Assembly: GCF_000378105.1 (NCBI RefSeq)
Contig: NZ_KB899254.1
Span: 1-64,000, forward strand
Source: Rubritalea marina DSM 17716
GTDB lineage: Bacteria; Verrucomicrobiota; Verrucomicrobiia; Verrucomicrobiales; Akkermansiaceae
Length of the DNA stretch: 64,000 nt
Direction of reading: 5' to 3'
In this document: in pieces, positions 1 through 64,000 of the stretch
Numbering within the stretch: the stretch's first letter is position 1
Layout of the letters: each line of letters starts with the position of its first letter
Position numbers and translations under genes: made by a program
Notes under the pieces: generated by a model
Databases searched by the model: none
What the model was told of the DNA's origin: nothing
What the model saw: only the letters and a program-made list of their open reading frames with translations

Positions 1-1
1 C

Positions 2-124
2 TTGCCAAGCCAAGGAGCGAGTGTTCTGGGGGAGGACATAGAAAGGATTGTAGCACGGGAGAGTGCATGGAATCAACGATCCTCTGTATTTAGTCTGTCT
101 AATATAAGGGAGGGCATTTTCTAG
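2..124 (+). CDS. Possible 3' end of an unidentified protein (partial)
   Basis: An open frame enters from the left edge and stops at the TAG at 122-124, giving about 40 residues with ordinary composition (ends SNIREGIF). No family is recognised. It could be the last gene of an upstream operon. Between it and the RDD gene lie about 180 bp with only a 28-codon ATG frame (125-214), which I do not call. Confidence 0.3.
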   Translation: MPSQGASVLGEDIERIVARESAWNQRSSVFSLSNIREGIF

Positions 125-306
125 ATGTCGGAGCTGCGTGTGAAATCCCACCTTGATGAAGTTTCTGGGGTGATGGTGTTGGTGGGTAGTGTGCTTTTAC
201 TTAACTATTGATGAGATGATACAGATGGGTTTTGTTTGTGTATCCTATGATCTTTTGCTTTACGTGATAGGGGGGCTTGTTAGGGTGCTTGGGTATTTTT
301 GAAGGG

Positions 307-1059
307 ATGGCACTAGTAGAGAAAAAGATTGATACCCTGCAGGCTGTGGAACTCGGCGATGGGGTAGAAATTACTTTACGAGTGGCGGGGCCATTTGCTC
401 GGGCGATGGCTTTGGTGATCGATTACCTGATCATTTCTGGGGTGTTGATTGTGCTGGGGATTGTGACTTCAATCGTGGCGATTGGGGCCAATGGGAATAT
501 TGCGACAGGATTGATGTTGCTGGCCTTATTTGTGCTTTCATGGGGGTATTTTAGTTTGTTTGAAATTGGCAAGAAGGCGGCGACCCCTGGCAAGCGTACG
601 ATGGGGATTCGGGTGGTGGATCGCTCGGGGAATCGGGCTAGTGGGGGGCAAGTATTGGTGCGGAATATTTTGCGTTATGTGGATATGTTGCCCGGCTTGC
701 CTTCTGGGTCGATGGGGATTTTCATAGGGGGGTATGGTGCGGGTTTGATGACGTGTTTTTTATCTAAGAAGTTTCAGCGTCTTGGGGATCTGGTAGCGAA
801 TACCGTGGTGGTCTATGACAAGCCGGTGAAGCACGGGCAGTCCTTGTTGCCTCCCGCGTTGGAGTCGGTGGCTCCGCCTGTGGCATTGAACCGAGAAGAG
901 CAGGCGGCGATCGCTGCATTCAAGAATCGTGCTGGCTTGTGGTCGGAAGAGCGCCGTATTGAGTTGGCCAATCACGCATCGACGGTGACAGGTGAGAATG
1001 GGCGTGCAGGCTTCACGAAGCTTTTGGGGATGGCGCATTGGTTAGATGAAGGGAAGTGA
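307..1059 (+). CDS. RDD family membrane protein
   Basis: Integral inner-membrane protein of the RDD family, whose members are implicated in transport or stress responses but whose exact role here is unknown. The first RDD segment is seen at residues 32-42 (RAMALVIDYLI), with a second hydrophobic span around 64-84 and the typical TPGKR motif at 93-97, followed by a third span and the signature LGDLVANTVVVYD. A hydrophilic tail of about 70 residues follows. ATG 307 is chosen over an in-frame TTG at 277 because family alignment begins soon after it. It is the first gene of a run in which neighbours overlap or nearly touch, ending with MoxR and DUF58, so it probably belongs to the same membrane-linked machine. 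Confidence 0.85.
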   Translation: MALVEKKIDTLQAVELGDGVEITLRVAGPFARAMALVIDYLIISGVLIVLGIVTSIVAIGANGNIATGLMLLALFVLSWGYFSLFEIGKKAATPGKRTMGIRVVDRSGNRASGGQVLVRNILRYVDMLPGLPSGSMGIFIGGYGAGLMTCFLSKKFQRLGDLVANTVVVYDKPVKHGQSLLPPALESVAPPVALNREEQAAIAAFKNRAGLWSEERRIELANHASTVTGENGRAGFTKLLGMAHWLDEGK

Positions 1060-1063
1060 TGAG

Positions 1064-2038
1064 ATGAAGGTGCAAGATTTCGAAGAGCAACGGGCGGAGA
1101 AGTGGCGCGCCTATGATCTCAAAATGCAGGCTATAGAGTCAGCTAGAGACCGCAAGTTGCAGGATGTGGATGAGGTGCCTAAGATGATTCGCGAGCGTTG
1201 CCACGAGCTGACGCTTGCGCGTTATCGCATGTACGGCGAGACGGTCTGTGAGTATCTCAATGAACAGGTGATCCGAGGGCATAAGTTGCTGGCGTCGAAC
1301 CCTGGGAGCTTTGTAGAGAAGTCGCTCAAGTTTGTGGCTGTGGAATTCCCTCAGGTGGTACGCCGTGAGTGGCGGCTACATCTTCTGTGTTGGGTGTTTT
1401 TTTTGGTGCCTCTCATCGGCATGTGGATTTCGATTTACCATGATTTGAATTGGGTGCGCAGCATTTTAGGCAGTGATGGGATGGCGAACATGGATGCGAT
1501 GTATGGGAAAGGTGACGAGGCGAATTTAGACGGTCGCGATGAGGTTGGAGCGAACTTCATGATGTTTAGCTTTTATGTGAACAATAACATCGGGATCGAC
1601 TTTCAGATCATTGCTGGCGGTATCCTAGCGGGTGTTGGTAGTTTGTTTATTTTATTGATGAATGGCTTAGGCATCGGCGGGGCGATGGCGTATGTGATTG
1701 AGTATGGTGACCCGGTGAAGTTCTTCAGCTTTGTGTCTGGACATTCATCGTATGAGCTTGTGGGGATGGTGGTTGCAGGAATGGCGGGAATGCGGATTGG
1801 TCTTGGCTTGCTCAACCCTGGGCGCATGACACGTGGAAGGGCATTGCTAGAGAGCGGGAAAAAGGGCTTACCCTTGGTGTACGGTGCGTTCTTGCTGACT
1901 TTATTAGCGGCGGTGGTGGAAGGATTTTGGTCGGCTCATGACTTTGCTCCATCGGTGAAGTATTCAGTGGGGATCGCTGGGTGGGTGGCGTTGGCCTTGT
2001 ACTTTGGTTTTGCAGGAAGGAGGTCAGGTGCAGCTTGA
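1064..2038 (+). CDS. SpoIIM/DUF95-like integral membrane protein
   Basis: About 324 residues. A charged, probably helical N-terminal third is followed by a transmembrane span (LLCWVFFLVPLIGMW), a loop, and a hydrophobic core of four or five spans containing the NNIGIDF segment and the glycine-rich GLGIGGAMAYV segment typical of the stage II sporulation protein M (DUF95) family. Such proteins occur in many non-sporulating bacteria beside RDD and MoxR genes, so sporulation is not implied. ATG 1064 has a GGGAAG ribosome site 7 nt upstream and is preferred to ATG 1046, which would overlap the RDD gene. Its 3' end overlaps the next gene by 11 bp, indicating translational coupling. Confidence 0.8.
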   Translation: MKVQDFEEQRAEKWRAYDLKMQAIESARDRKLQDVDEVPKMIRERCHELTLARYRMYGETVCEYLNEQVIRGHKLLASNPGSFVEKSLKFVAVEFPQVVRREWRLHLLCWVFFLVPLIGMWISIYHDLNWVRSILGSDGMANMDAMYGKGDEANLDGRDEVGANFMMFSFYVNNNIGIDFQIIAGGILAGVGSLFILLMNGLGIGGAMAYVIEYGDPVKFFSFVSGHSSYELVGMVVAGMAGMRIGLGLLNPGRMTRGRALLESGKKGLPLVYGAFLLTLLAAVVEGFWSAHDFAPSVKYSVGIAGWVALALYFGFAGRRSGAA

Positions 2039-3503
2039 GAAGGTGACTGCTGAGATTCGCCCGCGAGGCCGCTGGGAATCGATCGATCTAGGGTGTGCGC
2101 TGGTGCGTGCAAACTACGGTAAGGTCATGAGTGCTTGGCTGCTCACTGCAGTGCCTTTATGGTTTATCATCGTATCCCTGTGTCAGTTGATCTCGAATGC
2201 TGAAGTGGGGGCTTGGTTGGCGGGTGTGTTGTGTCTTTGGGTTGTGCCTTTTTGTGATCGCATTCCATTGTGGGTGCTAAGCCGCCGTTTATTTGGTGAT
2301 GATCCGAGTTGCATGGATGTGTTGAAGTCGCTGCCAGGATTGTGGTCAAAGCGGTTGTTGTTGACTGTGTTGTGTGGGCCATTGGATCTGGGGCGTGGTT
2401 TATCTCAGCCGGTGATGCAGCTCGAGGGCTTGAAGGGTAAAGCTTACAAGCATCGCGTGCGAGTGCTGGCTCGCAATGGTGGCGAGGGGGCGAGCCAGGC
2501 CTCGATGATTGGGCTGGTCTTGGTTTTGGCCACGATGTTTTCGATGCTCTTTGTATTCTTCACCACGGTGGGCTTGTTTGGGGATGAGATTTTGATTGAA
2601 GAGTTTTGGGTAGACCATGTCTTGGGGAGTGATGCGGTGTTTATGCCTGCACCGTATGTATGGATTTTGGTGGGGTTGATGCTCTCAGCGATCACGGTGA
2701 TCGAACCCTTCTGCGTGGGTGCGGGATTTGCCATCTATATCAATAGCAGGACGGTGACCGAGGGTTGGGATATCGAGCTGGCGTTCAAGCGCATGAGTGA
2801 GCGTGTGAACGGGATGATGCAGACTGCGGGTAAGGTGCTTACTCTGGTGATTGCTGCGGGGCTTTGTATTGGCGAGGCTTGTGCCTCAAATGAGCGCTTG
2901 GAGCGGGTGATGGCAGATGGTGACTTTGAGGTGCATACTGAGGTGATTGAGGTGCCTGTGGACCGTGAGCGATGGTCATGGTGGGATATCGGCGATGGTT
3001 GGCAGCTCGAAGGGTTGGGGGCGATTGCTAATGTGATATTTTACCTTATTGTGGCCTCACTAGTGGCGGGGTTGATCTGGCTTATTCATTCGAATCGGCA
3101 CATTTTTTCAGGAGCTGCGATTGCGCAAGATGGGGGGAGAAGCAGTGCCAGGGTTCGTAGTGTGATGGGCATGGTGGTTTCTCCTGAGAGCCTGCCGGAC
3201 GATATTGCTAAGGCTGCTAGAGAGGCCTGGGATACTGGTGAGCACCACCTGGCGATGAGCCTTCTCTACCGCGGTTCGATCTCTGCCTTGATTCATCAGG
3301 ATGAGGTGGTGATCGAGAGTAGTGATACTGAGTCTGATTGTTTGCGCGCGGTGCTGGGTCATGTGGCGGATGCACGTGGGCAGTATTTTTCTAGACTCAC
3401 ACAGGCATGGATGCGGCTGGCGTATGGCAATATGCTGCCGAGTGACTCAGCGGCGGATGAGATGATTGGGGCCTGGCCATTTGGGAAGGAGCAAGGATCA
3501 TGA
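2028..3503 (+). CDS. Large membrane protein with DUF4129-like C-terminal region
   Basis: About 491 residues. The first half holds several transmembrane spans (near residues 40-60, 70-90, 165-190 and 215-240). After a hydrophobic segment around 275-290 comes an extracytoplasmic stretch rich in charged residues, one more span (VIFYLIVASLVAGLIWLI) and a cytosolic tail with short helices (AREAWDTGEHHLAMSLLYRGSISAL) resembling the DUF4129 C-terminus often encoded beside MoxR/DUF58 genes. GTG 2028 follows a strong AGGAAGGAGG site and overlaps the SpoIIM-like gene by 11 bp. The family assignment rests on context and the tail; the N-terminal half is not recognised. It overlaps the next gene by 4 bp. 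Confidence 0.7.
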   Translation: MQLEKVTAEIRPRGRWESIDLGCALVRANYGKVMSAWLLTAVPLWFIIVSLCQLISNAEVGAWLAGVLCLWVVPFCDRIPLWVLSRRLFGDDPSCMDVLKSLPGLWSKRLLLTVLCGPLDLGRGLSQPVMQLEGLKGKAYKHRVRVLARNGGEGASQASMIGLVLVLATMFSMLFVFFTTVGLFGDEILIEEFWVDHVLGSDAVFMPAPYVWILVGLMLSAITVIEPFCVGAGFAIYINSRTVTEGWDIELAFKRMSERVNGMMQTAGKVLTLVIAAGLCIGEACASNERLERVMADGDFEVHTEVIEVPVDRERWSWWDIGDGWQLEGLGAIANVIFYLIVASLVAGLIWLIHSNRHIFSGAAIAQDGGRSSARVRSVMGMVVSPESLPDDIAKAAREAWDTGEHHLAMSLLYRGSISALIHQDEVVIESSDTESDCLRAVLGHVADARGQYFSRLTQAWMRLAYGNMLPSDSAADEMIGAWPFGKEQGS

Positions 3504-4768
3504 AGTGTGTGGTGTTCCTTTTGTTGCCGCTCTTGTTGTTGTGTTCATGTAGTCGCGAGACTGAGGAACACGAAAATGTGTTGGGCTACATGGGACTAGC
3601 GCGCAAGAATCCCTTCCTTGCTGCCGAGCGTTATTTGCAATCGGATGGTCACATGGTGACAAGTAGCACTGGGGTGCTAAAGTTGGATGCCGCCGAGGCT
3701 ACCGTGTTTGCTCCAGCGTCGAGTGTCCGCTCGGTGGCGGATGCTGAGAGGATTCTGGAATGGGTGGCTGAAGGGGGGCATTTTGTGTGCTTCTTGGAGC
3801 GGGCCGAGGATTATTGGAGTGATCTGGGTGAGTACACGGATCACGATCCCAGCACTTGGAAAGACGATGTGGGGGAAGACGATAGAGCGCTGTCTCTGGG
3901 ATTGGTGAGGCTTTTTGCGGAGGTGGATATTGAGTGTGTGGCCTTGAACGAGGAAGCAGAGGAAGCAGAGGAAGCAGAGGAAGCAGAGGAAGCAGAGGAA
4001 GCAGAGGAAGCAGAGTTGCGCGAAATTGCTATGGGCACGAAGCTGCCCAATGCGCAGACGGTCATGATTGAGGTGGGGCTGGAGGCCGAGTATCAAGCGT
4101 TGTTAGGAGGCAGCATGGGAATGCAGGTGAAGGATGGGTATTATGATGGTGATTGGTTTGATAGTGGGCAGCAAGAACACCGTTTTTTGAGCCGTTTGTA
4201 TGGATATATTGAAGATGAAGGTGTGGATCTGGGGCGGATGACCTTCGTGAGTGACGCGCGACTTTTCCGCAATCCTTATTTGGTGATGGGGCAGCATGCT
4301 GAGTTGTTGGATGTGCTTGCCGATGGCGATGGGTCGGTGGTTTTTTCCTTAGGCACGGTGCGAAGCTTTACTTCGATGTTGGGCGAGCATGCCTCTAAGG
4401 CGCTATGGTCTTTGTTGGTCTTGCTGGTGTTGTGGCTGTGGAAGAATTTGCCGCGCTTTGGCCCTATGCTGGATGTGCAGGCTGGTCATTCGAGGAGCTA
4501 CTTGGAGCATGTGAGTCAGGTCGGGAGATTCTTCTGGCGCCACCAACGTGCAGACATTTTACTGAAGAGTCTACGCGGCGCCGCGTTGCGTGGTGCGGGC
4601 CAATCTCACATCGAAGAAATGGACTCCGATGTGCTAGCAGAACGACTTGCTGAGAAGGCGGGGGTGGAGCGGGACTTGCTTCATGAAGCGCTGCATGCTG
4701 AGCAGATCAAAGACGCCAATGACATGGTGCGGATTACGAAAATTCTACAAAACCTATTGAAACAATGA
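3500..4768 (+). CDS. DUF4350-like lipoprotein with (EEA)7 tract
   Basis: About 422 residues. The N-terminus is a lipoprotein signal (MKCVVFLLLPLLLLCSCSRE), so the protein is probably lipidated at Cys15 or Cys17. The following domain (ADAERILEWVAEGGHFVCF) resembles the DUF4350 fold, which sits between membrane components and MoxR in many operons. Seven in-frame 9-bp units encode (EEA)7 near residues 151-171. A single span (ALWSLLVLLVLWLW) close to residue 300 leads to a basic cytosolic tail. It overlaps the upstream gene by 4 bp and the moxR gene by 4 bp (ATGATG at 4765), typical of a tightly coupled operon. Confidence 0.75.
   Translation: MKCVVFLLLPLLLLCSCSRETEEHENVLGYMGLARKNPFLAAERYLQSDGHMVTSSTGVLKLDAAEATVFAPASSVRSVADAERILEWVAEGGHFVCFLERAEDYWSDLGEYTDHDPSTWKDDVGEDDRALSLGLVRLFAEVDIECVALNEEAEEAEEAEEAEEAEEAEEAELREIAMGTKLPNAQTVMIEVGLEAEYQALLGGSMGMQVKDGYYDGDWFDSGQQEHRFLSRLYGYIEDEGVDLGRMTFVSDARLFRNPYLVMGQHAELLDVLADGDGSVVFSLGTVRSFTSMLGEHASKALWSLLVLLVLWLWKNLPRFGPMLDVQAGHSRSYLEHVSQVGRFFWRHQRADILLKSLRGAALRGAGQSHIEEMDSDVLAERLAEKAGVERDLLHEALHAEQIKDANDMVRITKILQNLLKQ
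3950..4012 (+). repeat. Seven tandem copies of a 9-bp unit (GAGGAAGCA)
   Basis: Seven perfect, in-frame copies of GAGGAAGCA encode (Glu-Glu-Ala)7 inside the DUF4350-like lipoprotein. The repeat identity is exact at DNA level, so copy number can change by slippage without breaking the frame. Confidence 0.97.
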
Positions 4769-5769
4769 TGAATGATTCCGAAGAAGTTCAGGCTGCTGTG
4801 GCGCAGCCTGCGAACGATGTGCAAGAGCTAGGCTTGTTGGGCTTGGTGCAGCAACTAAAGTCTGAGCTGCGCAAGGTTGTGTTTGGCCAAGACTTGATCA
4901 TCGATCAGGTGATTGCCACGTTTTTAGCTGGTGGTCACGTGCTGTTGGAGGGGAAGCCTGGCTTGGGGAAAACCCACTTGGTGGTGGCCTTAGCGCACAC
5001 CTTTGGTGGGAGTTTTGGGCGGGTTCAGTTCACCCCGGATTTGATGCCGGCAGACGTGACTGGCTTCACATTGTTTGATATGAAGAGCCAGGTGTTTCAG
5101 GTGCGAAAGGGCCCAATCTTTACCAATCTTTTGCTGGCGGATGAGATCAACCGATCTCCAGCCAAGACTCAGGCGGCTTTGCTGGAGGTGATGCAGGAGC
5201 GTCAGGTGACGATTGATGGTGAGACCTTGTCTTTGGAGCCTCCATTCATGACTCTGGCAACTCAGAACCCGATTGAACAAGAAGGGACCTACCCGCTACC
5301 TGAAGCGCAGCTGGATCGTTTCTTGATGAAGGTGGTGATGGATTACCCGAGCCCTGAAGACGAGGCTCGGGTGGTGCAAGACGTCACCAGTGGTGCTGGG
5401 CTTCGGCCGGGTGCGGTGGCGCAGCTTTGTTCTCCCGCCGACATTCTGGCGATTCAGAAAACTGTGGCACACATCAAGTGTGTGGATGAGGTGGTGGAGT
5501 ATGCGGTGAATATCGTGCGTGCGACGCGTGGTACTCAGGGCATCAGCCTGGGGGCGGGCACCCGTGGTGCGATTAGCTTGGTGCGCATTGCAAAGTCCTA
5601 CGCTTACATGGAGGGGCGTGATTATGTGGTGCCTGATGATGTCAAACAAGCGGCCCTACCGGTATTGCGTCACCGGGTGCAATTGGCTGCTGAGCTGGTG
5701 ATCAGCGGGCAAAAAGTAGATGATGTGCTCAATAAGATTGTGGCCGCTGTGGAAGCTCCACGTCAGTAA
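4765..5769 (+). CDS. MoxR family AAA+ ATPase
   Basis: A 334-residue AAA+ ATPase of the MoxR type, thought to act as a chaperone-like factor maturing protein complexes, often with VWA or DUF58 partners. Walker A is GKPGLGKT (63-70), Walker B LLLADE (122-127) followed by the MoxR signature INRSPAKTQAALLEVMQE, sensor 1 is ATQNPIEQEGTYPLPEAQLDRF, and the C-terminal lid domain is present. It overlaps the DUF4350-like gene and is followed after 3 bp by the DUF58 gene. ATG 4765 or 4768 could serve as the start. Confidence 0.95.
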   Translation: MMNDSEEVQAAVAQPANDVQELGLLGLVQQLKSELRKVVFGQDLIIDQVIATFLAGGHVLLEGKPGLGKTHLVVALAHTFGGSFGRVQFTPDLMPADVTGFTLFDMKSQVFQVRKGPIFTNLLLADEINRSPAKTQAALLEVMQERQVTIDGETLSLEPPFMTLATQNPIEQEGTYPLPEAQLDRFLMKVVMDYPSPEDEARVVQDVTSGAGLRPGAVAQLCSPADILAIQKTVAHIKCVDEVVEYAVNIVRATRGTQGISLGAGTRGAISLVRIAKSYAYMEGRDYVVPDDVKQAALPVLRHRVQLAAELVISGQKVDDVLNKIVAAVEAPRQ

Positions 5770-5772
5770 TCG

Positions 5773-7185
5773 ATGAGCGACCCTATCCACGTGCTTGCCA
5801 TGAGCGGCTTGAGCTCCTTCCTGATCGGGGTGATTACCTACGTGGGGCCATTGTTGTGTGTTCTCGTCTTGTGGAGACGATACAGCTGCAAGCCAACGGC
5901 TCTGTCTGTGGCTGTCGGGGGGGGATGGTTTCTGTTGGGGGTGTTGGTGTCGATTGTGCCAGGGCTGGAGCTGCTTTGGTGGATTGCATTGGCGCTATGG
6001 GCTGGCTTGATGGTGATTGATTTGTTGGTTTTATTACGGATGGCTCCACTCTCGGTTGAACGGGTACTGCCCGGCCGTTTTGCCATCAATCAAGAGGCTG
6101 AAATCACGTTGAAGCTGATCAATGCATCGCGCCTTCCGCTGCGCCTTCGCGTGTACGATGGGTTGCCAGAGGTGGCTGAGGCGCAGGGGCTGCCTTGGCT
6201 TGGCAAAGTGGATGCTCGCGCTTACGCAGAGATCAGCTACAATGGGCTGTTTCGAAAGCGTGGTGAGTGGCAAGTGGATGCTGCGCACATTGAGCATTCT
6301 GGCGCCTTGGGTTTTTGGAGCCGACAAATTCGAGCGGGTGAGGTGCAATCGACTCGTGTGTATCCTAATTACGAGCCGGTGATTCAGTTTTCACTGTTAG
6401 CGATGGAGAATAAGCCGGAGCAAATGGGAATTGTGATGAAAGACCGGGCTGGCATGAGCAAGGAGTTCCATCAATTAAGGGATTACCAGCTGGGTGATAC
6501 GCTTTCGAGTGTGGATTGGAAGGCTAGCTCTAAGAAGCTCCAGTTGATTAGCCGTGAGTTCCAAGAGCAACGCGATCAGACTTTGATTCTCGCTGTTGAT
6601 TGCGGCCGGAGGATGCGGGCGATGGATGGTGATATCCCTCAATTTGACCATTGTTTGAATGCGATGCTGTTGCTGGCCTATGTGGCGCTGAAGCAGGGCG
6701 ACAAAGTTGGGATTTTGAACTTTGGTGGCGAAGATCGCTGGTTGGCTCCAGTGAAGGGGATTCATTCGATGACGGCGATTCTCAACCACCTGTATGATTA
6801 CCAAACGACGACTGCACCCAGTGACTATGCCGAAGCGGCTGAGCGTCTATTGATGCGTCAGCAGCGACGCTCGATGGTAGTTTTCCTGAGTAATGTGCGT
6901 GGTGAAGACGGTGCCGACTTGATTGATCCGCTGCGTCAGGTGCGGATGAAGCATGTGACGCTCTTGGCAAACCTGCGTGAGGCTGAAGTGATGCAGCGGC
7001 TGGATGAGGAAGTGCGGGGCTTGGATGATGCGCTCGCCGTAGGAGCCACGCAGCTGTACCTTGATGAGCGTGCGGCGTTGCTCAAGCAGCTAGAGCAGCA
7101 TGGCATCATCGCACTAGATGAAACTGCGCAGGAGCTCCCCATCGCATTGTCAAATGCTTACTTGATGATGCGCGACGCAGTTTGA
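5773..7185 (+). CDS. DUF58 domain protein (MoxR partner)
   Basis: A 470-residue protein with two N-terminal spans (about 17-35 and 50-90) and a DUF58 core. The hallmark RDYQLGDTLSSVDWKASSK lies at 236-254, followed by a VWA-like strand with an incomplete metal site (LAVDCGRRM, 272-281). DUF58 proteins are standard partners of MoxR ATPases and are probably anchored at the membrane with the four proteins encoded upstream. The 3-bp spacing to moxR supports co-translation. Confidence 0.92.
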   Translation: MSDPIHVLAMSGLSSFLIGVITYVGPLLCVLVLWRRYSCKPTALSVAVGGGWFLLGVLVSIVPGLELLWWIALALWAGLMVIDLLVLLRMAPLSVERVLPGRFAINQEAEITLKLINASRLPLRLRVYDGLPEVAEAQGLPWLGKVDARAYAEISYNGLFRKRGEWQVDAAHIEHSGALGFWSRQIRAGEVQSTRVYPNYEPVIQFSLLAMENKPEQMGIVMKDRAGMSKEFHQLRDYQLGDTLSSVDWKASSKKLQLISREFQEQRDQTLILAVDCGRRMRAMDGDIPQFDHCLNAMLLLAYVALKQGDKVGILNFGGEDRWLAPVKGIHSMTAILNHLYDYQTTTAPSDYAEAAERLLMRQQRRSMVVFLSNVRGEDGADLIDPLRQVRMKHVTLLANLREAEVMQRLDEEVRGLDDALAVGATQLYLDERAALLKQLEQHGIIALDETAQELPIALSNAYLMMRDAV

Positions 7186-7199
7186 GGGGCGTTCGAAAA

Positions 7200-7610
7200 A
7201 TGCGGAAAAAGCTTCATCCTGATCGAGCATCTGCTTATGGTGTCGGCGTGCTTCAGATTGTCTTTAATGAAATTAGTGCTGCGGAGATGTCGCAGTTGGA
7301 TACTTTGGATCAATTGGACTTATTGAGTTCTTTCCAGGTGACTGAGGAAAAGCTGACCAACCTAGATGGTGGTGAGTTTGCAAAGCTTGAGCGCGATGGG
7401 GTTTCGCTGTATCGCTTCCGCGCCGACGAGCATCGTATTTACTTTGGGGTGAAGGATGAGAGTGTGATTGTGTACCGTGTGCTCAGCAAGAACACGCTGA
7501 GCGATTTCTTGTTCCGTTCGAAGATGCCGCTGAGTGAGGATGAAGCAGTGGTAAACTCGAAGCACTTTTGGAAGTTGATCGACGAAGGTCGTAAGGCTCG
7601 CCAAGTCTAG
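7200..7610 (+). CDS. RelE/ParE-fold protein, solitary
   Basis: About 136 residues. The central part (RFRADEHRIYFGVKDESVIVYRVLSKNTLSDFLFR) matches the fold of RelE/ParE-type toxins and related housekeeping proteins. No antitoxin gene is adjacent; it begins 14 bp after the DUF58 stop and ends at a strong terminator, so it looks like the last cistron of the MoxR operon. ATG 7200 has a GAGGGG about 10 nt upstream; an in-frame TTG at 7182 would overlap DUF58. Whether it retains nuclease activity cannot be told from sequence. Confidence 0.65.
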   Translation: MRKKLHPDRASAYGVGVLQIVFNEISAAEMSQLDTLDQLDLLSSFQVTEEKLTNLDGGEFAKLERDGVSLYRFRADEHRIYFGVKDESVIVYRVLSKNTLSDFLFRSKMPLSEDEAVVNSKHFWKLIDEGRKARQV

Positions 7611-7631
7611 AGGCAAGTTGCCGATGCTCAC

Positions 7632-7661
7632 GCCCTCCAGTCGCAGACGGAGGGCTTTTTT
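7632..7661 (+). terminator. Rho-independent terminator of the MoxR operon
   Basis: GCCCTCC (7632-7638) pairs with GGAGGGC (7649-7655), followed by six T. It lies just after the RelE-fold gene and before the convergent exporter gene. Confidence 0.9.
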
Positions 7662-7683
7662 GTGCCAGAGACCCAGCTTGTAT

Positions 7684-8979
7684 TTAGGTGCCTTGCTCGG
7701 GGCTGGGTGCTGCTGAGACAATGCGTGCTTCCCAAATGAAGCGGCGAAAGAGCACTTTGAGCGCTGCGGTCAGAGGGACGGCAAGCAGTGCTCCGATGAA
7801 GCCGCCTAGGATCAGCGACCAGAAAAGCATGGAAAAGATAACGGTCATCGGGTGCAGGCCCACGGAGTCACCCACGATTTTCGGTGCTGTGACCATCGAG
7901 TTGATTTGTTGGACAATGAGGAAGATGGCGACGACGGCGACGACGTAGATCCAGGGATTGTGCCCGAGCAACCAGCTCAGGGACTCACGGTTGGCCTCTT
8001 GGTTGAAGTGGACGTAGGCGATCAGGCAGGATGGGATGAGGCAGAGGATGTTTCCAATGAAGGGGATGACGCCGAGGATGGCCATCGCCACACCGATGAC
8101 GAGAGCGTAGGGGAGACCAAAGAAGAAGAGAGAAATGCCAACCAACAAGCCATCGATCAGAGAGACCAGGATCTGCCCTCGGAAGAAAGAAATGAGGTAG
8201 CCATTGATCTCCTGGAGGGTGTCGACCACTTCATTTTTGAATTCTGAGGCGCGCAGTGGGACGTACTCGTGCCAGTGGGCCTTGATCGCGGATGACTCTT
8301 TGAGGAAGTAATATAGATAGATTGGCACCATGACGACACCAACGACAAATCCGAAGGTGGTGAGGATCGAGCGGGTGCCTGCTAGGATGAAGCGGTTGAG
8401 GTACTCAGTGATTTCTTGGGCATGTGAGGTGAGGTGGTAGGCGATGTTGGTCTCACTGAATGGGACATCGAGTTCGGTCGCTTGGGCTGGCTCGGAAGAA
8501 GGGATGGTTGTGCTTGGGGGCGACTGAGTAAGTTCGGAGTCATAGGGTGCTAGTGCCCAGTCCGCCGCTGGCTTGATCCAGGAGATTTGGCTCAACTCGG
8601 TGATCGTCTGAGTCACGTTTTGGCCCATGCTGGATTCTCCTTCTGATTTTTCGAAGAGGTCTTTCGCTTGGTTAACGATTGGAGGCACGGTGATCAGCAG
8701 CATGATGACGATGAACACAGTGAAGGAGCTAAATACGGTGATCACGGAGGTGAGGCGGCTCATGCCTTTGCGCTGCAGCCAGCTGACTACGGGGTCGAGC
8801 AAGTAGGCGATCACGCCAGATACCGCTACGGGCAGAAGGACTGGCTGGAGGTAGGTGAGCACATCGCCGATAAGCCAAATGAATCCGCAGAGGATGGCTC
8901 CGAGGGTGCAGATGCTCAGGCCAGTGAGGGCGCGCCAGAGGGTACGCTTTTGGAAGGTGGACGGGTATTCAGTGCTCAT
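7684..8979 (-). CDS. AI-2E family transporter (UPF0118/PerM-like)
   Basis: A 431-residue polytopic membrane protein of the AI-2E exporter family, a broad group of permeases with seven or eight spans whose substrates are mostly unknown. Visible are the paired N-terminal spans (LTGLSICTLGAILCGFIWLIG and LLPVAVSGVIAYLLDPVVSWLQRKG), a soluble middle insert after the third span, and the conserved GLPYALVIGVAMAILGVIPFIGNI and PKIVGDSVGLHPMTVIFSMLFWSLILGGFIGALLAVPL blocks (each longer than quoted here is continuous). It stands alone, convergent with the MoxR operon. Confidence 0.9.
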   Translation of the reverse strand: MSTEYPSTFQKRTLWRALTGLSICTLGAILCGFIWLIGDVLTYLQPVLLPVAVSGVIAYLLDPVVSWLQRKGMSRLTSVITVFSSFTVFIVIMLLITVPPIVNQAKDLFEKSEGESSMGQNVTQTITELSQISWIKPAADWALAPYDSELTQSPPSTTIPSSEPAQATELDVPFSETNIAYHLTSHAQEITEYLNRFILAGTRSILTTFGFVVGVVMVPIYLYYFLKESSAIKAHWHEYVPLRASEFKNEVVDTLQEINGYLISFFRGQILVSLIDGLLVGISLFFFGLPYALVIGVAMAILGVIPFIGNILCLIPSCLIAYVHFNQEANRESLSWLLGHNPWIYVVAVVAIFLIVQQINSMVTAPKIVGDSVGLHPMTVIFSMLFWSLILGGFIGALLAVPLTAALKVLFRRFIWEARIVSAAPSPEQGT

Positions 8980-9047
8980 ATGTGATATGTCGCTAGAACT
9001 TAGCTACACATCTTATGCACTGATGTTAGTGAGCAATCAAGCGCTTA

Positions 9048-9695
9048 CTAACAGGCGACGGTGTCGCGTGAATCAATGATCGTGATTGCCTCTTCCTTCT
9101 TGAACATCTTGGCGAAGGTGCTGCCCATGTTGGCCGCTTCGGTGAGCGTTTGGGTGGTGGCGACGTCGGAGACATTGCCGTTGTCGTCGTATTGGACGCG
9201 GAATGGCGGGACGAATCGTTCGCTGAAGGCATCGGGTACGAGCATTTCTGAGACGTACTTGATCTGCGGGAAGTGCGCGTCGCAAAGCTGTTGCAAGGCT
9301 GCATGGAGTTCATGCGGGACCACTGAGTGGAATGGCATGACCTCGGTGATTTCTTGGTCACTACCGACGACATCGAAGGCGTAACTGAAGTCCGATGGGT
9401 CGGCAATCAAGCTGATGCTGATTTCCTTGCCTTCATATTCGAAGTCGAGGCGCACGCCCACATTGTAGAGTTGGAAGTCTAACGGGGACTCGAAATCGAG
9501 CAATGTGACATCCATGCCAATATCGCAGCCGAGGGCGCACTTGGTGAATTCGGAGAACACAGGAATGATGATATCATCGGTGATGCGTTCCATCTCAGAG
9601 CAACCAACAACGAAATTTTGACGCAACACAATCTGTGCATCGATTTCTTTTTGAGTGAGCTGGGGGTCTTCAGCTGTGTTGTCTGTGGTTGCCAT
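9048..9695 (-). CDS. Conserved hypothetical, paralog A of a divergent pair
   Basis: A 215-residue soluble protein of no recognised family. It is clearly homologous to the protein encoded divergently at 9996-10664: both share an N-terminal EMERI(V/T)..(I/V)I(I/V)P.F motif, a middle region ending in an aromatic-rich beta stretch, a segment with TP or FPxxxF before the last third, an EEA/EEAMQMAS-like helix, and a final strand ending in a C-terminal cysteine (...DTVAC). There is no signal peptide and no transmembrane span; the protein is acidic. Function unknown. Confidence 0.75.
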   Translation of the reverse strand: MATTDNTAEDPQLTQKEIDAQIVLRQNFVVGCSEMERITDDIIIPVFSEFTKCALGCDIGMDVTLLDFESPLDFQLYNVGVRLDFEYEGKEISISLIADPSDFSYAFDVVGSDQEITEVMPFHSVVPHELHAALQQLCDAHFPQIKYVSEMLVPDAFSERFVPPFRVQYDDNGNVSDVATTQTLTEAANMGSTFAKMFKKEEAITIIDSRDTVAC

Positions 9696-9995
9696 TGGTG
9701 AGAAAGTTTCGAACCTGTGTGTCTCGAATTAAGTTATCGAATATATAATTTAGCACAAAAAATCTAGAACGAAATCATTAAAATTTGATCTCGCTTAGTT
9801 GGTTGCCACATTTGAACATCCGTTTGTCTTATTCGGGGTGGCAGCGGTATTATTTGATTGTCTATCGTTGAATAAAGCCTGATTGTGTATGGTGTCGCGG
9901 GGACTCGCCCGTTTGACACTGCATATTGCAGTTGCAATTATGGGTATTCTCGTCGTATGTGGTGCCCAGATGCACATCACCCTCTGAGCCTCAAT
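9696..9995. other. Divergent promoter region between the two paralogs
   Basis: About 300 bp without a gene. The left half is AT-rich; a loose inverted repeat (TGCCAC near 9803 and GTGGCA near 9838) is visible. It must carry the promoters of both paralogs. No tRNA or known RNA fold was recognised. Confidence 0.5.
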
Positions 9996-10664
9996 ATGTC
10001 TACTGCAGAACAAGTTCCTAATTTCGAAGATCTTTATCTAGGTGGCGACGACCAGTCGCTCCGCGATGAAGAGGCGCGGTATAAGCAAGCCGTGCGAATC
10101 GGTTTTGTGGAGATGGAGCGTATCGTTGAGGAAGTGATTGTGCCAGAGTTTGAGAAAGTGGGAGAGATCCTCTACGATGCTGGCTACGCTCTGGAGTTGG
10201 TGGTGTTTGATACGGATTCTCATGTGTCTGAGGATCTTTTTGTGTGTGGTGCTGGATTGCACGTGCGGGTAGCAGGAGTGGACCGAGCGATCGTTTACAC
10301 CGGTGATCCCTATCGTTTTGAATTCACGCTGCAGACACTGGACTGCACCGGCAATGTGGAAGAACGCAATGTGGAATACCACAAGCTCAACCCGTATTGG
10401 TTTTACAAGAGCATCTTAGATTTCCTTGATTTGACCTTCCCAGACGTGGATTTTTCCAAGTATGTGGAGCTTGAGGAAGATCAATGGCAGCTGATGGAGG
10501 GGCCGTTCACGGTTAAGCTCAAGCCTGATGATGGAGACGAGCAAGTGATTGCTCAGTCGGCGACGATTGAGGAAGCGATGCAGATGGCGTCACGTTTTTG
10601 CGCTGGTTTCACTACGGAAGAGATGTTGATTCTGGAAGATAGCCAGGGTCGCCAGATTTGTTAA
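9996..10664 (+). CDS. Conserved hypothetical, paralog B of a divergent pair
   Basis: A 222-residue acidic soluble protein homologous to the one at 9048-9695 (shared VEMERIVEEVIVPEF motif, shared last helix and terminal cysteine ...RQIC). ATG 9996 is chosen because the homology begins about 30 residues in, as in the partner; an upstream in-frame ATG at 9885 would add 37 residues without similarity. A methyltransferase gene starts 8 bp after it, so the two are probably co-transcribed. Confidence 0.75.
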   Translation: MSTAEQVPNFEDLYLGGDDQSLRDEEARYKQAVRIGFVEMERIVEEVIVPEFEKVGEILYDAGYALELVVFDTDSHVSEDLFVCGAGLHVRVAGVDRAIVYTGDPYRFEFTLQTLDCTGNVEERNVEYHKLNPYWFYKSILDFLDLTFPDVDFSKYVELEEDQWQLMEGPFTVKLKPDDGDEQVIAQSATIEEAMQMASRFCAGFTTEEMLILEDSQGRQIC

Positions 10665-10672
10665 GCGATTCG

Positions 10673-11269
10673 ATGGACTGGCAACAACGCTATGTAGCGG
10701 GCGACACACCTTGGGATAAGGGGATGTGCTCTCCGGGGTTGAAGGATTTGATTCAGTCGAAGCCGGTATTATTTGGCGATGATGCGCGTGTTTTTGCGCC
10801 TGGCTGTGGTTTTGGGCACGATGTGCGAGAGCTCGCTAAGGTGAGTGGTTTTGTACAAGGGGCTGACATATCGGAGTTTGCTGTTGCGCGTGCACGCAAG
10901 GAAGCGCCAGAGAATGTGGCGTTTGATCAATTGGATATTTTTGACCTGCCTGGGTCGATGCATGGAAGCTATGAGATGGTGTGGGAGCACACCTGTTTTT
11001 GCGCGATTGCTCCGGAGATGCGCCAGCAATACGTGGAGTCGATGTGGCAGTTATTGAAGCCGATGGGGATGGTGCTGGGGGTGTTCTTTGTGGATCCGAA
11101 TCGGGGCTTTGATGGCCCGCCGTTTTTGTTGCAGCGCGATGAGGTGATGGCGGCATTTTCCAGCCACTTTGTGCTCGAGTGGGATGAGGAAGCCGCGACT
11201 AGTTACCCTGGTAGAGAGGGCCGAGAACGTTTGATGCTTTTCCGTCGCCTCGCTAGCTGCGGAGAGTGA
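10673..11269 (+). CDS. Thiopurine methyltransferase-like SAM-dependent methyltransferase
   Basis: A 198-residue class I methyltransferase resembling the TPMT family. The N-terminal MDWQQRYVAGDTPWDKG is the usual W-x-x-R-Y...PWD opening; motif I is VFAPGCGFGHDVREL, followed by GADISEFAVARAR, then a motif-IV region (YEMVWEHTCFCAI) and the GVFF strand. The family methylates thiols, selenium or halide substrates; which one applies here is unknown. ATG 10673 is selected over TTG 10658, which would overlap paralog B. Confidence 0.85.
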   Translation: MDWQQRYVAGDTPWDKGMCSPGLKDLIQSKPVLFGDDARVFAPGCGFGHDVRELAKVSGFVQGADISEFAVARARKEAPENVAFDQLDIFDLPGSMHGSYEMVWEHTCFCAIAPEMRQQYVESMWQLLKPMGMVLGVFFVDPNRGFDGPPFLLQRDEVMAAFSSHFVLEWDEEAATSYPGREGRERLMLFRRLASCGE

Positions 11270-11363
11270 GCTTTGGCTCCCTCATTTGAGAGAACGGTAG
11301 ACTTTTTGGGGTCGCTTGGCTGAAACCGCTAGATAAATTTTAATCTGGGGACATAATGGTGGT

Positions 11364-13673
11364 ATGTCGATGCAGCTCAGCCGACTCAGTGAGTCCAGTA
11401 AGCAATTGTTGTTTGACGCGATGTTCGGTTTGGAAAAAGAACATGTGCGTGTGGATATGGATGGGAAGCTGGCGCGCACGGCGCACCCGGCAGCGTTTGG
11501 TGACAAGCTGGACAATCCATACATCACGGTTGATTTTGCGGAGAGCCAGCTGGAGCTGATCACTCCGCCTCTGGAGTCGACTCATGAGGCGTTGGGGTTT
11601 CTGGAGACTTTGCAGGATGTGGTGGTCGAGCATCTCGATGGTGAGTTACTGTGGCCACAAAGCATGCCGCCGGAGCTCCCGGAGTCCGCGGAGGAGATAC
11701 AGATTGCGGACTTTGGAGATGAGGGCAAGGATCTCAGTGCTTATCGGGATTTTTTGGCTGATGCTTATGGGCGCAAGCGGCAGATGATTGCTGGGGTGCA
11801 TGTGAATATGAGTTTTTCTGAGCCCTTGTTACGCGCTTGGTTTGATGATTTCGCTGGCCTTGATGAGGATTATGAGGGGTTTCGTGAGCGGGTGTACTTG
11901 AGGGCGCTTCGCACGATGCTCAAGCAGCGTTGGATGATGTTGGCGCTTTTGGGAAATAGCCCGGTGATGCATCTCAGTTATGCGGAGGTCTGTGGTGACT
12001 TTCCGGTGCTTGGGGCGGAGCTTTGTGGCAACGACCGCAGCGTGTCGATCCGAGCCAGCCTGTGTGGTTACCGCAACAACGAGGAATTTGTACTCGATTA
12101 TAGTAGCGTGGCATCGCTGGAACAAACACTTGGTGAGTTGGTTGATCACGGTAGATTACATTCAGCGAAGGAGCTCTACAGTCCGGTGCGTTTGAAGAAG
12201 TCTCCAGAGACTGGGAGGATCACTCATCTCGAATTCCGCATGCTAGATTTAGATCCATCGGTGAAGGTGGGGGTTCGAGAATCAAGCCTTCACTTGCTCC
12301 ACGCTTGGATGATTCAGGGGGTCTTTTCTGAGGAAGGTGCTGACTTGAGTGTCGAGGCTCAATTACGAGCTACGGCGAATCAATACGCCTGTGCTTGCTG
12401 TGGATTGCATGGGGGACTCAAAGATGTTGATGGGCGTGAGTACGGCGAGGGTGAGGCTCAGGCTGAGCTAGTTGCCATGCTGCAGCGCTTGCTGGAATTA
12501 ACGCAGCTAAACCCCACTCAGGGATATGCCTACCGTGAGTCTCTGGAGCTTTATCAATCATGGTTGGAGATGGAACGTCACCCGCTACGTGAGCATGTCC
12601 GCGATCAGTCGCACGCTCAGGGATTCATCGCTTACCACCGAGATTTGGCCATGGAATATCGGCGCGAGAGTCTTGAGCATGGTTTTGGCTTCAAGGGGAT
12701 GGGGGCGGTAGAGCTTTCCACTCAGTTGTTGTTACGCGATGCGGTGCGGCGCGGGGTGCGCTTCGAGTGGATGGATCGTGCTGAGAACTTTGTCCGATTG
12801 TCACAGGGGGGGCATGAGGAGTATGTGCAACAAGCGACCAAGACCTCGCGCGATCGCTACAGCGCGATCTTGATGATGGAGAATAAGTTGGTGACGAAGC
12901 GGGTGCTTGCTGCTGCTGGGATGCTAGTGCCACAGGGGGAGGTCTATGCTGATTTGATGCATGCCTTGTCTGGTTTTGGGAGCTTTTCGGGAATCCCTAT
13001 CGTGGTGAAGCCAAAGACTACGAACTTCGGGCTCGGTATCACCATTTATCCAGAGGGCGCGAATAGCCAGCAATATGAAGAGGCGCTGCGGTGTGCCTTT
13101 GCGGAAGATTCCGAGGTCTTGGTAGAGCATTTTGTCGAAGGGAAAGAATATCGATTTTTTGTGATCGATGGGAAAGTGCACGGGGTCTTGCATCGCGTGC
13201 CGGCCAATGTCATCGGCGACGGGGTCGCCAGCATCGGGCACTTAGTCGAGCGAAAGAATCTCGATCCCATGCGTGGGGTGGGCTACACTCGACCGCTGGA
13301 GAAAATTGCTCAGGGGCGTGAGGAAGAGATCTTTCTCGCGCAACAAGGGATGGATTTTGAGAGCATCCCGGGGAAGGGGCAGCAGGTCTTTCTTCGTGAA
13401 AATTCTAACATCTCTACTGGTGGAGACAGCATCGACTACACGGATGAGATGCATCCCACATACCTAGCGCTCGCGGCGCAAGCTGCGGAGGTGATGGGGG
13501 TTGCCATTGCCGGTGTGGATATGATGGTACACGATCATGCGGCGGCTGCTAATGGCATGAATTATTCGATCATTGAGATGAATTTCAATCCAGCGATTCA
13601 TATCCACTGTTACCCACACCTTGGGACGAATCGACAACTTAATTCCAAGTTATTAGACTTCTTGGGCTATTAA
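11364..13673 (+). CDS. gshF: Bifunctional glutamate-cysteine ligase/glutathione synthetase
   Basis: A 769-residue fusion making glutathione in two ATP-dependent steps: gamma-glutamylcysteine formation by the N-terminal GshA-type domain (GLEKEHVRVD at 22-31, the GVHVNMSFS strand, and FRMLDLDPSV) and glycine addition by a C-terminal ATP-grasp domain (KPKTTNFGLGI, VEHFVEGKEYRFFVI and a final IEMNFNPAIHIH metal-binding block). Length fits GshF proteins. Two start codons (11364, 11370) are possible. It is a single-gene unit between the methyltransferase and an Hsp70 gene. Confidence 0.93.
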   Translation: MSMQLSRLSESSKQLLFDAMFGLEKEHVRVDMDGKLARTAHPAAFGDKLDNPYITVDFAESQLELITPPLESTHEALGFLETLQDVVVEHLDGELLWPQSMPPELPESAEEIQIADFGDEGKDLSAYRDFLADAYGRKRQMIAGVHVNMSFSEPLLRAWFDDFAGLDEDYEGFRERVYLRALRTMLKQRWMMLALLGNSPVMHLSYAEVCGDFPVLGAELCGNDRSVSIRASLCGYRNNEEFVLDYSSVASLEQTLGELVDHGRLHSAKELYSPVRLKKSPETGRITHLEFRMLDLDPSVKVGVRESSLHLLHAWMIQGVFSEEGADLSVEAQLRATANQYACACCGLHGGLKDVDGREYGEGEAQAELVAMLQRLLELTQLNPTQGYAYRESLELYQSWLEMERHPLREHVRDQSHAQGFIAYHRDLAMEYRRESLEHGFGFKGMGAVELSTQLLLRDAVRRGVRFEWMDRAENFVRLSQGGHEEYVQQATKTSRDRYSAILMMENKLVTKRVLAAAGMLVPQGEVYADLMHALSGFGSFSGIPIVVKPKTTNFGLGITIYPEGANSQQYEEALRCAFAEDSEVLVEHFVEGKEYRFFVIDGKVHGVLHRVPANVIGDGVASIGHLVERKNLDPMRGVGYTRPLEKIAQGREEEIFLAQQGMDFESIPGKGQQVFLRENSNISTGGDSIDYTDEMHPTYLALAAQAAEVMGVAIAGVDMMVHDHAAAANGMNYSIIEMNFNPAIHIHCYPHLGTNRQLNSKLLDFLGY

Positions 13674-14015
13674 AGAGGTCGGAGGATTCGATGGTGTGCG
13701 CGGGTGTTTGTTTCATTGTAAATTATTCAATGTTAGTAACTTGTTGAGGTGTTGGGAAGGTGTGTTTATACTAACGTTTGAAAAATCCTCCCTAATTCCC
13801 CCCTATCATCTAGGTTCGTCCTCGATAATGCTGCGCTTACAATCCCAGGGTTCCCTCACTTGGGGGTAGGCGCAGCCTCTTGATGGTGACGGTTTAAGCA
13901 TTCTTGCTGAGGCTCAGGTCTCAGCTTTTTCGGTCCTGCTAGCGGTTGGTACAGATGCTGTGGTTTTTCCCTATATTTGCTTTGATCCGTAGCGGAAGCG
14001 GTATAGCAAAGGGGC
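13674..14015. other. Intergenic region upstream of the Hsp70 gene
   Basis: About 340 bp with no credible reading frame. A CCC..GGGG element near 13848-13862 (CCCTCACTTGGGG) could form a small hairpin. No heat-shock (CIRCE-type) inverted repeat was recognised. Confidence 0.5.
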
Positions 14016-15818
14016 ATGGCATCCGAGGCACATGACATCGTAGGTATTGATCTGGGGACTACCAACTCAGTGATTGGGGTGGTGGAGAGCGGGTTTCCTA
14101 TTTTACTAGCTGACGCCAATGGTAGTCGCATCACGCCAAGTGCGATTCATTATGATGGAGATGATGTGGTGGTGGGGGCTGATGCGCTGCGCCAGCGCGG
14201 GATTTCTAGGCAGGTGGTGACGAGTGTGAAGCGCTTCATGGGAAAGCGTTATAGTGAAGTGGCTGACGAGGATTCTCATTTGAAGGTCGAGCAGGCAGCG
14301 GATGGTGGTATTTTGATTTTAGGGCGCAAACCAGAGGAGCATAGTGCCGAAATCATCGCGACATTGAAACGCCTTGCTGAGGCACAGCTCGGCCGCGAGG
14401 TGAAGCAGGCTGTGATCACGGTGCCGGCGTACTTCAATGATGCTCAGCGCCAAGCTACCAAGCTGGCTGGTGAGCTTGCAGGTCTTGAGGTGATGCGCAT
14501 TGTGAGTGAGCCCACTGCTGCAGCGTTGGCATACGGTTTGGATAAGTTGGGGGATTCCTCCAAGGTGGCGGTGTATGATTTTGGTGGAGGCACCTTTGAC
14601 GTTTCTGTTTTGGAGATGCGAGACGGAGTCTTTCAGGTTCTGGCGACAGATGGAGACACTCAGCTGGGTGGCGATGACATTGATCACGCCTTGGCGCAAT
14701 GGATCTGGCAGCAGGCTGGTGATGCATCAGAACTGCAAGCTTATGAGCTCGATCGATTGCAGGGCGAGGCCCGCAAAGTGAAGGAAAGTCTTTCGAAGGA
14801 GGAGACGCATAGCTTACAAATCCCATTTTTTAGAGAAAACCTCCATCTAGAGCTGGCGGTCACTCAAGAGCAATTTGAGCGCGTGGTGGCTGGGGTGATC
14901 CAGCGTACGGAGTCACATTGCCGCCGAGTCTTGAATGACGCAGGAGTGGAGTCTGTAGATCTCGATGCGGTGGTGCTCGTGGGGGGGAGTACCCGTATTC
15001 CTGCTGTACGCCGCTTGGTGGAGCGAGTCTTTGGCATGAAGCCGGATCTGAGTCAGCATCCTGACGAGGCGGTGGCTTTGGGAGCGGTGATTCAAGGAGG
15101 TGTGCTTTCTGGGGCTTTGCGCGACATCGTCCTGCTCGATGTGACTCCCTTGAGTCTGGGGATTGAAACGTTTGGAGGATTGATGAATGTGTTGATTCCA
15201 CGGAATACCACAATCCCATGCAAGGCGGGTGAGATGTTTACCAATGCGGTGGCGAACCAGAAGGAAATGTGTGTTCGCGTGCTGCAGGGTGAGCGTGAGA
15301 TGGCACGGGATAACTGGGAGCTGGGCCAAGTGAATGTGCTGTTTGAGCCAGCGAGGAAAGGTCAGGCCCGGGTTGGCGTCCAGTTCGCCATCGATGAAAA
15401 TGGCATCCTTGAGGTGCTCGCGCGCGACACTCAAACCGGCAAAGACACGTTGCTGCAGATTGATAGCGCCGCAGTCGATGTGGATGATCAAGCGGTAGAA
15501 GATATGGTCAGCGAGAGCGTCGATTATGCCTTTGACGACATGGCGGAGCGTGTGTTCACCGAGGCAAAGCTGAAAGCTGAGGAGCTCCTCCCTGCAGTGG
15601 ATGTGGCGATGCAGCAGCTTCAGGAGGAATTATCGGAACAAGACGTGGTGGAGATTCACGCTTCGGTAGAAGAGGTGCGACAGGCGATGGTGGCTGGAGA
15701 AGCAAATCGTTTGAAGGCTGCGGTTCAAGTGCTCGATAAGGCCACAGAACAAATGGCTGCTATTTTAGTCGAAAAAGCGATGGAAGCCGCGTTGATGCAA
15801 TCTTTAGAAGAAAATTAA
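14016..15818 (+). CDS. Hsp70 family chaperone (DnaK/HscA-like)
   Basis: A 600-residue Hsp70. The ATPase domain shows [14 protein letters not shown] near the N-terminus, the [16 protein letters not shown] block, the phosphate-2 loop ([14 protein letters not shown]) and the adenosine motif ([16 protein letters not shown]). The substrate domain opens with [14 protein letters not shown] and contains VLQGER. It is about 40 residues shorter than canonical DnaK and has no grpE or dnaJ next to it, nor isc genes, so it may be a second, specialised Hsp70 rather than the main DnaK. A terminator follows immediately. Confidence 0.9.
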
Positions 15819-15853
15819 TTGCCCTCAATCGTTGATGGAATAAGGGATTCAGA

Positions 15854-15880
15854 GTGATCTAAAAAAAAGATCACATTTTT
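15854..15880 (+). terminator. Terminator of the Hsp70 gene
   Basis: GTGATCT (15854-15860) and AGATCAC (15868-15874) form a 7-bp stem with an A-rich loop, followed by ATTTTTT. It lies 36 bp after the stop codon. Confidence 0.8.
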
Positions 15881-15908
15881 TCTCACAAATTAGACAAAGA
15901 AACAAATC

Positions 15909-16027
15909 ATGGGCGCTTCTTTGTTGTAGTTATTCATAGCGAGGATAGCGGGGGTGAGAGCCCCACAGTCCAAACTAATTTTTCATGTGTAGGTAATAAG
16001 CTCGTCCTGAGCAATCGGGGCGGGCTT
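15909..16027 (+). promoter_or_regulatory. Structured leader of leuC with a possible mini-leader peptide
   Basis: The region before leuC holds a six-codon frame at 15909-15929 (Met-Gly-Ala-Ser-Leu-Leu, both Leu as TTG), a small GGGG/CCCC hairpin (15951-15964) and a strong 10-bp stem (15998-16007 with 16018-16027, two G-U pairs, loop of 10). GCCCC at 15960-15964 can alternatively pair with GGGGC at 16017-16021. This could be a leucine attenuator, but no T-run follows the large hairpin, so the call is tentative. Confidence 0.35.
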
Positions 16028-16134
16028 ATATCGTTTTAGGGTCTTAAGTTTTTGGAGTGTGAATGGGTAGTCTTAGGGGTTGCCTTTAGAGGGAAATCGG
16101 TGCAAGTTTGCGGCGCCGTACACACACAGACGAT

Positions 16135-17541
16135 ATGGGAAAGACACTTTACGATAAGACCTGGGACGCGCATAGCGTGGGAATCTTGGAGGATGGACGC
16201 ACACAGTTGTTCATTGGTTCACATTTGATTCACGAGGTGACCTCGCCGCAGGCCTTCGGTATGATCCGAGACCTAGGAATGAGTGTGAAATTTCCGAATC
16301 GCACCTTCGCGACGGTGGATCACATTGTGCCCACTGACAATCAGCAGCAGCCCTTCCAAGACAACCTGGCTGAGGCGATGATCAACGAGCTGAAGAAGAA
16401 TGTGGAAGAGTATGGCATCAAGTATTTCTCATTGAGTACAGGGATGCAGGGTATCGTCCACATGGTGGGGCCCGAGCAAGGGATCACCCAGCCAGGTACT
16501 ACGATTGTGTGTGGAGACTCACACACGGCGACCCACGGGGCCTTTGGGGCGATTGCCTTCGGTATCGGTACCACTCAGGTGCGTGATGTGCTTGCGACTC
16601 AGACGCTGGCGATGGCCAAGCTTAAGGTGCGCCGCGTCAATGTGAATGGCAAGTTGAAGCCTGGAGTGTATGCGAAAGATGTGTCTTTGCATATCATTCG
16701 TCACCTTGGTGCCAAGGGGGGGATTGGATTCGCCTACGAATACGGCGGCGATGTCTTTGATAATTTCACCATGGAGGAGCGCATGACGGTCTGTAACATG
16801 GCGATTGAAGGTGGTGCTCGCTGTGGATACGTGAATCCGGATGCAAGCACATTTGAATACCTTAAGGGGCGCCCGTACGCTCCTAAGGAAGATGAATGGG
16901 ATGCTGCGGTGGAGCGTTGGAAGGGCTTTGCCTCCGATGCCGATGCTGATTACGACGACGTGGTAGACTTTAACGCAGAAGACATTGAACCAACCGTGAC
17001 TTGGGGGATTTCACCTGATCACGGGGTGGGTGTCTCTGAGCTCATTCCAGATCCAGCCAAGGCTAAGACGCCGGAAGAGAAGGCTAGTATCGATGAGGCG
17101 CTTGCGTACATGAAGCTGCCAGCGGGCACTCCCGTGAGTGAGATTCCGGTGGATGTGGCCTTCATTGGTTCCTGCACGAATGGCCGCCTTTCAGATTTCC
17201 GTGAGGCAGCAAAGCTGCTCAAGGGGCACAAAGTCGCAGATGGGGTGAAGGCAATTGCCGTTCCCGGTTCGCAGATCACGGCGCACCAATGCGAGCAAGA
17301 AGGAATTGCTGAGGTGTTCCGCGAGGCTGGTTTTGAATGGCGTCATGCAGGTTGCTCTATGTGTCTTGCGATGAACCCAGACAAGTTGGTAGGAGATCAA
17401 ATTTGTGCGAGTTCCTCGAACCGCAACTACAAAGGCCGTCAGGGGTCACCCACAGGGCGCACGATTCTCATGAGCCCTGCGATGGTGGTGGCTGCGGCTG
17501 TGAATGGCAAGGTGAGCGACGTGCGCGCCCTCAGTGCCTAA
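16135..17541 (+). CDS. leuC: 3-isopropylmalate dehydratase large subunit
   Basis: A 468-residue [4Fe-4S] aconitase-family enzyme that isomerises 2- to 3-isopropylmalate in leucine synthesis. The start [13 protein letters not shown] is standard (the longer in-frame TTG start at 16108 is not supported). Cluster cysteines appear in [13 protein letters not shown] and [11 protein letters not shown]. The DHIVPTD motif, the [12 protein letters not shown] motif and the C-terminal [11 protein letters not shown] motif are intact. The small subunit leuD is not next to it: the next gene is on the other strand, so the enzyme's partner must be encoded elsewhere. Confidence 0.97.
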
Positions 17542-17582
17542 GTCCTAGCTGCTGGGGTTGCTCAGCCTACAAAATATTTTTC

Positions 17583-17618
17583 ACCCCCTCTGGATGTTCC
17601 AGCTGGGGGTCTTTTTTT
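17583..17618 (+). terminator. Terminator of leuC
   Basis: ACCCCC (17583-17588) pairs with GGGGGT (17605-17610), with an inner CTGGA/TCCAG stem, followed by C and seven T. Confidence 0.9.
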
Positions 17619-17781
17619 GTCGTGAAACGAACTTATTTGGGGCTTTTAAAACGATTTGTTTAAGAGCTTCTCATCAGGAAAATGCAAAGTGTTCTTTTTT
17701 TGAAAGAAGTGATGAGTACGCTTGCGTATTAAATCACATGTAAGAGGCAATGCGCTTCTTCATGTTTTCATTGTGTAGGAT

Positions 17782-17822
17782 ACAAAGCCGTTTCGGAGAG
17801 CGATCTCCGGAGCGGTTTTCTT
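17782..17822 (-). terminator. Possible hairpin terminator downstream of the 17839-18393 gene
   Basis: An imperfect inverted repeat (AAGCCG...CGGTTT, with CGGAGA/TCTCCG inside) sits between leuC's terminator and the 3' end of the reverse-strand gene. On the plus strand it is followed by a T-rich run; on the minus strand the run is weaker, so orientation is uncertain. Confidence 0.4.
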
Positions 17823-17838
17823 TGTTTTTGGGAGGCTT

Positions 17839-18393
17839 TTAGCTGTGGAGATGATTCTGGAGGTAGGTGATTTCTGACAAGTGGGGGCTGAACGCGCTGA
17901 TGCTCTTCAGGGTTTCTCTCGCCGTGGGAATCTCAATCTGCTCTCTCTGAATCTGAAGGAGGTCTCTGGAGAAGCCTCGCTCAGGAAATTCTTGTTCGGT
18001 GAGGTGGAGGCAGGCCCAGGCGCGGGCAATCCGTAGTTCTGGTTGTGCTTGCTTGGGGTTCATGCGCGTGGCGAGGTGCTGGAAATGCCGCACTGGGTCG
18101 CCAAGGAAGTGCTCATCACGAGCATGCTTGATCATCCAAAGGATCGCATCGTAGGGGATCGGGTGGCTATCGAGTATGGAGTGGTTGTCTGGGAGTACAG
18201 CCATCATTGCTTTGTCTAGCTGGAGGATGGCTTGAGCGGGCTTTTCATGGAGCCATTGCGATTGGGCTAGCTCGAGGCAGCTAAAGTAAAAATGAGGGCC
18301 ACATTCTTCTCGATGCACACGCGTGTGTGTGACGGGAACTGGGCTGGAAATCTCGGGTAGCAAAGGGCAGGGTGCTGGCGCGTGACTCGGCAT
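17839..18393 (-). CDS. Conserved hypothetical protein
   Basis: About 184 residues, rich in short helices (for example QAILQLDKAMMAVL and RIARAWACLHLTEQEFPERG). The open frame continues upstream across lpxK, but that part is only the complement of lpxK; ATG 18393 lies in the gap between the two genes and leaves a normal protein. No domain is recognised with confidence; the helical HFYFSCLELAQSQW opening resembles small alpha-helical repeat proteins. It is divergent from lpxK. Confidence 0.6.
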   Translation of the reverse strand: MPSHAPAPCPLLPEISSPVPVTHTRVHREECGPHFYFSCLELAQSQWLHEKPAQAILQLDKAMMAVLPDNHSILDSHPIPYDAILWMIKHARDEHFLGDPVRHFQHLATRMNPKQAQPELRIARAWACLHLTEQEFPERGFSRDLLQIQREQIEIPTARETLKSISAFSPHLSEITYLQNHLHS

Positions 18394-18490
18394 GGCGTGA
18401 CGATACCCCAGTGCTGCTGAAGATGGAATGCGTAATGTAAATGATGCTTGTTGTCTGCGGGGCGATGATAGATGCTGTCTGCAGCGAGCA

Positions 18491-19705
18491 ATGAGTGACA
18501 ATTTAGAAGATCTCGAACAGTGGGGAGAAGACGTCATTTTTGGGCGTGTGAAGGGCTTTCGCGCCTCTCTCATGCGTTGCTTTTTGCGTGTGTTGTCTTG
18601 GGTGTACCGCTTTGGGGTGAAGCAGCGCCTTCGCCTATATCGTTCGCATTGGAACCAGCCAGTACAACTTGGCACTACTGTGATTAGCATTGGCAATATT
18701 ACGGTGGGAGGTACCGGCAAGACGCCTGTGGTGGAGTTGTTTGCCAAAACACTGCGTGACCGAGGGCGCGATGTGGCGATCCTTTCACGTGGGTACAAAT
18801 CAAAGAAGCTAGATAGCCCGCAGACCTGGCGCAGCCGTGAGACTGGCGAGGAAATTCCTGAGGAAGATATGCCTAGAGTGGTGAGTGCCGGTCGGGGCCT
18901 AGAGTTGGACGTGCAATATGCTGGAGACGAACCATACATGCTGGCCAAGAATCTCGATGGCGTGGCAGTGGTGGTGGACAAAGATCGTGTGAAAGGCGGG
19001 CGCTTTGCGATTTCAGAGTTGGAGTCTGATTTGTTGTTGCTGGATGACGGTATGCAATTTCTGAAGCTAGGCCATACGATTGATGTGGTGCTTGTTGATT
19101 TTAATGCTCCATTCGGGACGGGTGCAATCCTGCCGCGTGGTACCTTACGCGAGCCGCCGCGCAATCTTTGCCGGGCGGATTACGTGTTCATCACGAAGTG
19201 CTACAAGGCGGGGAATACTGAGTTGATAGAAAAGATCCGTAAGTACAATCCAGTCGCTGAGATTATCGAGTGCACTCACGGGCCGCAGTACATTGAGAAT
19301 GTGTTTACCGGCGAGGTGCTGCCTTTGGATTTTTTGAAGGGCAAGTATGTTGCTGCAATCAGCGGGATTGCGGTGCCGCAGAGCTTTGAAGAAAAGCTCA
19401 CCGACTATGGGGCGAACGTGCTATTCCATCGCACCTACGCTGACCACCATTCCTTTAGCCAGAAAGATATTGATCGCTTCATGCGCCGCTGTGTCAGACG
19501 AGATGCCGATATCATCGTGACCACGGAAAAGGATGCTGTGCGTTTTCCGCGTCCTGAGGAAATGGATGTGGAGGTCTACTTCCTACGCATCGAGGTGGAT
19601 ATCCTCAGTGGGCAGGAGGTCTGGGATAAGTTGGTCGATCGTGTTTGCGGCGAAAAGATGCCCATTGATCCCCTGTTGATCAACGAGCGCGCTTTTGCTT
19701 CCTGA
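18491..19705 (+). CDS. lpxK: Tetraacyldisaccharide 4'-kinase
   Basis: A 404-residue kinase that phosphorylates the lipid A precursor at the 4' position, at the inner membrane. The N-terminal region contains a membrane-associated helix (ASLMRCFLRVLSWVYRFG), followed by the typical ISIGNITVGGTGKTPVVE P-loop, the ILSRGYKS block, the DEPYMLAKN-like element, the DLLLLDDGMQ motif and the FAGIA-like C-terminal part (AAISGIAVPQSFEE, TYADHHSFSQKDI). Its presence implies a lipopolysaccharide outer membrane. ATG 18491 fits the family; 18428 would add residues without similarity. Confidence 0.93.
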   Translation: MSDNLEDLEQWGEDVIFGRVKGFRASLMRCFLRVLSWVYRFGVKQRLRLYRSHWNQPVQLGTTVISIGNITVGGTGKTPVVELFAKTLRDRGRDVAILSRGYKSKKLDSPQTWRSRETGEEIPEEDMPRVVSAGRGLELDVQYAGDEPYMLAKNLDGVAVVVDKDRVKGGRFAISELESDLLLLDDGMQFLKLGHTIDVVLVDFNAPFGTGAILPRGTLREPPRNLCRADYVFITKCYKAGNTELIEKIRKYNPVAEIIECTHGPQYIENVFTGEVLPLDFLKGKYVAAISGIAVPQSFEEKLTDYGANVLFHRTYADHHSFSQKDIDRFMRRCVRRDADIIVTTEKDAVRFPRPEEMDVEVYFLRIEVDILSGQEVWDKLVDRVCGEKMPIDPLLINERAFAS

Positions 19706-19757
19706 TAGATTTTCCAAATTTTACAGGCTAGTATGTTAGGCTCAATTGTTGAGTCCT

Positions 19758-19940
19758 ATGGAAAAACAAGATTTAGTTCATCTGCTGAGAGCTGCTGGAA
19801 AAATTACGAATTCTCGAGAGATTTACGTATTTGGCTCGCAGGCGATTCTGGCGGCAGACATTCACCATCATGAAATTTTACACCGTTCAATGGAAGCGGG
19901 TCTGGCGGTGCCAGGCGACAATGGATGCATGCCAATTTAG
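19758..19940 (+). pseudogene. Nucleotidyltransferase remnant (5' fragment)
   Basis: The first 32 residues (MEKQDLVHLLRAAGKITNSR then YVFGSQAILAA) look like the start of a DUF6036-type nucleotidyltransferase with its G-S-Q motif. After that the frame loses similarity and stops at 19938-19940, about 60 residues in total, where the family has about 180. This is a broken copy. Confidence 0.6.
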
Positions 19941-20095
19941 TCGCTGAATGGGATGAGGTGGCGCGTTTGATGAGCAATCATCCGTTTGCATGCATTATAG
20001 ACCAAAAGAGGCGTCAGGAAATCCTCTATGGTGTGCCACTTGATGGGAACCAGCCCACGAAGTGGCGTGACTTCGGCTTGGCCGATTTAGCTTAA
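19925..20095 (+). pseudogene. Short reading frame after the nucleotidyltransferase remnant
   Basis: A 56-codon frame opening with MHANLVAEWDEVARL and ending RDFGLADLA, in a different phase from the preceding remnant. Composition looks like genuine protein (tryptophans, no low complexity). It may be the 3' part of another small gene joined to the nucleotidyltransferase start by a deletion or frameshift near 19870-19920. It meets rph tail to tail with a 4-bp overlap. Confidence 0.4.
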
Positions 20096-20880
20096 CTAAA
20101 TGCAGCAGCTAAGTCAGCGAGGGAGTCGCCGTCTGGCTTGTCAGCATCGGCGATGGCTTTTTTCTGTAGCTCGGTGATTTGTTGAACACCCTCGGTAGCG
20201 AGCTCAATCATTTGTGCCATTTGTTGGGCGCTGAAGGTGGCTTCTTCGCCGGATCCTTGGAGTTCCACAAAGTTGAGGTCCTCAGTCATGACGACATTGA
20301 AGTCGACGCTGGCATCTCGGTCTTCAGGGTAGTTCAGGTCGAGCACCGCGGTGTCTTTGTAGATTCCGGAGGAAATCCCTGCTACCAATTGCTTGAGTGG
20401 GGATTTCTTCAACTTCCCTTCGGCTACTAGCTTATTGAGGGCAATCGCCACTGCGACACAGCCTCCGGTGATGGACGCAGTGCGTGTGCCGCCGTCGGCT
20501 TGGAGCACATCGCAGTCGATCCAGAGAGTGCGGTGGCCAAGTGCTTTGAGGTCGACCACCGAGCGGATGGATCGGCCAATGAGGCGTTGGATTTCAGAGG
20601 AACGTCCATCGAGCTTACCCCGCGTGATGTCGCGTGCTTTGCGGTCCAGGGTTGAGTATGGGAGCATGTTGTACTCGGCAGTGAGCCAGCCACCTTTGAC
20701 TTTTTGGTATTTCATCCAGCGCGGCACATCCTCTTCGATGGTGCAGGCGCAGATCACGCGTGTGTCACCGAAAGAGACGAGCACCGATCCGTTGGCATGG
20801 GGCGCCACGTTGGCTTGGAAGCTGATCGGGCGAAGGGCATTGTTGGCTCTGCTGTCTGGACGCTGCATAGTCACAGTCAT
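20092..20880 (-). CDS. rph: Ribonuclease PH
   Basis: A 262-residue phosphorolytic 3'-5' exoribonuclease that trims tRNA 3' ends. Motifs: RPDSRANNALRPISF opening, GDTRVICACTIEEDVPRW, the GGWLTAEYNMLPYST block, GRSSEIQRLIGRSIRSVVDL and DCDVLQADGGTRTASITGG, which carry the phosphate- and RNA-binding residues. The start is ATG 20880 (or 20868); the frame is open further upstream but that part has no RNase PH similarity. The tail is about 20 residues longer than in E. coli. It lies 3' of oxyR on the same strand, 73 bp apart. Confidence 0.95.
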   Translation of the reverse strand: MTVTMQRPDSRANNALRPISFQANVAPHANGSVLVSFGDTRVICACTIEEDVPRWMKYQKVKGGWLTAEYNMLPYSTLDRKARDITRGKLDGRSSEIQRLIGRSIRSVVDLKALGHRTLWIDCDVLQADGGTRTASITGGCVAVAIALNKLVAEGKLKKSPLKQLVAGISSGIYKDTAVLDLNYPEDRDASVDFNVVMTEDLNFVELQGSGEEATFSAQQMAQMIELATEGVQQITELQKKAIADADKPDGDSLADLAAAFS

Positions 20881-20953
20881 ACTGAAGATGCCCGAGGATT
20901 CAAGGAAATTGGGAGGCTTCTTGGCGTCAATAATGGGGGTGAAAAGCGCCGAA

Positions 20954-21826
20954 TTACTTGAGGCTTTCGAGTGTGTTGGAGATTGATTCGATAAAGACTT
21001 TGGCGGCGGGATTGGGGTGCGTGCTCGGGCGTGTGATGAGCTGCACGCTACGCGAGGCGTCTGTAATTTCTTCCACGCTGATGCTGGGGGGGATGGGACG
21101 TGGCACAGCCATGGAGGGGATGATGGCGGAGCCGACACCGGATTCTATCAAGGACAATAAGGTGGCGATCTGATCGCAGACGATTCGGTGTTCGATCGTC
21201 GGGTCACAGTAGGCGAGGGTTTGATCTCTGAGGCAATGTCCGTCTTTGAGGGTGAGCATGTAGTTTTCCTCACCGCTATCCTGCATGGTGGGGCTCACGG
21301 TGTAGAGTTTTTCATTGAAGAGAGGGATTTCTTCGAAGTGGGAAGCTACGGATTTATCTAGGGTGTTGAGGTCGCTTGTGATCGCGAGATCGAGGTGACC
21401 TTGGTGTACCTTACGGGCGAGTTCCTTGGTGGTGTCCTCGTGGATTTTTAGTTTGATCTCTGGGTGTGCCGCGATGAAGGGGGGGAGGATTTTGCTGGTT
21501 AAAAAGGGAGCAATGGTGGGAATGATGCCGAAAGAGAGATTTCCTTGTTTTAGCAATTCGGTTTCAAGCAATTCCGCTTCAATACTGCGTGTCTGTTGTA
21601 AAATGAGCTTGGCTCTGCCTAGCAATCTTTCACCGATATCTGTCATGGTGAGCGGGCGGGTGTCTCGGTTGATGAGCGGGAGACCAACGGAATGCTCGAG
21701 GCTTTTGATTTGCTGGCTTAGAGCGGATTGGGTGATGCCTAGTTTGTCGGCTGCGTTGGTGAAGTGGCGAAATTCTGCTAATGCTTCGAGGGCTGAAAGT
21801 TGCGAAGTGGTTAAATTGATAGCCAT
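20954..21826 (-). CDS. oxyR: LysR-type peroxide sensor OxyR
   Basis: A 290-residue LysR regulator with an N-terminal winged helix-turn-helix (residues 15-45, FTNAADKLGITQSALSQQIK) and a substrate-binding domain that carries both redox cysteines of OxyR: Cys198 in DGHCLRDQ and Cys207 eight residues later, the same spacing as the Cys199-Cys208 pair of E. coli OxyR. The SIIPSMAVP-type segment is also typical. This supports hydrogen-peroxide sensing through a disulfide. No catalase or ahpC lies next to it, so its targets are elsewhere in the genome. Confidence 0.92.
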   Translation of the reverse strand: MAINLTTSQLSALEALAEFRHFTNAADKLGITQSALSQQIKSLEHSVGLPLINRDTRPLTMTDIGERLLGRAKLILQQTRSIEAELLETELLKQGNLSFGIIPTIAPFLTSKILPPFIAAHPEIKLKIHEDTTKELARKVHQGHLDLAITSDLNTLDKSVASHFEEIPLFNEKLYTVSPTMQDSGEENYMLTLKDGHCLRDQTLAYCDPTIEHRIVCDQIATLLSLIESGVGSAIIPSMAVPRPIPPSISVEEITDASRSVQLITRPSTHPNPAAKVFIESISNTLESLK

Positions 21827-21946
21827 TGGGTGGGGTCTAGGTGCAGGTTTGGGGTGATTTAGCTATTAGTGTTAGCTTGTGCGTGTGCGAGCTATCATTA
21901 GTTAGTTTTATTCCATCGGAACTGTAAAAAATTGTATGGAATGGCA

Positions 21947-21977
21947 CAAAAATAGCCACAGTTTTGCCGTGGCTATT
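21947..21977 (-). terminator. Terminator of the PEP-CTERM gene
   Basis: On the minus strand AATAGCCAC pairs with GTGGCTATT (21951-21959 with 21969-21977), followed by TTT, just past the stop codon at 22000. Confidence 0.8.
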
Positions 21978-21999
21978 CAGGCATTGAGGGGGGCTTGAT

Positions 22000-22629
22000 T
22001 CAACGCTTTCTGCGCAGAGTGACTGCGGCCAGGCCAAGTCCGAGCATTACCGTACTGCTCGGCTCTGGGATCACGTCGACAGCCATTACGTTGGTAATCT
22101 GATCTCCTGCGGCCGTGGCGATGAAGACGTTGACTTGCCCGCCTGGGGACACGTTGTTGACTTCCTCTAGTGTGGTCAAACTGTCGAGAGTGACTATAGG
22201 GCTGCTTGGGATGTTGATGGTAGTGAAGAGCGTGGCATTAAAGTCACTCACATTATTAATCACGAAGCGCACGTGGAGGTCTGGACCATCGATGTCACCG
22301 CCGGAGAAACCACGCTGCACTTGAGATGTTTCGAAGTCCCAATCCTGAGTTAAACCACCCACCCGTTCAGCATTTACAGAAATGGTTGGGCCTGAGGCTC
22401 CAGTGAATTCGCTGCCGCCTAATCCGGTGTAGGCGTCTTGGAATACCAGTTTGTAGCCGTTCGTGCCGATGGTTGAGGAGCTTCCGTCAGCGACGGTGAA
22501 GGAAAGAGGGGCTGTGAGAGTGATGCCTGTCAGGTAGCCACCGGAAGAGGTGAATAGGACAGCTGAATGGGAGAGGGAACTGAGGCAAGCTAGTGCGCCT
22601 AGCGTGAGAAGATGAGGGTATTTATTCAT
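22000..22629 (-). CDS. PEP-CTERM sorting domain protein
   Basis: A 209-residue exported protein. It has a signal peptide (LLTLGALACLSSLSHSA), a beta-rich middle of low complexity, and a C-terminal sorting signal: VIPEPSS, a hydrophobic helix (TVMLGLGLAAVTL) and a basic end (RRKR). Such proteins are processed by exosortase and are linked to extracellular polysaccharide or biofilm in Verrucomicrobia and Planctomycetes. The exosortase is not in this window. It has its own terminator and stands between oxyR and a kinase gene. Confidence 0.93.
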   Translation of the reverse strand: MNKYPHLLTLGALACLSSLSHSAVLFTSSGGYLTGITLTAPLSFTVADGSSSTIGTNGYKLVFQDAYTGLGGSEFTGASGPTISVNAERVGGLTQDWDFETSQVQRGFSGGDIDGPDLHVRFVINNVSDFNATLFTTINIPSSPIVTLDSLTTLEEVNNVSPGGQVNVFIATAAGDQITNVMAVDVIPEPSSTVMLGLGLAAVTLRRKR

Positions 22630-22713
22630 GGTGATTGAGGGTGAATCACGGTGAATATAACCTATTGATCACTCGTTAGTCTAGATGAATGTCAATCAGT
22701 CGTTGCAGCATGC

Positions 22714-23145
22714 TCACGAGAGTTTGGCCTGATCCCTTAGTGCTCCGCGTGCATGCATGCGCTCTAGGCGTAGTGATTCATCTATCTCAAGGTGGTGGAT
22801 CTCAATCTGGCACCCGTCAAAGCGTTCAGCAAGTAGGGCCTGCCATTTTGCTTTGTCGCGAAGCTCAGTGGTGAACGGGCCTGCTAGGATGACGTCGGTG
22901 TGAGCTAGGTTGTCGTCGGCGAGCTGAAACAATGTCTCGTAGACGGGCTCTCGATACGTGGTCTTATAGAGGGCTGAGTCACGATCGTGTGGGTCGAGTC
23001 CAGCAGCGCGGTGAGCTGCTTGGATCATCAAGTCCGTGGCTGAGTCACTATCAAAATAGGCAGCGTGGATTTGCTTTGCTAATTTTTTAGCAAAGGTGGT
23101 TTTTCCTGAGGCGGGAAGGCCACATACAATGTGTAAGCGGTGCAT
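22714..23145 (-). CDS. Small P-loop kinase (AAA_33/zeta-toxin-like), possibly C-terminally truncated
   Basis: A 143-residue protein with Walker A GLPASGKTTFAKKL near the N-terminus and a DSD (YFDSDSATDLM) acidic motif, typical of the AAA_33 family of small nucleotide or metabolite kinases. ATG 23145 begins the family similarity. The end (RGALRDQAKLS) stops where relatives usually continue with a short DW..Y tail, so a frameshift or truncation close to 22714 is possible. Confidence 0.75.
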   Translation of the reverse strand: MHRLHIVCGLPASGKTTFAKKLAKQIHAAYFDSDSATDLMIQAAHRAAGLDPHDRDSALYKTTYREPVYETLFQLADDNLAHTDVILAGPFTTELRDKAKWQALLAERFDGCQIEIHHLEIDESLRLERMHARGALRDQAKLS

Positions 23146-23872
23146 CGTGTTGTGTTGGGTGAGCAATGGCTGAGTGCATTGCTATTCTAAATGGAAAATC
23201 ATGGATCGCATTGTAAAACTCAATGGAAATGTCATTATTGCACTCGGTTTGAAACTTTGTTTGAAAATAGTCATAACGCGTCACATGTTGTGCTTATTGT
23301 TTATTTTCATCCTAAAAACTATCCACTGCTAGATTGAGTGTAAGTTCACGATGACTATCTAGATATGCATAGTACTTTCGACAGCTTGTCAGCGTGAGTT
23401 GAGCCTTTTGGATCAGTCTGAAACCTTAGTTTAGGGTGTTTGATGGAGAGATGTGGTCTTTTGTTATGTGTTTGATTGTGCCTTATGTTGTGGAATTGTG
23501 ATTTGGCTTTATGGTCCTTGTCTAATTTTTTCTCAGGACTGTCTAATTTTTTAGTGTGATACCTTTCACGGTGGCTTGTCATTTTTTTGTGTGTCATAAA
23601 TCGTTCGAGTAGTGATTCTAATACTAGTTATTATGGTCGGTGTTTAACGAAAACACACAAAACTTAATTTTTTCTTAATGTTTTTTAGCTATATTGAGGG
23701 CGTCTTCAGGAGTTCCTTTTGGAGGCACAATCATTCAACACAAGTAGACACCCCACCCCCGAACTTTCTATTCATGGCGATGATTGCATGAAGTATAATA
23801 AACAATCAAAAATACCCCTTTGAAAATCTGAGCATCGACTCTGGGAGGAAGTCTAGCCAGATTGATAAATGC
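23146..23872. other. Long AT-rich gene-free region
   Basis: More than 700 bp without a credible gene. It holds two near-copies of TGTCTAATTTTTT (about 23518-23532 and 23540-23553) and several T-rich runs. The only longer open frames are low-complexity lysine/histidine-rich sequences that do not look like proteins. A small RNA is possible but not demonstrable. Confidence 0.5.
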
Positions 23873-23903
23873 GATGGCACAAGGATCTGATCCTTGTGCC
23901 ATC
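23873..23903. repeat. Perfect 15-bp inverted repeat with 1-bp centre
   Basis: GATGGCACAAGGATC (23873-23887), T, GATCCTTGTGCCATC (23889-23903). It stands 83 bp upstream of the orphan regulator gene. It could be an operator for that regulator, or the stem of an RNA hairpin; the run downstream (TCTGTTTATT) is too weak for a clear terminator. Confidence 0.85.
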
Positions 23904-23986
23904 TCTGTTTATTATGGTAGATTTGAGGATCGTGTGATCAGTCCACGTAGGTGATTTTTGAGTGTTTTGAGCTGAACGAGGATAGG

Positions 23987-24646
23987 ATGAAAGTATTGAT
24001 AGCGGAGAGTGATAGGCAAATGCGCGAGCAACTCGTAAGCAGCCTAAGGCAAGCCAAGTATGTGGTAGATGTGGTAGGCGACGGCGAGGAAGCGTTGTAC
24101 ATGATGAAGAACTATCCCTATCTGGTGGTGCTTCTCGCAGATGATTTAAGGGGGGAGGGTGCTTTAGATGTCTTGAAGCAAGCACGCGCTGCCAAGGTGC
24201 GCAGTTGTATTATGATGCTGGGCGCGACAAAGAGCCCAGCGGTGCGTGTTCAGGGCTTGGATAGTGGGGCTGATGACTACATGGTCAAACCGCCTAACCT
24301 CGAAGAGCTAAAAGCACGTGTGCGCGTGATGGTGCGCAGGCAAAGTCTTGAGGGGAATTCATTGATCAAAGTTTCGGATGTGGAGTTTGATCAGAATTCG
24401 GGCCGAGTGATGAAGGGTGGCGAGGAGGTGTTGCTCACTGGGCGTGAGTTTAAAATTTTGAAGGTGCTCTTAATGCATCTCGGCACAGTGGTGCCCAAGT
24501 CCTTGGTGTATGACGCGATTGAAAGTGAATACGAGCACTCGATGTCAAACTTGCTCGAAGTGCACCTGTGTAGTTTGCGTAAAAAGCTTGGGAAGGACTT
24601 TATTCTGACCTTCCGTGGGCGAGGTTACATGATCGATCGAGATTAA
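23987..24646 (+). CDS. Atypical OmpR/PhoB-family response regulator without a phospho-acceptor
   Basis: A 219-residue protein: receiver domain (1-115) and winged-helix DNA-binding domain (about 125-219, ending in FRGRGYMIDRD, with LTGREFKILKVLL and SNLLEVHLCSLRKKLG). Aligned with active receivers, the aspartate that should be phosphorylated is Ala51 (LLADDLRGEG), the acidic pair near the start is reduced to Ser8-Asp9 (AESD), the switch Thr is Gly79, but Lys101 (DYMVKPP) is kept. It should therefore act without a kinase, as known for ChxR of Chlamydia and HP1043 of Helicobacter. No sensor kinase is adjacent. Confidence 0.88.
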   Translation: MKVLIAESDRQMREQLVSSLRQAKYVVDVVGDGEEALYMMKNYPYLVVLLADDLRGEGALDVLKQARAAKVRSCIMMLGATKSPAVRVQGLDSGADDYMVKPPNLEELKARVRVMVRRQSLEGNSLIKVSDVEFDQNSGRVMKGGEEVLLTGREFKILKVLLMHLGTVVPKSLVYDAIESEYEHSMSNLLEVHLCSLRKKLGKDFILTFRGRGYMIDRD

Positions 24647-24682
24647 AAAAATACCCTGAGCGGGCAATGCCACTCAGGGTAT
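24645..24682 (-). terminator. Terminator of the ATP synthase operon
   Basis: On the minus strand ATACCCTGAG pairs with CTCAGGGTAT (24651-24660 with 24673-24682), followed by seven T. It closes the atp operon 39 bp after atpC and overlaps the end of the convergent regulator gene. Confidence 0.9.
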
Positions 24683-24720
24683 AGATTCTGATAATACGTG
24701 TTTGAAAGCGCGAGCTACGT

Positions 24721-25131
24721 CTAGACGCGGCGCTTGCGCTTGAGGTTGATCTTCGCAAGGTTTTGAGCGATGACACCTTGGAGGTGAGCAAGCTCTTCGA
24801 GGTCCTTGCTGTGATCGAGACCTTTGAGTGCCTCTTCAGCGCGCTCTACAGCGGCTTGGGCAGTGGCTTCATCAATTTCTGCTTCGCCAAGAGCCATGTC
24901 TGTGAGGATGGTGATCTTGTCGTCAGAAACTTCAGCGAAGCCGGAGCCGATCGCAAGTTCGTGAGAAGCACCGTCTTTTTGGTAACGGAGTTCACCTGGT
25001 GCGAGAGCAGTGACGAGCGCAGCGTGCAAATCAAGCACACCGATCTCTCCTTCTGCTGCCGGAAGATAAACGTCGGATACCTTTTCAGAGAGCACTTTTT
25101 TCTCAGGAGTTACGATTTCGAGATGAAGCAT
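24721..25131 (-). CDS. atpC: ATP synthase F1 subunit epsilon
   Basis: 136 residues. The N-terminal beta-barrel is clear (LEIVTPEKKVLSEKVSDVYL and GEIGVLDLHAALVTAL), with a C-terminal two-helix region ending in RKRRV. It is part of the rotary central stalk and an inhibitor of idle hydrolysis in many bacteria. It is the last cistron of the atp operon, with a 71-bp gap after atpD. Confidence 0.95.
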   Translation of the reverse strand: MLHLEIVTPEKKVLSEKVSDVYLPAAEGEIGVLDLHAALVTALAPGELRYQKDGASHELAIGSGFAEVSDDKITILTDMALGEAEIDEATAQAAVERAEEALKGLDHSKDLEELAHLQGVIAQNLAKINLKRKRRV

Positions 25132-25136
25132 GATTT

Positions 25137-25163
25137 AATTTGTGATTTGTAATTTGTGATTTG
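25137..25163. repeat. Direct repeat in the atpD-atpC gap
   Basis: AATTTGTGATTTG occurs twice (25137-25149 and 25151-25163), one base apart. A similar short duplication (TAGCGAGTAG at 27646-27655 and 27660-27669) lies in the atpA-atpG gap. These probably arose by local duplication. Confidence 0.85.
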
Positions 25164-25202
25164 AGATGAGCTGACGACCAGTGATCGCCAGCTGTGCTCA
25201 AA

Positions 25203-26681
<1,479 letters not shown>

Positions 26682-26728
26682 TTATCAGTTAGTAAATTTA
26701 GTAAAAGTGATCAGAGAAGTGATCTGGA

Positions 26729-27625
26729 TTATTCCATTGCCTTCATGGCAGTGGTGATTTCGAGAAGCTCGGCGGTAATGGCTGCCTGACGAAGCTTGTT
26801 GAATTCTAGTGTGAGTGCGTCTTGCATGTCCTTCGCGTTGTCGGTAGCCGCTTTCATGGATACCATACGAGCTGAGTGCTCGGATGCGCGTGATTCTACG
26901 AGCATCTGATAGACTTGGAAGTTGACGTACTGTGGCAGGAGGGTGTCGAGCACCTTGGCCGGTGATGGCTCGAAGGTGTATTCTTTTTCAAGAGCCTTAT
27001 TTTTATCGGTTTCACCGACGGCTCCTTTACCGACGCCTTCGTAGTCTTGCTTTTCGCCGAGGCTTGTGGACTCGATAGGGAGCAGCTGAACCACTGTAGG
27101 AACCTGGAGCATGGTCGACTTGAAGTCGTTGAATGCAACCTTCACACAATCGTAATCACCACTGAGGAATTTCTCAGTGAGAAATTTGGAGATTGGGCGG
27201 GCCTCTGCAAATGGCACAGGGTCCTTCACTACGAAGTCGGCCTTGGTGTCATTGCCAGACTTAGCCAAGCTGATACGCAGTTTACGGCCAACAGTGACGT
27301 ATTCAGTCTCATTTGTATGTTCCTTAACAACCTCTTTCAAGAGATTGCCGTTGAAACCACCACAGAGACCTTTGTCTGCTGAGATGACGAGTGTGAGTGT
27401 CTTCTTGCCATCGCGCTTCTCAAGAAGTGGGTGAGCATTTTCATCCACATTTTCTTTGAGGTTTACGAGGACCTTGTTGAGCTCATCTGCGTAGGCACGA
27501 CCAGCGATTGCTTGGTTCTGAGCCTTTTTCATTTTGGCTGCAGCAACAAGCTCCATCGCGCGTGTGATCTGCGCTGTGTTTTTTACCGATTTGATTCGGC
27601 GACGAATGTCTCTCAGATTTGCCAT
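26729..27625 (-). CDS. atpG: ATP synthase F1 subunit gamma
   Basis: 298 residues. The conserved N-terminal ANLRDIRRRIKSVKNTAQIT and the C-terminal helix (MKAATDNAKDMQDALTLEFNKLRQA, split here only by wording) are present. The middle carries a roughly 30-residue charged insertion (around ESTSLGEKQDYEGVGKGA) relative to the E. coli protein. It rotates inside alpha3beta3. Confidence 0.97.
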   Translation of the reverse strand: MANLRDIRRRIKSVKNTAQITRAMELVAAAKMKKAQNQAIAGRAYADELNKVLVNLKENVDENAHPLLEKRDGKKTLTLVISADKGLCGGFNGNLLKEVVKEHTNETEYVTVGRKLRISLAKSGNDTKADFVVKDPVPFAEARPISKFLTEKFLSGDYDCVKVAFNDFKSTMLQVPTVVQLLPIESTSLGEKQDYEGVGKGAVGETDKNKALEKEYTFEPSPAKVLDTLLPQYVNFQVYQMLVESRASEHSARMVSMKAATDNAKDMQDALTLEFNKLRQAAITAELLEITTAMKAME

Positions 27626-27678
27626 TGTTTTTCTTAAGTAGCGTCTAGCGAGTAGCTATTAGCGAGTAGTTAGAAAGA

Positions 27679-27702
27679 CGGACGCCGCGCTTGCGGCGTC
27701 CT
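27679..27702 (-). promoter_or_regulatory. mRNA hairpin between atpA and atpG
   Basis: GGACGCCGC (27680-27688) pairs with GCGGCGTCC (27693-27701), a 9-bp GC-rich stem with a 4-base loop. No T-run follows, so it is more likely a processing or stabilising hairpin than a terminator. Confidence 0.7.
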
Positions 27703-27715
27703 CCTTAATTGGAAA

Positions 27716-29248
27716 TTACTTCCAAGATCCTTTGAAGTCTTCGATAGCCTGAGTGAGGCCAGACTTGACTGCGTCAGTGATCGCTTTGTCGTCAGCGATG
27801 AGCTGAAGAACGTCTGCTTTGCGCGTGTTGAGGAATTCCTCAAGTGCTGCTTGGCATTCGCCCATACGCTCCACGTCCACATCGTCGAAGTAGCCGTTCT
27901 GCATTGCGAAGAGAACAGCAACCTGGAGCTGCATGGACATTGGTGAGTATTGGTTTTGCTTGAAGAGCTCAACAATGCGCTGACCACGTTCGATTTTCGA
28001 CTTTGTCGCGTCATCGAGGTCAGAACCGAACTGGGCGAATGCCTGGAGTTCGCGGAACTGAGCAAGGTCAAGCTTGGTGGTACCAGCAACTTTCTTGGTG
28101 GCCTTTGTCTGAGCGGATGAACCCACACGAGATACGGAAAGACCCACGGAGATCGCTGGGCGGATACCTTGGTTGAAGAGGTCAGTTTCAAGGAAGATCT
28201 GACCATCAGTGATGGAGATCACGTTGGTTGGGATGTATGCGGATACGTCACCAGCCTGCGTTTCAATGATTGGAAGTGCTGTGAGTGAACCGCCACCTGC
28301 GTTCTCAGAGAGACGTGCAGAACGCTCAAGAAGACGGCTGTGAAGGTAGAAAACGTCACCAGGGTATGCCTCACGACCAGAAGGACGCTTAAGAATGAGG
28401 GAAACCTGACGGTATGCTACAGCGTGCTTGGAAAGGTCATCAAATACGATGATACAGTCGCGGCCTTTGTCCATGTGGTATTCAGCTACTGCACAACCGG
28501 TGTACGGTGCGAGGAACTGGTTGGCTGCGGAGTCAGATGCGGATGCGGAAACGATGGTCGTGTACTCCATGGCGCCAGCCTCTTCGAGAGTGGCGATGGT
28601 ACGAGCTACGTTGGACTGCTTCTGGCCGATTGCGACGTAGATACAGTACATTGGCTTGTAGCCAGGAAGTTTACCAGCTTCTGCAGCTTTGTTCTGGTTG
28701 GACTGAGAGATGATGGTGTCGATGGCGATGGTAGTCTTACCTGTCGCGCGGTCACCAATGATAAGCTCACGTTGGCCACGGCCGATGGGCACCATGGCGT
28801 CGATGGCCATAATACCAGTCTGCACTGGGACAGAAACGGACTTACGCTTAATGATACCAGGAGCGATTTTCTCAACTGGGTAGTCGACTGTGTCTGCGAC
28901 TTCGCCTTTGCCGTCGATCGGTGCACCGAGGGTGTCGATCACGCGACCAAGAAGGTTTTCACCAACTGGTACAGAAAGGAGTTCACCTGTGCACTTACAC
29001 TCATCACCAGCTTTGAGGTCGCGGTAGTCACCGAGGAGAACCACACCGACTTCACCTTCTTCAAGGTTGAGTGCGAGACCGGTAATTCCGCCTGGGAATG
29101 AGATCATTTCGTTGAGTTGAACGTCGCTGAGACCTTCTACTTTTGCGACACCGTCACCGATTTCACGGATGGTACCTACATTGCTTTTACCGACGGATGT
29201 CGATACGTTTGCGAGCTCTTGTTCGAGTTCCTGAAGAATGCTGCTCAT
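27716..29248 (-). CDS. atpA: ATP synthase F1 subunit alpha
   Basis: 510 residues. Walker A is [14 protein letters not shown], with the [18 protein letters not shown] strand and the [21 protein letters not shown] block intact. The C-terminal domain is of normal length. It binds nucleotide non-catalytically in the hexamer. Confidence 0.98.
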
Positions 29249-29311
29249 GGCTTACTTATTGGTTAGATTGGTTAAATTACCCTAGTGTGGGATTCGTTTA
29301 TTTGGATTTGG

Positions 29312-29704
29312 TTAAAACGCATTGGCGATGTTTTCGAGGCGGCTCTTGATGGTGCCGTCCCAAACGTCATCACCCTTGCGGATGCGAATTCCACCCAAGA
29401 GGGCAGAGTTGACTCGGTATTCGAATGTGAGGTCGTCGCCGAACTTGGCTGTGAGTTTGGTCACGATGCCTTGTTTGGTGGTGGTATCGAGTTCTGCAGC
29501 GCTATCCACGGTGACGTGTTTGGCTGCGAGGTCGATTTCAAGCAAGCGCTTGAGAGTGACCAAGATTCCACGGAAGTTGCGCGGCTTACGTTCTGCAATT
29601 GTTTTAACAACTTTGCTGAACTTGGCTTCGTCCACTTTGCCGTCTGCTTTGCAGAGGTTGTAAAGTCGGCGTGCAGCTGCTGCGGCGTCTTTAGATACTT
29701 TCAT
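29312..29704 (-). CDS. atpH: ATP synthase F1 subunit delta (short)
   Basis: 130 residues, about 45 shorter than the E. coli protein. The C-terminal part shows the conserved VNSALLGGIRIRKGDDVWDGTIKSRLENI-type end (quoted in part). The N-terminal six-helix domain is reduced. It joins the peripheral stalk to F1. It lies between atpF and atpA, as usual. Confidence 0.88.
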   Translation of the reverse strand: MKVSKDAAAAARRLYNLCKADGKVDEAKFSKVVKTIAERKPRNFRGILVTLKRLLEIDLAAKHVTVDSAAELDTTTKQGIVTKLTAKFGDDLTFEYRVNSALLGGIRIRKGDDVWDGTIKSRLENIANAF

Positions 29705-29749
29705 GGTTTGATAGGTTGGCGATCGACGTTCAAAAAGTGTTTGGTGAGA

Positions 29750-30292
29750 TTAGCCCTCGACGCTTGCGAGTGCTTCCTGGTTGATGCGCTTGTTGTCTTC
29801 TTCAGTGAGCACCTTGCCTGTGACAGCAGCGGTGGTTGAAGCAACGAGCTTGCCGAAGTCCTGCTTGAGCTCAGTGACCATTTGTTCGCGCTCAGCTTTT
29901 GCGTTAGCTTCAGCTTTAGCGAGGATGTCCTGTGCTTTGTTGATTGCTTCCTGTGTCTTCTCTTCTGAGAGGGCAGCAGCGCTTTCTTTAGCTTCTTCGA
30001 TGAGGCGTTGTGCATCAGCATTGGCTTTCTCAAGAGCAGCTGCGGTGCGCTCTTCGGAGTCGGCCAATTGGGTCTCGATGCGCTTTAGCTTTTCTTCACC
30101 TTCTGCAATACGCTTTTTGCGCTGTTCAAGCATTGCGGTGATTGGGCCAAAGGCAAACTTCTTAAGAACAAAGATCACGATAGCGAAGTTGATAAGCTGG
30201 AACGTGAAAAGCTTCCAGTTTACGCCGAAAGTGTCGAGTAGGTTAGCGTCGGCTGCAACGTCTGCACCTGCTGCTGCAAGAATTGTGATCAT
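29750..30292 (-). CDS. atpF: ATP synthase Fo subunit b
   Basis: 180 residues. A single N-terminal membrane span (FTFQLINFAIVIFVLKKFAF) is followed by a long, alanine- and glutamate-rich coiled coil (about residues 55-160), the peripheral stalk. Ahead of the span is a short periplasmic segment. There is only one b-type gene in the operon, so the stalk should be a homodimer. Confidence 0.95.
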   Translation of the reverse strand: MITILAAAGADVAADANLLDTFGVNWKLFTFQLINFAIVIFVLKKFAFGPITAMLEQRKKRIAEGEEKLKRIETQLADSEERTAAALEKANADAQRLIEEAKESAAALSEEKTQEAINKAQDILAKAEANAKAEREQMVTELKQDFGKLVASTTAAVTGKVLTEEDNKRINQEALASVEG

Positions 30293-30329
30293 TATCGTAA
30301 AAGTTTTGGTGATGAAGTGTTGGGTAGAA

Positions 30330-30360
30330 ATCCGCTGCCGCTCATCGTGCGGCAGCGGAT
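30330..30360 (-). promoter_or_regulatory. Large mRNA hairpin just after atpE
   Basis: ATCCGCTGCCGC (30330-30341) pairs perfectly with GCGGCAGCGGAT (30349-30360), a 12-bp stem with a 7-base loop, in the atpE-atpF gap. In transcript order it sits 3' of atpE. There is no T-run, so it may protect the 3' end of an atpB-atpE processing product. Confidence 0.85.
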
Positions 30361-30383
30361 GAATAAAGTGTTTCCGTTACTGA

Positions 30384-30575
30384 TTACTTAGCAAGGAACA
30401 ATGTGAGGATGAAGATACCTTCACAAAGTGCTGCAAGAATGATGGAAAGAGTAAGGATTGGGCCAGCTGCGCCTGGGTTGCGACCAGTTGCTTCTGTTGC
30501 CTTGAATCCGATGAGGCCGATGCCGAGTGCTGCGCCGATTGCTGCAAGTGCGATGGATGCGAATTTAGTTGCCAT
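30384..30575 (-). CDS. atpE: ATP synthase Fo subunit c (short)
   Basis: 63 residues, at the short end for this family (usually 70-85). Two membrane spans are joined by the polar loop TEATGRNPGA (a variant of the usual RQP loop). The ion-binding carboxylate is the Glu in AALCEGIFILTLF. The Ser/Thr and Gln side chains that mark Na+-binding rings are absent, so a proton ring is expected. Confidence 0.96.
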   Translation of the reverse strand: MATKFASIALAAIGAALGIGLIGFKATEATGRNPGAAGPILTLSIILAALCEGIFILTLFLAK

Positions 30576-30669
30576 AATATTATGTATTCTATTTTTGTTT
30601 TGTTGTTGTGTTCATGGCCTCCTCCACGGTCGCTATGCTATGGATCCGAGGCCTGAGAGTGTTTAAGAA

Positions 30670-31551
30670 TTAGTGTGCGTGCTCGTCGTCGTGGTCGTCG
30701 TGCTCACAGATGAGCTTGAGGAATACCGAGCAAAGGAGGGTGAATACGAGAGCTTGAACGCCACCCACAAGAAGCTCCATGAAGTAGAATGGAAGAGAGG
30801 TGAGCCAGCCGAACCAGCTTCCACCGATGAACATCAAGACTTCAAGTGTTTGCTCACCACCGTAGATGTTGCCGAAGAGTCGGAAGGAAAGTGCTACTGG
30901 GCGGATCGCAATGGAGACGATTTCAAGCACGCCTACCACGCCGAAGATGAAGATCATCAATACAGCCATGAGGCCATTAAATTTGCCTTTGGGGGCGAAG
31001 ATGTGAGCGAGGAATCCCTTGAGTCCGTTCTCTTGGATGGCCCAAACGAACCAAAGTACGGCGAATGTGAATGCCATGGCTGCGGTCATGTTGACGTCTG
31101 CGTTTCCGCCGCGCATCAATGGTTCTGCAAAGTGACCATGTGAATCCATTCCCCAACCTAGGGTGCCTACACCTGGAAGGAGTCCGAGGTAGTTGGTGAG
31201 GATGATGAGAAGGAAAGTAGAGCCGAAGAACCAGAAGGTCTTCTTCACAAGGTGGTCACCAAGGATGCCGCCAAAGAAGTTGTAAAGGGACTCGATCACA
31301 AATTCAGCGAAGTTTTGTACTCCAGCAGGGACCACGGTGATTTTCTTGGCAGCGATGCGGCAAAAGAGGGTGATGAGAGCAACCGCAATCCAGACACTCA
31401 CGGTGGAGTTAGAGATGAACCCTGAGTCACGAAGCTCAATGGCTGTCTTTGGGAGAACTGGAGCTTCTCCGCCCGCTGCGCCTGCTAGGGAAGCGAGACC
31501 AAGGCTGGTGCCGAGGATAGCGAGGGTGCTGAAAAATGATTTGTTAGTCAT
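30670..31551 (-). CDS. atpB: ATP synthase Fo subunit a
   Basis: 293 residues, with an N-terminal signal-like hydrophobic segment (FFSTLAILGTSLGLASLAGA) and at least five further spans. The essential arginine lies in RPVALSFRLFGNIYGGE. The C-terminus is an acidic, histidine-rich tail (CEHDDHDDEHAH), not usual in E. coli-type subunits. It is the first cistron; no atpI is found upstream. Confidence 0.97.
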   Translation of the reverse strand: MTNKSFFSTLAILGTSLGLASLAGAAGGEAPVLPKTAIELRDSGFISNSTVSVWIAVALITLFCRIAAKKITVVPAGVQNFAEFVIESLYNFFGGILGDHLVKKTFWFFGSTFLLIILTNYLGLLPGVGTLGWGMDSHGHFAEPLMRGGNADVNMTAAMAFTFAVLWFVWAIQENGLKGFLAHIFAPKGKFNGLMAVLMIFIFGVVGVLEIVSIAIRPVALSFRLFGNIYGGEQTLEVLMFIGGSWFGWLTSLPFYFMELLVGGVQALVFTLLCSVFLKLICEHDDHDDEHAH

Positions 31552-31969
31552 GAGATTAGGTTGCCGGTTCGGCTAGCGCCATGTGCAATAACCTCCAAGC
31601 AACTATCGAGCAAGCCTATTTGTGAAAATTTTCACAAACTATCTACCCCTTCGGTGTAACTTGCTCAGGAGGAGTTTGTCACCCTCTGTTTCCGGCTTTC
31701 TCAGCGATGTCTGTATATCGTTAGAATTTAACTGTTCCGTAGTAAAATTGAGGGGCTTAATCTCTTGGTGAGATCTGTATGATAGCTGAGGTGCTTGTGG
31801 CCCAAGTGTTAGTGCGTAAATTTGTTAGTTTGGACTCCTAATCTAACGTTTTAGGAACATGAAATGTTAGCGCATTGATGGCAATTCCCGTGAATCCCTT
31901 GAGGAATATAGAGTTTTTCGCTTTTTTTACCTTTACAAGGTCGTGGATATCCGTGAAGAATGTAGCGCT
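31552..31969. other. Divergent promoter region of the atp operon and the HU gene
   Basis: About 418 bp without a gene. It holds the CRP-like palindrome (31619-31638) and an imperfect inverted repeat (CTAACGTTT near 31843 and AAATGTTAG near 31862). No atpI and no small open frame of note. Confidence 0.5.
31619..31638. promoter_or_regulatory. CRP/FNR-like palindrome upstream of the atp operon
   Basis: TTTGTGAAAATTTTCACAAA is a perfect 20-bp palindrome that contains TGTGA-N6-TCACA, the exact consensus spacing of CRP-family operators. It is centred about 77 bp upstream of the atpB start codon, in the region shared with the divergent HU gene. Binding is inferred from the motif only. Confidence 0.7.
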
Positions 31970-32245
31970 ATGAATAAAGCTGAACTTGTAGAAGCAATCC
32001 AAAACAACCTCGGGAAAGATGCAACCAAGCGCCTCGCTGAAGACGCACTTTCTGCTGTGCTCACCTCCATCACGGAAGGTGTAAAGAAAGACGGCAAAGT
32101 CCAACTTATTGGCTTTGGTACTTTCGAAGTAAAGACTCGCGCTGCGCGTAAGGGTCGCAACCCTAAGACTGGTGAAGAAATGCAGATCAAAGCCTCCAAG
32201 ACTGTTGGCTTTAAGGCATCTTCATCCCTCAAAGGTTCCCTCTAA
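31970..32245 (+). CDS. HU family DNA-binding protein
   Basis: 91 residues: the opening MNKAELVEAI, the VQLIGFGTFEVKTRAARKGR arm region, and the RNPKTGEEMQI stretch typical of HU. It bends and packs DNA as a dimer. ATG 31970 gives the standard length; an upstream GTG/ATG frame at 31943 would add nine residues. A terminator follows closely. Confidence 0.95.
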   Translation: MNKAELVEAIQNNLGKDATKRLAEDALSAVLTSITEGVKKDGKVQLIGFGTFEVKTRAARKGRNPKTGEEMQIKASKTVGFKASSSLKGSL

Positions 32246-32272
32246 TCACTACACATTAAGTGAATTTGTAAG

Positions 32273-32304
32273 CCCTCTTGCCTATTTGGCGAGAGGGTTT
32301 TTTT
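32273..32304 (+). terminator. Terminator of the HU gene
   Basis: CCCTCTTGCC (32273-32282) pairs with GGCGAGAGGG (32288-32297), followed by seven T. A clear rho-independent terminator. Confidence 0.92.
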
Positions 32305-32369
32305 GTGCCTAGGCCTCAGCTTTAGAGTGGGAGCGCGAGCTCCAATAGTGCGGGGAGGATGCGCGGGGG

Positions 32370-34925
32370 CTAGCGTTCGAAGCGGCTCTCGTAGAGTTCT
32401 TTGAGGAGTTGCTCCACTGGGGTGACCTCGCCACTTTGTTCCCAGGTTTTCACCTGGTCTTGGAGTGCGGTGAGTGAGTGTTTTACTGCGGGGAGTTCTT
32501 TCTTCCATCGAGGGGTGTCTAGGATGAGGTTGAGGTAGCGATGGCCAAGCTGGTAGGCAATTTGGCGGTCGCTGGGTGAGTTCTCGGTAGCTGGAAGATT
32601 GCGTTCCCAGGTGATCTTGCAGAGCTCGACCATGGCTGGGGCTGAGACTTCTAATTGGGTGGTGTGGTTGGTGAAGATGTGGGTGTATTGCTCGATAGCT
32701 CCGTCGACGAGTTGGTTCTGCTGGTAGCTTTGGCCCATGAGTAGGCGCACGCGCCCTTTGTGTTTGGATTGAGGGAATGTTTCAAGGAAGGAGGCTGCAG
32801 CTTGCGTGAGTGGCTGGTGTTGCTTGAGGTGGCGTTGCGCTTCGATGAATTCGAGCTCCAGGGCTTCGGTGAATCGAGGGTTGTGGAAGTAGGCTTGGCT
32901 GTTTTGTCCCAGTTGCTTGAGGTTGCCCGGCTTGAGGGGCATGTCTTGGAGGCGCTTGCTCTGGATGGTGAGCATTTGAGTTAGGGCGCGTTGTTCTAGG
33001 GTGCCGTTGCTTTTGACTTTTGCTAGAACTGGTAGGCTCTGGGTGGCTCCGCGGGTGGAGCGGTTGAGTTCGCCGGCGAGGTCATTGAGCAAGTAGCTTG
33101 GTAGCCATTCCGAGCTCAACTGGTGTTGGAGAGTGGCGTGTATTTGACGGATGCTGGCAAGGTAGGCGAGTTTGGCGCCCCAGCTCGTTTTCTGCTTCTC
33201 TAGGTTGATGGTGTAATATTCCAGTAGGGCATGCAATGTGCAGCTAGCGGCTGTGGTGCTGAGGTTCTTGCTGAGTTCTGTGAGTAGGGCGTTGGGGGAT
33301 GCTTCGCTAAGGTGTTCCCAAGTGCGGTGGCGGAAGGCGAGGTCCAGGCCGGCTTCGAATTGTTGCTCGATCGCATAGTCGATGCGTGCTTGTAGATCTT
33401 TGGAAGCTTCTGCTTGCTTGTCAGAGATGACGAGGCTGTCGTAGGCGATGCTGATGATTTGGCAGCCATACTCAGACTTGGGGAAGGCTTCGCGGAATGC
33501 TTGGTAGTTCTCTGTGATTTTTTGATGGTAGCTAGCTGGGTTGTCGAGTTCTTGCGTCTCGATGGCGTGGCTGAAGTGGAGCAGGAGTTCAAAGTACGCC
33601 TCTTGGTGGAGTGTGCTTTTGCCTGCTTCTTTGGCCAGGAAGATGGCTTTTTGGAGCTTGGCTTGCGCCTTGTCGTTTTGCTCAAGAACGGAATAGGTTT
33701 GTCCGAGGAGGATGAGGCATTTGATTTTTAGGGCCTTACATGCGGGGTTGCTGCTTAGCTCAAGGAGTGTATCTAGGGCCTCGTCATAGCGATCGGTGAG
33801 ATAGTAGATGTAGGCCATTTGGTATTCGGTGGACTCTAGCAGTTCTGGCGTGCTGATCGCCTGGAGGAGTGTGAGGGCCTCGCTTGTTTCCAATAGCGCG
33901 ACTTGGCTTCTGGCTGCTAGGTAGCGTAGTTGGTCTGCATCGCTTGCGTCTGGCCATTGTTGTAAATAGCGTTCAGCGATGGTGACGGCCTGGCGGTAGT
34001 TTTCATTCAGGAACTGGAGTGTGGTCTGGGCCTTCCATGCGGCCTGTTGCTGCGCGGGGCTGGGCTGTGGGGTGGCTAGGATGGATTCGGCCAGGAGCTC
34101 GGCCTTGGGGAGCTCTTGTTTGCTAATGTAGTAATCGAGTGCGAGACTCTGATAGCTGGCAAGGTTCTGCGATTGTTGGGCGGCGTTGAGTAATTCTGCT
34201 AGTGCGTCACTCATGTTGCGCGCGGGGTCTTTGAGGTAGTGGCTGAGGAGCTCAAAGGTGAAGCCGAGGGCGCTAGGGACTTCTTTGGATTTGAGTAGGG
34301 CTGTTTCTAGCAGTTCGCTTTGGGCGTCAGCTGGGAGTTGTCGTGCGAGTGCGGCGAACTGTTTGGCTGTGGGGGGGGATGCGCTGATGAGTACTGGGGT
34401 GCTGAGTAGCTTGCCCAGGTATTCTAGAGCTAGACTTGTTTGTTTGGCTTCAATGGCTGCGCTTGCGGCTAGGAAAAAGCTTTCTCGCAGTGGGCGGGAG
34501 CTCAGCAATGGATTGTGCTCGCGGAAGTATTGTTGGAATGTGCTCAGCGCTTGTTCCGCTTGTTTTTGTTCCAGCAGGTTTTTGGCGAGCTGAAACTGAG
34601 CTCTGAGACGGAGGCTGCCATTGTTGGTGTGTTTTAGTGCTTGTTGGAAGTTGGCCGTGGCTTTGTCTCCTAAATCTAATTCTACCAGGCACGAGGCGAG
34701 GGCAAAGTAGGTGGTGGCTTTTTTTTCTGCGGGGGTGGCGTCATCGAATGCGAGCACTTCACGTTGCAGCGTCTCGGCAGCGCGCATCCAATCTTTTGCT
34801 TCTAGTGCTTGGAGGGCGCCTGGGCTGAGGAGTTTCGCTTGGCTTTCCTGAGCCTTCAGTGGTGCGGTGAGAGCTAGGAGCGTGGCTCCGAGGCAGAAGT
34901 ATAGCTTGCGAATAGGTAGCTGCAT
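32370..34925 (-). CDS. Exported TPR-repeat protein
   Basis: About 851 residues. An N-terminal signal peptide (LYFCLGATLLALTAPLKAQ) leads to many degenerate tetratricopeptide-like helical pairs (for example AALAKNLLEQKQAEQALSTF and YQMAYIYYLTDRYDEALDTL). No catalytic motif is visible, so it probably acts as a periplasmic scaffold or binding protein. ATG 34925 begins the signal peptide directly; ATG 34955 would add ten residues. It is divergent from the murG operon. Confidence 0.8.
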   Translation of the reverse strand: MQLPIRKLYFCLGATLLALTAPLKAQESQAKLLSPGALQALEAKDWMRAAETLQREVLAFDDATPAEKKATTYFALASCLVELDLGDKATANFQQALKHTNNGSLRLRAQFQLAKNLLEQKQAEQALSTFQQYFREHNPLLSSRPLRESFFLAASAAIEAKQTSLALEYLGKLLSTPVLISASPPTAKQFAALARQLPADAQSELLETALLKSKEVPSALGFTFELLSHYLKDPARNMSDALAELLNAAQQSQNLASYQSLALDYYISKQELPKAELLAESILATPQPSPAQQQAAWKAQTTLQFLNENYRQAVTIAERYLQQWPDASDADQLRYLAARSQVALLETSEALTLLQAISTPELLESTEYQMAYIYYLTDRYDEALDTLLELSSNPACKALKIKCLILLGQTYSVLEQNDKAQAKLQKAIFLAKEAGKSTLHQEAYFELLLHFSHAIETQELDNPASYHQKITENYQAFREAFPKSEYGCQIISIAYDSLVISDKQAEASKDLQARIDYAIEQQFEAGLDLAFRHRTWEHLSEASPNALLTELSKNLSTTAASCTLHALLEYYTINLEKQKTSWGAKLAYLASIRQIHATLQHQLSSEWLPSYLLNDLAGELNRSTRGATQSLPVLAKVKSNGTLEQRALTQMLTIQSKRLQDMPLKPGNLKQLGQNSQAYFHNPRFTEALELEFIEAQRHLKQHQPLTQAAASFLETFPQSKHKGRVRLLMGQSYQQNQLVDGAIEQYTHIFTNHTTQLEVSAPAMVELCKITWERNLPATENSPSDRQIAYQLGHRYLNLILDTPRWKKELPAVKHSLTALQDQVKTWEQSGEVTPVEQLLKELYESRFER

Positions 34926-35052
34926 GATGGGGTGAGGTGGTTGATGCTTGCGCATGATGATGAACCAATAATCAATAAATGTTTAGGAAGAAAGGCAAGA
35001 GCTAGAATTTTCCTTGAGTTTGTTTGAGTCATGAGGATGCTGGTTAGCGTTC

Positions 35053-36141
35053 ATGAATGCGAGAGAAATGAAGCTGGTGGTGGCCTGTGGTGGGACGGGT
35101 GGACATTTGTTCCCCGGGGTGGCTGTGGCTCAGGAATTGAAGCGTAGAGGGCATCAAGTGCGCTTGCTTATTTCTGAGAAGAAGGTCGATGCTCAGGCGT
35201 CATCAAAGTATGGTGATCTCGACTTTGATTCTGTGCCAGCAGTGGCGAAGCCCGCGACTCTTTCTCCGAAGATGATTCCCTTTCTATGGAAGCTTTGGAA
35301 AACCAAAGTACAGTGCCGGAATATTCTCAAACAATTTGGTGCGGATGCGGTGATTGGTATGGGGGGCTTCACCTCGTTGCCTCCTGTGATGGCGGCCAAA
35401 CAGTTAGGTTTGAGAGCCTACGTGCACGATTCTAACGCCGTGCCAGGTAGAGCAAACCGCATGACTGCAAAGTGGTGTGATAAGGTGCTTCTGGGGATGG
35501 GGGAAGCCAAGTCATTCTTTCCGAATTCCGAAGTAGAAGTGACCGGTACACCAGTGCGTGAAGAGATGCAGCAACTTCCTAGCAGGGCTGAAGCGGCTGC
35601 TAGATTAGACATCGATCCTGAGAAGCAAACGGTGATGGTGATGGGTGGCAGCCAGGGAGCCAAGCAGCTCAATTCATTGGTGGTGGAAGCGGCGAGTGGG
35701 ATGCCGAGCATCCAATTCGTGCACGTCACCGGGAATTTTGATTACGAGCGGGTGTGCGGTTTGATCTCTGAGCAGACAAGCAACCACAAGGTGATGGCAT
35801 TCTGTGAGCAAATGGCAGATCTCTACGCTGTGGCAGATCTTGCGGTGATCCGTTCAGGAGCCTCCAGCTTGAGTGAAATTTCATACTTAGGTATCGCTTC
35901 ATTGTTGGTGCCATATCCCTATGCTGCCGATGACCACCAGACGAAGAACGCGGAGGTGTTTGTGAAGGCTGGGGCGGCTAGTATGCTGCAGGAGTCGGAG
36001 ATGGACGGTGGCGTTTTACTTGCAGAGTTGAATGCTCTTCTCAGTGATGAGGAGCGCCTGGAGAAGATGAAAAAGATGAGCCATGCTGCTGGGGTGCAAG
36101 ATGCGACTGCTCAGGTGTGTAATGTGATAGAGGCAGGATAA
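35053..36141 (+). CDS. murG: UDP-GlcNAc:undecaprenyl-PP-MurNAc-pentapeptide transferase
   Basis: 362 residues. It makes lipid II from lipid I at the inner face of the membrane. Seen are ACGGTGGHLFPGVAVAQEL, GMGGFTSLPPVMAAK, GGSQGAKQLNSLV and a late IRSGASSLSEISYLG UDP-GlcNAc-binding block. ATG 35053 is used; ATG 35068 would remove five residues. It heads a five-gene run of dcw genes and abuts murC-murB (2 bp). Confidence 0.95.
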   Translation: MNAREMKLVVACGGTGGHLFPGVAVAQELKRRGHQVRLLISEKKVDAQASSKYGDLDFDSVPAVAKPATLSPKMIPFLWKLWKTKVQCRNILKQFGADAVIGMGGFTSLPPVMAAKQLGLRAYVHDSNAVPGRANRMTAKWCDKVLLGMGEAKSFFPNSEVEVTGTPVREEMQQLPSRAEAAARLDIDPEKQTVMVMGGSQGAKQLNSLVVEAASGMPSIQFVHVTGNFDYERVCGLISEQTSNHKVMAFCEQMADLYAVADLAVIRSGASSLSEISYLGIASLLVPYPYAADDHQTKNAEVFVKAGAASMLQESEMDGGVLLAELNALLSDEERLEKMKKMSHAAGVQDATAQVCNVIEAG

Positions 36142-36142
36142 G

Positions 36143-38440
36143 ATGACTGAATTTAGTAAGAGATTGATGCAGCGCAACACGCCGGCCAGGGTGCACTTGA
36201 TTGGTGTGGCTGGTTCTGGAATGAGTGGGCTTGCCACGTTGCTTTTGGAGATGGGGCATGCGGTGAGTGGATGTGATCGCGTGACGAGTTCCGAGACCGA
36301 ACGCCTTCAGCGTGCGGGTTTGCAGTTTTCTAGCCCGCACAATGCCCTGTCGGTACAGGATGCGGAAGTGGTGGTCTATTCTTCAGCGATTCGTTCTGAA
36401 AATGTGGCTCTAGCTGCTGCCAGAGAGTTGGGCATTCCTACGATTCGTCGCGCTGAGTGCCTTGCGGCGATTTTGGCGACCAAGGATGGCGTGGTCATTT
36501 CTGGTACGCACGGAAAGACAACGACCTCTGCAATGAGTGCGCACTTGTTGCGTCAGGGGATTGAACAACCTTCACATTATGTGGGGGCTGAGATTCCAGT
36601 GCTGGGTTGCAATGCACACTGGGATGAGTCTGGAACGGTCATGGTTGCGGAGGGTGATGAGAGTGATGGCACACTCGTTCTCTATGCTCCAGAGCACAGT
36701 ATCGTCCTCAATGTGGAAGAGGAGCACCTAGATTTTTACTCAGGCATCGAGCAAATCAAAGAGGTGTTTACCACCTTGCTGGATAAGACATCTGGTTCAA
36801 TCATTTACTGTGGTGAGTGCCCTACTGCTACGGAGCTTTGTGCGTCACGCAGGGGAGCGATCTCGTATGGTTGGAATGATGCCGACTACGTCGCTGAAGA
36901 GGTGGTGGAGCAAGGCGGGCGCGTGAGTTTTAATGTCGTGGTGCAGGGGGAATTCCTGGGCCGTGTGGAGCTTGGGGTGCCAGGTAGGCATAATGTGCTG
37001 AATGCCATGGCCGCGATCGCGCTGGCGCGTGCTTGTGGTGTGAATATGGATGGTATCACTCGGGCCTTGGCGACCTTTGCAGGAGCGAAACGTCGCTTTG
37101 AGACCAAATACGTCAGTGATCAATTCCGCATCATCGATGACTATGGCCACCACCCGACTGAATTGGCGGCTACTTTGCAGACCGCGCGCTCTCTGCAGCC
37201 TAAGCGTCTGTTGGTGTTATTTCAGCCGCATCGATTCAGCCGCACGCAAAAGCTTGCTGCTGAATTTGGGGATGCTTTGCAACTGGCGGATCGAGTTTTT
37301 GTGACTGATGTTTACGCGGCGTCTGAGTCCCCAATCGAGGGCGTGGGCGGACAGACAATTGTCGATGCTGTGCATGCCGCTGGCGCAACCAAAGCAGAAT
37401 TTGTTGGCGCTGTGCCACAGGCGCATTACGTGGTGGGCAATGCGCTTAAAGAAGGTGATGTGTTGATCACTCTGGGAGCTGGCAATGTCCACGAAGCGGG
37501 TACGAAAATCGCGAGAGATCTGACACTGCTAGAATCATTTAATCTGGGGTTTTCGGCGGATTCTCTGGTGGCCCGCCTCTACGAACCGATGCGTAAACAC
37601 AGCACGATGTTGGTGGGTGGGCCGGCTCAGATTTGGCTAGAGCCTGGGACGACGGAGGTCTTTGCCCATGTGGTTAGCTTTTGTCGTGAGCGCGGGATCC
37701 CGCTGCGAGTGGTCGGCAGAGGCTCTAACTTGTTAGTCCGCGATGGGGGCATTCGCGGTGTGGTGATGCATCCTACTCGTGGGGAATTTGGAGAGGTCCG
37801 CGTGGAGGGAGATGTGATTCACGCTGGAGCTGGAGTGCGCTTCAAGAAATTGGCCATGGCTGCGCAGAAGGCCGGCCTATCAGGTTTTGAGTGGATGGAG
37901 GGCATTCCCGGGAATGTGGGTGGTGGCATGCGGATGAATGCTGGTGCCATGGGTACAGAGACCTTTGATCAGGTGGTGACCATGAAGTTGCTGATGGAAG
38001 ATGGCGAGGTGCGTGAGCTGCGCGGCGATGAGATCGAATCACACTACCGCAATGTGCCAACTCTACGCCTCAACTATGTCCTTTCTGTTTGCTTTAAAGG
38101 GGTGCCAGCCCCAGCTGAAGAGATTGCTGAGAAGATGGAGGAGTCCATGCAGAAGCGTCGTCGAAGCCAGCCCCTCGCCGCTAGCGCTGGTTGTATTTTC
38201 AAGAATCCAGAGGAGATGCCGGCCGGTATGTTAGTGGACCGATTGGGTTTGAAAGAATCCTCCATTGGCAATGCCATGGTTTCTACGGAACATGGCAATT
38301 TTATCATCAATACTGGCAAAGCCACTGCTACAGAGGTGTTGGATTTGATTAAAACAATTCGAAAGAAAGCTCATGAGGAGATGGGGATCCAGCTAGATAC
38401 CGAGGTGCAAATCATCGGTGAAGATGAAGCCCAATTCTAG
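36143..38440 (+). CDS. murC/murB: Fused UDP-N-acetylmuramate-alanine ligase / UDP-N-acetylenolpyruvoylglucosamine reductase
   Basis: 765 residues. Residues 1 to about 460 are MurC: IGVAGSGMSGLATLLLEMGH, the P-loop GTHGKTTT (121-128), EGDESDG and LFQPHRFSRT. From about 480 on is MurB: RGSNLLVRDGGIRGVV FAD-binding loop, GIPGNVGGGMRMNAGAMG and the SAGCIFKNP block with the catalytic Ser. The fusion couples the step that makes UDP-MurNAc (MurB) with alanine addition (MurC). It lies between murG and ddl. Confidence 0.95.
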   Translation: MTEFSKRLMQRNTPARVHLIGVAGSGMSGLATLLLEMGHAVSGCDRVTSSETERLQRAGLQFSSPHNALSVQDAEVVVYSSAIRSENVALAAARELGIPTIRRAECLAAILATKDGVVISGTHGKTTTSAMSAHLLRQGIEQPSHYVGAEIPVLGCNAHWDESGTVMVAEGDESDGTLVLYAPEHSIVLNVEEEHLDFYSGIEQIKEVFTTLLDKTSGSIIYCGECPTATELCASRRGAISYGWNDADYVAEEVVEQGGRVSFNVVVQGEFLGRVELGVPGRHNVLNAMAAIALARACGVNMDGITRALATFAGAKRRFETKYVSDQFRIIDDYGHHPTELAATLQTARSLQPKRLLVLFQPHRFSRTQKLAAEFGDALQLADRVFVTDVYAASESPIEGVGGQTIVDAVHAAGATKAEFVGAVPQAHYVVGNALKEGDVLITLGAGNVHEAGTKIARDLTLLESFNLGFSADSLVARLYEPMRKHSTMLVGGPAQIWLEPGTTEVFAHVVSFCRERGIPLRVVGRGSNLLVRDGGIRGVVMHPTRGEFGEVRVEGDVIHAGAGVRFKKLAMAAQKAGLSGFEWMEGIPGNVGGGMRMNAGAMGTETFDQVVTMKLLMEDGEVRELRGDEIESHYRNVPTLRLNYVLSVCFKGVPAPAEEIAEKMEESMQKRRRSQPLAASAGCIFKNPEEMPAGMLVDRLGLKESSIGNAMVSTEHGNFIINTGKATATEVLDLIKTIRKKAHEEMGIQLDTEVQIIGEDEAQF

Positions 38441-38461
38441 AAAAGAAGAGAGAGAACGACT

Positions 38462-39388
38462 ATGAATGTGAAGGAATGTAATTTGGTGGTGGCCATGGGT
38501 GGCCCGGGATCAGAAAAAGAAGTTTCGATGGCGACCGGGCAGGCTGTGGCTGGCGCCCTGCGTGAAGCTGGCTGTAAGGTGGAAGAATTGGTGGTGGAGA
38601 CCCACGATGTGACACTGCCGGAGCATGTGGATCTGGTGGTGAATACGATCCATGGTACCTTTGGCGAGGATGGACAATTTCAGTCTTTGCTCGAAGAGGC
38701 TGGTATCGCCTACACAGGAGCTGGCTCTGCTGCTAGTAAGCTGGCCTTTGATAAGGTGGCTAGCAAGGAGCGCTTTATCGCTGCTGGAGTGCCAACGCCG
38801 AAGTCAGAGATTCTCGATAGCAGCCAAGAGGTGAGGAAGCCAAGCTTTGACCTCCCCTATGTGGTGAAGCCTCCATGTGAAGGCTCAAGCGTGGGGGTGC
38901 ACATCGTGCAGTCAGAGGAGGACGTGGAGCCTGCACTCAAAGACGCGGCAACATTTGGCGAGCAGATATTGGTGGAGCAATTTGTCGAGGGCAAAGAGCT
39001 CACTGTCGGTGTGCTTGGGGATGAAGTTTTGCCAGTGGTGCATATTGCTCCGCGCAGTGGCTTTTACGACATGGCCAATAAGTACCCTTGGATGACTGGC
39101 GATGGTGGCACGGATTATTACTGCCCTGCAGATCTGGATGAAACAACGACTGCTAAAGTGCAGAAGGCCGCTCTTGAGGCGCATCGTTCGTTGGGTATCG
39201 AGGTCTACTCACGGGTGGATGTTTTGCTGGGGACAGACGGTGAACCTTATGTGCTCGAGGTGAATACAATTCCCGGCATGACGGCGAGTAGTTTGTTGCC
39301 CAAAGCGGCTGAGCAAGCTGGTTATTCTTTCCCTGAGCTTTGCTTGAAAATTGCTGAGCTGTCAGCCCAAGTTGATAGGAATGGCTAG
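38462..39388 (+). CDS. ddl: D-alanine-D-alanine ligase
   Basis: 308 residues, an ATP-grasp ligase joining two D-alanines for the peptidoglycan stem. Visible are the GGPGSEKEVSMATG opening, NTIHGTFGEDGQFQSLLEE, KPPCEGSSVGVHIV, EQFVEGKELTVGVL and the metal-binding EVNTIPGMTASSL end. The gene starts 21 bp after murC-murB and overlaps ftsQ by 8 bp. Confidence 0.96.
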   Translation: MNVKECNLVVAMGGPGSEKEVSMATGQAVAGALREAGCKVEELVVETHDVTLPEHVDLVVNTIHGTFGEDGQFQSLLEEAGIAYTGAGSAASKLAFDKVASKERFIAAGVPTPKSEILDSSQEVRKPSFDLPYVVKPPCEGSSVGVHIVQSEEDVEPALKDAATFGEQILVEQFVEGKELTVGVLGDEVLPVVHIAPRSGFYDMANKYPWMTGDGGTDYYCPADLDETTTAKVQKAALEAHRSLGIEVYSRVDVLLGTDGEPYVLEVNTIPGMTASSLLPKAAEQAGYSFPELCLKIAELSAQVDRNG

Positions 39389-40307
39389 AAAAAAAGACAA
39401 GCGCGATGGGGATCGTTTTCTAACGGATGAGCGCAAGTTGTACTTGCGTGTCACCTCTCCGCGTATCGTCTTTTATCAATGTGCCGCGATCTTCAAGCGG
39501 CTTTTCAAGCTGCTTTTGGTGCTGGGTGTCATTGGGGGCTTAGTCTACTACCTCACCGACTCGATCACGAAGCATCTGAATACCAACGAGAAGTTCACCC
39601 TGCGCCATCTTGATTTTGAATCGAATGGCCACATGACTGCGGAGGAGGCTGCTCAGATTGCAGGTATCAGCCTCACAGAGTCGATCTTTAAGGTGGACAT
39701 TGACGTGGCTGAACAACGGCTTCGTGAGCTCCCTGAAGTGGTGTCGGCCGAGGTGGAGCGTCGTCTCTATGACACGATCAAGGTGCGTGTGGTGGAGCGC
39801 GTGCCTGTGGCCTGGATTGAGAGTTCGCTTCTCAAAGTGAGAGGGAGGTCCCAGCAGGAAGGGCTTTTGGTGGATGAAAAGGGTGGGCTGTTTCTCTGTG
39901 GTGCAAGCCTGTGGAAGGTGGCGGAAGCTCTGCCTGTGATTGTGGTGAAGAAGGCTGACCCTGATGAATTCCCTCTAGGTGCTGAGATGTTGCACAAAGA
40001 TGGCAAGCGCGCGCTCGATTTGGTGAACCGCGTGCAGCAAGTTCCCGAGAAAGACTGGGCACTTGATCGCGTGGAGGTACTCAACTTTTATAGCCTCAAG
40101 GCGACCAGCGATGATGGTGTGGAAGCCACCTTTGGCATGTATGAACATGAACGTCAACTTGAGGACTTGTTAGCGGCGCGACGGCATGCTAGGGAAACAG
40201 GTAGAAAGTTGGATTGGATCAATCTTCTCCCCGAACACAACATCCCAGGTGGTTTCAAGGTGCCAAAGGCCGTGCCAGTGGATGGAGTGAGTGAGGAAAA
40301 CGACTAA
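39381..40307 (+). CDS. ftsQ: Cell division protein FtsQ
   Basis: About 308 residues: a basic cytosolic head (MARKKDKRDGDRF), one membrane span near 50-70 (LLVLGVIGGLVYYL), a POTRA-like domain (residues about 85-160, including GISLTESIFKVDIDVAEQRL and VVSAEVERRLYDTIKVRVVER) and an FtsQ/DivIB beta domain. It links early and late divisome proteins in the periplasm. ATG 39381 is chosen because an upstream start (39351) would lie within ddl. Confidence 0.9.
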   Translation: MARKKDKRDGDRFLTDERKLYLRVTSPRIVFYQCAAIFKRLFKLLLVLGVIGGLVYYLTDSITKHLNTNEKFTLRHLDFESNGHMTAEEAAQIAGISLTESIFKVDIDVAEQRLRELPEVVSAEVERRLYDTIKVRVVERVPVAWIESSLLKVRGRSQQEGLLVDEKGGLFLCGASLWKVAEALPVIVVKKADPDEFPLGAEMLHKDGKRALDLVNRVQQVPEKDWALDRVEVLNFYSLKATSDDGVEATFGMYEHERQLEDLLAARRHARETGRKLDWINLLPEHNIPGGFKVPKAVPVDGVSEEND

Positions 40308-40325
40308 GAATTGGTGACGAAGTAA

Positions 40326-41531
40326 ATGGCAAAATCGAAGATCTATGTTGGCCTAGAGATTGGCACGAGTAAGACCTGTATGGTGGTGGGCGAAGTAAAG
40401 TCTGACCATACGGTGAAGATTTTAGGTGTCGGTGAGACGCCGACGACTGGCGTGCGCAAAGGTGAAATCACTGACATGCAGAATGTGCGTATCTGCGTGC
40501 GTGAGGCTCACCTCAAGGCTGAAGACGTGAGTAATGTCAGCATTGATAACATTCTGCTCGCGGTTACAGGCAAGCACATCATTGGTGAAAACTTTTCCGG
40601 CAAGTTACGCCTCGAAAATGAAGGTAGAGCGGTGACTTATGATGACATCGATGAAGTGGTAGAGCGCGCCCGCGATGTGGCGATCCCCGCTGATCATGTT
40701 TGCATTATGGATATTTTGCGCCAGTTCCGGATTGACGAGCACGACAACTTGATGACGCCGCTGGGCTTGATGGCAGAGACGCTTGAGGCGGATTACCACA
40801 TTGTGCACGCCATCAAGACGCGCATCCAAAATAGCATCAAGTGCGCTCGCGAAGACAATTTGAATGTGGAGCAGGTGGTGTTTTCACCCATTGCATCGGC
40901 CTTAATCGCGCTGCCGATGCAGGCCAAGGAAGCTGGTGCTTTGGTGATTGATATTGGTGGTGGCACCACCGATTACGTGCTCTACCAAAACGGTGGCGTG
41001 GTGGCGTCTGGGTGCATTCCAGTCGGCGGAGACCACGTTACCAATGACATTCACATCCTATGCGAAATCCCGTTGTCGAAGGCGGAGAAGATCAAGTGCC
41101 TGGAGGGCGATGCTTCAGGGGATCCGGCGAAGTCTGTTGGCATGGCGACGATTCCCGACGAAAAAGGGTTTCAAGAGATTCAAATCTCACGAGATCTCTT
41201 GAATAGCGCGATCCATGCACGCCTTCATGAGGTGCTGAAGTTGGTAAAAGCAAAGCTACCTGCTGATGCCTTGCAGGATGTCGGCCATGGGGTCTACCTC
41301 ACCGGTGGTACCAGCTTGATGAAGGGCTTTGGTGAATTGGCTAACAAGGTGTTCGATCTTGAGGTCTATCGACTTGAAGAGCCTCAGTTCAGCGAGATTC
41401 ACGAGTATTACAAAGACCCACGTTACTCGACAGCGCTGGGCTTGATTCGTTACGCTCAGTACCGTGATGCCGAGCAACGCGATACCCGCGGCTTCCTCAG
41501 AAAACTCTGGGGCTGGGTTTGGGGGGCTTAG
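40326..41531 (+). CDS. ftsA: Cell division protein FtsA
   Basis: 401 residues, an actin-fold ATPase that tethers FtsZ to the membrane. Visible are KIYVGLEIGTSKTCMVV, the SHS2-type 1C insert, ALVIDIGGGTTDYVLY, and GVYLTGGTSLMKGF. The C-terminus ends in an amphipathic, aromatic helix (GFLRKLWGWVWGA) that should bind the membrane. ftsZ does not follow; the next gene is on the opposite strand. Confidence 0.95.
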   Translation: MAKSKIYVGLEIGTSKTCMVVGEVKSDHTVKILGVGETPTTGVRKGEITDMQNVRICVREAHLKAEDVSNVSIDNILLAVTGKHIIGENFSGKLRLENEGRAVTYDDIDEVVERARDVAIPADHVCIMDILRQFRIDEHDNLMTPLGLMAETLEADYHIVHAIKTRIQNSIKCAREDNLNVEQVVFSPIASALIALPMQAKEAGALVIDIGGGTTDYVLYQNGGVVASGCIPVGGDHVTNDIHILCEIPLSKAEKIKCLEGDASGDPAKSVGMATIPDEKGFQEIQISRDLLNSAIHARLHEVLKLVKAKLPADALQDVGHGVYLTGGTSLMKGFGELANKVFDLEVYRLEEPQFSEIHEYYKDPRYSTALGLIRYAQYRDAEQRDTRGFLRKLWGWVWGA

Positions 41532-41546
41532 CGGATCAGTGCGAGT

Positions 41547-41936
41547 TTAGAGCTCCTCTTCGATGAAGTCGTTTAGCAGCTCTGTGAGGTCTTGAAGGGC
41601 CTCAAAGTACTCTTCCTCAATCCCACTGATGTATTCGGCTTCAGTGCTCGAGTATTGGCTACGATCTTCGATCGCAGCTTGGCACCATTGGCTGGCGTTT
41701 AAGGTGTCCACGATGGTGCTTGCTCCAATCAATTCAAAGGAGTTGATGGCCCGGCTGTGGTCGGTGCCACTCAACCAGAATTCATTCAGGCCCTCGCCCT
41801 CCGCGATGAGCTTCACGGTGTCGACCACATCAATCACGGCGCGTTCCTCGCGGCTTAGAGCTCTGTCATTAGATGCTTCCTCAAGCTGATCTACCAGCTC
41901 TTCGACTTCTTCACTCAATTCAATACTTTCGAACAT
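41547..41936 (-). CDS. Very acidic DUF4375/DMP19-like protein
   Basis: 129 residues with about 40 acidic and only six basic ones. The middle (GLNEFWLSGTDHSRAINSFE then LIGASTIVDTLNAS) resembles the DUF4375 (DMP19) family, whose Neisseria member mimics DNA. There is no signal peptide. It is convergent with ftsA (15 bp), so the ftsA transcript probably meets it. The family call is tentative. Confidence 0.55.
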   Translation of the reverse strand: MFESIELSEEVEELVDQLEEASNDRALSREERAVIDVVDTVKLIAEGEGLNEFWLSGTDHSRAINSFELIGASTIVDTLNASQWCQAAIEDRSQYSSTEAEYISGIEEEYFEALQDLTELLNDFIEEEL

Positions 41937-42279
41937 GTTTACTATTGCTTGCTATGGGGATGCCGCAGCCAATGACAAAGCCGCGCCAGTGACCAGAACA
42001 TTTTTGATGGTGGTCGATGATTCTCTCACTGGAGGCTATTCTATTTATAATCGTTGATTGGTTGTGCATCGTGTTCATTTAGATATCTAAATGTTTTATT
42101 CCCATCATTTAATGATGTTTACTAAGTGACGGTTCTCCCCTGATTTTCTGGGGTTTTATGATTTTTAGTCTGGTGCATTTATTAGGTGTATGTGGCTTAA
42201 GTAGAGGATTTTATTGACCGTGTTAGGTGATGTTGTTAAGTTGTTAGTAATCGTTATATTTAATGAACCCTCCCTTATT
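41937..42279. other. AT-rich promoter region of the sulfatase cluster
   Basis: About 340 bp without a gene, containing two perfect palindromes (42076-42093 and 42103-42117). No other structure was seen. Confidence 0.5.
42076..42117. promoter_or_regulatory. Two adjacent palindromes upstream of the sulfatase cluster
   Basis: CATTTAGATATCTAAATG (42076-42093) is an 18-bp perfect palindrome; CATCATT-T-AATGATG follows at 42103-42117. They lie about 160-200 bp before the first sulfatase and may be operators for a dimeric regulator. Confidence 0.5.
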
Positions 42280-44655
42280 TTGAAAAACTACTCGCTACCC
42301 ATCTTCTCGGCCCTCATCTGCTCATTGGTTTCTGTATCTTCCGCATTTGATCGAACGGTCCTGCCTATCAAGGCTCATGAGTTTCAGGGGGAAATTGGGA
42401 AAACGTATAAAGATTCTAAGCAAGATTTCCCTCGGACAGTGTCGGCTCCTGAGGGCGCTCCGAATGTGATCATCATCTTGCTAGACGACGTTGGGTTTGG
42501 GCAGATTGGCGTCAATGGGAGTCCCATACCCACACCTGAGTTGGATAAGTTGAGAGACAGCGGGGTGCTCTACAATCGTTTCCACACCACGAGTATCTGT
42601 TCTCCGACTCGCGCCTCATTGTTGGCTGGACGCAATCACCATCAGTTAGGCTTTGGTACGATCACTGAGATGTCTACGGGCTACCCTGGATACAACAGCA
42701 TCATTCCGCCAGAAGCTGCGTTACTACCAAAGGTTTTAAAGTACAACGGGTATAGCACCTCGTTGTTTGGGAAATGGCACAACACGCCAGATTGGGTGGT
42801 GACCGAGATGGGGCCCTTTGACCTGTGGCCCACAGGCTTTGGATTTGAGCATTTTTATGGATTCCTTGGCGGGGAGACTAGTCAGTATCAGCCGCAGTTA
42901 TTCCTTAACACCACAGCGATTGAACCCAAAAAGACGCATCAAGAAGGGTATCACCTGACTGAAGATCTCGTAGAAAAAGCCATGAGCTGGATGGATCAAC
43001 AGAAGGCAATGGCTCCCGATAAACCGTACTTCATGTTTTTCTGTCCGGGCGCGGTGCACTCGCCGATCCATGCCCCAGAGGAATGGATTGCAAAATTTAA
43101 GGGGCAATTTGATGACGGCTGGGATGCGTTCCGTGAGAAAACATTCAAGCGCCAACTGGAGCTTGGAGTCATACCCAAAGACGCGAAACTCACCCCACGT
43201 CCTGAAGAAATCCCGTCATGGGATAGTATCCCAGAAGATCATAAAATGGTCTATGCCCGCCAGGCGGAAGCTGTTGCAGGTTACTTAGCCCATGCAGATC
43301 ACCATATTGGTCGCCTCATCGACCATGCACATGAGTTGCCCGGGGGGGAGAATACACTGATCTTTTATATTACAGGTGACAACGGTGCGAGTCCTGAAGG
43401 GTCGATGACTGGAACTGACAACAACATGATGACTCAGAATGGGATGAAGGTGGACATCAAAGACCAGTTAGAGATTGTCGATGAACTGGGGGGGTATAAG
43501 CACGAAAACCACTACGGGGTACCGTGGGCGTGGGCATTTTCTACTCCCTTTCAGTGGATGAAAAGGGTGGCAAGCCACTATGGCGGTACATGCAATAGTA
43601 TGGTGGTCCATTATCCTGGGAAGCTGGAGCAAACCGGGTCGGTTCGCCCTCAGTTTCATCATGTGGTTGATGTGGCACCGACAGTGTACGAGTTGGCAGG
43701 TATTCCTGCACCGAAGGAGGTGGAGGGGGCTCCACAGATCCCCCTCGCTGGCGTCAGTATGGCATACAGCTTTGAGGAACCAGACGCAAAGGACCAGCGA
43801 ACCACGCAGTATTTTGAAGTCGAAGGCAGGAGGGCCATTTACCATGAAGGCTGGGTCGCGGCCGCGAGGCACAGCTTGCCCTGGGAATTGGTCAATGCCA
43901 CAGGGGATTTCGAGAACGATACCTGGGAGCTCTACCATGTTGCAGAAGACTTTTCTCAAGCGAACAACTTAGCGCAGAAGCACCCTCAGAAGCTAGAGGA
44001 GCTGAAGCAAGTGTTCGCGCAAGAAGCTGAAAAATTCAATGTGTATCCACTGGATGACCGATGGGCTCAGCGGGCAATCAATCCACAGCGTCCGGCACTG
44101 ACTGCAGGCGTTTATGAATTCACCTACACCCAAGACACGAAGAGGATCACGGAAGGCAGTGCTCCGCTCCTGTTTCAGCGCTCACACTCGATCACTGCAG
44201 ATATCGAAGTAAAGGATGGGATGACAGACGGTGTCATAGCTTGCATGGGAGGGAGTACTGCAGGGTACAGCCTCTACATCAAAGATGGCCTCCTGTGCTA
44301 TGAATACAACTACTACACCCGCGAATATTACCTCACGCAGGCCAAAGAAAAGATCAGTCCAGGCAAGCACACGATTCGGATGGAATATGAACAAGAGCCC
44401 TTCAGACCCTTTGTTGATACCACAGGCGGGACCGTGAAATTGTTTATCGACGATACTCTAGTGGCCACTGGCAAGACGGATAAGATGGTTTTTGCTCGAT
44501 ACGCTCTCACCGAGACATTGGATATCGGCCGAGACCTAGGAGCTTCAGTCTCCAAGCGCTATGAGGATCAAGCTCCCTTCGCATTCAGCGGAAAGATTCA
44601 TCAAGTACATTATAAACTCTCGCCCACACGCCCAGAGATCACAGAAGGTGAATAG
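42280..44655 (+). CDS. Secreted arylsulfatase (formylglycine type)
   Basis: About 791 residues. From TTG 42280 the protein opens with a clean signal peptide (MKNYSLPIFSALICSLVSVS). The type I sulfatase core is seen in NVIIILLDDVGFGQIGVNG (metal), the formylglycine motif CSPTR (Cys about 107), and GKWHNTP. Beyond about residue 600 is a beta-rich C-terminal domain of unknown role (SITADIEVKDGM to the end). An upstream TTG at 42214 is open but lacks a signal. It probably hydrolyses sulfate esters outside the cytoplasm. Confidence 0.92.
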   Translation: MKNYSLPIFSALICSLVSVSSAFDRTVLPIKAHEFQGEIGKTYKDSKQDFPRTVSAPEGAPNVIIILLDDVGFGQIGVNGSPIPTPELDKLRDSGVLYNRFHTTSICSPTRASLLAGRNHHQLGFGTITEMSTGYPGYNSIIPPEAALLPKVLKYNGYSTSLFGKWHNTPDWVVTEMGPFDLWPTGFGFEHFYGFLGGETSQYQPQLFLNTTAIEPKKTHQEGYHLTEDLVEKAMSWMDQQKAMAPDKPYFMFFCPGAVHSPIHAPEEWIAKFKGQFDDGWDAFREKTFKRQLELGVIPKDAKLTPRPEEIPSWDSIPEDHKMVYARQAEAVAGYLAHADHHIGRLIDHAHELPGGENTLIFYITGDNGASPEGSMTGTDNNMMTQNGMKVDIKDQLEIVDELGGYKHENHYGVPWAWAFSTPFQWMKRVASHYGGTCNSMVVHYPGKLEQTGSVRPQFHHVVDVAPTVYELAGIPAPKEVEGAPQIPLAGVSMAYSFEEPDAKDQRTTQYFEVEGRRAIYHEGWVAAARHSLPWELVNATGDFENDTWELYHVAEDFSQANNLAQKHPQKLEELKQVFAQEAEKFNVYPLDDRWAQRAINPQRPALTAGVYEFTYTQDTKRITEGSAPLLFQRSHSITADIEVKDGMTDGVIACMGGSTAGYSLYIKDGLLCYEYNYYTREYYLTQAKEKISPGKHTIRMEYEQEPFRPFVDTTGGTVKLFIDDTLVATGKTDKMVFARYALTETLDIGRDLGASVSKRYEDQAPFAFSGKIHQVHYKLSPTRPEITEGE

Positions 44656-44677
44656 ATAAGCGATTAATACTAGAATT

Positions 44678-45646
44678 ATGGAAAATACCCCCCTATCACG
44701 CATCAATCTCTACGATAAGGTCAACGCCACCGTTTTGGGGTGGGTGACTTCGGAAATGCCCAAATTAAATCAGCTGCGCGCAAAAAATGCTTACAGCGAT
44801 TCCCCCACGATGCCCGACCTGGTGGATATGCAGCTCAAGGTGGTGCAGATTGATGGCGTGAAGATCCGATACAGCCGCGTGGAGAATCCTGGTAAGCCCA
44901 AACTCGTCCTACTGAGCCCGTTCCCGCAGAGTATTGTCGGCTTTGCCACTATTTGGACAGCATTGACTCAGCGCTATGATGTCTTGGCGTACGACTTGCC
45001 CGGCTTTGGGATGAGTGAGGGAGGGGTGCCGTTTATGAATTTTAAAGCTCAAGGGGATTTCCTGCCCAAGGTGCTAGACCACTTTGAACTCAAAGATGTC
45101 CATTTGCTAGGCCCAGACGTTGGGATGCCGACCGCTCTCTACTATGTGGCGGTGCACGAGCACCGGGTGAAGAGTGTGATGATCGGTGATGGGCCGGGGA
45201 TTGCGCCCTCGTCGAATGCCAGTGTGATTCGCAAGATGGTGGACTCGGCATTCTGGAGAATGGTATTTCGTGTCGCGGGCTCTGGAGCTTTGATCGAAGC
45301 TGGCACACGTATTTGTAACGTGAGGTACACACCGAATGTGTATGAGCTCTCTGACTACAAGAGGTCTTATCAAGGCAGGGTGGCCACTGTGTTAGAGTGG
45401 TTCAGAGGGTACCCTGAGAGCTTGGCCGTTCTGGATCCACTGTTGCATCAGGTTTCGGTGCCAGCGTTAATTTTTTGGGGGAGCGATGATGCCATCCTCT
45501 ATGTCGACAATGGCGAGCGATTGCATGAAAGGCTGCCGAATAGCCGCCTCAAGGTTTTTGAAGATTGTGGGCATTTTGCCTACCAAGACTGCCATGAAGA
45601 GTTTGTTGGCATGGTGGAGTCATGGATAGAGGAACACGAAGGTTAA
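44678..45646 (+). CDS. Alpha/beta hydrolase (haloalkane dehalogenase/epoxide hydrolase type)
   Basis: 322 residues. A cap-and-core hydrolase with nucleophile Asp147 in LLGPDVGMPTALYY, an acid in FWGSDDAILYVDNGERL, and the His in FEDCGHFAYQD. An Asp nucleophile instead of Ser points to dehalogenase or epoxide-hydrolase chemistry. It has no signal peptide. It is 22 bp after the sulfatase gene, so the two are probably co-transcribed. Confidence 0.88.
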   Translation: MENTPLSRINLYDKVNATVLGWVTSEMPKLNQLRAKNAYSDSPTMPDLVDMQLKVVQIDGVKIRYSRVENPGKPKLVLLSPFPQSIVGFATIWTALTQRYDVLAYDLPGFGMSEGGVPFMNFKAQGDFLPKVLDHFELKDVHLLGPDVGMPTALYYVAVHEHRVKSVMIGDGPGIAPSSNASVIRKMVDSAFWRMVFRVAGSGALIEAGTRICNVRYTPNVYELSDYKRSYQGRVATVLEWFRGYPESLAVLDPLLHQVSVPALIFWGSDDAILYVDNGERLHERLPNSRLKVFEDCGHFAYQDCHEEFVGMVESWIEEHEG

Positions 45647-45664
45647 AGATTATCTACTACTGGA

Positions 45665-47368
45665 ATGCGTTATTTATATTTTGTTATCTGTTGTTTTGGC
45701 ATCGCGGCTACTGGAATTGCGGAACCTACGAAGCGCCCGAATATTCTGCTAGTTGTGAGTGATGATGTGGGCTTTTCTGATACGCAGCCATTTGGCGGGG
45801 AGGCGAAGATGCCAGCCTTGCAGCAACTGGCCGCTGAGGGGGTGATGTACACAAACTTTCACGCAGCTCCGAGTTGTTCGGTGACTCGTTCGATGTTGTT
45901 AACTGGTGCTTATTCTCACGAAGTTGGGATGGGGACATTCGACTACGCTGTGTATCCAGATGCTGTGGGGAAGCCCGGCTATGAGGGGTATTTGAATGAC
46001 CGAGCCGTGACGGTGGCGACATTGTTGCGAGATGCTGGGTACAATACAATGATGGCCGGCAAGTGGCACTTGGGCAAGAAAGAGAAAAAGATGTACCCGC
46101 CTGCTCGAGGCTTTATGGAAAGCTACGGAGTGCTTAGTGGGGGCTCACACCATTACACCCGAGAAAGGATGATGCCTTTGCCAGTGGAAGAGGGGATGCC
46201 ACCAAAGACGATAGAGCCAACCTACCGCAATGGTGTTCAAGTAGAGGACGCGTTTGTAGGTACCTTCTCCGATGATGTGTACACGCAGCAAATCATCGAG
46301 ATGATGCAGAAGCATGAGTCTGACGGTAAGCCGTTTTTCGCCTATCTGGCACTGACAGCGCCACATTTTCCTCTGCAAGCACCCAAGCAAAAAATCGAGA
46401 AGTATGCGGCAACGTATTCCGAGGGCTGGGATGTGCTGCGCCAGAGAAGGTTCGAGCGCATGAAGCAACTCGGCGTGATAGATTCTGCCGCCCGATTGTC
46501 GACAAGAAATCGTTATGTCCAAGCATGGGACACGCTCACGAAAGAACAACAACTCTGGAATGCCAAAAAGCAGTCCATTGTGGCGGCCATGCTCGAAAAG
46601 ACGGACGACAATATTGCGAAACTTGTCGAGTACCTCAAAGCCAGTGGTCAGTACGATAACACGTTCATCATCTATCTGTCAGACAACGGTGCCGACGCCC
46701 TTGACGTCCTGGGTGACAACAGTTCAGAAGCCCTTACGCAATGGATTAAGCACCACTATGACAACAGTTATGAGAACTTGGGCAACCCGGACTCCAATGT
46801 TTCCTTGGGACAAGGCTGGGCTTCCGCAGGGGTTGGAGGATTGTCCTGGTACAAGCTCTGGAATGGAGAAGGTGGGATCAGGGTGCCCCTGATTGTGAAG
46901 CCGCATAATCAGGTGAAAGTTGCTAGTTTGTTAGGTGGCAAAGAGGCTGGCCTGACTCAAGTCAGAGACATCGCCAACACTATTTTAGACTTGGCCAATG
47001 TGCCAGCCCCTCAGGGCGAATACAAAGGACGCTCGGTTGCCACCGCCAAGGGCACGAGTTTGTTGTCTCATTTACGTGGCGAATCCTCGCAAGTGCACCC
47101 TGATGATGAAGCGATAGCTTTCGAGCTTTTCGGAAGTGGCGTGTTGTTCATGGGAAACTATAAAATCATCAGAACCTCTGAAGGAAATGGTGGTGATAAT
47201 CAATGGCACATGTACAATCTAACAATAGACCCCTGTGAGACGACGCCATTGGAGGGGGAAGAACCGAAGAGATTTCGAGTGATGATGGCAGCCTATGAGA
47301 AGTATGCAGAAGACTATGGAGTGATTGCGGTGGACCCAGCATGGAATGTTGGCAGAAGCATCAAATAA
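45665..47368 (+). CDS. Secreted sulfatase with altered core motif (CSVTR)
   Basis: 567 residues. A signal peptide (YLYFVICCFGIAATGIAE) and a type I sulfatase fold (NILLVVSDDVGFSDTQPFGG, GKWHLGKKE, SDNGADALDVLGDN). The formylglycine motif reads Cys71-Ser-Val-Thr-Arg: the Pro expected in the CxPxR recognition core is Val, so maturation by the usual enzyme is in doubt. Otherwise it resembles bacterial arylsulfatases. It lies 18 bp after the hydrolase gene. Confidence 0.9.
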   Translation: MRYLYFVICCFGIAATGIAEPTKRPNILLVVSDDVGFSDTQPFGGEAKMPALQQLAAEGVMYTNFHAAPSCSVTRSMLLTGAYSHEVGMGTFDYAVYPDAVGKPGYEGYLNDRAVTVATLLRDAGYNTMMAGKWHLGKKEKKMYPPARGFMESYGVLSGGSHHYTRERMMPLPVEEGMPPKTIEPTYRNGVQVEDAFVGTFSDDVYTQQIIEMMQKHESDGKPFFAYLALTAPHFPLQAPKQKIEKYAATYSEGWDVLRQRRFERMKQLGVIDSAARLSTRNRYVQAWDTLTKEQQLWNAKKQSIVAAMLEKTDDNIAKLVEYLKASGQYDNTFIIYLSDNGADALDVLGDNSSEALTQWIKHHYDNSYENLGNPDSNVSLGQGWASAGVGGLSWYKLWNGEGGIRVPLIVKPHNQVKVASLLGGKEAGLTQVRDIANTILDLANVPAPQGEYKGRSVATAKGTSLLSHLRGESSQVHPDDEAIAFELFGSGVLFMGNYKIIRTSEGNGGDNQWHMYNLTIDPCETTPLEGEEPKRFRVMMAAYEKYAEDYGVIAVDPAWNVGRSIK

Positions 47369-47391
47369 TTTACCAAGCAAAACCCTAAACT

Positions 47392-48198
47392 ATGAAAATG
47401 AATAAAAACAAAGTTGGATCGCTCTGCGCGATGATGATGAGTGTGATGGTGTCGCAAACTACCCTGGCGCAAAATCAGGGAGATTGGGCTGATTCTAAGC
47501 ATGTGAGTGTTGCCGTGGAGCCGGAAGATAAATGGCAATTTACCGTGGCTCCTTACCTCTGGGCTGCTGGCATTAACGGCAAGATTGGGATCAATGGATT
47601 TGTCAGTGAGGCGGATGTGCCGTTTTCCAAGGTGTTCAAGTCACTCGACTTTGCCGGTTTTTTAGCGGGTGAGGCACGCAAGGGAAACTGGATTGTTCTC
47701 GGCGACTTCCAGTATGTGAAGAATAGCTTGAGCAACGATCTGACCCATGGCGGGCTGGGAGCTTCGGTAGACCTATTGTCAGAGCAAGTGAAAGTGGCGA
47801 TGGCACTTGGATATGTGTTGTATGAGGACGAAGCGCATTTCTTGAGAGCGCATGTGGGCGCACAATATTCTTATGTGAATTCTGAGGTGACCTTCAACGG
47901 CCCTGGCCCCTTAGGTGGGTTAAAGTCTAGCAAAGGATGGGTAGATCCATTCATTGGGATGAAGTACGATTATCGTTTCCACCCGAAATGGTCGCTTGGT
48001 TTTCTAGGGGATGTGGGGGGATTCGGTGTGAGTTCAGACGAACTCTGGCAGCTCATGGGGATTGTAGCCTATGACCTGAATCCCAAGTGGAAGTTGCTCG
48101 CAGGTTACCGAATCCAGTCGATCGATTACTCTGAAGGCGGCTTCTTGTTTGATGTGGATACCGAGGGCTTCTTGCTCGGTGCGAAGTACCAATTTTAA
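47392..48198 (+). CDS. Outer-membrane beta-barrel protein of the sulfatase cluster
   Basis: 268 residues. A signal peptide (KVGSLCAMMMSVMVSQTTLA) is followed by alternating beta strands rich in aromatic residues (WQFTVAPYLWAAGINGKIGI, GDFQYVKNSL) and a terminal Phe, as in outer-membrane barrels. It may bring sulfated substrate or hydrolysis products across the outer membrane. It is 23 bp after the sulfatase. Confidence 0.8.
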   Translation: MKMNKNKVGSLCAMMMSVMVSQTTLAQNQGDWADSKHVSVAVEPEDKWQFTVAPYLWAAGINGKIGINGFVSEADVPFSKVFKSLDFAGFLAGEARKGNWIVLGDFQYVKNSLSNDLTHGGLGASVDLLSEQVKVAMALGYVLYEDEAHFLRAHVGAQYSYVNSEVTFNGPGPLGGLKSSKGWVDPFIGMKYDYRFHPKWSLGFLGDVGGFGVSSDELWQLMGIVAYDLNPKWKLLAGYRIQSIDYSEGGFLFDVDTEGFLLGAKYQF

Positions 48199-48249
48199 TG
48201 TAGAGTGAGTGCGCTTCTGGGGCTAACTCAGGAGGGTATTTAGATTGCC

Positions 48250-48288
48250 ACGCCCATGGCTCATGTTCAATGAGTGTGGGCGTTTTTT
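48250..48288 (+). terminator. Terminator of the sulfatase cluster
   Basis: ACGCCCA (48250-48256) pairs with TGGGCGT (48277-48283), with an inner CTCAT/ATGAG stem, followed by T6. It closes the four-gene cluster. Confidence 0.85.
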
Positions 48289-48490
48289 CTGCGTAGTTTG
48301 AAGCGAGGTAGGTGACCTCGCCCGCATTTTATCCTTGTTGAGCGGAGGAATTCGCCAGCGTTTCCCAGCCTCATGGCCTTACGTCTGGCTTGGTCAGCTT
48401 TGTCACATTCAATAGAATTGTTTGACTATACCACGATATCTGCTGATCTAAGTGGAGCGTTCTTTTTGCGCGAAACCTTAAGTAATAACT

Positions 48491-49834
48491 ATGAAGATTT
48501 GTTGTATTGGAGCTGGCTATGTGGGTGGTCCGACGATGGCCATGATTGCTGAGAAGTGTCATGATATCGAGGTGCATGTGGTAGATTTGAATGCCGATCG
48601 TATTGCTGCATGGAATAGCGATACCCTGCCAGTCTATGAGCCCGGGCTCTCAGAGATTGTAGAGCGACGTATCAACAAAAACCTTTTCTTCAGCACCGAG
48701 GTGAAGCCTACTATTAAGGATGCCGATGTGATTTTCATTTCAGTTGGCACACCGACCAAGAGTTATGGTGTTGGCGCTGGTAGCGCAGCGGATATGGGCT
48801 TTGTAGAAGGATGTGCACGCATGATTGCCGAGGTTTGCGAGGGTCCTAAGATTATCGTGGAGAAGTCTACCGTTCCCGTGCGTACCGCAGAGCTCGTGCA
48901 AGATGTGTTCAATGGTTATGACAAAGGGCACTTGTTCCAGATTCTTTCAAACCCTGAGTTCTTGGCAGAAGGTACGGCGATCTCCGACTTAGAGTCCCCT
49001 GACCGTGTGCTCATCGGTGGCGAAATGTCCGAAGCTGGTAAAGAAGCGATGGAGACCGTGGTCAGCGTCTACAATCGTTGGGTACCCCGCGAGCGCATCA
49101 TCACCACCAATGTTTGGTCCTCAGAGCTTTCTAAATTGGTGGCCAATGCCTTCCTTGCTCAGCGCGTCTCCTCGATCAATTCCATTTCTGCCGTCTGTGA
49201 GGCCACTGGAGCAAACGTCGATGAGGTGGCCAATGCCATCGGCATGGATAGCCGAATTGGTTCCAAGTTTCTCAAGGCCTCTGTTGGCTTTGGTGGTTCT
49301 TGTTTCCAGAAAGATATTTTGAATTTGGTCTACCTCTGTGAGCACTTTGGGCTTCCTGATGTGGCCACATATTGGCGCCAGGTGCTCGACATGAATGATT
49401 ACCAACGCCAACGTTTCACGCGCAACGTCATCCATAGTCTCTACAACACGGTGCAGCGCAAGCGGGTTGCCATCCTAGGCTTCGCCTTCAAGAAAGACAC
49501 CAATGACACGCGGGAGTCAGCCGCCATATACATCTGCCGCGATCTCCTCGAAGAAGGGGCCAACATTGCAGTCTACGATCCACAAGTCTCCGCCGATGAA
49601 ATTCACGGGCTCACCAGTGATAAAGTGGAAGTTTGTAGCTCTGCTGAAGAAGCGGTAGCTGGAGCACACGCGATTCTCGTGCTGACCGAGTGGGACGAGT
49701 TCAAGACTCTCGATTACAAGGCCATGTATGAAACCATGGTCAAACCCGCCCGCCTCTTCGATGGTCGTAATATTCTCGATATTGAAGCCTTGCGCGAATT
49801 GGGCTACGAAGCTTCTGGTATCGGCAAGGGCTAA
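48491..49834 (+). CDS. ugd: UDP-glucose 6-dehydrogenase
   Basis: 447 residues, an NAD-dependent dehydrogenase making UDP-glucuronate for polysaccharide synthesis. It shows the Rossmann motif [55 protein letters not shown] and the catalytic-cysteine segment [17 protein letters not shown]. The C-terminal domain ([14 protein letters not shown]) is intact. It resembles the animal-type enzymes more than the short E. coli form in its length. Confidence 0.95.
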
Positions 49835-49859
49835 AAGGCCCAACCATCCATGCAACAGC

Positions 49860-49894
49860 GGCGCACAGGCTTCATCCTTGTGCGCCCTTTTTTT
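49860..49894 (+). terminator. Terminator of ugd
   Basis: GGCGCACA (49860-49867) pairs with TGTGCGCC (49879-49886), followed by C and seven T. Confidence 0.9.
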
Positions 49895-50098
49895 GTCTGT
49901 TTTTCGTGAACAGGGTACTTTGGAGTTCTTAACTAAAGGACTCCAGCTCATTGAATTTTCGACGATTCTATGCCTCCTAGCTAGGGCGTGAAATCGGCGT
50001 TCTTGTGGCGAGTGACAAAATCTTCAATTTCAGGTGCAAGAATCCTTTACAAAAGCATTGGGAGTAGGCATGAACACCTCAATTTACGAACCAGTTTC

Positions 50099-53000
50099 AT
50101 GCCTAAGGATACCTCGATTAAAAAAATTCTCGTGATTGGCTCAGGTCCAATCGTTATTGGACAAGGATGCGAATTTGACTACTCAGGCGTTCAGGCCTGT
50201 AAAGCGCTCAAGGAAGAGGGGTACGAGGTGATTCTCGTGAACTCCAACCCGGCCACCATCATGACCGACCCTGAGTTTGCCTACCGCACGTACATCGAGC
50301 CGATCACTCCTGAGGTTGTAGAAAAAATCATTATCAAGGAACAGCCAGACGCACTTCTCCCTACACTCGGGGGACAGACAGCATTGAACTGCTCCATGGA
50401 TCTCTTCAAGTCTGGCACACTCGACAAGCACAAGGTGCGCATGATCGGAGCCAAGGCCGACGCCATTGATAAAGGGGAAGATCGCCTGCGCTTCAAGGAA
50501 GCCATGCTTAAGATCGGGCTCGACCTTCCTCAATCAGGCGTGGCGCACACCATGGAAGAAGCCCGCGAGATCGCCAAAGAAATTGGCTCCATGCCATTGA
50601 TTATCCGTCCAGCATTCACCCTCGGTGGCACTGGCGGCGGAATCGCCTACAACGTGGATGAATTTGAAGAAATTTGTGCACGTGGCATCGACCTCTCACC
50701 GGTCAGCGAGATCCTTGTGGAAGAATCGCTTCTCGGCTGGAAAGAGTACGAGATGGAAGTCATGCGTGACTGCGCCGACAACTGCGTGGTGATCTGTGCT
50801 ATTGAGAACTTCGATCCAATGGGTGTGCACACCGGAGACTCCATCACCGTGGCTCCAGCGCAGACCCTCACCGACCGCGAGTACCAGATCATGCGTGATG
50901 CCTCCTTCGCTTGTATCCGTGAAATCGGTGTCGAGACTGGCGGTTCCAATATCCAGTTCTCAGTGAACCCAGAGGACGGCCGCTGCATCGTGATTGAGAT
51001 GAACCCACGTGTGTCGCGTTCCTCAGCACTTGCATCCAAGGCAACCGGTTTCCCAATCGCCAAGATCGCAGCTAAGCTCGCAGTCGGCTACACGCTCGAC
51101 GAGCTGCGCAACGACATCACGCGTGAGACCCCAGCCTCATTCGAACCTACCATCGACTACTGTGTGACGAAGCTCCCACGCTTCACCTTTGAGAAGTTCA
51201 CCACGGCAGACTCCGTGCTCACCACCCAGATGAAGGCAGTGGGCGAGGCCATGTCTATCGGAAAGACCTTCAAAGAATCGATGCAGAAAGCACTGCGTTC
51301 TCTAGAAACTGGCCGCTTCGGCTTTGGCTTCGATGGTAAAGGCGCCAAACAACCATCACGCGAAGACATCGAGCGTAAACTCCACGTTCCTAACGCAGAG
51401 CGTATCTTCTGGCTCAAGACTGCCTTTGACAACGGCTGGTCCGTAGAAGATGTCTTCGAAGCCACCTCCATCGACCGCTGGTTCCTCGAGAACCTCAAAC
51501 AAATCGTTGATGAAGGGCTCGCGATCGCCAAGCAGGAAGACATCCTAGAGGATGCATACCAACTGCGTAAGGCAAAGAAGTACGGCTTCTCCGATTACCA
51601 AATCGCACACCTGCAGGGCTGCCATCAGGACGACGTCCGTGCGGCTCGTAAGAAGCACAGCGTGATTCCAACCTACCGCCTGGTTGATACCTGTGCGGCC
51701 GAGTTTGAAGCCTACACGCCATACTACTACTCAAGCTATGGTGATGAGAATGAAGCACGCGAGACAGATCAGAAGAAAATCATCATTCTCGGTGGCGGCC
51801 CCAACCGTATCGGCCAAGGAATCGAATTCGATTACTGCTGTGTGCACGCTGCCTTCGCGCTCAAGGAGCTCGGTTACGAGACAGTGATGGTCAACTCCAA
51901 CCCAGAGACAGTTTCCACCGATTACGACACCTCAGATAAGCTTTACTTTGAGCCACTCACCCTTGAAGACGTGCTCAACATCTGCGACCAAGAGAAGCCA
52001 GACGGCGTCATAGTCCAGTTCGGCGGCCAGACCCCACTCAATCTCGCAGCAGACCTCAAGCGCCATGGTGTGCCAGTCATCGGAACATCACCTGAGTCCA
52101 TCGAACTAGCAGAAGACCGCAAGCACTTCTCCGCACTCCTCGATAATATTGGCCTCAAGCAAGCGGAAGCCGGCACTGCAGTCACCCCGGATGAGGCGGT
52201 AGAAATCGCAGACCGTATCGGCTACCCAGTACTCGTTCGCCCATCCTTCGTCCTCGGGGGGCGCGGTATGATGATCGTGTACAATGACGACGAACTTCGC
52301 CGCTACATCTCCGAAGCCGCAGACGTATCACCAGACCGCCCTATCCTCGTGGATCGCTTCCTCGAAGGTGCGGTTGAGGTAGACGTTGACTGTATCTCTG
52401 ACGGTGAAACATCAGTCGTGGGTGCGATCATGCAGCACATTGAAGCGGCTGGTATCCACTCGGGCGACTCCGCCTGTGTGATCCCTGCGCCATCACTCTC
52501 CGAGTCCATCACCGAACAAATCATGAAGGGTGCCAAAGACCTCGCTCGCGAGCTCGACGTACGCGGCCTCATGAATATCCAGTTCGCCGTAAAAGATGGA
52601 GAGCTCTACGTGATCGAGGTCAACCCACGTGCATCCCGCACCGTGCCATTCGTCTCAAAGGCGATCGGTATCCCACTCGCGAAGCTAGCCGCTAAGGTAA
52701 TGGCGGGTAAGTCGCTGAAGGAACTTGGCTTCACTGAGGAAGTGCTTCCTGATCATTACTGCGTCAAAGAAGCCGTATTCCCATGGCCAAAATTCCCTGG
52801 GATCGACATCGTGCTCGGCCCTGAGATGAAATCCACCGGTGAGGTGATGGGCATCGATGCCGACCTAGGCCTCGCCTATGCGAAGTCTCAGATCTCCGCG
52901 TTCAACCCACTCCCAACCAGCGGCAACGTGTTCTTCTCCGTGAATGATCGCGACAAGCCACAGGCAGTAGGAGTCGCCAAGGAGCTCGTCGAGCTAGGCT

Positions 53001-53323
53001 TCACCATCTACTCCACTGGCGGAACCTACAAGTTCTTCCAAGACAATGGTATCAAGGTTGAACGAGTCTACAAACTCGCCGAGCAGAGACGCCCGAACGT
53101 GATCGACATGATGAAGAACGGAGAGATCTCCTTCGTTATCAACACACCAAGTGGTCACGAAGCGCGTGAAGATGAAATTCGCATCCGCTCCGGCGCTGTG
53201 GCGAACAAGATCTCACACTGCACCAACCTCGCTGCAGCAGAAGCATCCGTTCGCGCGATTCGCTCCCTTCAGAACGAGAAGTTCGAAGTGAAGCCGATCC
53301 AGGCATACCACGGCCTCATCTAG
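50099..53323 (+). CDS. carB: Carbamoyl-phosphate synthase large subunit
   Basis: About 1074 residues. It holds two homologous ATP-grasp halves: the first with [19 protein letters not shown] and [12 protein letters not shown], the second with [19 protein letters not shown] and [12 protein letters not shown]. The C-terminal MGS-like allosteric domain ([20 protein letters not shown]) is intact. It supplies carbamoyl phosphate for arginine and pyrimidines. The start MPKDTSIKK is standard; an upstream frame adds 37 residues without similarity. carA is not adjacent. Codon use is markedly C-rich, suggesting high expression. Confidence 0.98.
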
Positions 53324-53350
53324 CAAACGCTAACAAGCAATACTCAATAA

Positions 53351-53384
53351 AAATGCGCAACGGTTCGCCGTCGCGCATTTTTTT
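53351..53384 (+). terminator. Terminator of carB
   Basis: AAATGCGC (53351-53358) pairs with GCGCATTT (53373-53380), with an inner ACGG/CCGT stem, followed by a T-run. It lies 27 bp after the stop codon. Confidence 0.9.
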
Positions 53385-53458
53385 ATTGTCCATCAACTAG
53401 GCTTTAACACGCATGATTAACACGTATGGTGACAGGCTAGATCAAGGGCGCTGGCTAC

Positions 53459-53491
53459 AAAAAAGCCACTCAGGTGCTTTCTGAGTGGCTT
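53459..53491 (-). terminator. Terminator of the hisI transcript
   Basis: AAGCCACTCAG (53463-53473) pairs with CTGAGTGGCTT (53481-53491). On the minus strand a T6 run follows. It lies 31 bp past the hisI stop. Confidence 0.9.
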
Positions 53492-53521
53492 AGTGGATAG
53501 ATAGTTTGGTGCTGCTTGAGC

Positions 53522-53977
53522 TTACTTTTTCTTGTAGACTGCGTCGGCGTCGTAGGTGTGAGCCTCGGTGATTTTGAGGGTCACTGGCTTTTTGTCTGCC
53601 TCCATGTCGATCTTTCGATAGAAGCAGGAATTACGGCCAGTGTGACAGGCTCCCGCACCTTGTTGGTCGACGTAGACGATGATGGCGTCTTGGTCGCAAT
53701 CGGTGTACATTTCGATGACTTTTTGCGTGTGGCCGGAGGTGGCGCCTTTGTGCCAGATTTCTTGGCGGCTACGTGAGTAGTAGACGACTTCACCAATCTC
53801 GATGGTCATCTTGAGTGATTGCTCATTCATGTAGGCTAGCATGAGCGGCTTTTTGGTGATGTGGTCGATCGCGACGCATGGCATGAGGCCATTTTCGTCG
53901 AATTTTGGTGCGAGCTCAAAGCCTTCTTCCAGAGCCTTCTTATCGCCACGAAGTCCAAATTTGATGATGTCAGACAT
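53522..53977 (-). CDS. hisI: Phosphoribosyl-AMP cyclohydrolase
   Basis: 151 residues, the third step of histidine synthesis. The motif EMYTDCDQDAIIVYVDQ carries the metal-binding Asp-Cys-Asp-x-Asp, and the Cys pair GACHTGRNSCFYR completes the zinc site. It is a free-standing HisI without a HisE fusion. The upstream cistron (54002-54508) lies 24 bp away on the same strand. Confidence 0.95.
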   Translation of the reverse strand: MSDIIKFGLRGDKKALEEGFELAPKFDENGLMPCVAIDHITKKPLMLAYMNEQSLKMTIEIGEVVYYSRSRQEIWHKGATSGHTQKVIEMYTDCDQDAIIVYVDQQGAGACHTGRNSCFYRKIDMEADKKPVTLKITEAHTYDADAVYKKK

Positions 53978-54001
53978 GGTTGTTGTGAGCGTTTGGATTC
54001 C

Positions 54002-54508
54002 TTATTCAGCAGAGAGCTTGAGACGCTCATCTGATGCTAGAAGGTCGGAGATAGAATCCCATCCGTCATCTGTTTGGATGTTGAATACGTTAAGGTAGAG
54101 ACTGACGAGCTGAGCGTCGAAGGATTCAAGAAGCGTGTCTACTGCAGCGGAAAGTTTGTCCGCGTCGAGTGTTTCAGGGAGTGCGCCTTCCACGGAGCCT
54201 TTGCCGTCGTGCTCGATGTCCATGGCGTCACAGAACTTCACGAGAAGGTCTTGTTGGCCCTGCATGAAGTAGACTTGGAAGATGTGCTCGCCGACCATGT
54301 CGCTGGACTTGAGTTTGAGGGTCTTGTGTAGCCATGCGATTTGTTCTGCCACGGATTTCTTTTGGATGAAGACTGGGCGCAGCTTGCGCTCGTTCGCCAA
54401 AGTGGAGAGTGTGGTTTTGTACAAGTCGCGTTCTTCATCGCGCATCCACTGGAAGAGGTCAACAATGATGGATGGCTTGATGTTTTGGTAAATCTCGTAT
54501 GCGTTCAC
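54002..54508 (-). CDS. Conserved hypothetical protein
   Basis: 168 residues, helical and acidic in its second half, no signal peptide or transmembrane span. The start (MNAYEIYQNIKPSIIVDLFQ) and the ERKLRPVFIQKKS segment suggest a small all-alpha protein. No family is recognised. It is probably co-transcribed with hisI, which follows 24 bp later. Confidence 0.65.
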   Translation of the reverse strand: MNAYEIYQNIKPSIIVDLFQWMRDEERDLYKTTLSTLANERKLRPVFIQKKSVAEQIAWLHKTLKLKSSDMVGEHIFQVYFMQGQQDLLVKFCDAMDIEHDGKGSVEGALPETLDADKLSAAVDTLLESFDAQLVSLYLNVFNIQTDDGWDSISDLLASDERLKLSAE

Positions 54509-54595
54509 GGTAATGAATTGGTTGCTTGTTCGGCGGGCAGTGAAGCAGTTCGCTGCAAGAGGTCAAGGGTAGAGAAGTGCTTGGTGTCTAGAAAA

Positions 54596-55171
54596 TTACT
54601 TCCAAGACATGACCACGGCGGAGTCATCATCCTCTTCTTCACCGAGGGTCCAGATCAATGCCTTGCGGCCGCGGATGTCTTTAGCTGAGCTAGGCACTCC
54701 AGCTGGCTTACGGATTTCGCCGTCGTAGTCGCCATCGAGGATGACGTAGACGTCGCCGCCGAAGCTACAGAAGAAGCCATCGATGTCATCGCCGGAGCCG
54801 TAGCGGATACCATTGCGGTCATTCTTGGCGGTTGGGATTCCTTTGAGGTAGTTCTTGCCTTTGGTGTTACGTTCTTTGCGTTGACCTGCGAGCTCGCGCA
54901 GCATGTTGATGGTTTCGATATTACTAAGTTTGGTGTCTGAATTGGCTTCGCTGGGGAGGTAGTTGTAATCGCTGTAAAATTCAGTGATGGCGCTATCGAG
55001 CGCTTTGACGATGACACGGTTCTTTTCGATGTCGGCAGATTTCATGACTTTACCCGCGACTGGAAAGGAAACGGCGGCCAATACGGCAATGATGGCGATG
55101 ACGACAAGCACCTCCACGAGTGAGAATGCCCTGCGTTGTTGAGATGGTAAGAATGAACGATAGGTTTTCAT
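54596..55171 (-). CDS. Type II secretion/pilin-like protein (GspG-type pseudopilin)
   Basis: 191 residues. The prepilin signal is RRAFSLVEVLVVIAIIAVL, with Ala in place of Gly before the Phe where the peptidase cuts. The rest is the GspG-like fold with a long helix and a short C-terminal beta part (KALIWTLGEEEDDDSAVVM). It is divergent from the three prepilin genes that follow and does not join them in an operon. Confidence 0.85.
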   Translation of the reverse strand: MKTYRSFLPSQQRRAFSLVEVLVVIAIIAVLAAVSFPVAGKVMKSADIEKNRVIVKALDSAITEFYSDYNYLPSEANSDTKLSNIETINMLRELAGQRKERNTKGKNYLKGIPTAKNDRNGIRYGSGDDIDGFFCSFGGDVYVILDGDYDGEIRKPAGVPSSAKDIRGRKALIWTLGEEEDDDSAVVMSWK

Positions 55172-55437
55172 AATATGTAGTGCGAGAGACTATGCACTCA
55201 GCCACCGAGATTCCAATGAATATTTTGGCTCAAGCATGGAATCAAACGATTGCTGCTGTGCTACGGGGATCATCAACCGTTACTGCAGCTTGGAATTTCT
55301 GTGGTGTTGACAAGTCACGAATTGGCTCACTACATTGTAAATACAAAATCCTCGGCATGTGTCGGTGCGTCGATGACGCAAAATACGAAAAAAGTATTTC
55401 CACACTGACATCAAATCCATAGATTTCCTAACACCAC

Positions 55438-56133
55438 ATGAAAAACTCATTGAGAAAGCGAAATGCTACATCACCTTCTGGCTTTACTTTGGTAGAAATG
55501 CTGGTCGTTCTTGTGATTGTTTCCACCTTGATTGGCGTCGGCGCAAGCGTGATGAAAAAAGCCTCATCGGCCCAAGGCTCTGACACCGGTGCCACCATGG
55601 CGGAGAACCTCTTTTCTGAGGCTCGTAGTTTGGCGCAGTCTAGTGGTGCGGGAACGCGAGTGGTGATTTACAAGGCGGGCGGCAAGGGGGACGAGCGTGA
55701 GAAGCACCTGCGCTATATGGGCATTGTGCGCCAGATTCCTACGAACTCGAGTAACTCTGGCCAGCAATCATATCAATGGAACGATCAGCTGATTGCGCGA
55801 GGTGTTAGTCTGCCTCAGAATGTGTTTTTCAATGCGCGTCTCAGCGGCAACCCTCCAGAAATGAGCGTGAAGATTCCCGGCTTTAAGACACCGCAGCGAT
55901 GCTATTACTTTGAGTTCAACTCTGAGGGCTTATTGGTGAACAATAGTGGCACCACGCCAGCCTCTTTCGTGGTGCAGGCAGGCGTACTCTACCCGAATGA
56001 CGACCAACCTCGGGAAGCGAAGAAAGGTAGTCGCGACGTCTCAGGCTTCGCGATCTGGAAGCGCGGCAACACGAGCCTCTTCAGGAATCCCGATCAAATC
56101 CCGACGCTCGGCGATCGCGATCCGATGTTCTAA
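55438..56133 (+). CDS. Prepilin-like protein (Verru_Chthon cassette-like)
   Basis: 231 residues. The prepilin signal is SGFTLVEMLVVLVIVSTLIG, cut at Gly-Phe. The remainder resembles short pseudopilins of the GspH kind, with a beta-rich C-terminus. With the next two genes it resembles the Verru_Chthon cassette prepilins known from Verrucomicrobium and Chthoniobacter; the large cassette protein A was not found here. The three genes lie 23 bp or less apart. Confidence 0.8.
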   Translation: MKNSLRKRNATSPSGFTLVEMLVVLVIVSTLIGVGASVMKKASSAQGSDTGATMAENLFSEARSLAQSSGAGTRVVIYKAGGKGDEREKHLRYMGIVRQIPTNSSNSGQQSYQWNDQLIARGVSLPQNVFFNARLSGNPPEMSVKIPGFKTPQRCYYFEFNSEGLLVNNSGTTPASFVVQAGVLYPNDDQPREAKKGSRDVSGFAIWKRGNTSLFRNPDQIPTLGDRDPMF

Positions 56134-56156
56134 TTTAAAGCACGCATTTGACACTG

Positions 56157-56924
56157 ATGAAATTACAGAAATTCAAGCCACATTCGGGATTCTCACTAGT
56201 GGAAGTGGTGATCGCTATAGGAATTGTAGCGATCCTCCTGACCACATTCATGTCGGTCTTTGGTCCGGCACAACAGAAGATTGGTAAGGCACTATCGATT
56301 GCGGATGCAAACCGCTTGGTCTCGACCCTAGAGGGGGAGATGGCGACTTTGCGCCCTACTGAGCAAAGCGACTACGTAGCATCTGGCACTGGCGCATCTG
56401 CCTTTGAGAAAGCATTCCAGTGGATCAAAGATAGCCACAGCCCAAGCTCAGCTATCCTAGTCTACCAATATCAGGCACAGCCTGATTCTGAAAACAACGA
56501 CGGCACGCTCAAGGCGGCTGCCAATCAGATGGTGGCCGATGATTCCTCACTTCCAGGCGTGGACTACATCACCCAGACGATCGCCCGGCGCATTGATAAA
56601 GCACCCAGCGGCACGCTTCAGGATGAACTCGTGCCCGGGGTAGTGGAAGGAAGAGTCTACGTGGTGCGGATGACACAACTCGTGCGCCAAAATGGAGCCA
56701 TGGGGCTTGGCGACGCCGGCCGCATCCTCAATCAATCCAACAGCGGAAGTGGTACTGGAACGGAAGCATCAAGCACCGGCGATTATGATGAAGCGTTCAT
56801 CGCATTCCGCGCCGAGTTTTTTGAACTCAATAATAATCTATACAGTTACGTGACCGGGGGAACCTGGGACTTTGATAAATTAGGAGCACCTGTCGTGTCT
56901 CAGAACATTGCCATCCGCCGATAA
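56157..56924 (+). CDS. Prepilin-like protein
   Basis: About 255 residues. It has the prepilin signal SGFSLVEVVIAIGIVAILLT, followed by an alpha-helical and beta-rich region. The segment GTGTEASSTGDYDEAFIAFRAEF is low-complexity, then aromatic. ATG 56157 follows the cleavage-site distance of relatives better than TTG 56148. It lies between two other prepilin genes. Confidence 0.8.
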   Translation: MKLQKFKPHSGFSLVEVVIAIGIVAILLTTFMSVFGPAQQKIGKALSIADANRLVSTLEGEMATLRPTEQSDYVASGTGASAFEKAFQWIKDSHSPSSAILVYQYQAQPDSENNDGTLKAAANQMVADDSSLPGVDYITQTIARRIDKAPSGTLQDELVPGVVEGRVYVVRMTQLVRQNGAMGLGDAGRILNQSNSGSGTGTEASSTGDYDEAFIAFRAEFFELNNNLYSYVTGGTWDFDKLGAPVVSQNIAIRR

Positions 56925-56928
56925 GACC

Positions 56929-57813
56929 ATGATGAAAAATCAGAAACTCAGAAAAGGCTTCACCTTGGTTGAAGTGATGACTGCCATGACGATCACCACG
57001 GTGATCATCGCGGTGTTGGTAGGCATGACACGTATCTCCATGGATTCCTGGAAGGAAAGCCGCGATAAGACGCGTGCTGGCCGACTTGCTAAAGAGAGTC
57101 TTGAGCTGATGGCGCACGACCTCGAAAGCATGATCATCCGCTCAGGCAACACGTATGAATGGATGTACGCTAAGATGGACGGGAGTGGCGAGCTGGGGCC
57201 ATCGCAGAATGCTGAGATCAAAAACCCGCTAGAGTTCAGCTTTTTCACAGCAGCGACAGATCGCTATGATGGCCAAATCGGCACCAACCAAGACAAGGGC
57301 GGAGATGTTTCTCTGGTTACTTACCGCCTGGCCTACCGCGATCAGCTAGATCCAGCGGGTAAGTCCTTTCCTGTCTACTCACTCTATCGCAACTTGGTGA
57401 ACCCTGATGAGACTTTCGACACCTATCTCGCGCAGTCATCGATCCAATCACTGGTGAACGGAGCGGACGTGGTGAATGATACCAACAACTTCCTAGCGGA
57501 GAATATCTACAATCTCACTGTAACGTTCATCTTTGAATACACACTGAATGGCAACCTCACTCAAAAACGCATTCCCGTGATGCAGAGTGGCTCACAGTTC
57601 AACGAAGTGAGCGTGCGTGGTGACTCGATTGAGCCTCAGATCCTGCCCGACGACGCGCGCCTGACCTCGATCGAGCTCGGGGCCCTTGTGGTGAGTGATT
57701 CTGCGATGCAGGTCTTCAACAACAAGCGCTTCAAAGACAACGAAGCCTTCGCCGCTGCTCTCAAGGAAAATAGTTCCTACTTCACGAAGTCAGTGGCATT
57801 GCCGCGTCCGTAG
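56929..57813 (+). CDS. Prepilin-like protein
   Basis: About 294 residues. It has the prepilin signal KGFTLVEVMTAMTITTVIIA, with a charged, helical and beta-rich remainder (SSYFTKSVALPRP at the end). It is the last gene of the three-gene prepilin run and ends before the convergent SNF2 gene. ATG 56929 or 56932 can start it. Confidence 0.8.
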   Translation: MMKNQKLRKGFTLVEVMTAMTITTVIIAVLVGMTRISMDSWKESRDKTRAGRLAKESLELMAHDLESMIIRSGNTYEWMYAKMDGSGELGPSQNAEIKNPLEFSFFTAATDRYDGQIGTNQDKGGDVSLVTYRLAYRDQLDPAGKSFPVYSLYRNLVNPDETFDTYLAQSSIQSLVNGADVVNDTNNFLAENIYNLTVTFIFEYTLNGNLTQKRIPVMQSGSQFNEVSVRGDSIEPQILPDDARLTSIELGALVVSDSAMQVFNNKRFKDNEAFAAALKENSSYFTKSVALPRP

Positions 57814-57824
57814 CCAGCGGCGGG

Positions 57825-60509
57825 TTATTTGCCGAGCAGATCTTGCATCAGCGAGTCATCTAGCTCGGGCTGCATGTTACGGGTGTCTAGGATGCTATTG
57901 GCAATGCCGTGTTTTTTATCCTGCATTTTCTGAATCCTTTCTTCCACGGTGCCCGCGCAGATCAGCTTGTGCACCATGACCGGCTTTGTTTGGCCGATAC
58001 GGTAGGCGCGGTCGGTCGCTTGGTTTTCCACGGCAGGATTCCACCATGGATCGTAGTGGATGATGGTGTCGGCCTCAGTGAGGGTGAGACCGGTGCCGCC
58101 AGCTTTGAGTGAGATCAGGAAGACGTCGATGCCGCCAGATTGGAATTCTTCCACCATTTCTTGGCGGTTCTTGCTGGCGCCGGTGAGCTTGAGGTAGCTG
58201 AGTTGTTTCTCGATGAGGACGGCTTCGATGAGGTCGAGCATTGAGGTGAATTGTGAAAAGATGAGGACCTTATGGCCCTCGGCCTTCAGGGTGTTCAACA
58301 TGCCGCTGAGGTAGTCGAGTTTGGCAGATTCTGGGGTGTTGTGCTGAGCGCGCTCGGGCACCTGGCTGAGGTTCACGAGTGCTGGGTGGCAACAAACTTG
58401 GCGTAACTTGAGTAGGGCGTCGAGGAAGACAATCTGGGCTTCTTGGCCTCTAGCCGCCATTGCCTGGCGGACTTGCTTGTCCATGGCTGCACGCACGGTT
58501 TCGTAGAGGTCGCTTTGCGCTTCGTTGAGCTGGATGCTGTGTGGGATCTCGGTCTTTGGTGGGAGTTCTTTGGCAACATCATGTTTGGTGCGGCGCAGAA
58601 TCAATGGAGCGAGCTTGTTCTGTAAGCGTTGGCGTTTGTCCTCATTGTGGTCTTTTTCAATCGGGTGGCGGAAGCTTTCATTGAAGGTCTCGCGGCTGCC
58701 GAGGAAGCCAGGCATGAGGAAGTCGAACTGGGCCCAGAGTTCGCCTAGGTTGTTCTCGATTGGTGTGCCTGAGAGGCAGATCTTGAGCGAGGCATCGAGT
58801 TGGCGCACGGCAGCTGAGACCTGTGCTCCAGGGTTTTTGATGTGTTGGGCTTCGTCGAGCACGAGGAGGTGGTAGGCGTGCTTCTGGTGCTGCTCGAGAT
58901 CGCGGTGGATCAAGGCGTAGGAGCTGAGCACGAGGTCGTATTCTGCTATGCTAGCGAAGTTCGCATGGCGTTTTCCCCCTTGGAGGATGAGAATCTTGAG
59001 GCTAGGGGCAAACTTTGCCGCTTCGCGCTGCCAATTGACCACCACCGAAGTCGGCGCTAGGATCAAGCTGGGCTTGCCCGCGCTGCGGCCAGATTCGATT
59101 TCTTTTAAAAGATGGGTGAGTGTTTGTAATGTCTTGCCCAAGCCCATGTCATCGGCAAGCACGCCGCTGAGCTGATTGCTAGCGAGGAATTGCATCCAAC
59201 GGAAGCCCTCGAGCTGGTAGTCGCGTAGCGTGGCGCGGAGAGTGGCTGGCACGGCGACATCCGCCTGAGCTTCGCCATTCTGTAGGGTGATGGCGAGGTC
59301 TGCGAGTTCTTCGGAACCTTCTATTGCGAGGTCTTCTTCGCGGCTGAGTTGGGCCGCTTCGAGCTTGCTCATTTTGATGGGGCCGTCCGTGAATTTGAAT
59401 GAGAGGATTTCGCCCAAGTTGGTGAGCATCGTGCGGAAGCGCCCGACTGGTAGGACGAGGCCGCGGCCATCAGGAAGGTAGACCATGAATTCCTGCAGGG
59501 GCTGCATTCCTTCTGTGGCCTCAAGGAACTGATGCTTGAGGAGGGTGGCGAGGATAGGCTGGATTTCAAAGTCTTCACCATCAATGGAAAAGCCTGCGCT
59601 GAGGTTGAACCACCCTTGCGCTTCCTCAACCATTTCGGCTTTCCAATTTTCTGATTTAAAGATGAGTGGCTCGTGTCCGACATCGGGGGCGATATCTACC
59701 CGCCAGCCACGGCGCTCTAGTGGAAGGATCCCTTGAAAGCGGAAGCGTTGCCAGTAGAGGTCTGGGTGTGGCCACTGCTTGGTGTTGGGACGCCATTGAA
59801 TCTGCTCAGGATTCTCAATACGAGCCAGAGCGCGCGCGAATTCTGAAGCTTTTCTGGGTTCGAGCTTGTAGGCGTAGAGTGTCTGGAGCGCCGTCATTTC
59901 TGCCTCACGGTCGCGTTTGATCTGCGTACCGTCCCGACTAATGGCTGGGGTGTTCCCTGAGGGATCGAGAGGAAAGCGCTCGCCTTGGTACTCGACATAG
60001 CAAAGTGCGTGCACAGAGCGCAGGGTGTCGTGGCTCTGCTGGCCTGTGACCCTTCGGAGTTCCATGAAGAAGGAAATTTCAGGGTTCTCAGGGCTGCTGG
60101 CTGGTGGGACAGCGGGTGTCTCGGTGACGACCATCTCCTGGGGTTCAGCTTCCAGAGATCCTTCTCCAAAGCTGATCGCGAGGCGCTCGCCTTTGCGTAG
60201 GTAGAAGAGTAAAGCGGCAGCGTGCTCGCAGTCGCTCTGAACCGCACAGGAGCAGGAGCAATCGGCCACCACGTCGAGGTCTTCTAGCCACAGGGCAACC
60301 GTGGTGACGACAGGGTCGCCTTGCTCGGGGGTCACTGTGGCCACGATTTCCGCGTCACCGGTATCGAGGAATTCACCTTTGACTGAGTGAAGGAGCTGGC
60401 GGTGTGCGATACGCTTTGCAGATACGGTATCCGCTGCGCTGAAGCTCGATTCCCAATCACTGGATTGGAGGTGGTCTTGGATTTGCTCTAGGTTGATGCT
60501 TGCTTCCAT
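57825..60509 (-). CDS. SNF2-family helicase with SWIM zinc finger
   Basis: About 894 residues. A SWIM zinc finger (CSCSCAVQSDCEHAAALLFYL) is followed by a long insert and the Snf2 ATPase: DDMGLGKTLQTLTHLL (motif I), LDEAQHIKNPGAQV (DEAQ box, motif II), and the C-terminal lobe (FLISLKAGGTGLTLTEAD, DPWWNPAVENQATDRAYRIGQ, motifs V-VI). Such proteins remodel nucleoprotein complexes. ATG 60509 fits the length of relatives; the frame is open further upstream without similarity. Confidence 0.92.
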   Translation of the reverse strand: MEASINLEQIQDHLQSSDWESSFSAADTVSAKRIAHRQLLHSVKGEFLDTGDAEIVATVTPEQGDPVVTTVALWLEDLDVVADCSCSCAVQSDCEHAAALLFYLRKGERLAISFGEGSLEAEPQEMVVTETPAVPPASSPENPEISFFMELRRVTGQQSHDTLRSVHALCYVEYQGERFPLDPSGNTPAISRDGTQIKRDREAEMTALQTLYAYKLEPRKASEFARALARIENPEQIQWRPNTKQWPHPDLYWQRFRFQGILPLERRGWRVDIAPDVGHEPLIFKSENWKAEMVEEAQGWFNLSAGFSIDGEDFEIQPILATLLKHQFLEATEGMQPLQEFMVYLPDGRGLVLPVGRFRTMLTNLGEILSFKFTDGPIKMSKLEAAQLSREEDLAIEGSEELADLAITLQNGEAQADVAVPATLRATLRDYQLEGFRWMQFLASNQLSGVLADDMGLGKTLQTLTHLLKEIESGRSAGKPSLILAPTSVVVNWQREAAKFAPSLKILILQGGKRHANFASIAEYDLVLSSYALIHRDLEQHQKHAYHLLVLDEAQHIKNPGAQVSAAVRQLDASLKICLSGTPIENNLGELWAQFDFLMPGFLGSRETFNESFRHPIEKDHNEDKRQRLQNKLAPLILRRTKHDVAKELPPKTEIPHSIQLNEAQSDLYETVRAAMDKQVRQAMAARGQEAQIVFLDALLKLRQVCCHPALVNLSQVPERAQHNTPESAKLDYLSGMLNTLKAEGHKVLIFSQFTSMLDLIEAVLIEKQLSYLKLTGASKNRQEMVEEFQSGGIDVFLISLKAGGTGLTLTEADTIIHYDPWWNPAVENQATDRAYRIGQTKPVMVHKLICAGTVEERIQKMQDKKHGIANSILDTRNMQPELDDSLMQDLLGK

Positions 60510-60554
60510 AGCGCTTGCTTGGCGTGAGCATATACTAGAGCGGATGGCTGGGCA

Positions 60555-60591
60555 CAAAAAAAGAACGAGAAACCGGAATTTCTCGTTCTTT
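60555..60591 (-). terminator. Terminator downstream of the sigma factor gene
   Basis: AAAGAACGAGAAA (60560-60572) pairs with TTTCTCGTTCTTT (60579-60591). On the minus strand a T-run follows. It lies between the sigma factor gene and the SNF2 gene. Confidence 0.85.
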
Positions 60592-60601
60592 GTTGATTAT
60601 G

Positions 60602-60640
60602 GAGTCGTGACTTCGGTGCCATAGGCTGAGCTCACGACTC
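60602..60640. repeat. Second inverted repeat after the sigma factor gene
   Basis: GAGTCGTGA (60602-60610) and TCACGACTC (60632-60640) form a 9-bp stem with a 21-base loop. No T-run follows on the minus strand, so its role is unclear. Confidence 0.6.
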
Positions 60641-60684
60641 TTGGTTTTTATCTAACTGAGGGGATGCTAGTAAAATGGTTCCGC

Positions 60685-61545
60685 TTAGGATGCGAGTTGT
60701 TCAGCGAGAGCTGCTTGGCTCGGTTGATCCATCTTTTGCAGGCTTTTGCGCATCTTGGTGAGCGCAGCATTCTGAAGCTGACGGATGCGTTCGCGTGTCA
60801 CGCCGAATTCTAGTCCGATTTCCTCGAGGGTTTTCGGAGTTTGACCGGTGAGGCCGAAGCGAGCATCGATGATGCGTTGTTCGCGTTCATCCAGTTGGCC
60901 GAAGAGTTCATCAACCTCGGAGTGCATGTTCTTGTTTACCAAGTTCATTGCTGGGTCGACCATCTTTTCGTCGCTGATGATGTCTCCGTATTCGCCAGCT
61001 TCTCCTTCTAAGATGGGAGCATTGAGCGAAGTCGGGCGCTGAGCTGATTGCTTCAACAGAGCGAGCTTCTTGCGTGGAATGCCTAGCTCGGTAGCAAGTT
61101 CAGCATCGCTTGGTTCGCGGCCCAGCTCTTCAGCCATCATCGCAGCGATGCGGCGCATTCTAGAGATCTTATCGATCATATGAATCGGAAGGCGGATGGT
61201 TTTGCTTTGATTAGCAAGAGCGCGTTTGATGGATTGTTTGATCCACCAGGAAGCGTAGGTGCTAAGCTTGCCGCCAAGTTCTGGGTCGAATCGTTCGACA
61301 GCCTTCATGAGACCGATGTTGCCCTCAGAAATGAGGTCCTGCAGAGAGAGTCCGTAGTTGGAATAATCTTGTGCGATTTTAACTACCAAGCGGAGGTTTG
61401 CCTTGATCATCAGCGTGCGAGCATCCTTGTCGCCTTGCTTGATTTTGCCAGCTAATTCAACTTCCTGCTCTGGTGTCAAAAGATCGGTTTTGCCGATTTC
61501 ATTCAAGTAGAGACGTAATGAAGTGTCACTTTCCTTTGTGTTCAT
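60685..61545 (-). CDS. RNA polymerase sigma-70 family factor (RpoD/RpoS-like, no region 1.1)
   Basis: 286 residues: regions 1.2, 2, 3 and 4, all with intact motifs (LRLYLNEIGKTDLLTPEQEV, region 2 with LISEGNIGLMKAVERFDPE and STYASWWIKQSIKRALANQ, region 4 with GLEFGVTRERIRQLQNAALT). Region 1.1 is absent, so this is a short primary-type or group 2 factor. It is divergent from the peroxiredoxin gene. Confidence 0.94.
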   Translation of the reverse strand: MNTKESDTSLRLYLNEIGKTDLLTPEQEVELAGKIKQGDKDARTLMIKANLRLVVKIAQDYSNYGLSLQDLISEGNIGLMKAVERFDPELGGKLSTYASWWIKQSIKRALANQSKTIRLPIHMIDKISRMRRIAAMMAEELGREPSDAELATELGIPRKKLALLKQSAQRPTSLNAPILEGEAGEYGDIISDEKMVDPAMNLVNKNMHSEVDELFGQLDEREQRIIDARFGLTGQTPKTLEEIGLEFGVTRERIRQLQNAALTKMRKSLQKMDQPSQAALAEQLAS

Positions 61546-61828
61546 GATTTTGGGTAGTTTGGAGTTTTCGATGAGGTCGGGTATCTTCCTCGGTTCTTAC
61601 TCACTAAGCGTCTCAGTTGCGGAGACTTGTTTAAAAAATTAAAAAAGTTATTTAAAAAGTTAGATTTATACTTTGTTTGATTGTGAATCCCTTGATTTTA
61701 CGTTGATTGAATTTAAAAGGATGTTTGAAAATGAGGCGGAAAAAAGAGGAGAGCAGTGCTGAATTGTCGGGGTTTGCAAATGCATCATTTTTCGAGTACA
61801 AGTGTGGTCAATCACACCGAGTGTGACG

Positions 61829-62332
61829 ATGATGCTAAGAGGTTTATTCCAAGATATATTTGGTTCTGGTTCGGATGGGTTCGAAGCAGGAAAGAGCTTG
61901 CCCTCGATTGAGCTTTGCGACCAAGCGGGCGAGCTCGTAGCCTTGGATGCAATGATGGCGGAGGGGCTGACTTACGTTTTCTTTTACCCAAGGGCTGAGA
62001 CGCCAGTGTGTACTGCCCAGGCATGCGGTGTGCGCGATGAACTAGCAGATTTTAAAACACGCGGCCTTCGCGTGGTCGGTGTGAGTGCCGACTCCCCTCA
62101 TAGGCTGGCGGGTTTTGCCCAGCGCCATGGTTTTGATTACCCCTTACTTTCAGATCCCGAGGGGAAGGCGATGGAGGTCTTTGGGGTGAAGCGTGTCTTT
62201 GGCCAGTTTGCCTCGCGCCGTAGTTTTTTGGTACGCGATGGAGTGATCCTGTGGAAGGCTGACTCGAGTATCCCGTCGCGCCAGTTGGCGGAGCTGGATG
62301 CAGTGCTGCGCTCGCTTGAGCAAGAAAGCTAA
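61829..62332 (+). CDS. Peroxiredoxin (Bcp/PrxQ type)
   Basis: About 167 residues, a thioredoxin-fold peroxidase of the Bcp/PrxQ group. The peroxidatic Cys61 and resolving Cys66 sit in TPVCTAQACGVRDE. The VVGVSADSPHRLAGF and YPLLSDPEGKAMEVFGV blocks are typical. It reduces hydroperoxides with thioredoxin. ATG 61829 or 61832 begins the gene. Confidence 0.92.
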   Translation: MMLRGLFQDIFGSGSDGFEAGKSLPSIELCDQAGELVALDAMMAEGLTYVFFYPRAETPVCTAQACGVRDELADFKTRGLRVVGVSADSPHRLAGFAQRHGFDYPLLSDPEGKAMEVFGVKRVFGQFASRRSFLVRDGVILWKADSSIPSRQLAELDAVLRSLEQES

Positions 62333-62338
62333 GTGGCG

Positions 62339-62941
62339 CTAGTCTGGACGATCGAGCTGGAAAATCGAGGTGGTTTCGCAATACCAATTTGGCGAGGCCA
62401 TGCGGCCGATGGGTGCGTATTGTGCTTGGTTGATTTTGGCGTCGTCTGGGTTGGCGATGCCATCTTGGACATGCACGGTGTGAACGAGGCCGATGATGAG
62501 TCGGTTTTGTCCGATTTCGAGGCAGCTGTGCTCGGAGCATTCCATGGCTACTGGGGCGGCCGCGATGCGCGGCACATCGATGGTGTCTGAAGCGGTGAAG
62601 TGTTCAGCACTGAGCTCTGGTATCTCGTAGGGCAGTGTGGCGGCGCTGTGATTCATTAGCTCGAGCATCGGCTGATCGACCATGTGCACCACAAACTGCT
62701 TCTGCCGCTTGATGTTACGTGCGGTGTCCTTGAGCTCACCAGGCCCTTTGTTGCCCGGCGCAAAGACAATCATCGGCGGGCGCGAGCCAAAGACATTGAA
62801 GAAGGAAAAAGGTGCAGCATTGACACTCCCGTCTTCATTCAGCGTGCTCACCCAGGCGATCGGACGCGGCGTGATCAGGCTGGAAAGAATTTGGTAGGCA
62901 TTGGTGCGGTGCTCACCGTCGAGGTCAAAGGTTACTGACAT
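62339..62941 (-). CDS. Flavin reductase-like FMN-binding split-barrel protein
   Basis: About 200 residues. The flavin-binding barrel shows TPRPIAWVSTLNEDGSVNAA, PFSFFNVFGSRPPMIVFAPG, and an RNIKRQKQFVVHMVDQ stretch, with a late His-rich part (SEHSCLEIGQNRLIIGLVH). The family binds FMN and often reduces it for partner oxygenases, but no partner is adjacent. It ends seven bases after the peroxiredoxin stop, in convergent orientation. ATG 62941 is preferred to GTG 62947. Confidence 0.9.
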   Translation of the reverse strand: MSVTFDLDGEHRTNAYQILSSLITPRPIAWVSTLNEDGSVNAAPFSFFNVFGSRPPMIVFAPGNKGPGELKDTARNIKRQKQFVVHMVDQPMLELMNHSAATLPYEIPELSAEHFTASDTIDVPRIAAAPVAMECSEHSCLEIGQNRLIIGLVHTVHVQDGIANPDDAKINQAQYAPIGRMASPNWYCETTSIFQLDRPD

Positions 62942-63031
62942 GTCCACAAGCTAGCAAGCAGAGTATCCTTGCCAAGGGGAGAGTTGGGCCGCGTGACTAG
63001 CATATTGAACATGCAGGGGAGAGCGATGACT

Positions 63032-63345
63032 CTATAAATCGAGAGTCCATCTCAGCGCGGCTTTGATTTGTTCAAAGGGTTCGCCAAAAATCACCCCCAC
63101 TTTGTCGCCTAGTTCATGATCTTGAATCGCCATAGACCCTGTACATTGGCATAGCTCTTTACTCTGAGGAAGTGTGAGCTAGGTAGTTCGATTTCGTATC
63201 CAGACCCACGATAGGCAGAGGTAACGGGAACCCAAAGAGAGAGTGCTCTGGGGGCGTCAGGATCATGTCGTGAAACAATAACCATCATGCGCACCTTCGC
63301 GCCCAATCCTAAGTCGACCCATTACACTTCCCCGGGTTTAGTCAT
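63032..63345 (-). pseudogene. Inactivated MazF/PemK-family toxin gene
   Basis: The three pieces read as one MazF-type toxin: ATG 63345 starts MTKPGEV, then a TAA stop at codon 8; the same frame continues WVDLGLGAKVRMMVIVSRHD, to ANVQGL, where one base is missing and the reading frame shifts to AIQDHELGDKVGVIFGEPFE up to RWTLDL and a stop at 63032. Two independent lesions mark it as dead. The start overlaps the antitoxin stop, as in live TA operons. Confidence 0.85.
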
Positions 63346-63568
63346 CGTACAAGGAATCTAATGCTGCTTGTCGCTTGTCTGATGAACGTAAAATATCCTG
63401 ATTGTCACTTGGTAGAACCACATCGAAGGGTAAGCCGCCTCTGAGCCTCACTTGCGCAAGGAACATGCGGATCGCTTCGGTGGTTGTGAGCCCCAAGGCA
63501 TCGAAGACTTTTTCGGTGTCTTCTTTCAGTGCTGAACTCACTCGCGCTCTAACTACTGTATCTTGCAT
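63338..63568 (-). CDS. RelB/DinJ-family antitoxin
   Basis: About 76 residues. A ribbon-helix-helix N-terminus (MQDTVVRARVSSALKEDTEK then VFDALGLTTTEAIRMFLAQV) is typical of the RelB/DinJ group, with a negatively charged tail. ATG 63568 gives the family start. Its partner toxin is of the MazF type and is inactivated, so the module is mixed and the antitoxin is now orphaned. Its stop overlaps the toxin start. Confidence 0.88.
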   Translation of the reverse strand: MQDTVVRARVSSALKEDTEKVFDALGLTTTEAIRMFLAQVRLRGGLPFDVVLPSDNQDILRSSDKRQAALDSLYDD

Positions 63569-63574
63569 GAACTG

Positions 63575-63602
63575 AATGTAGCACAAATGAGCTACGTGTC
63601 AA
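63575..63602 (-). promoter_or_regulatory. Promoter and operator of the antitoxin gene
   Basis: On the minus strand TTGACA (63602-63597), a 16-bp spacer and TACATT (63580-63575) fit a sigma-70 promoter. Inside it lies GTAGC-N8-GCTAC (63578-63582 with 63591-63595), a palindrome expected of an autoregulating ribbon-helix-helix antitoxin. Transcription would begin at or near the ATG at 63568, giving a leaderless or very short leader. Confidence 0.55.
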
Positions 63603-63832
63603 TCTAAGGTCCTTTCTCTAGCGGATGTGTAGAAAGGGAATCCTGCAAACCGTGTGATTTCTTCTCTTTGAAGCTCTACTGCCAAGAGCTCCGTTTCAAA
63701 CATTTGGTGAGGGGGCCCTTCATAGATGATCAGAGAGTGAGCATTTTCCAGAGAGAGCCTGAGCTCCTTGGTGCTAGAAACGCTGGGTTGCGTGGGGAAA
63801 AAGAGAAGAGTTCCAAGGGCTGCGATGAGCAA
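63599..63832 (-). pseudogene. Truncated small exported or membrane protein gene
   Basis: About 77 codons. One hydrophobic span at the start (MLIAALGTLLFF), then a segment SLIIYEGPPHQMFETEL and GFPFYTSA, resembling a family whose members usually continue for about 100 residues more with a GxHPD/cysteine motif. It ends in the region directly upstream of the antitoxin gene, so insertion of the toxin-antitoxin locus may have cut off its 3' part. The start codon (TTG 63832) is uncertain. Confidence 0.45.
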
Positions 63833-63920
63833 GGCGACGATTGCAGCAAGAATTTAGAGAGCTTTCAAGAGGCAGGCGCTAGGGGTGGGGTGAGCAAAAT
63901 GTATGTTTGGTGGTGCAATG

Positions 63921-64000
63921 TCACTGATTATGACCTTTTTCAGCATCGATCGATTTTTTGAGCCGGTCCATTTCTAACCTTAAGTTCTCAATTTCATTTT
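63921..64000 (-). CDS. 3' end of a coiled-coil protein (partial)
   Basis: A frame entering from the right edge reads EIENLRLEMDRLKKSIDAEK and stops with TGA at 63921-63923. The heptad pattern (E/L/R) suggests a coiled coil. Too short to identify. Confidence 0.4.
   Translation of the reverse strand, partial: NEIENLRLEMDRLKKSIDAEKGHNQ

Follow-up and report, generated by a model that had tools for sequence, protein, structure and literature searches.

A predicted Rex operator at the ATP synthase promoter of Rubritalea marina and other Verrucomicrobiota

Introduction

ATP synthase is commonly regarded as an enzyme that is little regulated at the level of transcription. In Desulfovibrio, an ATP synthase operon and Qrc, itself kin to alternative complex III, are among the targets of Rex. 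The CRP site of Escherichia coli has the form TGTGA-N6-TCACA. The operator consensus of the redox sensor Rex, TTGTGAAN4TTCACAA, is given in three publications (PMC2883068, PMC5355995, PMC5317091), and the consensus, the release of Rex by NADH and the control of atp, nuo and ndh2 are already on record in the available text of the literature (PMC5355995, PMC2883068, PMC8836258, PMC5317091, PMC13077300).

The window considered here is the whole 64,000-nt stretch of Rubritalea marina DNA. It carries a palindrome before the atp operon that we read as an operator of Rex, an NADH/NAD+-sensing repressor, at the atp promoter, with a probability of about 0.9 judging from sequence comparison. The site, the rex gene, the conservation of the site, its co-occurrence with rex and its gene neighbourhood were computed and are described below.

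Results and Discussion

The palindrome and the atp operon

The sequence at 31619–31638, TTTGTGAAAATTTTCACAAA, is a perfect 20-bp palindrome, identical to its own reverse complement. A first-pass annotation had described it as TGTGA-N6-TCACA with extended arms, located before the atp operon; sequence and coordinates are exact, and the palindrome does lie 67 bp upstream of the atpB ATG. A gap of 418 bp separates atpB from a divergent HU/IHF-like gene; the palindrome lies within it, 331 bp from the start of the HU/IHF-like gene. The core of the palindrome agrees with TTGTGAA-N4-TTCACAA in 14 of 14 fixed letters (0 mismatches). The features concerned are:

31620..31637, no strand (.): predicted Rex operator (ROP), TTGTGAA-AATT-TTCACAA, the core of the palindrome, equal to the published consensus
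30670..31551, minus strand: atpB, F1Fo ATP synthase subunit a, first gene of the atp operon; best NCBIfam match under its cut-off (TIGR01131, 96.5 bits vs 102.6)
29750–30292, minus strand: atpF, ORF named by recognition of its translation
29312–29704, minus strand: atpH, ORF named by recognition of its translation
27716–29248, minus strand: atpA, ORF named by recognition of its translation
26729–27625, minus strand: atpG, ORF named by recognition of its translation
25203–26669, minus strand: atpD, ORF named by recognition of its translation
ATG at 31970, plus strand: HU/IHF-like gene; NCBIfam matches under cut-off

The genes after atpB (25203..30292, minus strand) were named from ORFs and by eye, without a family search, and atpE and atpC are outside this list. 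Elsewhere in the window, a 765-aa ORF (36143–38440, plus strand) reads as a MurC–MurB fusion and sits inside a mur/fts cluster, with murG before it and ddl, ftsQ and ftsA after it, all by recognition only.

Chance is a poor explanation of the palindrome. It is the single perfect 20-bp palindrome in the window, against 0.05 expected from base composition, and the TGTGA-N6-TCACA at 31621–31636 is the sole 0-mismatch match there. For TTGTGAA-N4-TTCACAA, base composition predicts 0.0002 occurrences per window and 0.008 per 3.01 Mb; the assembly (3.01 Mb, 30 contigs, 95.5% complete) contains two perfect copies and none of the reversed control pattern. Weaker matches to TGTGAN6TCACA carry little meaning, since 32 with at most two mismatches are found in the window and 32.3 are expected. 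Genome-wide matches to the Rex consensus with at most three mismatches (149, vs 88 for the reversed control) were likewise set aside. Two Rex-type sites with one mismatch are found in the genome, one within a 638-aa ORF (L006), the other overlapping the start of a 403-aa ORF (L005).

The Rex protein of R. marina

The consensus sequences of CRP and Rex overlap, so the genome was searched for the regulator. The assembly holds one PF06971 match over the cut-off, and this is a Rex protein:

L001:1489–2112 (G000:C2, ~179.7 kb), plus strand: rex, 207 aa, with PF06971, PF02629, NCBIfam and PDB matches

The protein consists of an N-terminal winged-helix domain (PF06971, 5e-18) and an NAD-binding Rossmann (CoA_binding) domain (PF02629, 5e-15). 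Six of the nine NCBIfam Rex models listed for it are over cut-off, and its eight PDB sequence matches (1e-43 to 1e-35) are all Rex entries, one carrying the name AT-rich DNA-binding protein. Identity to Thermotoga maritima Rex extends to 80 of 199 aligned residues. For the T. maritima protein, 12 DNA-contacting residues are named in the available text, three of which are excepted from high conservation (PMC8836258). Ten of the 12 contacts, including Arg48 and Lys49, are identical in the R. marina protein; the two that differ, Glu34 (Thr) and Ser52 (Gly), are both among the three exceptions of that paper (PMC8836258).

Conservation of the operator and co-occurrence with rex

The best 80 of 126 atpB loci in a genome scan were compared; all bear Verrucomicrobiota titles, except two titled only ‘bacterium’. 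Seventy-eight were testable, L043 and L071 being left out for too little upstream DNA. In 53 of the 78 loci, the 900 bp before the start of the atpB match contain an operator with at most two mismatches: 26 operators are perfect, 17 have one mismatch and 10 have two. The reversed control pattern is found at one locus. A single match of this quality to the operator lies elsewhere in the 80 loci, outside these 900-bp upstream stretches (L092). Positions 1–7 and 12–16 of the 53 sites are near-invariant (52 or 53 of 53 each), A7 and T12, which CRP sites leave free, being kept in every one. It is the two final bases that vary, A17 being kept in 33 sites and A18 in 37. In the cultured Persicirhabdus sediminis KCTC 22039 (L020), the site upstream of atpB is perfect and stands 109 bp from the start of the atpB match. 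On the far side of the operator the neighbour varies among the 17 atpB neighbourhoods compared (argininosuccinate lyase in five, HU in three), and atpB is constant.

The presence of the site tracks that of rex, sought as PF06971 in the genomes of all 80 loci and counted on the 78 testable ones. Both are found in 47, the site only in six, rex only in four and neither in 21 (Fisher p 4e-10, a value that overstates independence, as p-values do here, since the genomes share ancestry). The six genomes with a site and no rex are drafts. In four genomes, rex occurs without a recognisable site before atpB (L056, titled Pedosphaera sp., isolate ALOHA; L058; L063; L074); these may have a drifted site or other Rex targets. 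A second panel of 30 genomes, R. marina and 29 relatives, has both in 24, the site only in three, rex only in none and neither in three; the three site-only genomes are 72–83% complete, and those with neither 69, 90 and 99%. The suggestion of the first-pass annotation that ATP synthase is linked to a global signal thus gains support from the Rex consensus, the rex gene and the co-occurrence of site and rex.

Predicted promoter and mode of action

Scanning for consensus promoters gave no hit on the atp strand, so the -35 and -10 hexamers given here are predicted from conservation among relatives:

31608..31613, minus strand: predicted -35 hexamer TTGCTC, 6 nt downstream of the operator, TTG conserved in relatives
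31585..31590, minus strand: predicted -10 hexamer TATTGC, separated from the -35 by a 17-bp spacer, TA conserved in relatives
31578, minus strand: putative transcription start region, 7 nt past the predicted -10 and deduced from it only; leader of about 27 nt

In all 17 atp promoters compared, which come from genus to order relatives, a TTG begins 5–8 nt past the operator (background 6%), and 16 of these promoters have TA at the -10 place with a spacer of 16–18. The same TTG is present at 16/16 nuoD, 3/3 nuoB and 4/5 ndh promoters. A -10 is clear at atp (16/17) and nuoB (3/3), not at nuoD (3/16) or ndh (2/5). The actA promoters appear to be built in another way: one of 16 has the TTG, and in ten of 16 a TAnAR-like -10 directly follows the operator, so that the left arm of the operator (TTGTGA) may itself be the -35. 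In a wider set, the 53 named loci and R. marina, the first TTG stands at offset 5–7 in just 21 of 54, and 22 have none within 27 nt; the operator-then-TTG geometry is therefore not phylum-wide.

On the predicted promoter, the centre of the atp operator would be at about -50. We infer binding by Rex, a response to NADH, the sign of regulation and the transcription start from these comparisons. A Rex dimer would occupy 31620–31637 when NAD+ dominates and NADH is scarce. With its operator centred near -50 and ending 6 nt before the predicted -35, bound Rex would obstruct RNA polymerase at this promoter, and atp would be repressed. A Rex footprint of 27–29 nt, as given in the available text on Streptomyces avermitilis (PMC5355995), would from this position reach the -35. 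When NADH accumulates, through shortage of oxygen or another acceptor or through a surplus of reductant, it would take Rex off the DNA, and expression of ATP synthase would rise together with that of the NDH-2-like gene described below. Repression by hindrance is most likely the mode of action at atp.

That Rex binds here and activates atp, or acts as a modest brake, is unlikely. The geometry speaks for it to some degree: at the atp and nuo promoters the operator would lie near -50, just upstream of the -35, and the conserved TTG follows it at atp, nuoD, nuoB and most ndh promoters and at one actA promoter. Against it, Rex is described as a repressor in the available text of five papers (PMC5355995, PMC8836258, PMC5317091, PMC13077300, PMC2883068), and the footprint would extend to the predicted -35.

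CRP/FNR and other alternatives

The first-pass annotation had taken the palindrome for a CRP/FNR site, at which an activator or repressor of that family would control atp. The 16-bp CRP consensus is indeed matched perfectly, in a sequence that the Rex consensus overlaps; the identity of the regulator did not stand. The search for a CRP/FNR homologue, named beforehand as the refuting test, found none in the 95.5% complete assembly: neither PF00325 nor PF00027 has a match in it, vs matches in nine and ten of 14 control genomes, respectively. The single PF13545 (HTH_Crp_2) match in the genome is under the cut-off, and it was rejected as a CRP-type protein, carrying both domains of DtxR-type iron-dependent repressors. 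In relatives, the CRP family was sought as PF00325 in 50 of the 80 genomes; six have a match, all barely over the cut-off (21.8–26.5 bits vs 21), and these are not associated with the site (five of 32 genomes with it, one of 18 without; p 0.40, subject to the shared ancestry mentioned above). The 53 sites never vary at positions 7 and 12, where a CRP site may carry any base. With no regulator found in the assembly and no co-occurrence of PF00325 with the site in the 50 relatives, the CRP/FNR reading is rejected as highly improbable.

Service to the HU-like gene, with which the palindrome shares the 418-bp gap, or a structural role (hairpin, cruciform) unrelated to atp, has very little probability: the HU-like start is 331 bp away and the divergent neighbour changes across relatives as atpB stays, and the palindrome is without a loop, lies upstream of the predicted start and tracks rex.

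A second predicted operator and the proposed regulon in R. marina

The first-pass annotation had proposed looking for further copies of the site. One more perfect 18-bp copy exists, on contig 9, 43 bp before the gene of a 429-aa pyridine-nucleotide-disulphide oxidoreductase. We call this protein NDH-2-like, a soft name: its NDH2_C match reaches 27.3 bits vs a cut-off of 27.7, and none of the 25 NCBIfam matches listed is over cut-off. NDH-2 is a Rex target in S. avermitilis according to the available text (PMC5355995) and in B. subtilis by the title of a reference in another paper (PMC13077300).

No operator was found upstream of the nuoD and actA genes of R. marina, the best matches having five and six mismatches, respectively. 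The wider Rex regulon, seen in relatives, is therefore not valid in this genome, and a regulon of the atp operon and the NDH-2-like gene only is proposed. The regions at actA and nuoD that lack an operator are G000:C6:138000–142500 (L258, L284) and G000:C3:71778–73720 (L257, L282); unlike these, sampled relatives in the genus have perfect operators before actA and nuoD. A lysine/alanine-rich, histone-like ORF, recognised by eye, is located between the divergent gene and nuoD in R. marina.

The proposed regulon in relatives

In the second panel, 118 sites are perfect, and the reversed control pattern is absent. R. marina apart, 116 of these sites remain; for 73 of them, in 21 genomes and chosen as those listed with their positions, the neighbourhood was examined by tblastn, and each site was assigned the closest gene within 350 bp that points away from it. 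Seventy-two of the 73 are at most 350 bp (the largest distance being 322 bp) from genes of complex I, NDH-2, alternative complex III, ATP synthase or polyprenyl synthetase, on a list of gene families drawn up after the neighbours were seen and with the ActA, NuoB and polyprenyl synthetase queries taken from the same loci. The nearest gene is atpB at 21 sites, actA at 18, nuoD at 18, nuoB at five, nuoG, NDH-2 and polyprenyl synthetase at three each and nuoE at one; one site has none. This last site (L215) is followed by a truncated 26-residue start at the end of the stretch, which matches NuoD at 56% identity (27 aligned positions). Among the atpB assignments, that of L248 is weak (E 2e-5). The families used are PF00346 for nuoD, PF01058 for nuoB, PF01257 for nuoE and PF00348 for polyprenyl synthetase; nuoG was also identified. 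ActA of a relative and ActB of R. marina match subunits A and B of solved alternative complex III structures (6btm by name; also 6f0k). In seven of the 73 neighbourhoods the site falls inside an ORF, 80 aa or longer, that was called mechanically; these ORFs may be spurious.

Two arrangements may be mentioned. A single perfect operator stands between divergent nuoD and NDH-2 genes (L253:2507–2524) and apparently serves both NADH dehydrogenases. In a genome of the same family, two perfect operators are placed in tandem before actA, their starts 23 bp apart (L232:2471–2511).

Given the operators at complex I, alternative complex III and polyprenyl synthetase besides ATP synthase, Rex in the relatives looks like a regulator of oxidative phosphorylation as a whole chain. 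On balance we lean towards a broader, joint reading: in Verrucomicrobiota, Rex would be devoted to controlling the whole chain, from complex I, NDH-2 and alternative complex III to ATP synthase and the synthesis of the quinone tail, with hardly any perfect-site targets besides; it would use two operator–promoter geometries, abutting the -35 at atp and nuo and inside the core promoter at act; and its regulon would shrink by operator loss, R. marina keeping only ATP synthase and NDH-2 under Rex.

Comparison with known Rex systems

A redox sensor operator is conserved at the ATP synthase promoter of many Verrucomicrobiota, in step with the gene of the sensor. In the wiring that this implies, NADH would act through Rex on ATP synthase and NADH dehydrogenase, and the machinery that makes ATP would be coupled to the cellular redox state. 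The case also warns that a TGTGA-N6-TCACA palindrome alone does not prove a CRP site; the E. coli site needs a cyclic-nucleotide-binding regulator, not found in the R. marina assembly. A limited literature search, with Ravcheev 2012 outside its scope, found no report on Rex in Verrucomicrobiota, Akkermansia included, in the text available. Within these bounds, two things appear to be new: the predicted Rex operator at atp in Verrucomicrobiota, and the targeting of alternative complex III in relatives, on which no report was found.

The R. marina site fits the Staphylococcus aureus Rex operator, TTGTGAAW4TTCACAA, W4 included (PMC2883068). The S. aureus targets differ, belonging to anaerobic metabolism, with fermentation and nitrate respiration (PMC5355995, available text), and the term ATP synthase is absent from the S. 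aureus paper as far as its available text goes (PMC2883068). Desulfovibrio Rex also co-regulates energy-conservation genes; its targets named in the available text, Rnf and sulfate-reduction genes, are different, and the phylum is another (PMC4215793).

The closest likeness is to S. avermitilis, where the operator consensus is TTGTGAANNNNTTCACAA, the atp operon, nuo and ndh2 are under Rex control, and the site lies in the promoter (PMC5355995, available text). Control of atp of this kind had been called unusual in the first-pass annotation, and Rex at the S. avermitilis atp operon is a precedent (PMC5355995). The atp operator there, TTGTGATACGGTTCACGA, is part of a stretch protected between -50 and -22, the -35 included (PMC5355995); unlike it, the R. 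marina operator is perfect, and its whole length would lie upstream of the predicted -35. At the 73 sites, cyd, hem and hppA, all three outside our query set, are never the nearest assigned gene. Since Rex control of atp is already published for S. avermitilis (PMC5355995), the R. marina site joins a known type of control, to which, unlike the S. avermitilis regulon, its relatives in Verrucomicrobiota add alternative complex III.
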